Shown here: one piece after another, positions 1 to 64,000 of the stretch | How positions within the stretch are numbered: the first letter of the stretch is position 1 | Layout: the number at the start of each line of letters is the position of its first letter | Origin: Arthrobacter sp. CDRTa11 | Lineage (GTDB): Bacteria > Actinomycetota > Actinomycetes > Actinomycetales > Micrococcaceae | Direction: 5' to 3' | Assembly: GCF_026427775.1 (NCBI RefSeq) | Contig: NZ_CP044532.1 | Coordinates: 4,836,001-4,900,000, forward strand | Length of the DNA: 64,000 nucleotides | Notes under the pieces: model-generated | What the model was told of the DNA's origin: nothing | Databases searched by the model: none | Seen by the model: only the letters and a program-made list of their open reading frames with translations | Program-made: the position numbers and the translations under genes

Positions 1-251
1 ATGCCGACGGCGGTGACCGAGCCGGAGAGCTCAAGGACCATCCAGTCCTGCGCGATGCGCTGCATCCAGACAGCGATGACGGCCACGAAGTGCCCGATGG
101 CGAAGATGCGGAAGTTCGGAACCCTCAGGGAGATGAACGTGTGCTTCCAGGGCAGGCGTTCGCTGACGACGGCGATGGGCTGGGTCTGGGCGGAAGCGGA
201 GTCGATGATGGGCTGGCTGACTGTTGCCGACGACGGCGGTGGGGGTGCCAC
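1..251 (-). CDS. MFS transporter, N-terminal part (gene runs off the left edge)
   Basis: Only the first ~83 codons are in the window. The minus-strand frame begins at a GTG (positions 251-249) preceded by a GAGGA ribosome-binding site seven bases upstream; an in-frame stop lies further upstream, so the start cannot be far off. The N-terminus is Pro/Ser-rich and cytosolic, followed by LPWKHTFISLRVPNFRIFAI and a first membrane helix (HFVAVIAVWMQRIAQDWMVL). The RxPNFRxF...W.QRIAQDWMVLELSGS pattern is typical of EntS/MFS-type drug or siderophore exporters. The substrate cannot be told from this fragment. The gene is divergent from the LysR regulator at 412, which may control it. The plus-strand open frame over the same bases is a shadow. 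Confidence 0.75.
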   Translation of the reverse strand, partial: MAPPPPSSATVSQPIIDSASAQTQPIAVVSERLPWKHTFISLRVPNFRIFAIGHFVAVIAVWMQRIAQDWMVLELSGSVTAVG

Positions 252-411
252 AGGGGTGTCCTCAAAGGAAGTGGGCGGGCTGGGATGCCCTTAACGCTAA
301 GCTGGTCCAGCGTGATTATGCAGCCTTATGGCGCCTATAACTCGCATAGTGAAACGTAATGCCACTGCTTTGACGCCCAGCTCCAGACCCCTTCGCCGAA
401 CGGAGTCCACC

Positions 412-1266
412 GTGTTTGAACCCGCCCAGCTCCGCTCTTTCCTCGCCGTCGCAGAGACCCTGAGCTTCACCAAAGCAGCGGAACGGCTTGGCCTTGCCCA
501 GCCAACCATCAGCCAGCACGTGCGGAAGTTGGAGGCGGCTGCCAAGCGCGTCCTGGTCACCCGGGATACCCGCGATGTGCGGCTCACGGACAATGGCGAC
601 GCCATGGCCGGCTTCGCCCGAAACATCCTCTCCGCCCATGACGCCGCGTCGCGGTACTTCTCCGGCTCAGCCATGCGCGGCCGCCTGCGCTTTGGCACCG
701 CCGACGACCTTGCCATCACCGGGCTGCCCCGGATCCTGCGCGAGTTCCGGCAGATCTATCCGCAGATCAACCTGGAGCTGACGGTGGGCCAGAGCGATCA
801 GCTCTACAAAAAACTCAACGCCGGCCAGCTGGATCTGGTGTTCGTGAAATGGGTGGCCGGGGCCAAGGACGGCACAGTTGTCCAGCACGATTCGTTCTCC
901 TGGGTGGGGCTGGAGCAGACGTTGCTGGAGCCAGGCAGCCCGGTGCCCCTGATTGCCTACCCGTCCCCCAGCCTCAGCCGGAAGCTGGCCATCGACGCCT
1001 TGGAATCGCACGGCAGGACCTGGCGGATCACGTGCACCACCCGGCAGATCAGCGGTGTCCTGGCGGCAGTTCGTGCAGGCATTGGCGTTGCCGTCATGCC
1101 GTCGTCGCTGGTCCCGGAGGACCTGAAAATTATCACCCGCCGCTTCGACCTTCCGCCCGTAGGCGACGTCGACTTCACCCTGATCCGCAACCCGCTGGCC
1201 AACGCCGAGGTGATTGACGCCCTGACGCAGGCCATCGTTGGCCGGACCCTGAAAAAGTCCGCCTGA
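412..1266 (+). CDS. LysR-family transcriptional regulator
   Basis: A 284-residue LysR-type regulator. The N-terminal winged helix-turn-helix is clear (FEPAQLRSFLAVAETLSFTK, then AAERLGLAQPTISQHVRKLE), followed by a periplasmic-binding-protein-like effector domain containing GRLRFGTADDLAITGLPRIL. The open frame extends upstream to 328, but the GTG at 412 is the better start: a GGAG Shine-Dalgarno lies six bases before it and the protein then starts exactly at the usual LysR N-terminus. It is divergent from the MFS transporter at 1-251. The 160-bp gap contains an imperfect dyad (TTATGGCGCCTATAA, 326-340) that could be an operator; this is weak. The effector is unknown. Confidence 0.88.
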   Translation: MFEPAQLRSFLAVAETLSFTKAAERLGLAQPTISQHVRKLEAAAKRVLVTRDTRDVRLTDNGDAMAGFARNILSAHDAASRYFSGSAMRGRLRFGTADDLAITGLPRILREFRQIYPQINLELTVGQSDQLYKKLNAGQLDLVFVKWVAGAKDGTVVQHDSFSWVGLEQTLLEPGSPVPLIAYPSPSLSRKLAIDALESHGRTWRITCTTRQISGVLAAVRAGIGVAVMPSSLVPEDLKIITRRFDLPPVGDVDFTLIRNPLANAEVIDALTQAIVGRTLKKSA

Positions 1267-1426
1267 AACCGTGCTCCTCGGCGGGCCGGCCGCGGGGGTC
1301 AGCAAAACCATTGAACAAGAAGCCCGCATAATCTATGCTGGTTTTCCATGGTCAAGCAGAGGGCCGGTTCAACAACACGAGCACGCCCTCCGCCCATGGG
1401 CTGGCTGTGCTCGAGATAGGCAGCCA

Positions 1427-1741
1427 ATGACGACAGCCAAGAACACCCAATTCCACACAGCACACGCACGCCCCCTCAACTCGGCGCGCCCGCTGACTAC
1501 CCGCTATTCAAGCCTCGGCTCCGGCATCGCCGTTGAGTCCGAATATGTCGGCAAGCCCACCTGCGAAAAGTGCGGAACCGACGAATTTATCTACCTTGAG
1601 TCCTACGTCCCGCCTGTCTTCCGGCGCGACGGAGCAGTAAGGACACTCGGCGAGGTTGCCTACACGTGCACCCGCTGCGAAGACTTCTCCGCCCATAGCG
1701 TTCCCGCGTCGTGGACACCCCCAGGCTGGTACCTGGGCTAA
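1427..1741 (+). CDS. Small zinc-ribbon-like hypothetical protein
   Basis: A 104-residue protein with two CxxC knuckles: CEKCGTDEF near the middle and CTRCEDFSAH near the C-terminus, spaced about 36 residues apart, which suggests one structural zinc site. The C-terminus ends in a Trp/Pro-rich stretch (SWTPPGWYLG). I do not recognise a family with a known function. The open frame extends upstream to 1271, but the ATG at 1427 gives a compact protein; the ribosome-binding site is weak (GAGATAGG-like). A strong hairpin at 1827-1864 follows, and putA converges from the other side. Confidence 0.6.
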   Translation: MTTAKNTQFHTAHARPLNSARPLTTRYSSLGSGIAVESEYVGKPTCEKCGTDEFIYLESYVPPVFRRDGAVRTLGEVAYTCTRCEDFSAHSVPASWTPPGWYLG

Positions 1742-1826
1742 TTTCCACAGTTTCCTGAGCCCGGCGCATCCGGCGCGGGCCAGCTGCTAAGACAACAAGT
1801 GCATCAGCAACAAGTGCATCAGCAAT

Positions 1827-1864
1827 AAGGCCGGGCGGCCACCATATGGTGGCCGCCCGGCCTT
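1827..1864. terminator. Bidirectional hairpin between convergent genes
   Basis: A perfect 17-bp GC-rich stem with a 4-base ATAT loop (arms 1827-1843 and 1848-1864). It sits between the zinc-ribbon gene (ends 1741) and putA (ends 1908), which converge. T-tracts are weak on both sides. Just upstream, a 15-16 base unit (CAACAAGTGCATCAG) is repeated twice at about 1793-1824. Confidence 0.7.
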
Positions 1865-1907
1865 GTTGTGCGCTGACTCTTTCTGCTGATCGGCTAGATG
1901 AGTGCGG

Positions 1908-4900
1908 CTAGATGAGCGCGTCCGAGAGGTGATTCGGGGTTCCGAAGCGGTGTGCGGTGATGCTGACGGCCTGCTCATGGAGGAACGGCAGCAGCTCCAC
2001 CCGTCCGGATTCGGTCACCTCATGGGCGTAAACCGCCAGGTCGGGACGGCCCTCTGTCGCTTCCGCCAGCGCGATGGAGTTCCCGCCGATCAGGCGGATC
2101 CGGGCTCCGGACAGCTTGCCGGCGGCGGCGAGCCGGGCAGCCGTTGCCAGCCAGCCGGCGTCGGACTCCACCGTCACGTCAATATCAAGTCCCGTAAACA
2201 CCGAGCGGAGCTGGGCGGGAAGTTCGACGGCGGTGGAAACGGTGAGCCTTGAGCCTGCCAGAACGCCCGCGGCCACAGTCCGCGCCAAGTGCACCAGCGG
2301 GGCACCTTCGGAGAGGCGCACGGTTACCGGCAGAGACCGGTAGCGGAAGATGTTCCGCTCCGCGCTCAGGCCGGAGACATCCTTGGCGGTACCGAATTCG
2401 TCCGCCCAGGCCCGGGCATCGGATGCCACGGCGCGCTGCAGGGATTCCAGCTCGGCAGGCTCCACGGCACTCCCGGCCGCGTTGATGATCCGGCGGACAC
2501 CGGGGTTGGTGACCCGTGAACCGAGCGAGCTTTCTTTGCTGATCCAGTCGCCGAGGCCTGCAAGGTAGTTGGGGCCGCCGGCCTTGGTTCCGGGACCTAC
2601 GGCAGACTTCTTCCAGCCGCCGAAGGGCTGGCGCTGCACGATGGCGCCGGTGATGCCCCGGTTCACGTACAGGTTTCCGGCCTGGATGGTGTCCAGCCAC
2701 GTGGCTAGCTCGTCCGAGTTGAGCGAGTGCAGCCCTGCGGTGAGGCCGTACTCAATCTGGTTCTGGAGCGCGATGGCCTCTTCCAGGGTATCCGCCGTCA
2801 TGACGCCCAGCACGGGTCCGAAGAATTCGGTGAGGTGGAAGTAGGATCCGCGCTTGACGCCGTAGCGGACGCCCGGGCTCCACAGCCTGCCGGTGCCGTC
2901 CAGCTTGCGGGGTTCAATCGCCCAGCTTTCGCCTTCACCGAGGGTGGTCAGGGCGTTGAGCAGCTTGCCGTTGGCCGGCTCGATGATGGGTCCCATCTGG
3001 CTGGTGGGGTCCTGCGGGTAGCCCACCTTGAGGGATGTCACGGCGTCGATCAGCTGGTTGCGGAACCGCTTGGATGTTGCCACCGAGCCCACCAGGATCA
3101 CCAGTGAAGCGGCGGAGCACTTCTGCCCGGCGTGGCCGAAGGCGGAGTAGGCCACGTCTTTGGCGGCCAGGTCGAAGTCAGCACTGGGGGTGACGATGAT
3201 GGCGTTCTTGCCGCTGGTCTCGGCCAGCAGCGGCAGGTCCTTGCGGAAGGAGCGGAACAGCTCGGCCGTCTCGTAGCCGCCGGTCAGGATCACCCGGTCC
3301 ACGGCGGGGTGGGAGATCAGCTGCTTCCCGAGTTCCCGCTCGCCCAGCTGCACCATGGTGAGCACGTCACGCGGGATGCCCGCTTCCCACAGCGCCTCGA
3401 TCATCACGGCACCGCTGCGGCAGGCCTGCTTGGCAGGCTTGATCACGACGGCGGAGCCGGCGGCGAGCGCTGCAAGGGTGGACCCTGCGGGGATGGCGAC
3501 AGGGAAGTTCCACGGCGGAGTGACCACGGTGAGTTTGGCCGGGACGAACGTTGCGCCGTCGACCTTTTCCAGCTTCCGCGCGGACTCGGCGTAGTAGTGG
3601 GCGAAGTCCACGGCTTCACTGACCTCGGGGTCGCCCTGGTCGATGGTTTTGCCGGTTTCGCTGGCCATGACCTCGAGCAGGTCCGCGCGGCGGGCCTCCA
3701 GGACGTCTCCGGCCCGGTGCAGGATTTCAGCGCGCTCGTCGCCGGAGAGGGCACCCCAGGCTTTGCCCTTTTCCACTGCAGTTTCGATCACGGTGTTGAG
3801 GGTTTCCTCATCGGTGATGGTGGCCGCCTGAACGGAGGCGTTGCCGAGCGAGGATGTGGGGACGCGGCCCAGGATGGCCCGGCCCCAGTCCCGGTTGGCC
3901 GGCAGCGACGGGTCGGTGTCGGGGGTGTCCTTGAATGAATCGTGCGGCAGCGGCTGCGGCGGCAGGCTGCGGTTCTGCCGGCGGTTGGGCAGCGGGACGG
4001 CGTCGTCGAGCTTTTCCAGGGAGACCAGGAAGCGCTGCTTCTCACGCTCGAACAGGGATTCGTTCTCGCTCAGTTCGAAGACTGCCGACATGAAGTTGTC
4101 CTGGCTGGCGCCCTCTTCCAGGCGGCGGATCAGGTAGGCGATGGCGACGTCGAACTCGGCCGGGTGCACCACCGGGGTGTAGAGCAGCAGCGAGCCGACG
4201 TCCTTTTTGACGGCCTCCGCCTGGCCCTGCGCCATGCCCAGCAGCATCTCGAACTCGATGCCCGACTCCACACCGCGCTGCTTGGCCAGAAGCCAGGCAA
4301 AGGCGATATCAAAGAGGTTGTGGCCGGCAACGCCGATCCGGATGTTGCGGATCCGCTCCGGGTGGAGGGAGTAGTTGATGACCCGCTTGTAGTTGGTGTC
4401 GGAATCCTGCTTGGTTCCCCACGTGGCCAGCGGCCAGTCGTGCAGGGAGGACTCCACCTGTTCCATGGGCAGGTTGGCGCCCTTGACCACACGGACTTTG
4501 ATGGGCGCGCCGCCCTGGGCACGGCGTTCGGCCGCCCAGTCCTGCAGCCGGATCATGGCGGAGAGCGCGTCCGGCAGGTAGGCCTGCAGCACGATGCCGG
4601 CCTCGAGGTTCTTGAACTCGGGCTTGTCCAGGATCCGGGTGAACACCGCGATGGTCATGTCCAGGTCCTTGTATTCCTCCATGTCCAGGTTGATGAACTT
4701 GGCCTTGGGGAAGGAGGCTGCTTTGGCGAACAGCGGGGTGAGCTTGTCCACCACGTGCTCCACGGCCTCGTCAAAGGCCCAGGGTGAATGCGGCGCCACG
4801 GTGGAGGAGACCTTGATGGACACGTAGTCCACATCCGGACGCGCCAGCAGCGTATGGGTGCCTTCGAGCCGGCGGGAAGCTTCATGTTCACCCAGGACGG

Positions 4901-5402
4901 CCTCGCCCAGGAGGTTCACGTTGAGCTTGATGCCGTCCTTGCGGATCTTCGCGATGGCCGGGCCAAGCTTGGCGTCGGTGGCGTCCACGATCAGGTGGCC
5001 CACCATTTCCCGGAGCACGCGCCGGGCGACCGGAATAACAACCTGCGGAAGGACGGGGGCCATGGTGCCGCCCACGCGGACTGCGCTGCGCATGTACCAC
5101 GGAAGGAAGGCGGGGACCTTGGGGGCCAGGGCTGCGAGGTTCCGGGCCGCCACGTGGATGTCCTCAGGGCGGACTACGCCGTCCACAAACCCCACGGTGA
5201 ATTCCAGGCCGTTGGGGTCCTTGAGCACGCCGGCAAGCTGCTCCGCGGAAGCGTCCACCGGCACCTTCGAGGCCTCTGTCAGCCAGTGGCGCACCAACGC
5301 GATGCTCTCCTGGGCAAGCGCCTTCGCCTCCGGCACATCTGCATGCGTGGGGGAGCTGGCCGAGCCGGCATTCACACCGGTCTTCACTGCAATGTTGGTC
5401 AT
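1908..5402 (-). CDS. putA: Bifunctional proline dehydrogenase / L-glutamate-gamma-semialdehyde dehydrogenase (PutA)
   Basis: A 1164-residue PutA that oxidises proline to pyrroline-5-carboxylate (FAD) and then to glutamate (NAD+). The proline dehydrogenase barrel spans roughly residues 80-450 and includes VRVVKGANLPMEQVE, the GTKQDSDTNYKRV loop and the YLIRRLEEGAS motif near 423-433 that contacts substrate and flavin. The aldehyde dehydrogenase domain spans about 510-1000, with WNFPVAIPAG, the general-base Glu728 in LLAETSGKNA and the catalytic Cys762 in GQKCSAASL. A C-terminal extension of about 150 residues follows. There is no ribbon-helix-helix DNA-binding domain at the N-terminus, so this is not the autoregulatory enterobacterial type. 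The start is ATG at 5402. The neighbouring permease and LysR gene suggest a proline-use locus. Confidence 0.95.
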   Translation of the reverse strand: MTNIAVKTGVNAGSASSPTHADVPEAKALAQESIALVRHWLTEASKVPVDASAEQLAGVLKDPNGLEFTVGFVDGVVRPEDIHVAARNLAALAPKVPAFLPWYMRSAVRVGGTMAPVLPQVVIPVARRVLREMVGHLIVDATDAKLGPAIAKIRKDGIKLNVNLLGEAVLGEHEASRRLEGTHTLLARPDVDYVSIKVSSTVAPHSPWAFDEAVEHVVDKLTPLFAKAASFPKAKFINLDMEEYKDLDMTIAVFTRILDKPEFKNLEAGIVLQAYLPDALSAMIRLQDWAAERRAQGGAPIKVRVVKGANLPMEQVESSLHDWPLATWGTKQDSDTNYKRVINYSLHPERIRNIRIGVAGHNLFDIAFAWLLAKQRGVESGIEFEMLLGMAQGQAEAVKKDVGSLLLYTPVVHPAEFDVAIAYLIRRLEEGASQDNFMSAVFELSENESLFEREKQRFLVSLEKLDDAVPLPNRRQNRSLPPQPLPHDSFKDTPDTDPSLPANRDWGRAILGRVPTSSLGNASVQAATITDEETLNTVIETAVEKGKAWGALSGDERAEILHRAGDVLEARRADLLEVMASETGKTIDQGDPEVSEAVDFAHYYAESARKLEKVDGATFVPAKLTVVTPPWNFPVAIPAGSTLAALAAGSAVVIKPAKQACRSGAVMIEALWEAGIPRDVLTMVQLGERELGKQLISHPAVDRVILTGGYETAELFRSFRKDLPLLAETSGKNAIIVTPSADFDLAAKDVAYSAFGHAGQKCSAASLVILVGSVATSKRFRNQLIDAVTSLKVGYPQDPTSQMGPIIEPANGKLLNALTTLGEGESWAIEPRKLDGTGRLWSPGVRYGVKRGSYFHLTEFFGPVLGVMTADTLEEAIALQNQIEYGLTAGLHSLNSDELATWLDTIQAGNLYVNRGITGAIVQRQPFGGWKKSAVGPGTKAGGPNYLAGLGDWISKESSLGSRVTNPGVRRIINAAGSAVEPAELESLQRAVASDARAWADEFGTAKDVSGLSAERNIFRYRSLPVTVRLSEGAPLVHLARTVAAGVLAGSRLTVSTAVELPAQLRSVFTGLDIDVTVESDAGWLATAARLAAAGKLSGARIRLIGGNSIALAEATEGRPDLAVYAHEVTESGRVELLPFLHEQAVSITAHRFGTPNHLSDALI

Positions 5403-5467
5403 GGCTGGTACTCGTTCTTTCCTTGGTCCGGAGGGGTCTTACTCATCAGTATGAGCCTTGGATCACA

Positions 5468-5488
5468 TAAGATAAAGCGATGTTTTCT
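5468..5488 (-). promoter_or_regulatory. Candidate operator upstream of putA, shared with the permease gene
   Basis: The plus-strand 21-mer starting TAAGATAAAGCGATG matches, without gaps, 16 of 21 positions of a 21-mer at 7369-7389 upstream of the amino-acid permease. It has the same orientation relative to both genes, 66 bp from the putA start and 97 bp from the permease start. The core AGATAAAG-Y-GA...TTTCT is A/T-rich against a GC-rich background. The regulator is inferred to be the LysR protein at 7438. Confidence 0.5.
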
Positions 5489-5552
5489 GAGCAATACAGG
5501 TTAGAAAAGCCAATGTAATTAATTCCAGTCCGAACGGTCAGAAAATCCCTTA

Positions 5553-5803
5553 GACGCCCTCTCACCTTTGGCCTGTTTTGGGGCAACGCTCTCTCACTTA
5601 TTGTGGGTTTTCAGGCCACCCTCTCTCACGTCCGCTGGTCACGACGCCAATCCAACCAGCGCACAATAGGACGAGCCCTCCCCCACGGACAGTGAGAGAG
5701 GGCTCGTCCAAAATGCGCGTTAACTGAGAGAGCGTCTGTGGAAACCTGCAGGAAGTGAGAGAGCGTTTCGAAATACCTGCAGGAAGTCAGAGAGCGTCCT
5801 GGG
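5553..5803. repeat. ~32-bp tandem repeat array 1 (two opposed half-arrays)
   Basis: Three units with CGCTCTCTCAC-like cores start at 5553, 5585 and 5617 (32-bp steps). Four units of the reverse complement (TGAGAGAGCGT) start at 5693, 5725, 5756 and 5787 (31-32-bp steps). Two of the right-hand units carry the CCTGCAGGA palindrome 9-10 bases after the core. The two half-arrays point in opposite directions around about 5655. The array abuts the permease stop codon and fills most of the permease-putA gap. The same family recurs at 26613 and 48517. Confidence 0.8.
5669..5709 (-). terminator. Hairpin downstream of the permease gene
   Basis: A perfect 12-bp stem (5669-5680 with 5698-5709, GGACGAGCCCTC) and a 17-base loop. 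It is about 100 bp past the permease stop. The right arm overlaps a variant unit of the 32-bp repeat. There is no clear T-tract, so termination is inferred from position and stem strength. Confidence 0.45.
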
Positions 5804-5808
5804 GTCGG

Positions 5809-7272
5809 TCAGCCGACGGGGCGGTGCATCTCCTCGGCCTCTGCGTGGCGCGGGCTGTTGGGATTCATCAGAGAGTGCTTGCGGCCGTAGAAGAAGTAGA
5901 TGGCCAGGCCGATGATGAGCCACACGCCGAACCGCCATTTGGTGTCAGCCGGCAGCTGCCAGATGAGCAGGGCAGAGGCCAGGACGCCGAAGGCCGGAAT
6001 GAAGGGCATCAACGGCAGCCGGAATGTCCGGGGCGCATCAGGCCTCTTGTAGCGGAACACGATGACGGCGAGGCAGACCACCACGAACGCGGCCAGGATA
6101 CCAATGTTGGTCAGGTCGGCCACGGCCTTGATGGGGAAAACGCCGGCCAGCAGGGCCGAGGAAATTCCGGCAATCCAGGTGACGCGCTGAGGGGTGCCGT
6201 GCTTGTCGGTTCCGGCGAACCAGCCCGGCAGCAGCCCGTCGCGGCTCATGGAGAACCAGACGCGGGTGACGCCCAGCAGGAAGGTCAGCATCACGGTAAG
6301 GATGGACAGCACGGCGAACACGGAGATGATGGTGGCAATCACAGGCAGGCCGACGCTGGTGAAGGCTGAAGCGAAGCCTGCAGCCGGGTCGATGTCCTTG
6401 TAGTTCTGCATTCCGGTGAGGACCAGGGTTGCTGCAACGTAGAGCAGCATGGCCACGATCAGGGACAGGACGATGGCCTTGGGCATGTGCTTCTTGCCGT
6501 CAGTGGCTTCCTCGGCCGCCGTACTCATGGCGTCGTAACCGAAGACAGCGAAGAAGACAGTGGCAGAGCCGGCCAGGACGGGACCAAAGCCGCTGGGCAT
6601 GAACGGGTTGTAGTTGTTGGTGTCGATGTAGAAGACGCCAAGGCCGATGATGAAGAGGATCAGAACTACCTTGATGGCCACGGCCACCAACTCAAACCGG
6701 CCGAAGGCCTTTGTGCCGCGGCTCAGGATCCACGTCACCAGGAGGCAGACCAGGATGGCGGGAATGTTGATGATGCCGCCCTTGCCTTCATCCGGCGTCG
6801 ACGCCATCCAGGTGGGCAGGTGAATTCCCAGGCCGGAAAGGAAGGCTTCGAAGTAACCGGAGATGCCAATGGCCACCACCGCCACGATCGCGATGTATTC
6901 GAGCAGCAGGTCCCAGCCAATAAACCAGCCGATCACTTCACCCAGAGCCACGTAGCCGTAGGTGTAGGCGGATCCGGCACGGGGGATCATGCCCGCGAAC
7001 TCCGCGTATGACAGCGCCGCGGCCGCCGACGCCAGGCCTGCAATCAGGAACGAAATGAGCACGGCGGGCCCCACACCCGGAGTGTCTTCGTTGCCTGCTG
7101 CGACCAGCCCGGCAAGGGAGAAGATCCCGACGCCGATGATGCCGCCGACGCCGATAGCGGTCAGCTGCCAGAGGCCGAGCGATTTAAAAAGCCCGCTGTG
7201 CTTGTTTTCTTCTTCGATGTCGTTCAGGGGCTTTCGCCGCATGATCGACTGGGTCAAATCTCTTGTGCTCAT
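5809..7272 (-). CDS. APC-family amino acid permease (CAT/YfnA-like)
   Basis: A 487-residue integral membrane transporter with about 12 or more hydrophobic segments. The N-terminal signature GLWQLTAIGVGGIIGVGIFS is the unwound TM1 motif of APC amino-acid transporters, and LSYAEFAGMIPRAGSAYTYG is the conserved TM3 region. The closest groups are the cationic amino acid transporter/YfnA permeases. The open frame reaches 7347, but ATG at 7272 (AGGAG six bases upstream) is the natural start, giving MSTRDLTQSIMRRKPLNDIE. It lies beside putA and shares an upstream motif with it, so proline or a related amino acid is a reasonable but unproven substrate. Confidence 0.9.
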   Translation of the reverse strand: MSTRDLTQSIMRRKPLNDIEEENKHSGLFKSLGLWQLTAIGVGGIIGVGIFSLAGLVAAGNEDTPGVGPAVLISFLIAGLASAAAALSYAEFAGMIPRAGSAYTYGYVALGEVIGWFIGWDLLLEYIAIVAVVAIGISGYFEAFLSGLGIHLPTWMASTPDEGKGGIINIPAILVCLLVTWILSRGTKAFGRFELVAVAIKVVLILFIIGLGVFYIDTNNYNPFMPSGFGPVLAGSATVFFAVFGYDAMSTAAEEATDGKKHMPKAIVLSLIVAMLLYVAATLVLTGMQNYKDIDPAAGFASAFTSVGLPVIATIISVFAVLSILTVMLTFLLGVTRVWFSMSRDGLLPGWFAGTDKHGTPQRVTWIAGISSALLAGVFPIKAVADLTNIGILAAFVVVCLAVIVFRYKRPDAPRTFRLPLMPFIPAFGVLASALLIWQLPADTKWRFGVWLIIGLAIYFFYGRKHSLMNPNSPRHAEAEEMHRPVG

Positions 7273-7351
7273 CAGGAACTCCTGCTTGGGTGGGGCCCCA
7301 TCTAGGCTCCCGGTGCGTGGCCTGTGACGGGGATAACTCAACCCCAACAGT

Positions 7352-7369
7352 ATGCAAGCGCAATTGCAT
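7352..7369. promoter_or_regulatory. LysR-type dyad operator
   Basis: The inverted repeat ATGCAA-N6-TTGCAT lies in the 165-bp gap between the divergent permease (start 7272) and LysR gene (start 7438). Its dyad fits the spacing of LysR-type recognition sites, and the location is the standard one for a self-regulating LysR gene and its divergent target. Confidence 0.6.
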
Positions 7370-7389
7370 TAGATAAAGTGACTATTTCT
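7369..7389 (-). promoter_or_regulatory. Second copy of the putA/permease shared motif
   Basis: The plus-strand 21-mer TTAGATAAAGTGAC... aligns without gaps to 5468-5488 upstream of putA, with 16 identities of 21. It directly abuts the LysR dyad at 7352-7369. Confidence 0.5.
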
Positions 7390-7437
7390 AACCGGTATTG
7401 ATTAGCCTAAATATCCATTCGTGAGAAGGACCAGCAC

Positions 7438-8355
7438 ATGCTCGACGTCCGGCGGCTCCGGCTGCTCCGTGAATTGCAGATCCGGGGCACCCTCGCGGAA
7501 GTGGCCGAGGCGCTCCAATACAGCCCGTCGTCAGTGTCCCAGCAGCTGGCCCTCCTGGAAAAAGAGGCCGGCGTGGAGCTGCTCCGGAAGACGGGGCGCC
7601 GCGTGCAGCTGACTCCGCAGGCGGAAGTCCTGGTGGCCCACACCGCGCAGTTGCTGGAGACCCTGGAGCAGGCGGAGGCGGACCTGGCAGCGTCGCTGAC
7701 CACAGTCACCGGCACTGTCCGGATCGCCGTTTTCCAGTCTGCGGCCCTGGCCCTGATGCCGGACACCCTGTCCCGGATGTCCACCGCCTACCCCGAGGTC
7801 CGGATCGAGATGACCCAGCGGGAGCCAGAAACAGCGCTGCATGAAACGTGGGCCCGGGACTTCGACCTGGTGATCGCCGAACAGTATCCGGGTCACGCCG
7901 CTCCCCGTTACCCCGAACTGGACCGCATCAAACTGACTACTGACGCCATCAGGCTGGCGGTTCCACCGCAGGCTGCCGGCCGGCCGCCGATCACGTCCCT
8001 CCAGGACACCGCGGACATGGCATGGGTGATGGAGCCCAGGGGTGCAGCATCCCGGCACTGGGCTGAGCAGGCGTGCCGCAGCGCCGGTTTTGAACCCGAC
8101 GTACGGTTTGAAACAGCTGACCTGCAGGCCCAGATCCGGCTGATCGAGTCGGGGAACGCCGTGGCCCTGATGCCGGACCTGGTCTGGACCGGGCGGGGCA
8201 CCACGGCGCAGTTGCTGGAGCTGCCGGCCAACCCGTTCAGGACCATTTTCACGTCTGTCAGGCGCGCCAGCGCCAGCAGGCCCGCCATCCTGGCTGCCCG
8301 CGAAATGCTCGCCCTGACTGCCGAATCCGTCGCAAAATCGGACGACGCCGGGTAG
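7438..8355 (+). CDS. LysR-family transcriptional regulator (likely of the permease/putA locus)
   Basis: A 305-residue LysR protein. The N-terminal helix-turn-helix is MLDVRRLRLLRELQIRGTLA followed by EVAEALQYSPSSVSQQLALLE; the effector domain begins near residue 90 (GTVRIAVFQSAALALMPDTL). AGAAGGA lies about nine bases before the ATG. It is divergent from the amino-acid permease with a dyad operator between them, so local control of the permease, and probably of putA through the shared motif, is the best inference. The effector is unknown; an amino acid such as proline would fit. Confidence 0.88.
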   Translation: MLDVRRLRLLRELQIRGTLAEVAEALQYSPSSVSQQLALLEKEAGVELLRKTGRRVQLTPQAEVLVAHTAQLLETLEQAEADLAASLTTVTGTVRIAVFQSAALALMPDTLSRMSTAYPEVRIEMTQREPETALHETWARDFDLVIAEQYPGHAAPRYPELDRIKLTTDAIRLAVPPQAAGRPPITSLQDTADMAWVMEPRGAASRHWAEQACRSAGFEPDVRFETADLQAQIRLIESGNAVALMPDLVWTGRGTTAQLLELPANPFRTIFTSVRRASASRPAILAAREMLALTAESVAKSDDAG

Positions 8356-8462
8356 CAACCTCACGCCTTCCCGCCGCCTTTGCAGGTGGCCAGTTATAGC
8401 CGGGCGCCTGTGTTTCCTGCGTCACAGCGCGATCCGGACCCCGGCGCTAGACTAGGCAAGTT

Positions 8463-8888
8463 ATGAATCGCACAATGTTCAAGTCCAAAATCCACCGGGC
8501 CACCGTCACGCACGCGGACCTGCACTACGTAGGTTCGGTCACCGTCGACCTGGACCTGCTTGATGCTGCCGACATCCTCCCCGGCGAGCTCGTGGCCATT
8601 GTGGACGTCACAAACGGCGCGCGCCTGGAAACGTACACCATCGCCGGCGAGCGCGGCTCCGGTGTCATCGGCATCAACGGACCCGCTGCGCACCTGGTCC
8701 ATGAGAACGACGTCGTCATCCTCATCACCTATGCCGCGATGACCACCGAGGAAGCCAGGGCGTACCAGCCACGGGTTGTCCACGTTGACCAGGACAACAA
8801 GATTATCCAGTTGGGCAATGATCCCGCCGAAGGCTTGACGCCCGGATTGATGCGGCCTCCTTTCGCACTGAACAACGCCACCCTGTAG
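8463..8888 (+). CDS. panD: Aspartate 1-decarboxylase (PanD)
   Basis: A 141-residue pyruvoyl enzyme converting L-aspartate to beta-alanine for pantothenate and coenzyme A synthesis. [20 protein letters not shown] leads into HYVGSVTVD, whose Gly24-Ser25 bond is the self-cleavage site that creates the pyruvoyl group on Ser25. [15 protein letters not shown] and VILITYA are also family motifs. The protein is full length. A TAGACT -10-like box at about 8449-8454 lies so close to the ATG that the transcript may be nearly leaderless. No other pantothenate gene is adjacent. Confidence 0.95.
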
Positions 8889-8940
8889 TCCGGAGCGTGA
8901 GTCCCGGTAAACCCTGCCCCTGCGCTCCACAGGCCATTCC

Positions 8941-9867
8941 TTGGTAGGCGTACTCTCGGGCTTCTTTGTGGTGTGGGTCATCATCCTGGTGGGCTGGTTC
9001 GTGGGCAGGCGCCGCCTCCTGGGCGAGAACGGACGGCAGGTCCTCAGCGGACTCACGTTTTTTGTGGCCAGCCCTGCGCTGTTGTTTGAAACGCTCGGCA
9101 AGGCCCGCCTGCAGGAGGTCTTCGCCGAGCCCCTGCTGGTGACAGCCGTGGCTGCCTTCGCGTCCGCCATGGTCTTTTTCGCGATCATCAAATTTTGGCT
9201 CAGGCGCCCGCTGCCCGAAGCCCTGATGTCGTCCATGGCTGCATCCCTGGTCAACTCGGCCAACCTGGGCATCCCCATCGCCGTCTATGTCCTGGGAGAT
9301 GCCAGTTACGTGGCACCCCTGCTGATCTTCCAGCTGGCGTTCTTCAGCCCCCTGTTTTTGATGATCCTGGATGCCAGCACAAGCTCGCACCGGGCCACAC
9401 CGCTGAGCTTTGTGGTGATGATCCTGAAGAATCCGATGATTGTGGGCTCGGCCCTGGGGCTGGTGGTGGCCGGAACCGGCTGGCAGGTCCCCGCCCTGGT
9501 GATGGAACCCATCCACCTGATTGGCGGCGCAGCCATTCCGGCCATGCTTATCGCCTTTGGCATGAGCCTAAACGGGTCCAGGCCACTGCAGGCTGTGGGT
9601 GGACGGCGCCTGGATACGTTGCTGGCCAGCGGCTTCAAGCTGCTGGTGCAGCCTGGCATCGCCTACCTGTTTGCCAAGTTTGCGCTGGGGATGGAAGGCC
9701 ACGCTTTGTTCGCCGTGGTGGTCATTTCAGCACTCCCCACGGCGCAGAACGTCTTTGTTGCCGCCAGCCGCTACAAAACCGGCCTCATCGTGGCCAAGGA
9801 CACCGTGCTGATCACCACCGTGGTGGCTGTGCCCGCCATGATCGGGCTCGCCCAACTGCTCACCTGA
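8941..9867 (+). CDS. AEC-family transporter (auxin efflux carrier type)
   Basis: A 308-residue membrane protein with about ten hydrophobic segments in two five-helix halves, typical of AEC/PIN-like permeases. The N-terminus VGVLSGFFVVWVIILVGW and the first-half motif SLVNSANLGIPIAVYVLGD are characteristic; the second half has FGMSLNG and SALPTAQNVFVAASRY. The start is probably TTG at 8941: an in-frame stop lies at 8908 and no ATG or GTG occurs before the first helix. The ribosome-binding site is poor. The substrate is not predictable; many relatives carry organic acids. Confidence 0.82.
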   Translation: MVGVLSGFFVVWVIILVGWFVGRRRLLGENGRQVLSGLTFFVASPALLFETLGKARLQEVFAEPLLVTAVAAFASAMVFFAIIKFWLRRPLPEALMSSMAASLVNSANLGIPIAVYVLGDASYVAPLLIFQLAFFSPLFLMILDASTSSHRATPLSFVVMILKNPMIVGSALGLVVAGTGWQVPALVMEPIHLIGGAAIPAMLIAFGMSLNGSRPLQAVGGRRLDTLLASGFKLLVQPGIAYLFAKFALGMEGHALFAVVVISALPTAQNVFVAASRYKTGLIVAKDTVLITTVVAVPAMIGLAQLLT

Positions 9868-9884
9868 GCAGTGGATCAGTCAAA

Positions 9885-9924
9885 CACCCAAGCACCCAAG
9901 CACCCAAGCACCTGAGCACCTGGA
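9885..9924. repeat. 8-bp tandem repeat before the SolA-like gene
   Basis: Five consecutive 8-bp units, three of CACCCAAG and two of CACCTGAG/CACCTGGA. The last unit overlaps the GGAGG ribosome-binding site of the next gene. It is a simple-sequence tract where copy number could slip. Confidence 0.7.
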
Positions 9925-9930
9925 GGACTG

Positions 9931-11064
9931 ATGGGAACAATCCTGGATACCGTTGTGATCGGCGGAGGTGCCATGGGATCAGCTGCCGCTTGGGCCCTGT
10001 CCCGCCGGGGCCGGCAGGTCACGCTGCTGGAACAGTTCGGACCCGGCCATCTCAAGGGCGCCTCACACGGAGCCACCCGCAACCTCAACCCCGGCTATCA
10101 CCGCCCCGAGTATGTGGCCATGCTGGCCGAATCACTGGCCTTGTGGGACGAGCTGGAGCAGGAGAGCGGCCAGCGGCTCCTCACCCGAACCGGCATCGTC
10201 AGCCATGGGCCGGATCCCGTGCTCTCCGAGATACAGGCTGCTCTCTCCGAGGCCGGAATCCGGGCCGATTTCCTCAGCGTTGACGCCGCCTCCGAACGCT
10301 GGAGCGGGATCCGGTTTGACCAGCAGGTGCTCTACATGCCGGATGGCGGCCAACTCAACCCCGAGGCCGCCCTGCCGGTTTTCCAGCAGCTCGCCGGGGC
10401 GCGGGGAGCCGAAATCCGGCACCACACCAAAGTGGTGGACTTGCAGATAGTGGACGACGGCGTCCGGCTCACCCTGGATTCCGACGCCGGCACAGAGACC
10501 GTCACGGCTGCCCAGGCAGTAGTGACGGCGGGAGGCTGGACGGAGAAACTGTTGGCCGGTGCCACCAGCGCTTCGCAGCTGAGGCTGCCCAGGCTCCGGG
10601 TCACGCAGGAGCAGCCGGTTCACTTCGGTATTGCTGACCCTCATGCTGTGTGGCCAGGGTTCAACCATTATCCGGGGAGCGGGGCGGCCTACAAGGACTG
10701 GTACTCCCCCGTCTATGGGATGCAGACCCCGGGCGAAGGGATCAAGGCGGGCTGGCACGGCGTGGGACCTGTGGTGGACCCGGACAGGAGGTCATTCCAA
10801 CCCGAACCCCGGCAGCTGGCGGCGCTGCAGGACTATGCCCGGAGGTGGCTGCCCGGCGTGGATGCGGACTCGTTCGAGGCCATCAGCTGCACTTACACCA
10901 CAACTCCGGATGAGGACTTCGTCCTGGACCGGATCGGCCCGGTGGTTATTGGTGCCGGGTTCTCAGGGCACGGCTTCAAATTCACCCCGGTGATCGGCAG
11001 GATCCTGGCTGACCTGGCCACCGGCACACGGACTGCTCCCACGATCTTCTCCGCGGCGCGTTAG
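9931..11064 (+). CDS. solA: N-methyl-L-tryptophan oxidase / monomeric sarcosine oxidase family flavoenzyme
   Basis: A 377-residue flavoprotein amine oxidase. The Rossmann dinucleotide motif is VVIGGGAMGSAAAWALSRRG, with the acidic end of beta-2 at LLEQF; SHGATRNLNPGYHRPEY is the MSOX/SolA flavin-contacting segment. Cys320 in ISCTYTTTPDEDFVLD matches the cysteine that binds FAD covalently in monomeric sarcosine oxidases, and GAGFSGHGFKFTPVIG is the C-terminal FAD motif. It likely oxidises an N-methylated amino acid, releasing formaldehyde and peroxide. A strong GGAGG ribosome-binding site precedes the ATG. Sarcosine, N-methyltryptophan or another secondary amine could be the substrate. Confidence 0.85.
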   Translation: MGTILDTVVIGGGAMGSAAAWALSRRGRQVTLLEQFGPGHLKGASHGATRNLNPGYHRPEYVAMLAESLALWDELEQESGQRLLTRTGIVSHGPDPVLSEIQAALSEAGIRADFLSVDAASERWSGIRFDQQVLYMPDGGQLNPEAALPVFQQLAGARGAEIRHHTKVVDLQIVDDGVRLTLDSDAGTETVTAAQAVVTAGGWTEKLLAGATSASQLRLPRLRVTQEQPVHFGIADPHAVWPGFNHYPGSGAAYKDWYSPVYGMQTPGEGIKAGWHGVGPVVDPDRRSFQPEPRQLAALQDYARRWLPGVDADSFEAISCTYTTTPDEDFVLDRIGPVVIGAGFSGHGFKFTPVIGRILADLATGTRTAPTIFSAAR

Positions 11065-11104
11065 CTGGTCACTGCGTTAGCTGATCGCTGGCTGCTGCAG
11101 CTGG

Positions 11105-12637
11105 TCACTGCGTGCGGCGCCTGGCCGCATCCGGTTCAGCATCGCCGGCCCCCTCATTCCCCTCGGCCTGCACTCCGGGGTCTGCTTTGACGGAGTCTGC
11201 TTTGACGTGGTCTCCTTTGGCAGGGGCTGCTTTGCCAGGGGACGTGGCAGGCATTGCCGCCACCGCGCCGATGCTGAGCACCGCGCAGGCAAGGACTGCC
11301 AGGAAGACAGCACTTGAGGCGACCACAACGGTGTGCTCGCCTGCGGCTTCGGGCGGGGTGCCGGCATAAAGGGCGTTGGCCACGGCTCCGAAGACGGCAA
11401 CACCCAGCGCGCTGCCAATGGAGCGCGCGAAGAGGTTGGTGCTGGTGACCACGCCGCGCTCGTTCCACGGAACACTTGACTGGGCCGCGATCAGTGTGGG
11501 CGTGGCCACCAGCCCGAGGCCGAATCCGACGACGAAGCAGCTGACTGCGATCAGCGCCACGTTGGGAGTCGCCGCAGTGAGGGCCAGGATCGCCACACCG
11601 AGGATGGTGACTGTGATGCCGATCAGGGCCGTCGACTTAAACCCGATCCGAAGGTAGAGCTTTCCGGCCTGCGAGGCACTGATCGGCCAGCCGAGCGTAA
11701 GGGCGGCAAGAGCCAAGCCGGCCACCAGCGGGGATGTGCCCAGTGCCCCGTCCAAAAAAGTGGGCACATAGGACGTCAGCCCAATCATGATTGATCCCAC
11801 GCCGAAGGAAACCAGGGCTGTGGAGGCCAGCAGGCGCCGGGACACCACCCACGGCGGGAGGATGGGCTCTGCCGCGCGCCGCTCAACGAACACGAAAACG
11901 ATCAGGAGGACACCACCGATGGCGAAAGCACCGATGCTCAGCGGCGAATCCCAGGCCCACGCCTGGCCGCCTTCAAGCGCGCCAAGGATAAGCAGGCTGA
12001 GAGAACCGGCCAGGAGGACCGCGCCGGGATAGTCCACGCGGTGTTTGGCCCGCTGGACGTTCTCGTGCAGGGTCCGCAACAGCATCCAGCCCGCCAGGAT
12101 GCACAGCGGAACATTGACAAGGAAGATCCCCCGCCAGAGGCCCAGGGAGGAGAAAATGCCGCCCAGGCTCGGTCCGACCACCGAGGATATGGCCCACACG
12201 CTGGCGAGGTAACCCTGGACCTTGGCGCGTTCCTCAAGGGAGTAGATGTCTCCTGCGATGGTGATGGACACGGGCAGGACCGCCCCTGCGCCCAGGCCTT
12301 GCAGGGCGCGAAAAGCGATCAGCGCCGGCATGCTCCAGGCGATGCCGCAGAGCACGGAGCCCAGCAGGAAGAGGCTGATTCCGGCCAGGATGATGGGCTT
12401 GCGGCCAACCATATCGGACAGCTTCCCGTAGATGGGCACGGAGACGGCCTGGGCCAGCAGGTACGCGGAGAAGAGCCACGGAAACGACGAGAACCCGCCG
12501 AGGTCATCCACGATGGAGGGGACAGCCGTGGCCACGATGGTCGCGTCAATGGCCACAAGGCCGGTGGCCAGCATCAGGGCAATGAGAATAGGGCCGCGTT
12601 CAGATCGGAACCCCACTCCTTGGGCTTGGGCAGTCAT
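11105..12637 (-). CDS. MFS multidrug transporter, DHA2/EmrB-like
   Basis: A 510-residue transporter of the 14-helix DHA2 family. Motifs include ATGLVAIDATIVATAVPSI in the first helix, GKLSDMVGRKPIILAG (MFS motif A) between helices 2 and 3, and FRALQGLGAGAVLPVSITIA (motif B region), then ISSVVGPSLGGIF (motif C). It probably exports hydrophobic compounds by proton antiport. The C-terminal 40 residues are hydrophilic, with a short repeat (VKADSVKADPG) encoded by tandem CTGCTTTGACG-like units near 11183-11220. It converges with the SolA-like gene. Confidence 0.9.
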   Translation of the reverse strand: MTAQAQGVGFRSERGPILIALMLATGLVAIDATIVATAVPSIVDDLGGFSSFPWLFSAYLLAQAVSVPIYGKLSDMVGRKPIILAGISLFLLGSVLCGIAWSMPALIAFRALQGLGAGAVLPVSITIAGDIYSLEERAKVQGYLASVWAISSVVGPSLGGIFSSLGLWRGIFLVNVPLCILAGWMLLRTLHENVQRAKHRVDYPGAVLLAGSLSLLILGALEGGQAWAWDSPLSIGAFAIGGVLLIVFVFVERRAAEPILPPWVVSRRLLASTALVSFGVGSIMIGLTSYVPTFLDGALGTSPLVAGLALAALTLGWPISASQAGKLYLRIGFKSTALIGITVTILGVAILALTAATPNVALIAVSCFVVGFGLGLVATPTLIAAQSSVPWNERGVVTSTNLFARSIGSALGVAVFGAVANALYAGTPPEAAGEHTVVVASSAVFLAVLACAVLSIGAVAAMPATSPGKAAPAKGDHVKADSVKADPGVQAEGNEGAGDAEPDAARRRTQ

Positions 12638-12703
12638 CTGGTGGTCTCGTCTCGGTGGCAGCGTCCGGTTACCTCCACTCTAGGTACCGGACCTGAAAGC
12701 CGA

Positions 12704-15334
12704 CTACTTTTTGCCTTGATGCCCGTCCAGGATCCTGGCACAGCGGATGAATCCAAGGTGCGAATAAGCCTGGGGATGGTTCCCCAGATGCGTTTCGGTG
12801 CCGGGATCGTATTCCTCCGGCAGCAGGCCGGTGGGACCAAAAAGGTTCACCAGCTGGTCGAAAAGATCCCAGGCCTCCTCGATCCTGCCCACCGCCACGT
12901 ACGCCTCAATGAGCCAGGTGGTGCAGATGTGGAAGCCGCCCTCCAGGCCCGGCAGGCCGTCGTCGTACCTGTACCGGAAGACTGTGGGCCCTACCCGCAG
13001 TTCCCGTTCGACGGCGGTGACGGTGTCGAGGAAGCGCTGGTCGTTTACGTCCAGCAGGCCGGAGAGCCCGATGTGCAGGACGGCGGCGTCCAGGTCCGGG
13101 CTGTCGTAGGCGACGGTGTAGGACTGCGCGGAGTCATCCCAGCCTTCACGCAGGACCTCGTCCCGGATCAGGGAGGCCGTGGGAGCCCAGGACGGTTCCG
13201 GCGCCCTGCCATGACGGGCGGCCGTGCGCAGTGCACGGTCCAGGGTCACCCAGCACATGACCTTGGTATACACGTGATGGCGGGGCGCCCGCCGCGCCTC
13301 CCAGATGCCGTGGTCGGCCTCGTGCCAGCGGGCCAGCACGGCTGCCGCCATCTGCACCATCAGCTCCCAGTGGTCATCGGCGAGCGCGCCTTCCCGCTCG
13401 CTGAGGGCGTGGATGAGGTCGGCGACAGGGCCGAAAACGTCCAGCTGGACCTGGTGGTCGGCGGCGTTCCCGATCCGCACCGGACGGGAACCGGCGTAGC
13501 CGGGCAGGCTGTCGATCACGGCTTCCGTGGATAAGGGCGCCCCCGTCACGGAGTAAAGCGGGTGCAGCCATTCCGGGCCGGGCGCGTTCTCCAGGATGCG
13601 GCCCAGCCAGTCGAGGAAGCCGGCGGCCTCCGCCGTTGAGCCCAGATCCACCAGCGCGTTGACGGTCATGGATCCGTCCCGCAGCCAGCAGTATCTGTAG
13701 TCCCAGTTGCGGGTTCCGCCGATGCCTTCCGGCAGGGACGTGGTGGGGGCGGCCAGCACGGCGCCGGTGGGTGCGTGCACCAGGGCCCGCAGCACCAGCG
13801 CCGAACGGCGCACCAGGGAGGGCTTGACGCTGGGCAGCTCCAGGTCCTGCACCCAGCGGCGGGAGTGATGTGCCACCCCGGCGCGGCGTTGAGTTTCGCC
13901 GCCCGGGTCTGCGGGCTGCGGCTCGGTGTCGCCGCAGCGCATGTTGAGGACTATGGGCCCGTCCTGCAGGTTCACCGATGCGGTGGCGGTGGCATGGCGC
14001 CCGTCCGAAGTTATGGCAAACGTGACGCCGGGTGACAGGAGAATAATGGGGTCAGACGTGCCCACCACGTGGATTTCGTCACCGCGGGCCTCCATGCTGA
14101 AGGGGGCGTTGGCGTAGTCCGGCCGCGGCGCAAACACGATCTTTGCCGCACCGGTGCCTGACAGCACACGGACCAGGCTGGTGATGCCATCCGGCGCCGG
14201 TTCGAGGTAGTCGGTCACGGTCACGTCCGCCCAGCGGGTCTCCACGATCATGGTGCTGTCCACGTAGCGCTGGCCCAGCACCTGCGAGGCCTTGACCGGT
14301 TCAACCGAGAAATGCCCGGCGGCGTCCCCACCCAGGATGTGGGCGAACAGGGAGCCCGAATCGGGCAGCGGATGGCTCATCCAGCAGATTTTGGCGTCAG
14401 GAGTGACCAGGGCGGTGGAGGACCCGTTGCCAATCATTGAATGCCGCTCCAGCCCCACGGCGTCCTCACCGAAGAGCCAGGCCCGGCGCAGTTCAAAAAG
14501 GATCGCGAGCACCCGGGCAAAGGATTCGGGGTCGCGCAGCCGGTGGCCGGCCGCCGTCTTCCCCGGGCCCACGCGCAGGCCCATGTCCGGGCCGCGGAGC
14601 GTAGCCATGGCCAGTTCGTCGCTGTAGGCGTCCCCCGCGTACATGGCCGCGCTGGCGCCCAGCCGGGACCTCAGGCTCTCCAGCGCGGGGGCCTTCGACG
14701 GTTCCACAACTGACAGGTCCAGCACCGAGCCATCCACGATAAAGAACAGCCCGTGGGCGCGGGCGATCTCCCGTGCCGTGTCAGTGACCGCCTGCACGAC
14801 GTCGGGCGAGGCAGGCCGGGTGTGCACCGAGACGGCCACCGGCTTGCGTTCAATCCAGATCCCCTTTTGGAAGCCCACCGCCTCGGACAGTGCGGTGCTC
14901 GCTCTTTGGAGGGCGGCTTCCGTGGCCAAGGACTGCGTGTGCGCGAACCCCATGTCCGCTTCCGCACCATGGGACCCGATGAGGTGCACTTCAGCCGGGA
15001 GCCGGGACACGGCGGCAAGGTCACGCAGTGAGCGCCCGGAAATTACGGCGGCATGCGTATTGGGCAAGGCTGCCAGGGCCCGCAGTGCAATCGCGGCGCT
15101 CCCCAGCGGAAGTGTTTCGGTGGAGATGCCCTCCGCGTCGCACAGCGTTCCGCCGTAGTTGCAGGCCACGAGGAGGCCGGGCACCCGGGCCAGCACCTTC
15201 AGCTCGGCCAGCAGCGTTGGCGTCAGCCCGTCGTCGGCGGCGTCCGACTGCACGAAGGCCCGCAGGAGGCCCAGCGGCAGGGATTTGGTGAGCAGCGCGG
15301 TGTCCGCGACGGTCTGGTTCAAAGGCGTTGGCAT
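12704..15334 (-). CDS. Glycoside hydrolase family 15 protein with a degenerate trehalose-phosphatase-like N-terminal domain
   Basis: An 876-residue fusion. Residues 1 to about 280 look like an OtsB trehalose-6-phosphate phosphatase (HAD fold): ISGRSLRDLAAVSRLP, GSHGAEA, a lysine in VEPSKAPALESL and motif IV AGDAYSDELAM. But motif I, normally DxDGT, reads NYGGT (Asn59, Gly61), so both catalytic aspartates are missing and phosphatase activity is unlikely. Residues ~300-876 are a GH15 domain (glucoamylase/acid trehalase type): GTRNWDYRYCWLRDGSMTV, the acid-containing HGIWEARR and the base-containing LPEEYDPGTETHLGNHPQAY. Trehalose or a short alpha-glucan is the likely substrate. The start at 15334 has AAGGGG seven bases upstream. 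Confidence 0.87.
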   Translation of the reverse strand: MPTPLNQTVADTALLTKSLPLGLLRAFVQSDAADDGLTPTLLAELKVLARVPGLLVACNYGGTLCDAEGISTETLPLGSAAIALRALAALPNTHAAVISGRSLRDLAAVSRLPAEVHLIGSHGAEADMGFAHTQSLATEAALQRASTALSEAVGFQKGIWIERKPVAVSVHTRPASPDVVQAVTDTAREIARAHGLFFIVDGSVLDLSVVEPSKAPALESLRSRLGASAAMYAGDAYSDELAMATLRGPDMGLRVGPGKTAAGHRLRDPESFARVLAILFELRRAWLFGEDAVGLERHSMIGNGSSTALVTPDAKICWMSHPLPDSGSLFAHILGGDAAGHFSVEPVKASQVLGQRYVDSTMIVETRWADVTVTDYLEPAPDGITSLVRVLSGTGAAKIVFAPRPDYANAPFSMEARGDEIHVVGTSDPIILLSPGVTFAITSDGRHATATASVNLQDGPIVLNMRCGDTEPQPADPGGETQRRAGVAHHSRRWVQDLELPSVKPSLVRRSALVLRALVHAPTGAVLAAPTTSLPEGIGGTRNWDYRYCWLRDGSMTVNALVDLGSTAEAAGFLDWLGRILENAPGPEWLHPLYSVTGAPLSTEAVIDSLPGYAGSRPVRIGNAADHQVQLDVFGPVADLIHALSEREGALADDHWELMVQMAAAVLARWHEADHGIWEARRAPRHHVYTKVMCWVTLDRALRTAARHGRAPEPSWAPTASLIRDEVLREGWDDSAQSYTVAYDSPDLDAAVLHIGLSGLLDVNDQRFLDTVTAVERELRVGPTVFRYRYDDGLPGLEGGFHICTTWLIEAYVAVGRIEEAWDLFDQLVNLFGPTGLLPEEYDPGTETHLGNHPQAYSHLGFIRCARILDGHQGKK

Positions 15335-15580
15335 CCATGTACCCCTTAAGGCAGAACCTGGCCCGGGAAGGCAGCCGCTGGATTTCCTGGCGGGCTACCG
15401 GGTGGTGCCCCTCCCCGGAATTCCATGAAAGAACTCCAGAGGGGGCACTGTTCATCCTGCTCGGAGGCAGTTTCGCCTGAATGTCGCTACCGTTGCCGCC
15501 GTGTTAAGTTCGACGGCGGGACGCACCGCCGGCGTGAGGTGCTGCACGCCGCCGGCGGAGTGTGTTGTTCAGTGGCGGAC

Positions 15581-16570
15581 CTACACCCGGGCCAGGCCGG
15601 CAGCCCGGGCCAGCAGCTCAACAGACTGCAGCCTGGAGGCCAAATCGGTGCTCTGGTGCGCCACGATGAGCTCGTCGGCGTCGGAGTGCCTGGCGAACTC
15701 ATCCAGGTACTCGATCACGGCGTCCGGGGTGCCGACGGCCGAGTACGTCATCATCTGCGCCACGTGCTGCCCCTGCGGGGAGTCCAGGATCATGTCCGCT
15801 TCGTCGTCGGTGAACTCCCGTCCGGCGCCGAAGAACAGCGAAACGCGGGCACGTTTGGTGGCTTGGAGAGTTTCTTGGGCGGCGGATGCCGAGTCCGCAG
15901 CAATCACGTTGACGCCGGCGATTACATGCGGCGCATCCAACTGGGCCGACGGCTTGAACTCCCGGCGGTAGAGGGCCACGGCGTCCTGCAGTGCGTTGGG
16001 CGCGAAATGGGAGGCGAAGGCGTAGGGCAGGCCCAGCTGGGCAGCAAGGCGCGCGCCGAACAGCGAGGAGCCAAGGATGTACAGCGGCACGTTGGTGCCC
16101 TTGCCGGGAGTTGCTTCCACGCCTTGGATCCGGGTGGGGCCGGTGAGGTAGCCCTGCAGTTCCAGGACGTCCTGCGGGAAGCTGTCGGCGGACATCGGGT
16201 CCCGGCGCAGTGCGCGCATGGTGTTCTGGTCGCTGCCGGGGGCGCGGCCCAGGCCAAGGTCGATGCGCCCGGGGTGCAGCGTCTCCAGGGTGCCGAACTG
16301 CTCGGCGATGGTCAGCGGCGAGTGGTTGGGCAGCATGATGCCCCCTGCGCCCAGCCTGATGCTTTCGGTGTGCGCCGCCACGTGGGCGATCAGCACGCTG
16401 GTGGCGGAGGAGGCGATCGAGGACATGTTGTGGTGCTCGGCGTACCAGATGCGCCGGTAGCCCAGCTCCTCGGCACGCTGCGCCATGGCCACGCTGCCCG
16501 CGAAACTCTCCGCCGCCGTCTGGCCTTTGCCGATGGTTGCCAGATCAAGAATGGAGAGGGGAAGAGTCAC
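15581..16570 (-). CDS. LLM-class flavin-dependent oxidoreductase (YhbW-like)
   Basis: A 329-residue bacterial luciferase-like monooxygenase. [16 protein letters not shown] at the N-terminus, [40 protein letters not shown] and [20 protein letters not shown] are hallmarks of the group that includes YhbW and related FMN/F420-utilising proteins. Translation starts at GTG (16570-16568), with GAAAGG about ten bases upstream. It is monocistronic; the physiological substrate is unknown. Confidence 0.88.
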
Positions 16571-16720
16571 GTCGGTGCCGGCCTTTCAAATGCGTTGCGT
16601 AGTGCTGCCGGCCAGTTCGCGGCCGGGCACACTGTGGACAACGACGCCGGTACTCCGGATATTTCTGCAGGCCGCCCAGTTCTGACGAGTGCGGCGGGTG
16701 TCACACCCCTCGCGAACGAA

Positions 16721-16755
16721 GGAAGGGGCCCGGCCTATTCGGCCGGACCCCTTCC
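16721..16755 (-). terminator. Terminator hairpin of the PxKF surface-protein gene
   Basis: Arms 16721-16735 and 16741-16755 (GGAAGGGG...CCCCTTCC) pair over 15 positions with one mismatch, around a 5-base TATTC loop. It lies 19 bp past the stop codon of the gene ending at 16774. Confidence 0.75.
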
Positions 16756-16773
16756 GTGCAACAGTGCCAGCGC

Positions 16774-18813
16774 CTACTTCAGCTTGAAGTTGGCGCTGAT
16801 GGAACTGCCGTCAGGTGTCCTCATGGTGAGCTGATAGCAGGTGCCGGCGCCGGTGGGCGTTTTCCAGTTGTAGACGAACTGCCCGGCCGTGGCATCATAC
16901 CGAAGCGACGTGCTGCCAGTGGCGGTCGTTTCGATGTCGTCCTGAGGAAGAGCCAGCGAGCAGGTGATCCTGGCCATCGAGAAGGCCATATTGCTGGGGT
17001 CGGTAATCTCGGTATCACCGGCAAAAACTTCGAACTTTGCCGGTACGGTGCTTCCACCCTTGACCGTATTGAGGACTCCATTCATGTCCACCGGCTGGTA
17101 GAAGCCCTTCAGGGTCCAGGCCAGGACGCTGTACCTCTGGGTTGCCGTGGCGGTGTTCCCGGCAAGGTCAGTCGCGGTGGCCGTGAGGACGTGGTTACCC
17201 ACCTTGGTTTCGTAGCCGGTGACCACACAGCTTGCCAGGCCTGACAGTCCATCCGAGCCGACGCACTCCGGTGCCGGTGCCGTGGATCCAAAGTAGCCGG
17301 TGGCCACCGTGGAGCTCAACGCAACACTGGGGGCAGTCTTGTCGATCTTGAAAGCCTGGCTGGCGGCACCGGCGGGGGTCTTGTTGCCGGCCACGTCCTC
17401 GAACGCCGGGCTCTCGATGAGGACCGAGGCCCCTTCCGTAGCCGAGGTTGCGGCCTTCGTTGCGGACAGCGGGCCCGAGCTTCCATCGGTCCCCGTGAAG
17501 GTGGCCTCGACGTCGCTCTTGTACCAGCCGTTGGTTCCCACCGTTCCGGCAGCTGAGGTGTAGGAAACCACCGGGGCTGTCTTGTCGATCTTGAACGAGT
17601 GCGAAGCAGCACCGGCAGCGGTCATGTTGCCTGCGTTATCCGTGAAAGCGGGACTTTGGACGGCGATTGTGGAGCCTTCGCCGCTGGAGGTCACAGTCTG
17701 GGTGGCGGAGGCCGGGCCGGACGTTGCATCCGTAGCAGTGAACAGGGCGTTCACGTTGGAGGTGTACCAGCCGTCGTTGCCTTCGGTTCCCGTTGCGCTC
17801 GTGTAGCTGACGGAGGGGGCGGTTCCATCCTTCTTGATGGGCACGGTGACCGGGCCGCTGGTGCCGCCGCTGCTTGTTGCCGTGCAGGTGTAATTGGCGG
17901 GCAGCTGGTCAGCTGAGATGGTCAGGTTGTCGCAGCCGTCCAGCCGCAGTGTGCTGAGCGAATCGGATTCAGTAACGCTCCAGGTGAGGGTCACAGCCGT
18001 CCGGTACCAGCCCGCCAGCCCGTTTGCCGTGGCGGGGCTGAGCGTGTAACTGATCTCCGGGGCGGTGGCGTCAACGATGCTGTAGGTCACCGAGCTTGAG
18101 GCCTTGAGTCCGCCATCGTCGATGTACTCACAGCTTGCTTCCTGGGTCCCGATTCCGCCAGCAGAGTCATCGCCGATGACGGCGCCGAGGGTTGCGGGGA
18201 AGGAACTGTCGCCGTCTTCCTTATCGGATACGTCGCATAATGCGGCGGGAACGAAGCCCTTGTCATAGGAGGCCCCGGCGGTGACACCGCTGATGGACAG
18301 GACGGGAGCCTCGTTCGATGGGGCAGGGGCTGTGACGTTGACGGTGAAGCTGGCAGGAAGGACGTCGAACGTATAGGTGGTGGAGTTACTGATGATCCTG
18401 GCCGTCACACTGGTCGAACCGGCGGTGAGTGGCGTGATGGTGAGCGGTTGGGTGAATCCACACGAAGTGAAGGTTACTTCCGAAGGTGACACCGTAGCTA
18501 CGCCCTCGTCACCGGAGGAAAGGCCGAGAGTTAGGGTGTTTTGCCCCGTGAGGTTGCAACCGTTCTTGCCATCCTCGCCAGTGGCGAAGAGAGCCAGCGT
18601 CGTGGCGCCGGTCGCCCCGCCTGCATTCAACGGCATGATTTCCGCCTCGGCATCAATACCGGCATCAAGGGTGTTATGGATTTGGTCCGCATACACCACA
18701 CCGGCGCTTGCCAGGAGGAGGGATCCGGCAGCAACTGCAGCCGCCCCCCTCAATCCCGCACGCCGGAATCTTTTCCCCGGCCCGGCTAACTGACTACCCG
18801 CTGAATACTTCAT
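16774..18813 (-). CDS. Secreted cell-surface protein with Ig-like repeats and a C-terminal PxKF domain
   Basis: A 679-residue exported protein. The signal peptide runs to about Ala42 (basic KRFRRAGLRG, hydrophobic AAAVAAGSLLLASAGVV). Beyond it are repeated beta-rich segments; the unit KIDKTAPxVSYTSAxGTxGxxGWY recurs about three times between residues 330 and 530 and resembles bacterial Ig-like adhesin repeats. The C-terminal ~95 residues (STVPAKFEVFAG ... CYQLTMRTPDGSSISANF, ending FKLK) form a PxKF domain. There is no LPXTG sorting motif or C-terminal membrane anchor, so it is probably secreted or non-covalently wall-associated. Paired cysteines in the extracellular part suggest disulfides. 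Adhesion or wall binding is inferred only. Confidence 0.82.
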   Translation of the reverse strand: MKYSAGSQLAGPGKRFRRAGLRGAAAVAAGSLLLASAGVVYADQIHNTLDAGIDAEAEIMPLNAGGATGATTLALFATGEDGKNGCNLTGQNTLTLGLSSGDEGVATVSPSEVTFTSCGFTQPLTITPLTAGSTSVTARIISNSTTYTFDVLPASFTVNVTAPAPSNEAPVLSISGVTAGASYDKGFVPAALCDVSDKEDGDSSFPATLGAVIGDDSAGGIGTQEASCEYIDDGGLKASSSVTYSIVDATAPEISYTLSPATANGLAGWYRTAVTLTWSVTESDSLSTLRLDGCDNLTISADQLPANYTCTATSSGGTSGPVTVPIKKDGTAPSVSYTSATGTEGNDGWYTSNVNALFTATDATSGPASATQTVTSSGEGSTIAVQSPAFTDNAGNMTAAGAASHSFKIDKTAPVVSYTSAAGTVGTNGWYKSDVEATFTGTDGSSGPLSATKAATSATEGASVLIESPAFEDVAGNKTPAGAASQAFKIDKTAPSVALSSTVATGYFGSTAPAPECVGSDGLSGLASCVVTGYETKVGNHVLTATATDLAGNTATATQRYSVLAWTLKGFYQPVDMNGVLNTVKGGSTVPAKFEVFAGDTEITDPSNMAFSMARITCSLALPQDDIETTATGSTSLRYDATAGQFVYNWKTPTGAGTCYQLTMRTPDGSSISANFKLK

Positions 18814-19043
18814 GGAAGGCCCTCCCTCATGGCAAATGCGACCAACCGTGGACGCGACGTGGTCTCACCGTAGGCGCGGGCATGGTTCTCCCACACGCGT
18901 AGTCGCCACTCGACTTTTTTCCGCGAGTACTCGTTTTCTGGAGGCCCCCGCCGGGCACTACTTGGTTTCGTCCCGGAACACGGCTGTTCCTGTTCCGGAA
19001 AGTTTCACCAATCAACTCGCGCCGCCGCCGCTAAGCTAACGGC

Positions 19044-20759
19044 ATGGCGAAGAAGACCACCGCGGAAAAAGTTGCCACCATCCAGCAGGGCTACACCCTT
19101 GAAGGTGCCACCATCGAGCTCGGCGCGGCCATCATCGACGGTGAGCTGCACAAGGATGCCCAGGTCCGGCTGCCGCTGGCCATGATGAACCGGCACGGCC
19201 TGGTGGCCGGAGCTACCGGCACCGGCAAAACCGTCACCCTGCACATGATGGCCGAGCAGCTGTCAGCTGCAGGGGTACCGGTTTTCCTGGCGGACATCAA
19301 AGGGGATCTCTCGGGCCTGGCGACGGCAGCCACCGGAAGCGGGAAACTGTCAGCCCGCACCGACAGCATCGGGCAGGTGTGGGCCGGCAGGACTTTTCCC
19401 GTCGAGTTCCTCGCCCTCGGCGGCGACGGCAACGGGATCCCCGTCCGGGCCACCGTCACCTCCTTCGGCCCCATCCTGCTGTCCCGGGTGATGGAACTCA
19501 ACGACACCCAGGAATCCAGCCTTCAGCTGGTCTTCCACTTCGCGGACAAGAAGAACCTGGAACTCATTGACCTGAAGGACCTCCGCTCGGTGATCCAGTT
19601 CCTGACGTCCGCCGAGGGCAAGGACGAGCTGGAGGAACTCGGCGGCCTCTCCAAGGCCACGGCCGGGGTGATCCTGCGCGAGTTGGTGAATCTTGAAGCC
19701 CAGGGCCTGGAGAAATTCTTTGGCGAGCCGGAATTCGACACCGCGGAGCTCCTCAGGACAGCCCCTGACGGCCGCGGAGTGGTCACCTGCCTGGAGCTGC
19801 CCACGCTGCAGACCAAGCCCATGCTCTTCTCCACTTTCCTGATGTGGCTGCTGGCGGACCTTTTCGAAGACCTGCCTGAAGCCGGCGACCTGGACAAGCC
19901 CAAGCTGGTCTTCTTCCTGGACGAGGCCCACCTGTTGTTCAGCGACGCCTCCAAAGCCTTCCTGGACGCCATCACCACCACCGTCCGGCTGATCCGCTCC
20001 AAGGGGGTGGGCATCTTCTTTGTCACCCAGACTCCGAAGGACGTGCCCGCCGCCGTCCTGGGCCAGCTTGCCAACCGCATCCAGCACGCCCTCCGCGCCT
20101 TCACCCCTGAGGACGCCAAGGCCCTCAAGGCCACTGTTTCCACCTTTCCGGTCAGCGACTACGACCTTGAAGAAACCCTCACCTCTGCAGGGATCGGTGA
20201 GGCAGTCATCACCGTCATGAACGAGAAAGGCGCCCCGACGCCGGTGGCCCTGACCCGGCTGCGTGCACCCGAATCCGTGATGGGCCCGAGCACTGACGAG
20301 CTCGTCAAAAGCACGGTGGCCGCCTCTGCGCTGCTCACCAAGTACGGCACTGCTGTGGACAACATCTCTGCCTACGAAAAACTCAGGGGAGAAACAGCCA
20401 TTGCCCCACCCGTGGATACAGGGCCAGCCGCGCAAGGCCAGCCGCCGGTTCCGGAGAGCACCAGCCAGGCCGACGTCGACGCCGAGGCGCGCCGGATTGA
20501 GGAGGAAATCCTGGGCCGGCCCAGCAGCCGGCCCGCACCGCCGTCGTTCCCGGAAACATCAAGCCCCGGACAACGGCCCGCTCCGGAGCCGCGCGAGCGG
20601 TCCATCCCGGCCGGCGGGACAATGATGGACGATCTGGCTGGAGCGCTGGGCGGGGCACTGGGCGGTGGCCTGAAAAGCATGGCCAGATCCATGGGCACCC
20701 AGCTCGGCCGGGAACTGTTACGGGGCGTGTTCGGAACGTCGTCCAGGCGCCGCCGATAG
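19044..20759 (+). CDS. HerA-like/DUF853 (YjgR-type) P-loop ATPase
   Basis: A 571-residue ATPase of the HerA-FtsK superfamily. Walker A is GATGTGKT at residues 56-63; Walker B is LVFFLDEAHLLF near residue 290. FFVTQTPKDVPAAVLGQLANRIQHALRAFT is the conserved region typical of the DUF853/YjgR group. The last ~130 residues are Pro/Arg-rich and end in a Gly-rich basic tail (GGALGGGLKSMARSMGTQLG ... SRRRR). No NurA-like nuclease is adjacent, so a role in end resection is not supported; the family's cellular role is poorly known. The start ATG has no clear Shine-Dalgarno, and a leaderless message is possible. Confidence 0.85.
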   Translation: MAKKTTAEKVATIQQGYTLEGATIELGAAIIDGELHKDAQVRLPLAMMNRHGLVAGATGTGKTVTLHMMAEQLSAAGVPVFLADIKGDLSGLATAATGSGKLSARTDSIGQVWAGRTFPVEFLALGGDGNGIPVRATVTSFGPILLSRVMELNDTQESSLQLVFHFADKKNLELIDLKDLRSVIQFLTSAEGKDELEELGGLSKATAGVILRELVNLEAQGLEKFFGEPEFDTAELLRTAPDGRGVVTCLELPTLQTKPMLFSTFLMWLLADLFEDLPEAGDLDKPKLVFFLDEAHLLFSDASKAFLDAITTTVRLIRSKGVGIFFVTQTPKDVPAAVLGQLANRIQHALRAFTPEDAKALKATVSTFPVSDYDLEETLTSAGIGEAVITVMNEKGAPTPVALTRLRAPESVMGPSTDELVKSTVAASALLTKYGTAVDNISAYEKLRGETAIAPPVDTGPAAQGQPPVPESTSQADVDAEARRIEEEILGRPSSRPAPPSFPETSSPGQRPAPEPRERSIPAGGTMMDDLAGALGGALGGGLKSMARSMGTQLGRELLRGVFGTSSRRRR

Positions 20760-20890
20760 GCAGAACCTGGCGGTCCCCCGGTGCCTGATCCGCCGTCGTC
20801 GGACGTCCCGAAAGCGTCCGTTTCCGGTCCCCCTTGGTGCCCGCAAAGCCTGAATTTAGCAGGGTTGCAGGTAACGTAAGGGACGTGCAG

Positions 20891-21883
20891 ATGAGTCAAG
20901 CGTTGGTGAGGATAGCGGCCGTATGGCTGCTGGGCCTCATGCTTGCCGTCGCCGGAGCGGTGGTCGCGGTGAACCTGGTCAACAACACAGTTGCCAGTCC
21001 GCAGCAGCCGGTCCGTGAATATCTGGACGCCCTGCACGACGGCGACGGCGGTAAGGCACTGGGCCTGTTGCGGGCCGCTGTGCCCCCGGGAAACGCTGCC
21101 ATGCTCGACGGTACCGCCCTGCAGACAGCCGCTTCACGCTTCACAAACGTCAAGCTGGGCAAGGCCGAGGAACGCGCCGGCGGGCAGGTGATGGTGCCCA
21201 TGGAATACACCATTGACGGCAGCCGGCTGCGCACCGAGTTCCTGCTGGAGAAGACCGGGACGGAGTGGCTCTTCTTCAACACCTGGGCCTTCGTCCCGTC
21301 GCGGCTGCCCACACTGGATATCACCGTGGTGAACGCCAGCGAGGCCACTCTGAACGGGGTGCCGGTGAATATGCCCAATGGCCGCAACTCCTTCGCCGTG
21401 TTCTATCCCGGGGAATATGAAGCGTCACTGAACGGCGAATATTTCGCGGCCCCGCCCACTCGTGCCACGGTCACCTCCCGCGAAGCGCCCGTTGCCCCGC
21501 TGAACCTGCTGACCGAAGCCACCGGCGACCTGCGGGAGGATGTGTCCGCGAAGGTCAAGGAGTTCCTGGACACGTGTGCGGCCGATGCCGTGAAGCAGCA
21601 AAAGCTCCAGCCGGACTGTCCCTTCTACTTCGCCAGCAACAATGTGGTGAAGGACGGGACCATCAAATGGACCGTCACCGAATACCCCGAGGTGGCGATC
21701 GAACCGTTTGACGGCCGCTGGGTAGTGTCCCCGCTGGACGGCAAGGCCAAGGTGGAGGGGCTGCAGCAGAACTCCTTCACGGGAGCCTGGTTCCCGCTGG
21801 ACGAGGAAGTGGACTTCAGCTTCACCACGCGCCTGGACGTCGACGGCGACACCATCAACGTCACGCCGCTCCTGACCTACTAG
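20891..21883 (+). CDS. Membrane-anchored hypothetical protein with large extracytoplasmic domain
   Basis: A 330-residue protein with a single N-terminal transmembrane helix (IAAVWLLGLMLAVAGAVVAV, with AVN following) and then a soluble domain. The first part (SPQQPVREYLDALHDGDGGK) resembles the start of NTF2/DUF4878-like lipoprotein domains; later parts contain repeated beta segments. ATG at 20891 is preferred over the upstream frame start at 20834 because AAGGGA lies seven bases before it. No catalytic motif was recognised. It follows the HerA-like gene by 131 bp on the same strand. Function unknown. Confidence 0.75.
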   Translation: MSQALVRIAAVWLLGLMLAVAGAVVAVNLVNNTVASPQQPVREYLDALHDGDGGKALGLLRAAVPPGNAAMLDGTALQTAASRFTNVKLGKAEERAGGQVMVPMEYTIDGSRLRTEFLLEKTGTEWLFFNTWAFVPSRLPTLDITVVNASEATLNGVPVNMPNGRNSFAVFYPGEYEASLNGEYFAAPPTRATVTSREAPVAPLNLLTEATGDLREDVSAKVKEFLDTCAADAVKQQKLQPDCPFYFASNNVVKDGTIKWTVTEYPEVAIEPFDGRWVVSPLDGKAKVEGLQQNSFTGAWFPLDEEVDFSFTTRLDVDGDTINVTPLLTY

Positions 21884-21908
21884 CCCCTCCGCCTCACGAC
21901 GGCGGTGA

Positions 21909-23891
21909 TCAGTCCATGCCGCGCAGGTCCAGGACCAGTTCCCTGTCGCCGTCGTCCGTCATCAGGACGGGGATGCCCCAGTCCTGCTGGTAGAGGTGGC
22001 AGGCAGCATGGTCCGGGATCTCGCCGTCCTCGGTTTCGGCACCGTCACAGGCAGCCGCGCGGGCAGCGATGTGCAGGATGCCTTCAGGGATGTCGGAGGC
22101 GAGCTCCAATGTGCGCAGCAGGCCTACGGACGTTCCGCCGCCGGACACGATGAGCTCCGGGGGCGTGGAGGAGATCTTGAGCTGGGTGGGATCGCCCCAG
22201 CGGTCATCAAGCTTCTGGCCTGTGGGAGCGGTGAAGCGGACGGTCAGCTCATGCAGCCCGGGGGCTACGGGGCTCTTGGGCCGGTGGGTCTGCACCGCAC
22301 CCTCATCCACTTGCTGAGCTTCCTTGGGGATGGGAACGTACACCAGTTGGTGCTGGTTCGCCTCCACTACCACCAGCAGCGGCTCGGAGCCGGCCGCCTG
22401 GGTGTGGTCCACTATGACATCGGACGGTTCGGACAGGCCACGGGCAAGGGTGGAAACCGTTCCCGCCGCCGGGTCATACCGCCGCACTGCGCCGTTGTAG
22501 GTATCCGCCACGGCCACAGAGCCGTCCGGCAAAACCGTCACCCCCAGCGGATGCTGGAGCCGGGCAGCAGACGCCTCACCATCCCGGAATCCGAAATCAA
22601 ACAGTCCCTTGCCCACGGCTGACTCCACCGTCAGGGTGCCGTCGTCGTCAATCACCAGCTTGCGGAGCGCGGACGTTTCGGAATCCGCCACCCAGATGTT
22701 GCCATCGCTGTCCTCGGCAAGGCCCGAAGGCTGTGCGAACCAGGCCTCGTGCGCGGCTCCGTCCAGCAGTCCTTCCAGGCCATTTCCGGCCGCGATTTCA
22801 ACGGCACCGCTGAGGGGGTCGAAGCTGAAGATCTGGTGCACGCCGGCCATTGCGATCACCACGGCGCTGAGCTTCCTGGACCAGACAACGTCCCAGGGCG
22901 AGCTCAGGGAAACCTCCAGCGGGTGCTCACTGAGGCGGCCGGTGAAGCCCGCAGCGTCCTCATCCACGCGGGCGGGCCCTGTCTCCAGCAGCCGCTGGAC
23001 GCCGTTGCCGGCCAAGGTGGTGGCCTTCCCGTCCGCCAGGGACAGCCCGCGGAGGCGATGGTTAACCGAGTCGGCAATGACGACGTCGTAGCCCACCTTC
23101 CGTGCCACGTCCTCCGGGAGCAGGACCAGGCCCTGCGGCTCATTGAACCGGGCCGTGGCTCCCTCACCGGCGGCGTCGCCGTCGGCGTGGCCCTTGGTTC
23201 CGGAGCCGAAGGTTGCCAGTACTGTCTTGAAGTCGGTTGCGAGCTCCACCAGCCGGTGGTGGCCGGTGTCCGTGACAAGCCAGCTGCCATGCCCGGAGGC
23301 GTCTGCGGCAGCCGCGGAACCGCGCCCGTGCGGAAGGTAGAGGGCCTTGCCCGGGAAGCGCAGGGTGCCGGAGGTTGGCTCCGGTGCCACGTACGGGCCG
23401 GAACCGCGGTGCAGGGTCCCTTTGGCCTCGTGTTCGGCGATCAGTTCGGGGATGAGCACGGCCAGGCCGTCGGCGTGCCCCTCGCCCGAGAGGTGCGCCA
23501 CGATGTAGCCCTCGGGATCAATGACCACCAGGGTGGGCCAGGCACGGGCGGTGTACGCCTTCCAGGTTTCCAGCTCGGGGTCATCCAGGACGGGGTGGTG
23601 GATCTCGTAGCGCTCCACGGCCGCAGCAAGTGCCACCGGATCGGCTTCATGCTCAAACTTGGGCGAGTGGACGCCCACCGTCACCAGGACGTCCGAGTAC
23701 TGTTCCTCCAGGGGCCGAAGCTCATCCAGGACGTGCAGGCAGTTGATGCAGCAGAAAGTCCAGAAGTCCAGCAGCACGATCTTGCCGCGCAGCGCTTCCA
23801 GGTCCAGTGATTTGCCGCCGGTGTTGAGCCAGTTGCGGCCCACCAGTTCGGAGGCGCGGACCCGGTGGTGGGTGCGTACGGTTTCGCTCAT
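21909..23891 (-). CDS. Thioredoxin-like / NHL-repeat protein (NHLRC2-like)
   Basis: A 660-residue protein. Residues ~15-160 form a thioredoxin-like domain with LLDFWTFCCINCLHVLDELR; the redox pair is Cys48-Ile-Asn-Cys51 with an extra Cys47, as in NHLRC2-type proteins. An NHL/beta-propeller region follows (about 175-500), with repeats such as FNEPQGLVLLP, VVIADSVNHRLRGL and PLGVTVLPDGSVAVADTYNGAVRRY. A C-terminal beta domain completes it. No signal peptide is visible, so it is probably cytosolic. Its ATG shares one base with the stop of the CopD-CtaG gene (TGATG), so the two are translationally coupled; a link to copper or thiol handling is an inference. Confidence 0.88.
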   Translation of the reverse strand: MSETVRTHHRVRASELVGRNWLNTGGKSLDLEALRGKIVLLDFWTFCCINCLHVLDELRPLEEQYSDVLVTVGVHSPKFEHEADPVALAAAVERYEIHHPVLDDPELETWKAYTARAWPTLVVIDPEGYIVAHLSGEGHADGLAVLIPELIAEHEAKGTLHRGSGPYVAPEPTSGTLRFPGKALYLPHGRGSAAAADASGHGSWLVTDTGHHRLVELATDFKTVLATFGSGTKGHADGDAAGEGATARFNEPQGLVLLPEDVARKVGYDVVIADSVNHRLRGLSLADGKATTLAGNGVQRLLETGPARVDEDAAGFTGRLSEHPLEVSLSSPWDVVWSRKLSAVVIAMAGVHQIFSFDPLSGAVEIAAGNGLEGLLDGAAHEAWFAQPSGLAEDSDGNIWVADSETSALRKLVIDDDGTLTVESAVGKGLFDFGFRDGEASAARLQHPLGVTVLPDGSVAVADTYNGAVRRYDPAAGTVSTLARGLSEPSDVIVDHTQAAGSEPLLVVVEANQHQLVYVPIPKEAQQVDEGAVQTHRPKSPVAPGLHELTVRFTAPTGQKLDDRWGDPTQLKISSTPPELIVSGGGTSVGLLRTLELASDIPEGILHIAARAAACDGAETEDGEIPDHAACHLYQQDWGIPVLMTDDGDRELVLDLRGMD

Positions 23892-26038
23892 CAGCGTCCT
23901 TCCAGCTTGTTTCGTTCTGCCAGCTTGGCATCGCGTTCGGCCAATTTGGCAAACATATCGTTGTAAGCGGTGAGATCGGCGTCGTTATTCCTGTCCGCCG
24001 CCCGGTCAACGCGCCGCTTCTCGCGTTCATCTGACCGGGACCACATAATGGCGACGCCGATCGCCACCAGCAGCGTGGGCACCTCGCCGATGCCCCAGGC
24101 CACCGCGCCGCCCATCTGCTGGTCCAGCAGCGCAGAGGGGCCCCACGTCCGGCCCAGGTTGCCAAAGTAGTCTGCCGCCAGCAGCCCCGTGCCGCCCATG
24201 ATGGCCACGCCAAAGAAGGCGTGGAAACCCATGGTGGCCAGCAGGAGGAGGAGCCGCATGGGGTATGGGGCCCGGCGTGGCAGCGGATCCGTTCCGATCA
24301 TGCTCAGGATGAAGATGTACCCCGTAATAGCGAAGTGCAGGTTCATCAGCTCGTGGCCGACATGCTCGCGCATGGCGAAGCCGAAGGCGTCAGAGTAGTA
24401 GAACAGCACAATCGAGCCGGCGAAGTTGCCCGCCGCAAAAATGGGATGGGTCACCAGCTGGGAAAACCTGGAATGTACAAAGACCAGGAGCCACTCCCGG
24501 AGGCCGCGGGAGCCGTCGCCCCGGGCGGGCAGGGCCCGCAGGGCCAGAGTCACGGGGGCGCCCAGGACAAGGAAGATCGGTGCCACCATGGTCAGGGCCA
24601 TATGATCCACCATGTGGGCCGAGAAAAGGATGCGGCCATAGACCGCCGGCGGCCCCGACGTGATGTAGGTCAGCACCATCAGGCCGATCACCCAGTTCAC
24701 GGAACGGAACCAAGGCCATTTGTCTCCCCGGCGGCGTACTTTGGCGACGCCCAGGAAGTAGGACACCAGGCCGAACAGGGCAAGGGCAACCCAGAGAAGG
24801 TCCAGCCGCCACTCGGTGAGCCACCGTTCCGGAGTCAGCTCGGGCGGGAGTTCATAGCCGGTGAGGATGAAGGCGGGGGATGCGTCCGGCGCAAAGCTGG
24901 TGGGCTGTGGTGGCGCTGAGCGGCTCAGCGCCACAGCTACACCTGAGGTTGCCGCCATGACCAGGAGTTCCACCAGTACCAATTGCCACAGCACCCTGCG
25001 GGAGGAGAAGGCAGCTCCCTTCCGTCCGAGCTGCGGGATCACCCATTGCCGGTGCATCAGGCCGATGCCGCCCAGGACCAGGGTAGCCGCTGACTTGGCC
25101 AGGATCAGCTGCCCGTAAGGCGAGCCGAACAGGTCGCCCCAGTTGGTGATGCGGATGCTTGCATTCATCACGCCGGAAGCAAACACCAGGACAAAGGCAA
25201 ACCCTGCAAGCGCGGAGAACCGGCGCAACGTGGGCTCGGTAATGTCAATGCCCGCTCCTGCCTTGGACCCCGTCAGGATCCCAGAGATGAGGGCCAGCAT
25301 GATGATGCCGCCCACCCAGACGCTGACGCCCACCAGGTGCAGGCCAAGGGAGTTGATGGCACCCTCATGGTCGGAGGAACTCGACGAATGCCCAATCAGT
25401 GCTGGGGGCACCAGCCCCGCCAAAGCCAGGATCAAGGTCAGGGCCAAGGCGTTGAGAGAGCGCACACCAAAGAGTGCTGTGGTCACGACAGCGGCGATGA
25501 TGGTCACCGCCAGCCAGGCGCGCCCCGTTTCGATGTCCGTCATGAAGAACACCAGCGCCTGCGTAAACTCGGCGTCTCCGGACACTCCCTGGCCGGCTAC
25601 GTCAGCGTAAGTGAGCACCAGCACCGCAATGGCCGACAATGTCCACGCCGCACCGGCCGCGGCCGCTACGGCCAGTGCCCGGGCAAAAGCCGGGTGTTCT
25701 GGAGCCTCGCTATCGTTGGTCCGGGAGCGCGGTCCCGAGGTTCTGGGGAGGATACCGACGGCGAAGATCAGGCCCCCGATGACCGTCGCTAGGGACACGT
25801 TGTGGATGGCCTTGCTGACGGGAAGTCCCCAGCGGACCAACGCGCCCGGGTCTGAGACCCCACGGGCTGCAGCCGCACCGGAGAACAGGAGTGCCGCCGC
25901 CAGGCCCAGCAACAGTGCTGCAAGCGCTGCCACCTGCCATGGCCGGGAAACCCCCAGGAAGCCGCCAGCCTCGCCCGACGCTCCCCTGCCAGAGGATGGA
26001 CGGGCTGCTGTGTAACGGGACTTTGCTGCGGAAGGCAC
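23891..26038 (-). CDS. Bifunctional copper resistance CopD / cytochrome c oxidase assembly CtaG fusion membrane protein
   Basis: A 715-residue polytopic protein with about 15 membrane segments. The N-terminal half is CopD-like (copper import across the membrane; VSKAIHNVSLATVIGGLIFA, then LHLVGVSVWVGGIIMLALIS with the conserved His). The C-terminal half is a caa3-type CtaG assembly factor: SAHMVDHMALTMVAPIFLVL, LGAPVTLALRALP and a His-containing GHELMNLHFAITGYIF. The last ~45 residues are charged and coiled. This fusion is common in actinobacteria and supplies copper to cytochrome c oxidase. It is coupled to the thioredoxin-NHL gene downstream, which fits copper-centre thiol chemistry. Confidence 0.9.
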   Translation of the reverse strand: MPSAAKSRYTAARPSSGRGASGEAGGFLGVSRPWQVAALAALLLGLAAALLFSGAAAARGVSDPGALVRWGLPVSKAIHNVSLATVIGGLIFAVGILPRTSGPRSRTNDSEAPEHPAFARALAVAAAAGAAWTLSAIAVLVLTYADVAGQGVSGDAEFTQALVFFMTDIETGRAWLAVTIIAAVVTTALFGVRSLNALALTLILALAGLVPPALIGHSSSSSDHEGAINSLGLHLVGVSVWVGGIIMLALISGILTGSKAGAGIDITEPTLRRFSALAGFAFVLVFASGVMNASIRITNWGDLFGSPYGQLILAKSAATLVLGGIGLMHRQWVIPQLGRKGAAFSSRRVLWQLVLVELLVMAATSGVAVALSRSAPPQPTSFAPDASPAFILTGYELPPELTPERWLTEWRLDLLWVALALFGLVSYFLGVAKVRRRGDKWPWFRSVNWVIGLMVLTYITSGPPAVYGRILFSAHMVDHMALTMVAPIFLVLGAPVTLALRALPARGDGSRGLREWLLVFVHSRFSQLVTHPIFAAGNFAGSIVLFYYSDAFGFAMREHVGHELMNLHFAITGYIFILSMIGTDPLPRRAPYPMRLLLLLATMGFHAFFGVAIMGGTGLLAADYFGNLGRTWGPSALLDQQMGGAVAWGIGEVPTLLVAIGVAIMWSRSDEREKRRVDRAADRNNDADLTAYNDMFAKLAERDAKLAERNKLEGR

Positions 26039-26095
26039 CTATCCATTGTCCGCCACGGGTGCCTGCGCGGCGAATCGGCTTGAGAGCACTTAAAA

Positions 26096-26132
26096 GCAAT
26101 GGAGCGACGCCCGGGGGGCGCCGCTCCATTGC
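26096..26132 (-). terminator. Rho-independent terminator of hupB
   Basis: A strong hairpin (GCAATGGAGCG pairing with CGCTCCATTGC, plus inner GC pairs). It is followed on the minus strand by TTTTA and lies 15 bp past the HU stop codon. Confidence 0.8.
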
Positions 26133-26147
26133 TGCTTCTGTAGAAGA

Positions 26148-26435
26148 CTACTTCTTCTTGGCTACTGCAGCCTTCAGCTTGGAGCCGGCGGTCAGCTTAA
26201 CGCTGTGGCCTGCTGCAATCTGGATGGTCTCACCCGTCTGCGGGTTACGGCCGGTGCGTGCTGCACGGTCGGTGCGCTCGACTGCGAGCCAGCCCGGAAT
26301 GGTGATCTTCTCGCCCTGGGCGACAGAAGTCTCGAAAACCTCGAACAGTGCATCGAGGACGGAGTTGACGGCAGCCTGGCTGGTGCCGGCCTTGCCTGCT
26401 ACCTCTGAAACAAGTTCACTACGGTTCTTAGCCAT
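26148..26435 (-). CDS. hupB: HU-family DNA-binding protein
   Basis: A 95-residue histone-like protein: MAKNRSELVSEVAGKAGTSQ, FEVFETSVAQGEKITIPGW, and the DNA-gripping arm RTGRNPQTGETIQIAAGHSV. It binds and bends DNA in the nucleoid as a dimer. It is the short HU form; the long Lys/Ala-rich tail seen on mycobacterial HupB is absent (it ends AAVAKKK). It is a single gene with its own terminator. A ~32-bp repeat array lies upstream, between it and the rRNA operon. Confidence 0.95.
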   Translation of the reverse strand: MAKNRSELVSEVAGKAGTSQAAVNSVLDALFEVFETSVAQGEKITIPGWLAVERTDRAARTGRNPQTGETIQIAAGHSVKLTAGSKLKAAVAKKK

Positions 26436-26612
26436 TGATGTCCTCCTGGACGGTCACGATTTCTGGAGCCTGAACGCGGCATGCGTACAAGCCACTGTTC
26501 GAAAACTTACCAGCTTGGGCCCTCGAGGACCGCAAATTCCGCGTGTTTCCGCGATTTTTTGGGTTAAATCTCCCGAATTTAGGGGATTCTGCGGGGAATT
26601 GCGCCCTCAGCG

Positions 26613-26837
26613 GACGCTCCCTTAGGTCCTGTCGGCCGTGGCGGGACGCTCCCTCACGTCCTGCGGGCTGTGGTGGGACGCTCCCTCAGGTCCTGCAGGC
26701 CGTGGGGCAAACGCTCTCTCACATCCTGCAGTTTTTGTGGCGACGCTCTCTCACATCCTGCAGGCCGTGGGGCGACGCTCTCTCAGGTCCTGCCGGCTGT
26801 GGACGGATGCTTTCTCGCGTTGGATGTGAGAGGGCAT
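26613..26837. repeat. 32-bp tandem repeat array 2 (seven units)
   Basis: Seven units begin at 26613, 26645, 26677, 26710, 26742, 26774 and 26806, i.e. steps of 32, 32, 33, 32, 32 and 32 bp. The plus-strand consensus is GACGCTCYCTCA, then a TCCTGCAGG palindrome, then CYGTGGGG. The last unit is degenerate. Units are contiguous with no unique spacers. The array occupies the gap between hupB and the 3' end of rRNA operon 1; the rest of the 462-bp gap (26436-26612) holds the hupB promoter region, with nothing else recognised. Confidence 0.88.
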
Positions 26838-26855
26838 TTTGGGTGTTAAATGGGT

Positions 26856-26884
26856 CAGGCCCCGACATTGTGTGTCGGGGCCTG
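26856..26884 (-). terminator. Hairpin at the 3' end of rRNA operon 1
   Basis: An 11-bp stem CAGGCCCCGAC with a 7-base loop, 14 bp beyond the 5S gene. On the minus strand it is followed by a short ATTT stretch. Operon 2 keeps only the inner 8-bp stem. Confidence 0.65.
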
Positions 26885-26897
26885 AGCCTAATGATTG

Positions 26898-27014
26898 TCC
26901 GGCGGTGTCCTACTCTCCCACACCCTCCCGGGTGCAGTACCATCGGCGCTGTGGGTCTTAGCTTCCGGGTTCGGAATGGGACCGGGCGTTTCCCCCACGC
27001 TATGACCGCCGTAA
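26898..27014 (-). rRNA. rrf: 5S ribosomal RNA (operon 1)
   Basis: On the minus strand the gene contains the 5S hallmarks CGGTCATAGCG, CCCGGTCCCATTCCGAACCC and GGAAGCTAAG, and closes with a terminal stem GGCGGT/ACCGCC. It is about 117 nt, typical of actinobacteria. Ends are approximate to a few bases. It is the last gene of the leftward operon. Confidence 0.95.
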
Positions 27015-27143
27015 CCCTTGTACCCGTCCCCCGTGGTGCTGGTGGGGGTGGGAAGTCTTTGTGGTTACAACGTGTTCTGCCGGTTAAGGCAGTTGTGGTG
27101 TTGTTATTTAGTTATGTTCCCTGCAACGTAACCGGTTTGGTTT

Positions 27144-27174
27144 GTTGTTTGGGAACCACATAGTGGACGCAAGC
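27144..27174 (-). other. 3' arm of the 23S processing stem (operon 1)
   Basis: These 31 nt in the 23S-5S spacer are complementary to 30511-30541 in the 16S-23S spacer: 28 Watson-Crick pairs, 2 G-U pairs and 1 mismatch. They would bring the two ends of pre-23S rRNA together as an RNase III-type substrate. A smaller GTGAACG/CGTTCAC hairpin lies at 27206-27231. The spacer (27015-27245) holds nothing else. Confidence 0.7.
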
Positions 27175-27245
27175 AGTCTTGTTTATCTTTTTACTTTCTT
27201 CGGGTGTGAACGTCTTTTGAATGCCGTTCACGAAGAAAGTGTGTG

Positions 27246-32447
<5,202 letters not shown>

Positions 32448-32691
32448 GTAAAACAAAAACAGACACAACCACCAACCCCGGGAAAACGGGATAAAACGGC
32501 TGCACAAAATTTGAAACCAGCTGTAAAAACCAAACCAACCACGGGGTGGTCAATTCAGCAAATTCAACCAATTCATATAAAATAAACCGGTATCAACAAA
32601 CTTGGCACACTATTGAGTTCTCAAACAACAGACACACCCGGCACCACCACAACCCCTCAAGGGCCGCGGATCGCTCCGGAGCAACTTTTCA
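32448..32691 (-). other. rRNA operon 1 leader
   Basis: The transcribed leader before 16S. It contains minus-strand TTGTTTGAGAACTCAATAG (about 32612-32632), the boxA-associated element typical of actinobacterial rRNA leaders. Identical to the operon 2 leader up to the promoter -10 region, where the copies diverge. Confidence 0.65.
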
Positions 32692-32720
32692 AATTTACCC
32701 GATTCCTGGAAGCTTTGCAA
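32692..32720 (-). promoter_or_regulatory. rRNA operon 1 promoter
   Basis: Reading on the minus strand: -35 TTGCAA (32720-32715), a 17-bp spacer, and -10 TAAATT (32697-32692). The same arrangement, with different spacer bases, is found before operon 2. Upstream to 32906 nothing else was recognised. Confidence 0.65.
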
Positions 32721-32906
32721 ATCAGCGTTTCGGCGATTCAAGCTCCACACAATCGGCCCCACCCGGCTCCGGCACGCTAATAAGCGAGCCATTTTCAGGC
32801 TGTTGAAGAAGGGGGTCGGTCGCTATTTTTCCGCTTCAGCGGCGGCGACTCAGAAAACAATACACGGCCGGAACCGCAACGGCAAATCACCTCCCACAGC
32901 ACGGGA

Positions 32907-32950
32907 GAGGCCCCCAAAATCCTTGTTATGGCGCGGATTCCGGGGGCCTC
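32907..32950 (-). terminator. Hairpin between lacZ and rRNA operon 1
   Basis: A 9-bp GC-rich stem, GAGGCCCCC (32907-32915) with GGGGGCCTC (32942-32950), with further TCC/GGA pairing inside. It lies 80 bp past the lacZ stop and upstream of the rRNA promoter. It has no T-tract; a terminator role is inferred from position. Confidence 0.5.
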
Positions 32951-33030
32951 GAAGGCTATCGGGCGGGGACGCGAGCGAAAACCCGGTCTTATGGAGTGGG
33001 TCACATTAGCTGACGCTCAATCCGGCAACG

Positions 33031-37195
<4,165 letters not shown>

Positions 37196-37282
37196 AGACC
37201 GTAAGTCTAGTTTGGCGTGACGCTCTCCGGGGTTCTGGGTGTATGACGGCGGTGCCGGCGCTGCGGGTATGGGGTGTGGTTT

Positions 37283-37305
37283 GCCCCGACATTGTGTGTC
37301 GGGGC
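37283..37305 (-). terminator. Shortened hairpin at the 3' end of rRNA operon 2
   Basis: Only the inner 8-bp stem GCCCCGAC/GTCGGGGC of the operon 1 terminator is kept; the flanking pairs and the T-run are absent. Identity between the two operons ends inside this element. Confidence 0.5.
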
Positions 37306-37321
37306 CTGAGCCTAATGATTG

Positions 37322-37438
37322 TCCGGCGGTGTCCTACTCTCCCACACCCTCCCGGGTGCAGTACCATCGGCGCTGTGGGTCTTAGCTTCCGGGTTCGGAA
37401 TGGGACCGGGCGTTTCCCCCACGCTATGACCGCCGTAA
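37322..37438 (-). rRNA. rrf: 5S ribosomal RNA (operon 2)
   Basis: Same sequence as the 5S gene at 26898-27014, last gene of the second leftward operon. Ends approximate. Confidence 0.95.
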
Positions 37439-37559
37439 CCCTTGTACCCGTCCCCCGTGCTGGTGGGGGTGGGAAGTCTTTGTGGTTACAACGTGTTCTG
37501 CCGGTTAAGGCAGTTGTGGTGTTGTTATTTAGTTTTGTTCCTCAAGCAACGTTTGGTTT

Positions 37560-37590
37560 GTTGTTTGGGAACCACATAGTGGACGCAAGC
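37560..37590 (-). other. 3' arm of the 23S processing stem (operon 2)
   Basis: Identical to 27144-27174 and pairs with 40926-40956. The bases just beyond this arm (37534-37559) differ from operon 1 by small indels, while the arm itself is conserved. The spacer 37439-37660 has nothing else. Confidence 0.7.
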
Positions 37591-37660
37591 AGTCTTGTTA
37601 TCTTTTTACTTTCTTCGGGTGTGAACGTCTTTTGAATGCCGTTCACGAAGAAAGTGTGTG

Positions 37661-42862
<5,202 letters not shown>

Positions 42863-43106
42863 GTAAAACAAAAACAGACACAACCACCAACCCCGGGAAA
42901 ACGGGATAAAACGGCTGCACAAAATTTGAAACCAGCTGTAAAAACCAAACCAACCACGGGGTGGTCAATTCAGCAAATTCAACCAATTCATATAAAATAA
43001 ACCGGTATCAACAAACTTGGCACACTATTGAGTTCTCAAACAACAGACACACCCGGCACCACCACAACCCCTCAAGGGCCGCGGATCGCTCCGGAGCAAC
43101 TTTTCA
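42863..43106 (-). other. rRNA operon 2 leader
   Basis: Same leader as operon 1, with the TTGTTTGAGAACTCAATAG element at about 43027-43047. Identity with operon 1 ends at the -10 box (43107). Confidence 0.65.
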
Positions 43107-43135
43107 AACCTACCCGGTTTCCGTCCCGGTTGCAA
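43107..43135 (-). promoter_or_regulatory. rRNA operon 2 promoter
   Basis: Minus strand: -35 TTGCAA (43135-43130), 17-bp spacer, -10 TAGGTT (43112-43107). The position matches the operon 1 promoter, but the -10 is further from consensus. The region 43136-43480 contains further A/T-poor upstream sequence, including a TTGACC at about 43164-43169 that may be a second -35; nothing else was recognised. Confidence 0.6.
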
Positions 43136-43480
43136 ATCCATCTTTCAGGACCCGCACCCGGTCAAAAACCATTCCCGCACCCGAACTGAAGCACTCTAAA
43201 GAGCTACCAGAATCTGGTGTTGAATTTGTGGGTTTCGCCGCCCTGGTAACCAGCTCTTCGCTGTCTCCCTCTGGCGACTAGAAAAACAATACACCCACTC
43301 AGCGCCCATCGCAAATCCCCTCCGGAGGGGGCCAAACCCGCGCCGTTACTGGGCCGAAGGGGCGGCCGAAGGCAAAACCAAGGCGCCGTCGTCGTCCGGG
43401 GTTTCCGTGTCCTGCGACACAGTGGCTGGATGTCCCCCATCGTGGCCAGGGAGCGTTGCAGGCAGGCAGCCTTAACGCGC

Positions 43481-43516
43481 AGAAGGGCCGGCAACCAAAC
43501 GGTTGCCGGCCCTTCT
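43481..43516 (-). terminator. Terminator hairpin downstream of rpsN
   Basis: A perfect 16-bp stem (AGAAGGGCCGGCAACC, 43481-43496, with 43501-43516) and an AAAC loop, 28 bp past the rpsN stop. It separates the ribosomal-protein operon from the rRNA promoter. Confidence 0.8.
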
Positions 43517-43543
43517 CAAGCAGCTGGAATCAGCGGTGCTGAA

Positions 43544-43849
43544 TTACCAGGAAGACTTGGTGATGCCCGGGAGTTCGCCACGGTGAGCCATGTCGCGGAA
43601 GCGAACACGGGAGATACCGAACTTCTGGAAGGTACCGCGGGGGCGGCCGTCGATGATGTCGCGGTTACGCAGACGGATCGGGGACGCGTTGCGGGGCAGC
43701 TTCTGCAGGCCGAGGCGTGCAGCTTCGCGTGCTTCGTCGGTGGCGTTGGCGTCGACGAGGGTCTTCTTCAGTTCGAGGCGCTTTGCAGCGTAACGCTCAA
43801 CGATGACCTTGCGCTGCTCGTTGCGAGCAATCTTTGACTTCTTAGCCAT
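43544..43849 (-). CDS. rpsN: 30S ribosomal protein S14, zinc-independent form
   Basis: A 101-residue S14 ([20 protein letters not shown] ... [20 protein letters not shown] ... [15 protein letters not shown]). Its length and the absence of CxxC pairs place it in the zinc-free long class rather than the ~61-residue zinc-binding class. It is the third gene of rpmB-rpmG-rpsN, three bases after the rpmG stop, and followed by a strong terminator. Confidence 0.96.
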
Positions 43850-43852
43850 GGT

Positions 43853-44020
43853 TTAGCGCTCCTCTCGGAATTCGACGTGCTGGCGGATCTTGGGATCGTA
43901 CTTCTTCAGAACCATGCGGTCCGGATCGTTACGACGGTTCTTGCGGGTTACGTAGGTGTAACCCGTGCCCGCAGTCGACTTGAGCTTGATGATCGGACGT
44001 ACGTCCTTGTCCTTAGCCAT
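43853..44020 (-). CDS. rpmG: 50S ribosomal protein L33, zinc-independent form
   Basis: A 55-residue L33 read directly from the minus strand: it begins [20 protein letters not shown], continues [20 protein letters not shown] and ends HVEFREER. It has no cysteines, so it is the zinc-free type. Its ATG shares one base with the rpmB stop (TAATG), indicating translational coupling. Confidence 0.95.
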
Positions 44021-44256
44021 TAGAGCTTCACTCCCCGAGCAAGGATGGAGGCAACGACTACGTCGATGCCGCGCACGTCGATGGTCTTGATGCCACGTGC
44101 AGAAACCTGCAGCGTGACGTTACGGCGCAGGGACGGAACCCAGTAGCGCTTCTTCTGGATGTTCGGATCGAACCGACGCTTGTTGCGGCGGTGCGAGTGC
44201 GAAATGCTGTGCCCAAAGCCCGGCTCGGCTCCGGTCACTTGGCAGTGTGCTGCCAT
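44020..44256 (-). CDS. rpmB: 50S ribosomal protein L28
   Basis: A 78-residue L28 ([20 protein letters not shown], then [20 protein letters not shown]). Only one cysteine is present (CQVTG in place of CxxC), so this too is a zinc-free form. It leads the rpmB-rpmG-rpsN operon. In other actinobacteria such zinc-free sets are repressed by Zur; I could not find a convincing Zur box in the 44257-44340 region. Confidence 0.95.
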
Positions 44257-44509
44257 GACTTCTCCTCAAGAATTGAAAGTAATGATCCGCATATCTGCTG
44301 CTGGATCATGCGTCCAAGTGCGACCCAAACTAATCAGGGCGAACGGTTAGTCACGCAACTTGAGCCCCTAACTACCGGCTACCCTGGAGAAAATTACCGG
44401 GCCACCGGAGCAATTGCGCACGCTCCGCGCACTTAGCGCCTACCAAGTCTACGAGTTCAAGTAATTAAAGACCAATCCGGCCTCGGAAGGTGTATAAGCA
44501 GGGGGCCAG

Positions 44510-45271
44510 TCAGACGCGGGTCAGCTGCGCATATCGGGGCTTCAGTCCGTCGCCTGAAGACCTTCCGGTTACACGGCGGACCACCCAGGGGGCGGCGAAT
44601 TCACGAACCCAGCGTGCGTTGGCGCGAAGCGCTTCCGTCCGGCTGAGTTCCGGTACTGGGGTCATCGGGGGAACCTCGATCGAATGATCGTGTTCCAGGA
44701 CTGTGAGGACGCGCTTGGCCATGTTGGCGTGCCCGGCCACGGACATATGCATCCGGTCCTGGGCCCACATTCCCCAGTCGTAGTACTCACTGAAACGCCA
44801 ATAATCCACCAGCAGGGCACCGTGGTCGCCGGCGATTCCACGCACCAGTTCGTTGTAGATAGCGGTTCGGCCCCTGGTGGTGCCGAAAATCTTGGAACCC
44901 CTGGAATCAAAGCCGGTGAACATGACCACGGTGGCACCCGTGGCGGTCAGCTTACGGATACCGGCGTCGTACTCCACCAGGAGATCATCGATGTCGACCT
45001 TGGGGCGGAAGATATCGTTCGCACCCGCATAAACGGTCACCAGCGTGGGTTTAAGTTCGACGGCGGCGTCCACCTGCTCTGCCATGATTTGGCGCAGTTT
45101 CCTCCCCCGGATGGCGAGGTTTGCGTAACCAAAACCGGGATCGGCGGCACCCAACTGCTCAGCTACCCGGTCCGCCCAGCCGCGTACACCGTTGGGGCGT
45201 GAGGGATCCTCATCGCCAACGCCTTCCGTAAAGGAGTCACCGAGTGCTACGTACCGGGCTGAAAAATCCAT
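44510..45271 (-). CDS. SGNH/GDSL-family hydrolase (paralogue 1)
   Basis: A 253-residue SGNH-fold esterase/lipase-like protein without a signal peptide. Block I is VALGDSFTEG (Ser13 nucleophile), block II Gly in AIRG, block III VYAGANDIF, and block V DRMHMSVAGH with the catalytic Asp and His. The substrate is unknown; the family includes esterases and carbohydrate deacetylases. It is about 40-50 percent identical by eye to the second SGNH gene at 46180, sharing PNGVRGWADRVAE and MFTGFD-like segments, with MarR and YciI genes between them. Confidence 0.88.
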   Translation of the reverse strand: MDFSARYVALGDSFTEGVGDEDPSRPNGVRGWADRVAEQLGAADPGFGYANLAIRGRKLRQIMAEQVDAAVELKPTLVTVYAGANDIFRPKVDIDDLLVEYDAGIRKLTATGATVVMFTGFDSRGSKIFGTTRGRTAIYNELVRGIAGDHGALLVDYWRFSEYYDWGMWAQDRMHMSVAGHANMAKRVLTVLEHDHSIEVPPMTPVPELSRTEALRANARWVREFAAPWVVRRVTGRSSGDGLKPRYAQLTRV

Positions 45272-45340
45272 AGCGCCAGTGTGTCATCCGTTGCTGGGAG
45301 CAACCAAGTGCAGGCTCAGACCGGCTGAGCGTGCGAGCGA

Positions 45341-45826
45341 CTAGGGCGAGCTCTCGCGAAGGATCCAGTGGTCTTCGTTCAGTCTGGCAACGATCTTTTC
45401 GCCAATCCGGGCCAGATCCGCAACGTCGCGTTCCGTCAGTGCGTCCAAAAACTTGTCCCGGACCGCTTCCACGTGCCCGGGTGCGAGGGAAACCAAAGTG
45501 GCCATCCCGGCGTCGGACAGGTGCGCTGTGGTGACGCGGGCGTCCCCCGGATGCGGACGCCGCTGCATAAACCCGCGCTTTTCAAGCTTGGTGACCACGT
45601 GCGAGAGCCTGGACAGGGATGAGCTGGTGCGGGCGGCAAGTTCACTCATGGGCAGAAACCGGCCCTCAGCCTCCGACAGCATCGCCATGACGTTGTAGTC
45701 GAAAAGGGACAGCTTGCCTGCCGTGTGGAGCTGGTTGTCCAGGGCGGCGGGAAGCATGGTGTTGATGCTCAGGAGCGCCAGCCAGGCACGGCGTTCGTCG
45801 GCATTGAGCCAGCGCGGTTCAGTCAT
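45341..45826 (-). CDS. MarR-family transcriptional regulator
   Basis: A 161-residue winged-helix repressor. The DNA-binding region reads LPMSELAARTSSSLSRLSHV, VTKLEKRGFMQRRPHPGDAR and then the wing VTTAHLSDAGMATL, the usual MarR signature. It is divergent from the YciI-like gene 69 bp away, so it may control that gene or itself. The ligand is unknown. Confidence 0.9.
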   Translation of the reverse strand: MTEPRWLNADERRAWLALLSINTMLPAALDNQLHTAGKLSLFDYNVMAMLSEAEGRFLPMSELAARTSSSLSRLSHVVTKLEKRGFMQRRPHPGDARVTTAHLSDAGMATLVSLAPGHVEAVRDKFLDALTERDVADLARIGEKIVARLNEDHWILRESSP

Positions 45827-45895
45827 GGGTCCATTCTAGGAGTATGCGTGCTTGAGCCTTCAAGTGAGCACTCCTGCCAGCGGTAGGCTGACCTT

Positions 45896-46183
45896 ATGTT
45901 TGTTGTGTCGTTGACCTATAAGATGCCCGAAGACATCGTCGACTTCCACCGCCCCGCGCATATGGCCTGGGTCAAAGAAGCGTTCGACGCCGGCGTGTTC
46001 CTTGCGTCGGGACGCCGGGTTCCGGCAGTGGGCGGCGTGTTGCTGTCCGGAGCAGACCGTTCCACCCTTGAGGAGTCGCTGGCCCGGGATCCTTTCTACA
46101 GCAATGGCGTCGCCGAGTTCGAGGTCATCGAGTTCAAGGCCACTAGCGTGGCAGAGGGCTTCGAGAACCTCCTGGACTCCTAA
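45896..46183 (+). CDS. YciI-like protein
   Basis: A 95-residue ferredoxin-fold protein of the YciI/muconolactone-isomerase-like group: MFVVSLTYKMPEDIVDFHRP, AHMAWVKEAFDAGVFLASGR, then DPFYSNGVAEFEVIEF. The conserved His and Asp of the family are present. Function is generally unknown. Its 3' end overlaps the SGNH gene on the other strand by four bases. Confidence 0.85.
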   Translation: MFVVSLTYKMPEDIVDFHRPAHMAWVKEAFDAGVFLASGRRVPAVGGVLLSGADRSTLEESLARDPFYSNGVAEFEVIEFKATSVAEGFENLLDS

Positions 46184-47022
46184 GGACCGATGGCAGGCCG
46201 TTTCTCAGCCAGCTTCTTTAGGCCGCGCTTTGGTGGCACCCGGACAGGCTCGGGCCAGCGGGGGCTGAGCGCATCCCCCAGCGTGATGCCCCGGAGCTTT
46301 CGGCCGAACAGCGGCAGGACCCAGTCGTGCACCCAGCGCCGTTGCCGCTTTTCCCATTCCCGCAGGCTGAGCCTCGCCGGCGGGTCCCATTCCTTGGGAA
46401 GGATCTTGTGCGGCACGCCGAGTTGGTCCAGAACCTGTCCCGCAAGGTACTTGTGCCCTGCCTTGGACATATGCAGCCTGTCGGCGTCCCACATCCGCCG
46501 GTCATGGAAGGCGTCCAGGCACCAGTAATCCACCAGGACGGCGCCGTACTCCGCAGCTATCTCACGCACCCTTTGGTTGTAAGTGGTGTTGCGTTTCTTC
46601 AGGGGCTCAAGGAGTGCTGAGACTTTGACGTCGAAACCGGTAAAAAGGACAAGGATGGCTCCTGTTCCGGCCAGCTTCGACACCATATATTCGTAATCGG
46701 CCATCAGGGCGTCCATGTCGGTGCCGAGGTCCAGGATGTCGTTGCCGCCGGCATACAGCGTGACCAGCGTGGGCCGCATCGCCACCGCCGGTTCCAGCTG
46801 CTCGCTGATGATGTGCCGCAGCCGCTTGCTCCTGATAGCCAGGTTGGCGTACCTCCACCCGGGCTGCGCCTTGGCCAATTTCTCCGCCACCCGGTCAGCC
46901 CATCCGCGGACGCCGTTGGGGAAGCGCTCGTCATGGTCACCGACCCCCTCGGTAAACGAATCCCCCAGGGCAACAAAGACCCGCCGCCCATCCCTGTCCG
47001 GAAGCAAAGGATCAGCACCCAT
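46180..47022 (-). CDS. SGNH/GDSL-family hydrolase (paralogue 2)
   Basis: A 280-residue SGNH hydrolase with the same blocks as the gene at 44510: VALGDSFTEGVGDHDERFPN, NLAIRSKRL, LYAGGNDILD and DRLHMSKAGHKYLA. It has a longer basic C-terminus (RRWVHDWVLPLFGRKLRG ... PPKRGLKKLAEKRP). No signal peptide or lipobox. The IS element is inserted 54 bp upstream of its start and could separate it from its promoter. Confidence 0.88.
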   Translation of the reverse strand: MGADPLLPDRDGRRVFVALGDSFTEGVGDHDERFPNGVRGWADRVAEKLAKAQPGWRYANLAIRSKRLRHIISEQLEPAVAMRPTLVTLYAGGNDILDLGTDMDALMADYEYMVSKLAGTGAILVLFTGFDVKVSALLEPLKKRNTTYNQRVREIAAEYGAVLVDYWCLDAFHDRRMWDADRLHMSKAGHKYLAGQVLDQLGVPHKILPKEWDPPARLSLREWEKRQRRWVHDWVLPLFGRKLRGITLGDALSPRWPEPVRVPPKRGLKKLAEKRPAIGP

Positions 47023-47115
47023 CCCGCCAACCTAACCACCAAAGGAAACGCCAGCACGACGCCGGGATGAACAAGATGAACTGGTCCCCGATTGTTGGAC
47101 TGGCTAAATGGGATT

Positions 47116-48000
47116 CTAGGCCGCAAGGGCCTGGGCACGGTATTGCACCGGGCTCAGGCCCTTTAGCTTTGTTGAGATTCGGTTGGTGTTGTACCAGTGG
47201 ATGTAGTCATTTAGTTGGGCAGCCAGGGCATCGGTACTGATGAACCGGACACGGTGGAAGAGTTCTTCCTTGAGGTGCCCGAAAAAGTTCTCCATCACGG
47301 CATTGTCGTAGCAGTTGCCCTTGCGTGACATTGACTGGACTGCGCCGGCGCCTTCGAGGAGAGTCCGCCAGGTTACGTGCTGATACTGGAAGCCCTGGTC
47401 TGAATGTACAAGCGGATGCTGGCCGGGCTGGAGGCAGGCGAGAGCCTGCTGCAGTGAACTGTTGGTGAGAGCCAGGTTCGGGGACGTGCTGATCGAATGG
47501 GAAATGATCTGCCGGTCAAAAAGGTCCATGATCGGTGAGAGGTAGAGCTTCCGGTCGCCGACGCTGAATTCGGTCACGTCGGTGACCCACTTCCGGTTCG
47601 GAGCATCGGCCTCGAACTGTCGGTTCAATAGGTTCGGGGCGATCCTGCCCTGTTCGCCCTGGTGGGAGTTGTAGCGCTTCTTCCTCCGGACTTTGCACGC
47701 CAGCCCGAGCGCACGCATCAGTTTCAGGACGGTCTTCTTCGCGGTCACCCAGCCTTGTTTGGATAATTCCGTATGGATGCGCCGGTGCCCGTATCGGCCG
47801 TGATTCGTTGTGAATATCTCCGTGACCGCGGCTTTGAGCTTCTCTTTCGGGTCCGGGGCCTGGAGCCGGAGCTGATGATAGAAGAACGTGGACCTGGCCA
47901 GGCCGGCAACGTCCAACAGGACAGCAAGCGGATAGTCAGCCTTGAGGGAAACGACGGCTTGAACCTTTAGCGTCGTCCTTGTTCCCTCAAGGCCCGCAGT
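47116..48000 (-). CDS. IS3-family transposase OrfB (made by -1 frameshift from OrfA)
   Basis: The DDE integrase-type catalytic part: first Asp in VTDVTEFSVGDRKLYLSP, second Asp in HPLVHSDQGFQYQH, and Glu in GNCYDNAVMENFFGHLKEEL, with the usual spacing. The N-terminal half has YHQLRLQAPDPKEKLK and HGRYGHRRIHTELSKQGW of the HTH_21 domain. No good independent start is present (only a TTG near 47916). A heptamer G-GGA-AAA at 48006-48000, in the OrfA frame, satisfies the X-XXY-YYZ rule for -1 slippage and would give an OrfAB protein of about 445 residues. Confidence 0.9.
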   Translation of the reverse strand, partial: TAGLEGTRTTLKVQAVVSLKADYPLAVLLDVAGLARSTFFYHQLRLQAPDPKEKLKAAVTEIFTTNHGRYGHRRIHTELSKQGWVTAKKTVLKLMRALGLACKVRRKKRYNSHQGEQGRIAPNLLNRQFEADAPNRKWVTDVTEFSVGDRKLYLSPIMDLFDRQIISHSISTSPNLALTNSSLQQALACLQPGQHPLVHSDQGFQYQHVTWRTLLEGAGAVQSMSRKGNCYDNAVMENFFGHLKEELFHRVRFISTDALAAQLNDYIHWYNTNRISTKLKGLSPVQYRAQALAA

Positions 48001-48452
48001 TTTCCCAGGTACGCCACCTCCGCGCGCAGCCGCTCGTTCTCCCGCCGCAACCGTTCAAGCTCGGGCAGCCCCGCAGGCGGCGGGGAATCGGGTTTCCGCG
48101 GTCTGCCTTTGGGCTTTGGCCGCAACCCGTCCTCACCGTCCAGACGATACGCCCGGACCCACTTTTGCAGCAGCTCACGGGAGGCCAAACCGGCCTCCAC
48201 TGCCAGATCCGGCCCGGACTCGCCCGCAAGGAACCGCTGCACCAAGGCCAGCTTGAACTCGAAAGAGTATGACTTCGCCGGCCTGCTCACCAGCACTCCT
48301 TGCCCATGAATCCTCCACCGCCCAAACAGTGCCCTGACCGGCACAAGAGGCGCATCCACCAACCGGGCCGCCGCCCGATACCCGATGCCCCTCTCAAACA
48401 ACGCTACAGCCGCCTCGCGCTGAGCCTCAGACCATGAACTACGTGCACGCAT
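47967..48452 (-). CDS. IS3-family transposase OrfA
   Basis: A 161-residue DNA-binding subunit with two helix-turn-helix units (SEAQREAAVALFERGIGYRA and SFEFKLALVQRFLAGESGPD), a Pro/Lys-rich linker (RPKPKGRPRKPDSPPPAG) and a C-terminal leucine-zipper stretch (LERLRRENERLRAEVAYLGK). Two HTH units fit the IS150 subgroup (inference). GGGGAG lies seven bases before the ATG, inside a long hairpin at 48455-48510. Confidence 0.9.
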   Translation of the reverse strand: MRARSSWSEAQREAAVALFERGIGYRAAARLVDAPLVPVRALFGRWRIHGQGVLVSRPAKSYSFEFKLALVQRFLAGESGPDLAVEAGLASRELLQKWVRAYRLDGEDGLRPKPKGRPRKPDSPPPAGLPELERLRRENERLRAEVAYLGKLRALREQGRR

Positions 48453-48454
48453 AA

Positions 48455-48510
48455 AACTGCTCCCCGGAAGTCGGAACTGAATTTCTCAGTCCAACTTCCG
48501 GGGAGCAGTT
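48455..48510 (-). promoter_or_regulatory. IS-end hairpin covering the orfA ribosome-binding site
   Basis: Perfect 17-bp arms at 48455-48471 and 48494-48510 (AACTGCTCCCCGGAAGT), extended by an inner GGA/TCC. The distal arm overlaps the right terminal inverted repeat and the proximal arm contains the orfA Shine-Dalgarno GGGGAG. In RNA entering from outside the IS the site would be base-paired. Confidence 0.6.
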
Positions 48511-48516
48511 CAAAGA

Positions 48517-48590
48517 GGTGAGAGAGCGTCGCCAAAAAACCAGCAAAAGGTGAGAGAGCGTTTGGTGAGGAGGCAGCAGCAAAGGTGAGT
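48517..48590. repeat. ~32-bp tandem repeat array 3 (two good units, one degenerate)
   Basis: GGTGAGAGAGCGT cores at 48519 and 48551 (32-bp step), and a degenerate GGTGAGTGATG at 48586. The family is the same as the arrays at 5553 and 26613, but the CCTGCAGG palindrome is replaced by CCAGCAAAAG. It starts 2 bp from the IS target site, so the IS may have removed or displaced further units. Confidence 0.65.
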
Positions 48591-48600
48591 GATGCATCGA

Positions 48601-48712
48601 GCCGGCGACGCAGTTTTGCGTAGGAGCGCATCGCCGACCAGAGCGCGGTGAGGCCGTCAGCGGCCGAGCGGAGCGTAGGAAGGTGTCTAAGCGACGGCAA
48701 AACTGCGCCGGC
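48601..48712. repeat. Imperfect inverted-repeat element downstream of the siderophore operon
   Basis: Arms 48601-48619 (GCCGGCGACGCAGTTTTGC) and 48697-48712 (GCAAAACTGCGCCGGC) pair with a 3-base bulge around a 77-base GC-rich loop. It lies 60 bp past the end of the siderophore-interacting protein gene. It could be a terminator-like structure or a small dispersed palindromic element. The open frame across it shows no credible protein. Confidence 0.5.
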
Positions 48713-48771
48713 GGCGCACCCTGCCACCGCAAAGGAAAGCCCGGCAACAGGCAAACCAGGACCGAGGAGAA

Positions 48772-49812
48772 CTACCCCTCGGCCTTACCCTGCCGCCAGT
48801 ACCCCATGAACGCGACCTGCTTCCGGTCGATCCCCACGTCCCGCACCAGGTACCGCCGCATGTCCTTGATGACCGCGGCCTCGCCGGCGATCCAGGCGTA
48901 GAAGGGCATGGCGCCGGCAGGCATGTCGGGGTTCTTCGTGGCTTCGATCTCGGCTGTTTCCATCCGGGCGGGAGTCTCCCAGAGGATGTCCACGTCCACA
49001 TTGACGTCCTCGGGCTCGGGGCCGGCGCCGCCGTCGGACTCCTTAATACCCACCCATCCGGGAACCGGAATTGCCTGGCGCACTGCCTGCTGCAGCAGTT
49101 CGCCGTGCGGCCGGGACCGTCCGATGGCGGCGCCCCGGGCCAGCCAGGTGATCTGGACGTCGGCGGCGGTCTTAAGGTCCAGGAAGTCACCGGCCTGCGG
49201 CACCTCAAGGAAGGCGTGGCCGCTCATGTACGAGGGCAAGTTCTCGAGGATGGCGGAGATCGCTGGAATGGCTGTCTCATCGCCGGCGAGAAGGACACGC
49301 TGGGCCATTCCCGGCCGCCATTCGATGCCCGAGTAGATCTCGGCAGTGACGCAGTGCGCGGCGCGGTTGTTGGGGCCGATGATGGTGATTGCGTCGCCGG
49401 GCTTCGCGTTGAGGGCCCAGTGGGCGGCCGGGCCGCCATGACCGTGGTCGTCGAAGTGCATCACAAAGTCCACGTCGATCTCGGGGTACACCGAATCCAG
49501 CCGTGACTGGCGAACGGTGTAGGTCCGCATGGAGCCGCGGACAGCAGGGTCCATCGCCAGCCATTCGCGGTACCAGCCGGACTCGGCCATTTCGAAGACG
49601 GGCAGCGGAAGCTGGGTGCCGTCCTCGGCCAGGGACGGGATCATGAGCTTGATCCGAAGGTCCATGGTGTCGCCGTGGACACCGAAGTCGCGCAGGGAAT
49701 AGCCGCCGAAGGTTACGCGGCGGAAATTGGGGCTGAGCTCCTGCACGGAGGAAACCGTCACTTCAAATGCCAGGGTCATGGGTTCGGTGGAGGCAACATC
49801 GCGGGTCTTCAT
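48772..49812 (-). CDS. Siderophore-interacting protein (FAD-dependent ferric reductase family)
   Basis: A 346-residue SIP-family protein that likely releases iron from ferric-siderophores by NAD(P)H-dependent reduction. The FAD-binding barrel includes LSPNFRRVTFGGYSL and RTYTVRQSRLD (the RxYTxR flavin motif), and FVMHFDDHGHGGPAAHWALN; the reductase part has VLLAGDETAIPAISAILENL and ends FMGYWRQGKAEG, the usual YWR(Q/R)G C-terminus. It is the last gene of the iron operon; its ATG overlaps the ATPase stop (ATGA). Confidence 0.93.
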   Translation of the reverse strand: MKTRDVASTEPMTLAFEVTVSSVQELSPNFRRVTFGGYSLRDFGVHGDTMDLRIKLMIPSLAEDGTQLPLPVFEMAESGWYREWLAMDPAVRGSMRTYTVRQSRLDSVYPEIDVDFVMHFDDHGHGGPAAHWALNAKPGDAITIIGPNNRAAHCVTAEIYSGIEWRPGMAQRVLLAGDETAIPAISAILENLPSYMSGHAFLEVPQAGDFLDLKTAADVQITWLARGAAIGRSRPHGELLQQAVRQAIPVPGWVGIKESDGGAGPEPEDVNVDVDILWETPARMETAEIEATKNPDMPAGAMPFYAWIAGEAAVIKDMRRYLVRDVGIDRKQVAFMGYWRQGKAEG

Positions 49813-50636
49813 GAAACAAACTCCAGTTCGTTGACGGCGTCATGGGCAGCGGCGTGGTGGCGGCCGATGGGGATGATCAGGGGTGTTCCCGAAACAGGAT
49901 CGGGAATCACGCGAGACTCCAGTCCGAAGACTTTGCGGACCAGTTCCTCAGTGACAACGTCACCGGGGGCGCCCAGCGCCACCACCTCGCCGCCCTTCAT
50001 GGCGATGACGTGGTCCGCATAGCGGGCCGCCAGGTTCAGGTCGTGCAGGACGATGGCCACCGTGGTGCCGCGCTGGCGGTTCAGGTCCGTGACGAGGTCC
50101 AGGACTTCCACCTGGTGGGCGAGATCCAGGTAGGTGGTGGGCTCATCCAGCAGCAGCACCTCGGTTTCCTGCGCCAGCGCCATGGCGATCCACACGCGCT
50201 GACGCTGCCCGCCGGACAGTTCGTCCACGTTCCGGCTGGCTAGTTCAAGCGTTTCGGTGGCTTCCAGCGCACGCTGCACGGCGGCGTCGTCCTTCTCAGA
50301 CCAGCTGCGGAAGAAGCCCTGGTGCGGGTACCGTCCCCGGCCTACGAGGTCACGGACGGTGATGCCGTCCGGAGCCGTGGGGTGCTGCGGGAGGAGGCCC
50401 AGGGTGCGTGCAAGTTCGCGGGCCGGCCGGGAGTGGATGTCCTTGCCGTCGAGCGTGACTGAACCGGCCGCGGGTTTGAGGAGCCTGGACAGGCCGCGGA
50501 GCAGCGTCGACTTTCCGCACGCGTTGGCGCCCACGATCATGGTCACCTTGCCCTCGGGGATTTCTGCCGTGAGGCCGTCCACCACGCAGCGCTGGTCATA
50601 TTTGAGCGTGAGGTTCCGGGCGGTCAGAACTGCCAT
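49809..50636 (-). CDS. Iron-siderophore ABC transporter ATP-binding protein (FecE/FepC-like)
   Basis: A 275-residue ABC ATPase: Walker A GANACGKST, Q-loop LLPQHPTAPDGITV, signature LSGGQRQRVWIAMALAQE, Walker B VLLLDEPTTYLD and switch His in VLHDLNLAARY. The DEPTTYLDLAHQ form is typical of the iron-siderophore subclass. The open frame starts at 50690, but ATG at 50636 is preferred: AAAGGA lies eight bases upstream and the protein then begins MAVLTARNLTLKY. It starts one base after the permease stop. Confidence 0.94.
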   Translation of the reverse strand: MAVLTARNLTLKYDQRCVVDGLTAEIPEGKVTMIVGANACGKSTLLRGLSRLLKPAAGSVTLDGKDIHSRPARELARTLGLLPQHPTAPDGITVRDLVGRGRYPHQGFFRSWSEKDDAAVQRALEATETLELASRNVDELSGGQRQRVWIAMALAQETEVLLLDEPTTYLDLAHQVEVLDLVTDLNRQRGTTVAIVLHDLNLAARYADHVIAMKGGEVVALGAPGDVVTEELVRKVFGLESRVIPDPVSGTPLIIPIGRHHAAAHDAVNELEFVS

Positions 50637-50637
50637 G

Positions 50638-51750
50638 TCAGGCATCCTTTCGGTTGGCCGTGACCAGGAGCCACAGCAGGAACGGGGCACCCAGCGCCCC
50701 CGTGATCACGCCAACGGGCAGCACGGTGCCATCCAGCAGCAGGGGGGCGATGTTGGCAGCGAAATAATCCGCCGCCAGGACAATCAGGGCACCCACAAAG
50801 GCCGACGCCGGAAGGCTGGCTTGGCGGGTAAAGCGGCGGGCGATGGGACCGGCAAGGAAGGCGACGAACGAGACCGGGCCTGCTGCCGCCGTCGCGACCG
50901 CTGCCAAAGCGACGGCGGTGATGATCACTGCCAGGCGGGTGAACCCCACGCGGATTCCTAATCCTGCTGCGGCGTCATCGCCGAGTTCCAGGATGCGGAG
51001 CGGACCGGCCAGGGCCACCACAGCGGGAACCAGGATCAGGAGCGAGAGCGCCAGCACGCCGGAGCGTTCCCAGTTGGCCGAGTTGAGTGAGCCGTTGAGC
51101 CAGACAAGGGCATCTGCAGCCGTCCGGATGTCCGCCCGCGTCATCAGGAAGCTGACAACTGCGTGCAGTGCGGCGGCGATGCCCACGCCGGCCAGGATGA
51201 GTCGGTTGCCGGCCGCGTTGCCGGTGTTGCCGCCACCTGTTCCAAGGGAGCCGCCGCGGGAGATGGCGTAGATCAGGGCGGCCACGCCCAGCGCGCCGCC
51301 CAGGGCTGCACCAGAAACGGCAGCGCCCGAGGCCCCGAAGATGACAATCGACGTCACCGCCGCCGCACTGGCGCCGGACGTAATGCCGATGACGTCAGGG
51401 CTGGCCAAGGGGTTGCGAAGCATGGTCTGGAAGAGGCCCCCGGCAAGACCAAACGCGGCGCCGATCATGGTGCCGATGACCGCGCGGGGTAGTTTGTTTT
51501 CCATCACAATGAAGCTGGCGCCGGGGATCTTTTCACCGCCGGTCAGGTGGGCGATGACGATTCGGAAGAAGTCCGGGACCGTCACCGTATAACTGCCCAG
51601 CAGAACGTAGGCGGCGAAGAGCGCCACCACACCGATGGCAAGTATGGGTGTGCGCCACCCGCGCTGCGCTATCAGATATGGCTGCTTAGACGGTGTTTTG
51701 GGGACCGGAAGTGATAGATCAACGGGGTGGTTGGTTTCGGTCAGGCTCAC
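50638..51750 (-). CDS. Iron-siderophore ABC transporter permease (FecCD family), second
   Basis: A 370-residue membrane permease with about nine or ten helices. RAVIGTMIGAAFGLAGGLFQ and MLRNPLASPDVIGITSGASA are the BtuC/FecCD signature, and LELGDDAAAGLGIRVGFTRL is the loop that contacts the ATPase. An N-terminal cytosolic stretch of ~35 residues precedes the first helix. It overlaps the first permease by 4 bp and forms a heterodimer with it by family precedent. Confidence 0.93.
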   Translation of the reverse strand: MSLTETNHPVDLSLPVPKTPSKQPYLIAQRGWRTPILAIGVVALFAAYVLLGSYTVTVPDFFRIVIAHLTGGEKIPGASFIVMENKLPRAVIGTMIGAAFGLAGGLFQTMLRNPLASPDVIGITSGASAAAVTSIVIFGASGAAVSGAALGGALGVAALIYAISRGGSLGTGGGNTGNAAGNRLILAGVGIAAALHAVVSFLMTRADIRTAADALVWLNGSLNSANWERSGVLALSLLILVPAVVALAGPLRILELGDDAAAGLGIRVGFTRLAVIITAVALAAVATAAAGPVSFVAFLAGPIARRFTRQASLPASAFVGALIVLAADYFAANIAPLLLDGTVLPVGVITGALGAPFLLWLLVTANRKDA

Positions 51751-52868
51751 AGCCCTGCTCCCTTCCCGCGGCGGATCAGCCAGACGAAAACGGGCGCACC
51801 CACGATGGCGGTCATGATGCCGGCCGGAACCTCACCGGGCAGCAGCACCACCCGGCCAATGATGTCTGCGGCCAGCAGCAAAGCAGGGGCCAGGACCAGG
51901 GAGAACGGCAGGATCCAGCGGTAGTCCGGGCCGGTGAGGGAACGGACGGCGTGCGGAATGACCAGGCCAACAAAAGCAATGGGGCCGGCCAGGGCCGTCG
52001 CGGAACCGCAGAGCAGGACAATACCCAGCGCCGTGACGCCGCGTGCCAGGCCAACCCGCTGGCCAAGACCGCGCGCAATGTCGTCGCCCAGGGCCAGGCT
52101 GTTGAGGATGCGGCCGGTGAAGAGCACAATCAACGCCCCCACTGCCAGGAAAGGCAGGCCCGGGAGCACCACAGACCAGTCGCGGCCTGCTATCCCGCCC
52201 ACCTGCCAGAAGCGGAACCTGTCCAGGGTGTCCTGGCTGGAAACCAGGATGACGTTCATCAGCGAGTACAGTCCCGCGCTGAGTGCGGCACCAGCCAAAG
52301 CGAGCTTAATAGGCGTCGCGCCGTCCCTGCCCAGGGACGCAACCAGATAAACCACGACGGCGGCCGCTGCGGCTCCGATGAAAGCGAACCAGATGTAGCC
52401 GGTGAGGGAGGAAACCCCGAACACGTAGATCCCGGTGACGACGGCGAGGGCGGCCCCGGCATTCACGCCAATGATTCCGGGATCTGCCAAGGGGTTGCGA
52501 GCCACACCCTGCATGGCGGCGCCGGCCAGGCCGAGGGCGCCGCCGGCGAGCAGTCCCAGCACGGTGCGCGGGATGCGGGCATGGACAACTGCGTGATCGC
52601 CATTGGCCGGATCAAACTCGGCGAGGGCCTGCCCTACGGTGCCCAGGGAAAGGCCGCGGGCGCCGATGGCCAAGGAGAGGGCTGTCAAAAGGGCAAGTAC
52701 GACGACGGCGGCAATCAGCCAGGCGGCCTGCGTGGTTCTGGTTTTTCCGCCTTCGCGGACCCCGCCACCGGCGCGAACTGGCAGATAATGCCGTGTTTTT
52801 GCGGTTTTGGGGGCATTATCTGCCAGTTCGCGCACAGTGGAGGGCGCCGTCGTCGTACTTTCCGTCAT
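51747..52868 (-). CDS. Iron-siderophore ABC transporter permease (FecCD family), first, with in-frame palindromic insert
   Basis: A 373-residue FecCD permease: RIPRTVLGLLAGGALGLAGA, MQGVARNPLADPGIIGVNAG and LALGDDIARGLGQRVGLARG are family motifs. Residues ~13-33 (ELADNAPKTAKTRHYLPVRA) are encoded by a 63-bp palindromic element (52771-52833) that is exactly 21 codons, so the frame is kept. The cytosolic N-terminus before the first helix is therefore unusually long. No start codon is obvious after the element, so ATG 52868 is kept; its ribosome-binding site is weak. It follows the binding-protein gene by 10 bp. Confidence 0.92.
   Translation of the reverse strand: MTESTTTAPSTVRELADNAPKTAKTRHYLPVRAGGGVREGGKTRTTQAAWLIAAVVVLALLTALSLAIGARGLSLGTVGQALAEFDPANGDHAVVHARIPRTVLGLLAGGALGLAGAAMQGVARNPLADPGIIGVNAGAALAVVTGIYVFGVSSLTGYIWFAFIGAAAAAVVVYLVASLGRDGATPIKLALAGAALSAGLYSLMNVILVSSQDTLDRFRFWQVGGIAGRDWSVVLPGLPFLAVGALIVLFTGRILNSLALGDDIARGLGQRVGLARGVTALGIVLLCGSATALAGPIAFVGLVIPHAVRSLTGPDYRWILPFSLVLAPALLLAADIIGRVVLLPGEVPAGIMTAIVGAPVFVWLIRRGKGAGL
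52771..52833. repeat. 63-bp perfect palindromic element inside a permease gene
   Basis: Two perfect 22-bp arms (52771-52792 starting GCGCGAACTGG, and 52812-52833) around a 19-base loop rich in T and G. It is more A/T-rich than its surroundings and lies within the first 35 codons of the FecCD permease. Its form suggests a small dispersed palindromic repeat or MITE-like insertion. Confidence 0.85.
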
Positions 52869-52878
52869 GGGACAGTGC

Positions 52879-53982
52879 TTACTTCACTGCACCGGTGACT
52901 TTATCCGCTGCGCTCGCAAGCTGCGGCAGGAACGTGTCCAGTGACCACGGCAGGCTCAGCGGGGAGGATGCGGAGATGGACAGCGTGAGGGTGTTGTCCG
53001 AATCTGCAACAAGGCCGCCCTTTTTGATGGCCGGGATCTGGCCGAGCAGGGGGTCGGACTTGATGGTGTCGGTGGTGGCGGCGTCCGGAACCCAGGTGAC
53101 GAAGATGTCCGAGTCAAGCTCGTTGGCCTTTTCCGCAGACCACGGAAGGAAGAATTCCTTGGAACCCTTGGAGTTGTCCTCCACAACAGAAGCCAGCTTC
53201 ATGCCGATCTCGCTCAGGAAGCGGGGGCGGTTGTCATTGGCGGTATAGACGTTGACGCCGTCAGCCGAGGCGGGTTCCAGGTTGCCGTAGATGAAGGTCT
53301 TTCCGGCGATCTGCGGGAACTTGGCGACCTTGTCCTTGATGGTGGACTCGGTGTCGGCGATCAGCTTGGCGGCCTCGGCGTCCTTGCCAAGGGCCTTGCC
53401 AATGATGGAGGTGGAATCCTGCCAGGAGGTACCGTACGCCAGCTCCGGGTGCGCAACCACGGGGGCGATCTCGTTCAGCTTCTTGTAGTCCTCTTCGGTC
53501 AGCCCTGAGTAGGCGGCCAGGATGACGTCCGGGGTGAGCTTGGCGATTTCGGTGAAGTTGATGCCGTCAGTCTCGGAGTACTGGACGGGAGCCTTGTCTG
53601 AGCCGAAGCCTGCACCGAGCTTTTCGAGGGCTGCGTCCTTCCAGGGCGTGGAGCCCTGGTCGTTCCCGCCCCATTCGTTCTTCGGGAGTCCAACCGGGAC
53701 CACACCGAGGGCGATGGAGACGTCGTCGTTGACCCAGGAAACGGTGGCCACGCGCTTGGGCTGTTCCTTAATGGTGGTCTCGCCATAGACGTGCTTGATG
53801 GTGACGGGGAACTGCGAGCTGCTGGCGCTGGAGGTGCCGGCATCTGTGGCAGAGGACGCAGGTCCTGTGGAGCAGGCAGTCATGGTGAGCGCCGCGGCGG
53901 CCAGAACAGCTGATGCCTTGCCGGCCGACTTGAACAGCGTGCGGCGGGTGGCACTTGGGCCGGAGAAAAAGGGGGAAGTCAC
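52879..53982 (-). CDS. Iron-siderophore ABC transporter substrate-binding lipoprotein
   Basis: A 367-residue exported binding protein of the FepB/FhuD type. The N-terminus has a Tat-like motif (TRRTLFKSAG), a hydrophobic stretch and a lipobox ALTMTACS with Cys37 as the lipidated residue. The mature protein has EQPKRVATVSWVNDDVSIAL and the helical-backbone class III fold segments (LTPDVILAAYSGLTEEDYKK, PVVAHPELAYG). AAGGAG precedes the ATG. It is first in the operon, with a DtxR-type box upstream, so iron-repressed expression is expected. Ligand: a ferric siderophore, type unknown. Confidence 0.94.
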   Translation of the reverse strand: MTSPFFSGPSATRRTLFKSAGKASAVLAAAALTMTACSTGPASSATDAGTSSASSSQFPVTIKHVYGETTIKEQPKRVATVSWVNDDVSIALGVVPVGLPKNEWGGNDQGSTPWKDAALEKLGAGFGSDKAPVQYSETDGINFTEIAKLTPDVILAAYSGLTEEDYKKLNEIAPVVAHPELAYGTSWQDSTSIIGKALGKDAEAAKLIADTESTIKDKVAKFPQIAGKTFIYGNLEPASADGVNVYTANDNRPRFLSEIGMKLASVVEDNSKGSKEFFLPWSAEKANELDSDIFVTWVPDAATTDTIKSDPLLGQIPAIKKGGLVADSDNTLTLSISASSPLSLPWSLDTFLPQLASAADKVTGAVK

Positions 53983-54013
53983 GGAACTCCTTAGGTGAAT
54001 GATGCGAACCCAA

Positions 54014-54033
54014 GTAAGGCTAGCCTAGCCTCG
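54014..54033 (-). promoter_or_regulatory. DtxR/IdeR-type iron box
   Basis: AAGTAAGGCTAGCCTAGCCT contains the perfect core AGGCTAGCCT and resembles the 19-bp DtxR/IdeR consensus TTAGGTTAGSCTAACCTAA. It ends about 30 bp upstream of the binding-protein start, where it would block the promoter of the whole uptake operon when iron is plentiful. Confidence 0.75.
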
Positions 54034-54103
54034 CCTCCATTACGCAAGGATTCCATGTCTTAATTGCTTCCAAGTGATTAAGGACACACTTTAGGCATAA
54101 CAG

Positions 54104-54135
54104 GAAAGGCTTCCCCTGCAGCGGGGAAGCCTTTC
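54104..54135 (-). terminator. Terminator of the lipoprotein gene
   Basis: A perfect 13-bp stem GAAAGGCTTCCCC (54104-54116 with 54123-54135) and a 6-base loop, with a short T-rich stretch (CCTGTTAT) after it on the minus strand, 34 bp past the lipoprotein stop. Confidence 0.7.
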
Positions 54136-54168
54136 GGAGTAGGGCTAACGAAACACCCCTGCCTTCTG

Positions 54169-54909
54169 CTATGCGTAGGAGATGCTCATCAGGAGCGTCC
54201 TGAGTGACTGGCCTTCCTGGCCGGCGAGCCAGGACTTGGCTGCATCCTCGCTGGCAAAGGGGTTGTCAATGAAGTCAACCTCGGCGATGAGGATGCGGTC
54301 GCCAATCCGGATGATCCCGCCCAGCGCCATCTCCGCTCCGGCTATGGGCGCCCCGGGCGTCAGGTGCATCCGGTACGTGGAAATGTCGTTCACCTTGTCT
54401 ACGTAGAAGGAGTAGTGGGCAGCCGGGTCGGGCTGTTCCTGAAGGCCTGGAACCGGCACCGATTCGAAAACCGTCCGGGTGACAGGACTGCTGACGCCAT
54501 CGGCAATCTCTCCCGTATATATCTCAGCCTGCCTGGCCCCGCTCGCGTCGTACACGGTGGCCGTGCCCACAAAGGGCGAGGCTGATGCTTCAAACAGCTC
54601 CACCCGCCAGTCCGCCGGGTATTTAAAGGACAGCCTGCCGTCGGGGAACGTATACGTCGCCAGCCCGGTCGGAACGGAAGTGGACGACGGCGGTGCTGTG
54701 GCCGCCGTCGGGCCGGCAGTGTTCGCACCCGGGATGGCGTTTGATGATGAAGGCGGAGCGCTTGACGAGGCTGCCGAAAGACTGGCCGGGGCGGAAGCTT
54801 CCAAACCCGGGGCTTCCGAACCGGCAGTTGAGGCGTTGGCCATGCAGCCGGTCAGAGCGAGGGTGGCTGTGGCAAGGACAGCAAAAAGACGTGCTTGTGC
54901 TGGGCGCAT
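54169..54909 (-). CDS. Hypothetical lipoprotein
   Basis: A 246-residue protein with a lipoprotein signal (RLFAVLATATLALTGCM, lipidated Cys22), then about 60 residues of Ser/Ala/Pro/Thr-rich linker that probably spans the wall, and a C-terminal globular domain starting ATYTFPDGRLSFKYPADWRV, reminiscent of PsbP/LpqN-like lipoprotein domains. Function unknown. It lies downstream of the Jet operon on the same strand but 212 bp away with no coupling; the gap 54910-55121 has no other gene. Confidence 0.82.
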   Translation of the reverse strand: MRPAQARLFAVLATATLALTGCMANASTAGSEAPGLEASAPASLSAASSSAPPSSSNAIPGANTAGPTAATAPPSSTSVPTGLATYTFPDGRLSFKYPADWRVELFEASASPFVGTATVYDASGARQAEIYTGEIADGVSSPVTRTVFESVPVPGLQEQPDPAAHYSFYVDKVNDISTYRMHLTPGAPIAGAEMALGGIIRIGDRILIAEVDFIDNPFASEDAAKSWLAGQEGQSLRTLLMSISYA

Positions 54910-55121
54910 TGATGGTGCCTTTCAGGAAAAGCCCCTCGGACTCGGCCGGCACTCAGCGGGACCCAGCGTTCCGCGGCACCTTGGGGGAGGATCAGGGCGA
55001 GGTGTTTGATGCCCACCAGAATGGCAGCCAGACAGCACCTTCCACTAGGGTTTCGGCAATATCTCCATCGATTTGTTATATAAACAACACTGACCGCCTC
55101 GGCGCATGGAAACGAGGTGCG

Positions 55122-58100
55122 TCAACGGAGCACAATGTCCACCGGGTTGGCTTCAGAACGCCAGGCGCCGGAGGAACCCTTCGAAGTGTTGATTACGGGA
55201 GCGGTCAGCACACCGGAGCGGTTGGTGCGCTTATCCCGCAGAATCTCCGTCACCGAGCCCAAGTGCCGGGAGAGGTCGATAACGTTCTCCGGGGCAGCAA
55301 GCAGTAGCTGGAAGCCGAACTCGTGAAGGGCCTTGATACCCGCGCCGGCAAACTCCTCCGAGGCCAGGACAAATGCCTCGTCCATCATCACCGTGCCATA
55401 CGTGGTGAAGCCCTGTTCCGCTATCCCCAGCTGGTAGCTCAGCGCCGCGGCCATGATGAATGCCGTGAACCTCTGCCGCTCACCGCCGGACATGGAGCCG
55501 GTGTCTGCGTGCATGTAAATGTCGGTCTTTTTCGCGTCGCCGTTCCGGCCCTTTGTTTCTGCCTGTCCTGCAACTGCCTGTCCTACAACCGCCTGTCCCA
55601 CGGCTGTCTCCGCCGCGAGGTGGCGATGTTCCTTGCACTGGATGAACAGGTGCCCGCGCACGTCCAGCACCTCCGCCCGCCATCGCCGGTCCTCCGGCGC
55701 CTGCGAGCTGAGCCGTTTGACGAGGGTCTCCAGCGACTTGTAGCGGGTGGTTAGTTCGCCGTCGTCGGATCCGTCGGGTTTACCCGGACGGGTGTGGCGC
55801 GCCTTCAACGCATTCTGGATCGCGTCCTTGAACTGCTTTGCCGTGGCCGGCAGGGTCTGCTTGATGTCCAGTTCCAGGTAACTGCCTTCATGGAAGTTCA
55901 CCTGCGACAGGATGCCGTTCAGCGGCAGGATGCGGCTGGTGATGGCCCGTCGTTCCTCGTCCAGCAGGTGCAGGAGGGTGCTAAAGGACTCGTGCGTGCG
56001 CTGGTTGAAGAACTGCCGGAACTCCGCTTCCTGAGAGGGAAGGCCGTCGCTCACAATCGCGTGGTACCGGGTTTCGAATTCGCCGGCTGCGCCGATGGAT
56101 GTGCCATGGTCCGCGGAGATCGCGGTTCCCCACTCCCGCACAAACCCCTCAAAAATCCGGGTCAGCCGCTCTGAGGTAGCCTGCCCGCTCGATTCAGCGG
56201 CATGCAGCTCGCCCAGGAGTACCGTTCGTACCCGGTTGGCCAGGTTGTCCAGCTCATGCATCTCCGTGACGTCACCAAACCCGGTGAAGTACGGTTCCAG
56301 CGCCTTGACGGTGGCCTCCGACGGCGGCGCCTGGTTCAGGCGGGCGCGGGCAGCTTCCAGCAGGGAATCGGCGGCGCTCATCTGCCGGTCAAGCGCCTTG
56401 TATTCGCTTTGCAGGACTGCAGCCGCCTCCGTGCTGGACTGGTGTTTCCGGCGCGCCGTTTCGATGTTGGCACGCAGTGGCTCCAGGTCCGCCTGTGCGG
56501 CCAGGGCGTCCTTGAGCCGCTGTTCAATCCTGCCGAGTTCCTCTGCGGCCACGGCTGCCGAGACCTGTTCCCATGGCCGGTGGTCTTCGGCGATGCGCCG
56601 CAGGGCCTCGAGCTGGCGGCTCATGCCCTGGTGCGACTCCTCGCGGCTTTGCGCCAGCTCCGCTGCCTTGGACAGTTCCTGCTGCAGATCCTCCACCTGC
56701 GCAGCCACCAGCTCCAGCTTGGACGCGTTGTCGAACCCGAGAACGTAGTCCTGCCGGCTGGTGAAGCGGTCATCCTTCTCCACCGTGTGGCGGTTGCGCT
56801 TAACCACCCCGCCCAGGCTCAGGCCCTTGTCCAGCGCTGCCAGTTCATCCGGGTCCTCGACGCACGGGAAGGCGAAATCGAGGGCGATCCGCTCCCGGAT
56901 CCACGCCCCGGCGTCTGCGGCGGCATTAGTGGTGAGGATGTCCAGCTTGGTCAGCAGATCGCCGTCGCGCACGTCCTCTACCGCCGGCGCTCCGCCGGGC
57001 AGCGGCTTCGACACGTCCACTGCGCGCAGGGCGCCACGGACAGTGTTGTCATTGAGGTAGCGGGTCACCGCCGCGAAATGTTCGCCCGGGACCAGCAGCG
57101 TGGTGGCAAGGTTCCGGAGTGCGCGCTCTGCGGCAGGCCGCCACCGCTCCTCCCCCTCGGCGAGGTCGATCAGCTCGCCGCCGAACGGCATCCGCTCCTC
57201 CGGAACGCCGGTGGCTGCTGCTATCGCTGCCCGGTTTTCAATGCTCGACGGCGGCAGCAGGGACTTGCGCGTTTTCAGCGACACCAGCTCCTGCTGTGCT
57301 GCCGCGAGTTCACGTTTTTTGGTGGCGTGGCCGTCAAAGGCCTCAAAGCGAAGTTCCTGGAGCGCCTTCGAATCGTCCTTCAGCTCAGCTGTTCGGGCCT
57401 CCGCCTGCTCGTGGGCCTGTTCCCAGCCCTCTGCTGTCCATTCAAGCTGCAGCCCGGCGTCGGCCAGGGCTTTCCGGGCGGCTTCCTCCACCTGTTCACG
57501 GAGGCGCAGCCCTACCTGGGCATTTTCCAGCGACTGCTCAATGGCGGAAATCGCGTTGCCGCCCTGGTTGTTGTAGTCGGTCTCCAGCTGGCGCAGTTCC
57601 TTGGCCAGTCCGTCACGCACCGCCCGCTCCGCCCCGAGCTCCTTGGCCTTTTCCTGGGCCAGCTCCTTGAACCGGGCCAGGGTCTTTTGGTGCACTGCTA
57701 CGGAGAGCTGCTGCTTATAGGCATCGAATTCCTCGCCGGCCAGGTCGCGGAGCCGGTTCGCGTCCAGCAGCGACTGCGCGTACTCCTTGTTCAGCCCGGG
57801 CACCGGTGCCAGCTGATCACGTTGCTGCCGCACGTCCTCCAACCGCTGCCGGATGGACATCAGGTTGCTGAATTCCTCCACCACGTCATCGGCAGCCGCG
57901 AGGGTGCCCGGGGCGTCCAGGACCTGTTCCCGGAAAAAGGTGTTGACGCTGCCGCCCAGCCCTTTACCGGCCTGAATCACACGCAGGAGGGGCAAAGCCT
58001 GGTCCGAGCTGATGCCCAGCAGGCGCCGGAAGCGTTCGGCGAAGGCCTTGTGGACATCGAAGATCTGGGCGTCCGGGAAGATCGTCTCCAGCGCCGCCTT

Positions 58101-58622
58101 GGTGAAGCGCTTCTCCGCAATGTCCTCGACGGCGGCCAGGTCCAGCGGCTTGCCGTCAATCACGTAGAAACGGCCGACGCTGGATTCCGTGCCGTTCTTG
58201 GGCAAGTCAAAGAGTGCCGACACCGTCACCCGGGTACCGGCAGCGTTATCGAACGTCAGGGCCACGGCGGACCACGTGGCACCCGGGCGCTGGAAGGCAC
58301 TTGCCGAGCCCTCGCCCACGGCCTTGTCGCCCACTTTTCCGCGCATGTACGTGAAAGTGGTCCTCTTGTCCTCCACAGCACCGCCCGCACGCTGGGCCGC
58401 CGCCTCATTAGAGCGCGGCCGGGCATCGAACACGCGCAGCATCGCATCGAACAGCGTGGATTTCCCCACGCCGGAGTTGCCCGTCAGCAGAGTGCCGTTG
58501 CGGTCCACGTGCATCGTGTGGGCTCCATGGAAAGTGCCCCAATTAACCACCTGGACCAGGGCAAGGCGCATCTGCCCCGGGTTCGTGAGCTCGCCCATCG
58601 GCAGCATGGTTGCGATGCTCAC
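55122..58622 (-). CDS. jetC: SMC-like ATPase of a Wadjet/MksBEF-type complex (JetC/MksB)
   Basis: A 1166-residue MukB/SMC-like ATPase. Walker [10 protein letters not shown] at residues 48-56 follows [17 protein letters not shown]; the middle is two long coiled coils around a central hinge-like region; the C-terminal head has signature [20 protein letters not shown] and Walker [15 protein letters not shown], then [12 protein letters not shown]. All ATPase motifs are intact. Near residue ~1030 a small Ala/Gly/Gln repeat ([16 protein letters not shown]), encoded by 15-bp tandem units, lies just before the signature head. By family precedent it extrudes DNA loops with JetA and JetB. It overlaps jetB by 4 bp. 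No jetD follows. Confidence 0.9.
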
Positions 58623-59620
58623 TTGACTTCCTCCGAGGTCGTGGTTGGGTACGACGACGGCGCTGCCGCCCCCGCCCCTCCGCCGGACGGCTCTGCTGCA
58701 AGCAGCAGGCCGTCCGGCTCCGACAGGCCCGATGCCACTCCCTGGGCGGCAGCACCGTCGTCGTCGTTGTTCGCGTCACCTTCGGCGTCGTCCGGTTCGT
58801 CCTCCGGGGGAGTGTCGCCGTCGAGCTCCAGCAGCGCTTCGGTTCCTGTGGGATCTGTGGTTGCCGCTACCAGGGCTTCGATTTGGGCTGGGATGTCGCC
58901 GATGTTTTCGAAGGGCAGTGCCAGCGGGAGGGCGTTGGAGATGGTGTAGACGTCGTCCAGGCCGGTGCTGAGGAGGAGTTGGCGTGCCATGAGTTTGGTG
59001 ATTGCCCTGCTGACCACGTCGGCGTCCCGGAGGGCATCCTGCTGGCCGGCGGGCTGGTAGTGGGCTACCAGGTCTGCGATTTCCTCCCGGGCAATGGTGG
59101 GGTCTGTCTGGGCGGTGACGTGGCGGTCAAGCAGGAGCCGGAGGCGGAGGAGCACGATGGTTTCCACCCGGCTCAGGGCCCGCTGCTGGCGCAGGATGCT
59201 GGAGCGGGTGCCGCCGCCGATGGCCTCGGGGTCAACAGGGCGCAAAACCGCGATCTTGCGTTCATGGTCCATCTGCAGGGTGAGGAAAAGCTCGGACAGG
59301 CGGCTTCGGAGGATCAGTTGGTTGTCCAGGAGCGTCGTCCACAGCTTTTCGTCCCGGCCGCCATCAATGTAAGGACCCTTCAGGAGCTTCACCAGCGCCT
59401 GACGGACCTTCATGGACAGCACGCCGGTATCCCCGGGGAAGAGTGCCGCGCCGTCAACGAACGTGTCCCTGGGGGTCACCGTAAATGGCCGCTCGGCCAA
59501 GGAGCCCGTCTCCAAAGGAACTGGGTCCACAGGAACTGCCGCCTCCAAAGGAACGGCTTCCTCGTCCGGAACTGTCGCCTCTTCAGCGGGGGGCGCCGCC
59601 GTCGTCATTTCTTCAGTCAT
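58619..59620 (-). CDS. jetB: DUF4194 protein, KITE subunit of a Wadjet-type complex (JetB/MksE)
   Basis: A 333-residue protein. Its core (about residues 55-225) matches the DUF4194/MksE winged-helix subunit: [60 protein letters not shown] and [20 protein letters not shown], followed by [10 protein letters not shown]. It bridges the SMC heads and kleisin. Unusual are a Pro/Glu/Val repeat-rich N-terminus ([17 protein letters not shown]) and a ~100-residue acidic, probably disordered tail ([19 protein letters not shown]). It overlaps jetA by 8 bp and jetC by 4 bp, so the three are translationally coupled. Confidence 0.88.
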
Positions 59621-61082
59621 GGGGATCCTTTGCGAGCGTGACCACCGGCAGGTAGGCCGTGCGGGTGGTGCCGTCTATCTGTTCAAAGTCCAGCGCGCCC
59701 CAGGCGTCGCGGTCGAAGTCCGCCCCCGCCTGGAGGGCGTGAGAGAGAAGGGCGCGCATGGTGTTGATGTGACGCTCTTCCGACGGCAGCTGGCCCCAGG
59801 CCTCCGCGAGCGTGGAGGCCCCGGCGACGGCGGCCCTGACAACATCGGGGCGGGCCTTGGCCGTCCTCGGCGAGCGCACACGGTCTGAGTCACTGAAGGC
59901 AATGGGGTCAGCGAGCCTGGGCGGGACAGCGAACTCGTCCGGATCATAGAGCTTAACCATGGCCAGGGATTCAAATCCGGCGTTGTACAGGACGGGACCG
60001 GCCACCAGGCCCGGACGTTCCCGCTCGTACGGCAGGGAACGGATGGCCTGTTCGGCTTCGCGCAGCACTTTCCGGAGCCGTACTGATTGACGGAAGTCAT
60101 CGCTTTGAACGTAGGTGTTCAGGCTCTCGCTGAGCTTGCCGTAGATCCGCTGGATTTGGCTGTGCTGCTGCCGGAGTTCGGCAACCAGGTTCTTGAGGGT
60201 TTCGCGGTCCTCGGGGGACAGGTCGTCAGCGAACTGGCGGCTCAGGACTTCACCGATGGCCGAGCGGAACCTGAGCTGCTGCTGCGGGTCCTCCAGGAAG
60301 GCCGTGAAGGAACGGAAGGTCCTGCCTTCGGGGCTCTGCCGCAGCCTCTTGTCCGCCTCCAGCACCTGGGCCATGGTAGCGCCCTTGCTAAGCGACTCCT
60401 CAATGATCTGGTTGCGCAGTTCGCCCACCAGCTCCTCGATGCGGTCGCGCATCTTTTTGTAGTCAGCGGGCAAGCTGGCGGCCAGGTCCAGGATGTTCCC
60501 GGCGGCTTCTACGGCTTCGTCGTCGTCCAGCAGGCCGTCGAAGTCTCCGGAGCTGATGTCCTGGATCAGCTGCCGGCGGTCTTCGATCTCCTCCTCAAGG
60601 GATTCCAGCCGCGCGCTCTGGTCCGGGTTGGTCTCGTTGGCCAGCTTCTCCACGTCGCCCAGGAGCGTGCCCAGCCGGGACCCGTTCAGGGTGGAGCGCT
60701 CGCTGGACAGGCTGTCCAGAAACGCCAGAACACGGGCCGCTGGTTCCGTGACTTCATAGATGATCTGCCCTGACTGGTTGCGCCGGGTCAGGAACTGTTT
60801 GCGTGTCCATTCATCAGCGTATTTTTTCCCGGAAGGCGTTCCGTTCGCCCCGCCGCCCATCCCCGGTTCCTGGCGCCGCAGCTGCTCAAGGAAGGAATCG
60901 ACGTCGGCATGGAACTCTTCGAGGGGAAGTTGCGGACGGACGCGGGTAAACGAGGCCTGCAGTACGGCGATCACCCAGGGTGCGGAGCGTGTCAGCGCCC
61001 AGGCCGGTCCCTTGGTGAGGAGTTCGAGGTCCCGGAGCCTGGCGCTGATGGCCTCAGCGGATGACCTGGCGGAACGGGGCAC
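59613..61082 (-). CDS. jetA: DUF3375 protein, kleisin subunit of a Wadjet-type complex (JetA/MksF)
   Basis: A 489-residue DUF3375/MksF-like protein. The N-terminus [20 protein letters not shown] and [20 protein letters not shown] is the family's winged-helix start; the middle is helical/coiled ([40 protein letters not shown]) and the C-terminus ([20 protein letters not shown]) resembles the head-binding domain. The start is GTG at 61082, with AAGGAG six bases upstream. It is the first gene of jetABC, as in type I Wadjet plasmid-defence loci. Upstream to 61351 there is no further gene on this strand. Confidence 0.9.
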
Positions 61083-61351
61083 AGATACTCCTTCAGCTGC
61101 ATGGGGGACGGCAGCAGAATCGGAAACTGCCAGCTACAAGGTTAACGCAGCCCGGCGCAGCCCCTAATCAGGCCCCTAATCGGGGGGCTTCCGCAACCGG
61201 CCCGTGACCTACGCCGAGGTAGCATTTCGATCCCGCATCAACACCCTGATCCAACGTTCCGGGTCTGGCAGCGAGCCCCGGCTGCCCCTACGCTCATGCT
61301 ACTGATCCCATCCAGATCTCAACCAAAGTAGAAATCGCAGCAGGGGGAAGC

Positions 61352-61642
61352 ATGCAGTTCGACTTAAGTGCAGTGGAGACAGGCACCATGGTGTTCATCG
61401 GGACCCTGATGTTTGCCCTCGTCCTGCTGGTTTTTGTCCTGACGGCGGCGTTCATCGCCCTTGTCCTGGTGGGTGTAGGCAAGCTCGCCTGGGTCATCCT
61501 GTCCAGCACGTTGCTGGCCGTGGTTCATGGCATTAACCACGGCTGGGACAGGCTGGTGCACCACGCCTCTACGGTGGAGGTATCCGGAGACTTTCAAGGA
61601 CAGCAATCCCCTAGCACCGGTAGCTACCCGCGGGTAATATAG
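61352..61642 (+). CDS. Small membrane protein of unknown function
   Basis: A 96-residue protein with one long or two short hydrophobic segments (VFIGTLMFALVLLVFVLTAA, then IALVLVGVGKLAWVILSSTL) and a hydrophilic C-terminus with two histidines (HGINHGWDRLVHH). A good ribosome-binding site (AGGGGGAAG) precedes the ATG. It is divergent from jetA across a 269-bp gap. No family recognised. Confidence 0.7.
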   Translation: MQFDLSAVETGTMVFIGTLMFALVLLVFVLTAAFIALVLVGVGKLAWVILSSTLLAVVHGINHGWDRLVHHASTVEVSGDFQGQQSPSTGSYPRVI

Positions 61643-61715
61643 AGGGACAGCTAAAGGGTTCTCCAACCCGGCGGATCCATGGCTTGAACGGCCATCCCGG
61701 TCAAGGAGATAACCC

Positions 61716-63701
61716 ATGAGCTCCGCTACTGACAGTCCCGCCGCCGAAACCCCTGTTGCCGCCCGCAAGATCGGCCCCGAAGTCACTGCCGAGGAAGCCC
61801 GTGCAGTGGCGGAAGCCGCCAGGGAGAGCGGCTGGGACAGGCCAAGCTTCGCGAAGGGCCTGTACCTGGGGAGCTTTGACCTTAACCTCATCCACCCTTG
61901 GCCCGCGGCTGATGCCGGGGACGTGGAACGCGGTGAGGCGTTTCTGGCGCGGCTGACCGAATATGCCCGCACCCTGTCCGGCAGAGTGATCGAACGTGAA
62001 TCCAAAATCCCGGACGAGTACCTGCGCGGACTGGCCGAGCTGGGCGCCTTTGGAATGAAGATCCCGCAGGAGTACGGCGGCCTGGGGCTTTCGCTGGTCT
62101 ACTACGGCCGGGCTCTGGCCCTCCTGGGAAGTGTCCACCCCAGCATCGGGGCGCTCCTCTCCGCCCACCAGTCCATCGGTGTTCCTGAACCCGTGAAGGT
62201 GTTTGGCACAGCCGAGCAGAAGCACGAGTACCTTCCCAGGTGCGCCGCCGGCGCCATCACTGCCTTCCTGCTGACCGAGCCCGACGTCGGCAGTGACCCC
62301 GCCCGGATGGGCAGCACCGCAGTACCAACGGACGACGGCGAGTCCTACATTCTGGACGGCGTGAAGCTGTGGACCACTAACGGCGTAATCGCCGAACTGG
62401 TGGTGGTCATGGCGCTGGTCCCGGCGCACACCGATTCGGACGGCACCCAACACAAGGGCGGGATCAGCGCATTCGTAGTTGAGATGGACTCCCCCGGCAT
62501 CACCGTGGAGAACCGCAACGCCTTTATGGGACTGCGCGGAATCGAAAACGGGGTGACCAGGTTCCATCAGGTCCGCGTTCCTGCCGCTAACCGGCTGGGC
62601 CGCGAAGGCCAGGGGCTCAAGATCGCGCTGACCACACTGAACACCGGCAGGCTGGCCCTTCCCGCCCTTTGTGTCGCCTCGGGCCGCTGGAGCCTGAAGA
62701 TCGCCCGGGAATGGTCCAATGCCCGCACCCAGTGGGGCAGGCCCGTGGGCAAGCATGAAGCCGTGGGCAAAAAGATCGCCTTCATCGCAGCTTCGGCTTT
62801 TGCCCTGGACGCCGTTTTTGAACTGTCCGCTGAACTTGCCGACGCCGGCCAGAAGGATGTCCGGATCGAGGCGGCGCTGGCCAAGCTCTGGTCCACCGAA
62901 ATAAGCTGCCGGATCGCTGACGAACTGGTGCAAATCCGAGGCGGCCGTGGTTTCGAAACCGCCGAATCCCTGGAAGCCAGGGGGGAACGGGCCGTTCCGG
63001 CCGAACAACAGCTGCGTGACCTACGGATCAACAGGATCTTCGAAGGATCGTCGGAGATCATGAAGCTCCTCATCGCACGGGAAGCGGTGGATGCACACCT
63101 TGCCGCCGCGGGTGACCTCGCCTCCGCTGATGCCAGCCTCTCGGACAAAGCCAGGGCCGCCGTCGGGGCTTCGGGTTTCTATGCCAGATGGCTGCCCAAG
63201 CTCGTGGCCGGCGCGGGGATGGACCCCCGGTCCTACAGCGAGTTCGGCCGGCTCGCCAAGCAACTCAGGTTCGTGGAGCGGTCCTCGCGGCGGCTGGCCC
63301 GGCAGACCTTCTACGGCATGGGACGCTGGCAGGCAAAGCTCGAGCACAAGCAGGCTTTCCTTGGCCGTGTGGTGGACATCGGCGCGGAACTGTTTGCCAT
63401 GGCCGCCTGCTGTTCGCGGGCTGAAATGCTGCTCCGCACAGCCCCGGAACGGGGTGCCACAGCGTACGAACTGGCCGAGGCGTACTGCGAGCAGGCCAAG
63501 GTGCGCGTTGACGAGTACTTCGACCAGCTGTGGCGCAACACCGACGACGCCGACCATGACCTTTCCCGCAAGGTCCTGGCCGGGGATTACACCTGGCTGG
63601 AGGCCGGTGTCCTTGACTCATCTGAAGGCACTGGACCCTGGATTGCGGACGCCACTCCCGGCCCCTCCAAGAAGGAAAACCTGCACCGAAACTACCGTTA
63701 G
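61716..63701 (+). CDS. Acyl-CoA dehydrogenase family protein (long form, VLCAD/ACAD9-like)
   Basis: A 661-residue flavoenzyme of fatty-acid beta-oxidation. The N-terminal helical domain (IPQEYGGLGLSLVYYGRALA), the FAD-contacting segment AFLLTEPDVGSDPARMGSTA, the middle beta domain (FMGLRGIENGVTRFHQVRVP) and the C-terminal domain with catalytic Glu in LRINRIFEGSSEIMKLLIAR are all present. An extra C-terminal helical region of ~180 residues (GFYARWLPKLVAGAG onwards) is like that of membrane-associated very-long-chain enzymes. AAGGAG lies close before the ATG. The exact acyl substrate is unknown. Confidence 0.92.
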   Translation: MSSATDSPAAETPVAARKIGPEVTAEEARAVAEAARESGWDRPSFAKGLYLGSFDLNLIHPWPAADAGDVERGEAFLARLTEYARTLSGRVIERESKIPDEYLRGLAELGAFGMKIPQEYGGLGLSLVYYGRALALLGSVHPSIGALLSAHQSIGVPEPVKVFGTAEQKHEYLPRCAAGAITAFLLTEPDVGSDPARMGSTAVPTDDGESYILDGVKLWTTNGVIAELVVVMALVPAHTDSDGTQHKGGISAFVVEMDSPGITVENRNAFMGLRGIENGVTRFHQVRVPAANRLGREGQGLKIALTTLNTGRLALPALCVASGRWSLKIAREWSNARTQWGRPVGKHEAVGKKIAFIAASAFALDAVFELSAELADAGQKDVRIEAALAKLWSTEISCRIADELVQIRGGRGFETAESLEARGERAVPAEQQLRDLRINRIFEGSSEIMKLLIAREAVDAHLAAAGDLASADASLSDKARAAVGASGFYARWLPKLVAGAGMDPRSYSEFGRLAKQLRFVERSSRRLARQTFYGMGRWQAKLEHKQAFLGRVVDIGAELFAMAACCSRAEMLLRTAPERGATAYELAEAYCEQAKVRVDEYFDQLWRNTDDADHDLSRKVLAGDYTWLEAGVLDSSEGTGPWIADATPGPSKKENLHRNYR

Positions 63702-63752
63702 CAGATAGTAAGCATCCTTGCTATCCCAGTTGAGCAGTGGTTGAGTGGTGCC

Positions 63753-64000
63753 ATGAGCAGCTCAACAGGCCCAAATGACAGGCTTCCGCGGCGTGCCGGG
63801 GATGAAAACAGGCCCCCCGGGGATGAAACCAGGCGTGCCGGGGATGAGAACTTCCGCAGGGAAAGTGCTCGTGATGAAACATTCGCCGGCGGACAGCCGA
63901 CCCAGGCATTCGATCAGGCTCCTGCACCCGCCTACGGCGAACGGGAGTACGTGGCCGATCCGGACGCGGACACGGGGACGGCCTACCCCGCTGCGGCGGA
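63753..64000 (+). CDS. N-terminal part of a low-complexity protein (runs off the right edge)
   Basis: An open frame from ATG 63753 to the window end (82 codons) with no stop. It is polar and repetitive: the unit RRAGDEN/PPGDET occurs three times (GDENRPPGDETRRAGDEN), followed by QPTQAFDQAPAPAYGEREYV. Such N-termini often precede membrane domains in Micrococcaceae proteins, but nothing beyond this can be said. The ribosome-binding site is weak. Confidence 0.5.
   Translation, partial: MSSSTGPNDRLPRRAGDENRPPGDETRRAGDENFRRESARDETFAGGQPTQAFDQAPAPAYGEREYVADPDADTGTAYPAAA

Follow-up and report, generated by a model that had tools for sequence, protein, structure and literature searches.

The jetABC operon in the window, the 64-kb stretch of Arthrobacter sp. 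CDRTa11 DNA that was analysed, is probably a type I Wadjet-like motor without a nuclease, a core operon that acts as a second condensin beside SMC-ScpAB and not in plasmid defence (probability about 0.6). Type I Wadjet is the four-gene system JetABCD, called EptABCD in Mycobacterium smegmatis and MksBEFG in Corynebacterium glutamicum. The original prediction had reported jetABC without jetD and had left three explanations side by side, an orphan condensin, a JetD encoded elsewhere or a different effector, of which the data favour the orphan condensin. Beyond that prediction, the locus proved to belong to the core genome, to be inherited vertically and to differ from the accessory jetABCD loci that the genus also holds, and jetABC without jetD is not a one-off case of decay.

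The three genes are minus-strand frames that together span 55122-61082 (-) (Table 1) and overlap by 8 bp (jetA/jetB) and 4 bp (jetB/jetC), in line with the earlier description of translationally coupled genes for DUF3375, DUF4194 and MukB-like proteins. Upstream of jetA, the first five bases of the ribosome-binding site are kept in an alignment of 78 sequences (L207, L220 and L226 left out), and a further block is conserved in two stretches, from -68 to -53 and from -50 to -43 relative to the jetA start, at which at least 95% of the 78 aligned sequences are identical in nearly all columns. This block may be a promoter or regulatory site; a sigma-70 promoter scan found no site there. Neither parS-like sites nor LexA-type boxes were found in the window with the search patterns used. 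The predicted 212-bp gap does separate jetC from the next frame (54909..54169), a putative lipoprotein without a Pfam match.

Table 1 Features of the jetABC operon and its upstream region (window positions)
Feature	Position	Strand	Remarks
jetA, kleisin-like subunit, DUF3375	61082..59613	(-)	489 aa, GTG start
jetB, KITE-like subunit, DUF4194	59620..58619	(-)	333 aa
jetC, SMC/MukB-like ATPase	58622..55122	(-)	1166 aa
Ribosome-binding site AAGGAG	61088..61093	(-)	5 bases 5' of the jetA GTG; read from the sequence
Conserved block upstream of jetA	61125..61150	(-)	78-row alignment

The products carry the domains that define JetA, JetB and JetC of type I Wadjet, and the family assignments originally proposed for JetA and JetB held when checked against Pfam profiles. 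JetA matches DUF3375 at 6.3e-88, has PADLOC JetA1 as its best model (857 bits) and is matched by the solved JetA chains 8q72, 8dk1 and 8as8 at ~1e-23 within residues 17-325. JetB matches DUF4194 at 5.2e-28 and PADLOC JetB1 best (513 bits); a sequence comparison with the PDB matched no JetB chain, the sole hits being two CRISPR-associated proteins matched by chance, and the AlphaFold model (mean pLDDT 46) is too poor for judging a tandem winged-helix KITE fold. JetC matches AAA_29 (9e-20) and SbcC_Walker_B (6e-15), with PADLOC JetC1 as the best model (1146 bits) and solved JetC chains at up to 7.6e-59. It is an intact SMC/MukB-like ATPase, in which the stretches that contain the predicted Walker A, signature and Walker B motifs start at residues 48, 1043 and 1078; the three patterns recur in 76, 77 and 76 of the 77 JetC rows from the 80 named loci (L191, L227 and L244 left out as short). 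The gene order is also that of the 20 jetABCD loci read. An N-terminal IFDR motif of JetB is described as contacting JetD in a passage of a review (PMC10586767), and a JetB without it might have lost that contact. None of the 54 JetB rows, nuclease-free and JetD-bearing alike, has [IVLM]F[DE][RK] at the N-terminus, and two internal matches (L132 and L157) are the only ones; the pattern therefore does not discriminate between the two classes.

What sets the operon apart from type I Wadjet is the absence of JetD (DUF3322 with DUF2220/JetD_C), which, as predicted, was found neither in the operon nor in its flanks. In the host assembly, a single 5.16-Mb contig from which a plasmid carrying jetD could be missing, profile searches detected neither a JetD_C domain (PF09983) nor, at E up to 10, DUF3322 (PF11795), and a JetD from elsewhere in the genome is thus rejected for the genome as assembled. 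The same PF09983 search of 14 control genomes gave a match in one, C. glutamicum. JetD was present in all 20 loci fetched as jetABCD, and by profile in 0/20 family loci and 0/80 named loci of the nuclease-free kind. Remnants of jetD, which in sister genomes would have told against the original prediction, were sought with tblastn. Across the 20 family loci the only matches came from query L043, a JetC-JetD fusion frame, and all lay inside jetC. The 80 named loci gave the same result with the sole exception of L231, where a 59-residue match, 21 residues of which are also hit by two further JetD queries, lies ~4.8 kb upstream of jetA; we take this match as probably due to chance.

Nuclease-free jetABC is near-universal in the genus. 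Scoring the best five candidates per genome, window-class JetC was found in 120/121 sampled genus genomes and in 115/115 good genomes, whereas JetD_C (E up to 1e-3) was found in 51/121 and 49/115, respectively, leaving 66 of the 115 good genomes with window-class JetC and no JetD_C found at that threshold. The JetD of the genus lies mostly in separate, accessory jetABCD loci; such a locus is held by at least 44/121 sampled genomes among the matches listed, as judged by comparing lists by eye. By the same kind of comparison, JetD_C never lies within 900 kb of window-class jetC on the same contig, while in draft genomes a JetD and a jetC on different contigs say nothing about distance. Window-class JetA (at least 333 bits) occurs in 56/139 genomes of the family sample and 11/32 genera, the next score being 147 bits, and a sample of 297 genomes of the order (E up to 1e-45, again the best five candidates per genome) gave 15 JetA matches, all 15 in the window's family. 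Window-class JetA is only about 22-32% identical to the Wadjet JetAs of the family. Pfam bits alone were ruled out as a divider of the two classes, since two JetD-bearing JetAs, from G042 and G090, reach 301 bits like the window class (among the matches listed); the classes are instead told apart by identity to the window JetA, by JetC and by trees.

In those trees the nuclease-free operons of the family form one clade (support 100/100 for JetA and 100 for JetC). L121 (genome G029), whose frames are broken, was left out of the trees and of the Jet profiles; the trees are unrooted and compatible with loss of jetD as well as with its primary absence. Median dN/dS among the 80 named loci is 0.085 for JetA, 0.159 for JetB (L184, L185, L186 and L242 left out as short) and 0.087 for JetC (L191, L227 and L244 left out), indicating that nuclease-free jetABC is under strong purifying selection. 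A second nuclease-free clade without jetD alongside (L157 and L160-L164, family f22) is separate from the Micrococcaceae clade in both trees, a parallel case in a different lineage; a protein of Mycolicibacterium rutilum has the same sequence as the JetA of L161, and no neighbour gene is common to the f22 loci.

The neighbourhood offered no replacement effector. When 20-kb surroundings of 20 family loci from 10 genera were compared (frames of at least 80 aa, E up to 1e-12, 8 of the 20 as reference), only jetA, jetB and jetC were conserved, and hence no such effector is linked to jetABC. Within the genus, where the locus is syntenic, an acyl-CoA dehydrogenase gene adjoins the operon in 78/80 named loci, and the lipoprotein-like frame is found in 21/80. 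Siderophore-type uptake genes lie downstream of the operon. We take the lipoprotein-like frame and these uptake genes as ordinary neighbours.

Several other readings were weighed against a chromosomal role. JetABC might still defend the cell as a motor only, trapping or compacting small circular DNA uncut, as has been proposed for Smc5/6 and viral episomes, such that plasmids are silenced or mis-segregated. We consider this improbable though the strongest competitor, because jetABC is present at a syntenic place in every good genome while the jetABCD loci of the genus are accessory, and core genes seldom serve in defence. In its favour are the closeness of the window JetABC to Wadjet JetABC in PADLOC and the case of Smc5/6, which compacts viral DNA circles according to a passage of the same review (PMC10586767). 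Less probable again is a Wadjet with a different cutter, in which a nuclease other than JetD would work with JetABC in trans; no neighbour is conserved across the family loci, and the JetD domains themselves were not found in the host assembly.

That JetD is lent in trans by an accessory jetABCD locus, where a genome has one, seems very unlikely. JetD_C is indeed available in the 49 good genomes noted above, but the other 66, the window genome included, keep window-class JetC without it, and the low identity between the two kinds of JetA also argues against a shared nuclease. A decaying Wadjet, with jetD recently lost and jetABC disappearing, would fit a handful of broken jetC frames: no single long frame is open in 6/120 genus genomes, and the frame is broken inside a contig in 2/80 named loci. 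Some of these are perhaps sequencing errors, and breakage in a few genomes means that the operon may be dispensable. Against the low median dN/dS (0.085-0.16 over the 80 loci), the spread over 11 genera and the failure to find a jetD remnant, however, we regard decay as the least credible reading of all.

A second condensin derived from a defence motor would account for the locus as follows. The jetABC motor would descend from type I Wadjet-like ancestors, most simply if jetD was lost in the ancestor of one Micrococcaceae clade; jetABC would then have been passed on by vertical descent as part of the core genome. JetABC would be a complete SMC motor of ATPase, kleisin and KITE subunits working without the JetD nuclease, most likely loading on the chromosome and extruding DNA loops with ATP, and acting beside SMC-ScpAB in the manner of MksBEF in Pseudomonas aeruginosa. 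The host encodes SMC (901 bits) and ScpA (173 bits) separately from jetABC, and MksBEF is likewise a three-gene SMC motor without a nuclease beside SMC-ScpAB, with a part in chromosome organisation and segregation (PMC7485682). In contrast to MksBEF, the window JetB is a DUF4194 protein whose score with Pfam MksE, 22.5 bits, falls short of the 27-bit cut-off, and the link to MksBEF is therefore one of analogy. The trees contain no P. aeruginosa sequence.

The arrangement has very probably been listed before, as a Wadjet entry. Table 6 of a paper on Paenarthrobacter lasiusi (PMC11719660) lists, from PADLOC, a 5.8-kb JetA-JetB-JetC locus and a separate full type I JetA1-D1 locus. By content and length, the former is very likely the window operon; the passages of that paper concerned with it count it as antiviral defence and do not discuss the absence of JetD. 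The mycobacterial locus name MSMEG_0370 did not occur among the papers listed.

The near-universal presence of nuclease-free jetABC points to a defence motor that has been converted to permanent work on the chromosome. Where 'Wadjet' is called on jetABC alone, plasmid defence does not necessarily follow, and for the window operon the PADLOC label is probably misleading. At roughly even odds, a plasmid-defence motor became a nuclease-free, vertically inherited condensin at least twice in Actinomycetota, in Micrococcaceae and in the Mycolicibacterium family; if so, natural JetABC complexes exist with the chromosome as their only substrate, and Wadjet counts are too high wherever the software does not require jetD besides jetABC. 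In soil bacteria, a JetABC without a nuclease throughout a clade would be a natural case of the motor set apart from its cutter, and the genus genomes that also hold an accessory jetABCD-type locus offer a comparison of the two within one genus.

The original prediction of a jetABC gene set was borne out by Pfam, PADLOC (all three best models of type I) and, for JetA and JetC, matches to solved Wadjet structures; the motifs of JetC proved intact. The jetA and jetB genes overlap by 8 bp and jetB and jetC by 4 bp, and in a PDB search JetA and JetC matched chains including 8q72, 8dk1 and 8as8, while the sequence search with JetB matched no PDB JetB. The predicted 212-bp gap between the end of jetC and the next frame was also present, as was the absence of jetD from the operon. 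Profile searches of the host assembly, a single contig of 5,161,232 bp, gave no match to JetD_C (PF09983) and none to DUF3322 (PF11795) even at E up to 10, though jetD might lie on a plasmid missing from the assembly. The PF09983 search was positive in one of 14 control genomes, that of C. glutamicum, whose JetD is MksG (PMC10123090).

Features of the jetABC region (window coordinates)
Feature	Position	Strand	Remarks
jetA	61082..59613	-	Pfam DUF3375; PADLOC best model JetA1; matches solved Wadjet chains
jetB	59620..58619	-	Pfam DUF4194; PADLOC best model JetB1
jetC	58622..55122	-	Pfam AAA_29 and SbcC_Walker_B; PADLOC best model JetC1; matches solved Wadjet chains
96-aa frame	61352-61642	+	hydrophobic stretch; no Pfam match; divergent from jetA
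lipoprotein-like frame	54169-54909	-	no Pfam match; in 21/80 named loci
siderophore-type uptake genes	49809-53982	-	downstream of lipoprotein-like frame; Peripla_BP_2, two FecCD, ABC ATPase

No jetD was found at this locus in sister genomes. Homologues resembling the window's own JetA and JetC (the window class) were compared in 20 loci from 10 genera of the family (L093-L112), all with jetABC and none with JetD. From 139 named relatives 80 loci were kept with flanks of up to 8 kb on each side (JetA identity 86-94%; mostly Arthrobacter, Pseudarthrobacter and Paenarthrobacter); jetABC was present in all 80, with the sequence of one (L191) stopping within jetC, and JetD was detected by profile in none, flanks included. 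JetD was present in all 20 loci fetched as Wadjet (L113-L132), among them L121 with broken frames. Only jetA, jetB and jetC were conserved across the 20 family loci, the best other neighbour recurring in 10. The place in the genus is syntenic: 78 of the 80 named loci share a divergent gene for acyl-CoA dehydrogenase. The 96-aa frame was found in all 80 but, within the 20 family loci, was confined to the four that come from the genus.

Among 121 genus genomes, DUF3375 was detected in 119 and JetD_C in 51. A JetA lay within some 7 kb of JetD_C in 44 of the 51 (lists compared by eye), and the remaining seven (G018, G027, G064, G065, G068, G078, G102) held a lone JetD_C, mostly a fragment. Among the matches listed, JetD-linked JetAs mostly scored 340-475 Pfam bits and the window's class about 285-311; two JetD-linked JetAs (G042, G090) scored 301, so Pfam bits are no clean separator of the classes. 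With the window JetC as query (E up to 1e-150, best five candidates per genome scored), matches were obtained in 120 of the 121 genomes, the sole exception (G026) being 68% complete. All 115 good genomes (at least 90% complete, at most 5% contaminated) carried a window-class JetC but only 49 carried JetD_C, leaving 66 with the motor and without JetD_C. Matches came one per genome except in G032, G052 and G095, each with pieces of one broken gene, and jetC was open over 1,151 aa or more in 114 of the 120, the exceptions being these three with G025, G029 and G101. JetD_C never lay less than 900 kb from window-class jetC on the same contig (0/51 genomes; same-contig pairs, by eye).

Of 139 family genomes, 75 matched the window JetA at E up to 1e-3. 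A score of at least 333 bits (identity at least 40%) was reached by 56 of these, which belong to 11 of the 32 genera; the next score was 147. JetD_C occurred in 36 of the 139; where a genome had both, JetD_C and the window-class JetA lay on separate contigs or no less than 450 kb apart (by eye). In an order sample of 297 genomes (best five candidates per genome), all 15 JetA matches at E up to 1e-45 fell in the window's family, a cut-off that would miss more distant class members in other families. A phylum sample of 396 genomes yielded JetA in 16 genomes, with the best three candidates per genome scored at E up to 1e-20, and JetD_C in 22, of which 19 exceeded the family's cut-off.

Median dN/dS over 300 random pairs per gene from the 80 named loci was 0.085 for JetA (80 rows), 0.159 for JetB (76) and 0.087 for JetC (77), ratios that are approximate because dS is already large (mean pS 0.49). 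Two short stretches upstream of jetA, at -68 to -53 and -50 to -43, hardly varied among 78 sequences and may mark a retained promoter. In three genomes (L227 at 11903, G032:C7 at about 15050, G095:C1 at about 3620200) jetC breaks into two frames around codons 489-500, where, from SMC layout, the hinge presumably lies; a shared cause or sequencing error may account for this. The many frame shifts in jetC of L244 (Pseudarthrobacter sp. Fe7, CP099977) look like sequencing errors rather than decay. At L043 (G027:C5), the middle part of a Wadjet JetC is continuous with JetD in one frame, as if the two had been fused by internal deletion.

The 20 window-class rows formed one clade in both 54-row trees (JetA, support 100/100; JetC, quick method, SH-aLRT 100). 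The nearest group in both was mixed, with JetD-bearing L119 and L120 (same genus) and L159 and JetD-less L156 and L158, and long branches meet where the clade joins it, according to the tree program's warning. JetD state changed at least three times on the JetA tree and four on the JetC tree; the trees are unrooted, and jetD loss would be the simplest polarity. Among these close relatives, L158 (family f19) has no jetD although its sister L159 does, and the nuclease may thus be both gained and lost. In both trees another nuclease-free group, made up of L157 and L160-L164 (family f22), lay far from the window-class clade; its loci hold jetABC without jetD or a common neighbour gene. One of these loci, L161, encodes a JetA identical to a protein of Mycolicibacterium rutilum; the closest named relatives of this JetA come from Mycolicibacterium and Mycobacterium. 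PMC10551460 (Table 3) places DUF4194, DUF3375 and AAA_29 in its top 20 feature domains for rapid-growing mycobacteria, and its main text names neither DUF2220 nor DUF3322, a pattern that fits this second group.

The operon's parts are those of the type I Wadjet motor, but without the nuclease it is no Wadjet by that criterion; Wadjet cleavage proceeds by extrusion, then JetD activation (PMC12647877). Wadjet is reported in 42% of actinobacterial genomes (DefenseFinder; PMC10482375), a figure that may include loci with jetABC only, and a JetA-JetB-JetC 'Wadjet' has been catalogued beside the full type I system (PMC11719660). MksBEFG of C. glutamicum acts on non-chromosomal DNA only, MksG connecting via MksF (PMC7083940), and in Borrelia long-range contacts within the chromosome are mediated by MksB, with neither MksE nor MksF present (PMC10406323). 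The arrangement is that of P. aeruginosa MksBEF, although JetB misses the MksE profile. MksBEF likely arose through JetD loss (PMC10586767, the only account of JetD lack or loss found in the open-licence literature), and in P. aeruginosa it and SMC both take part in organising and segregating the chromosome (PMC7485682). No title on a nuclease-free Micrococcaceae clade was found in that literature. Within the scope of these searches two things are new: that Micrococcaceae carry the nuclease-free operon as a core, clade-wide trait, and that a parallel case exists in the family of Mycolicibacterium. Judged by arrangement, the operon may work like MksBEF, and the reading that the sequence data support best is that a defence motor gave rise to a second, core condensin, its function being predicted.
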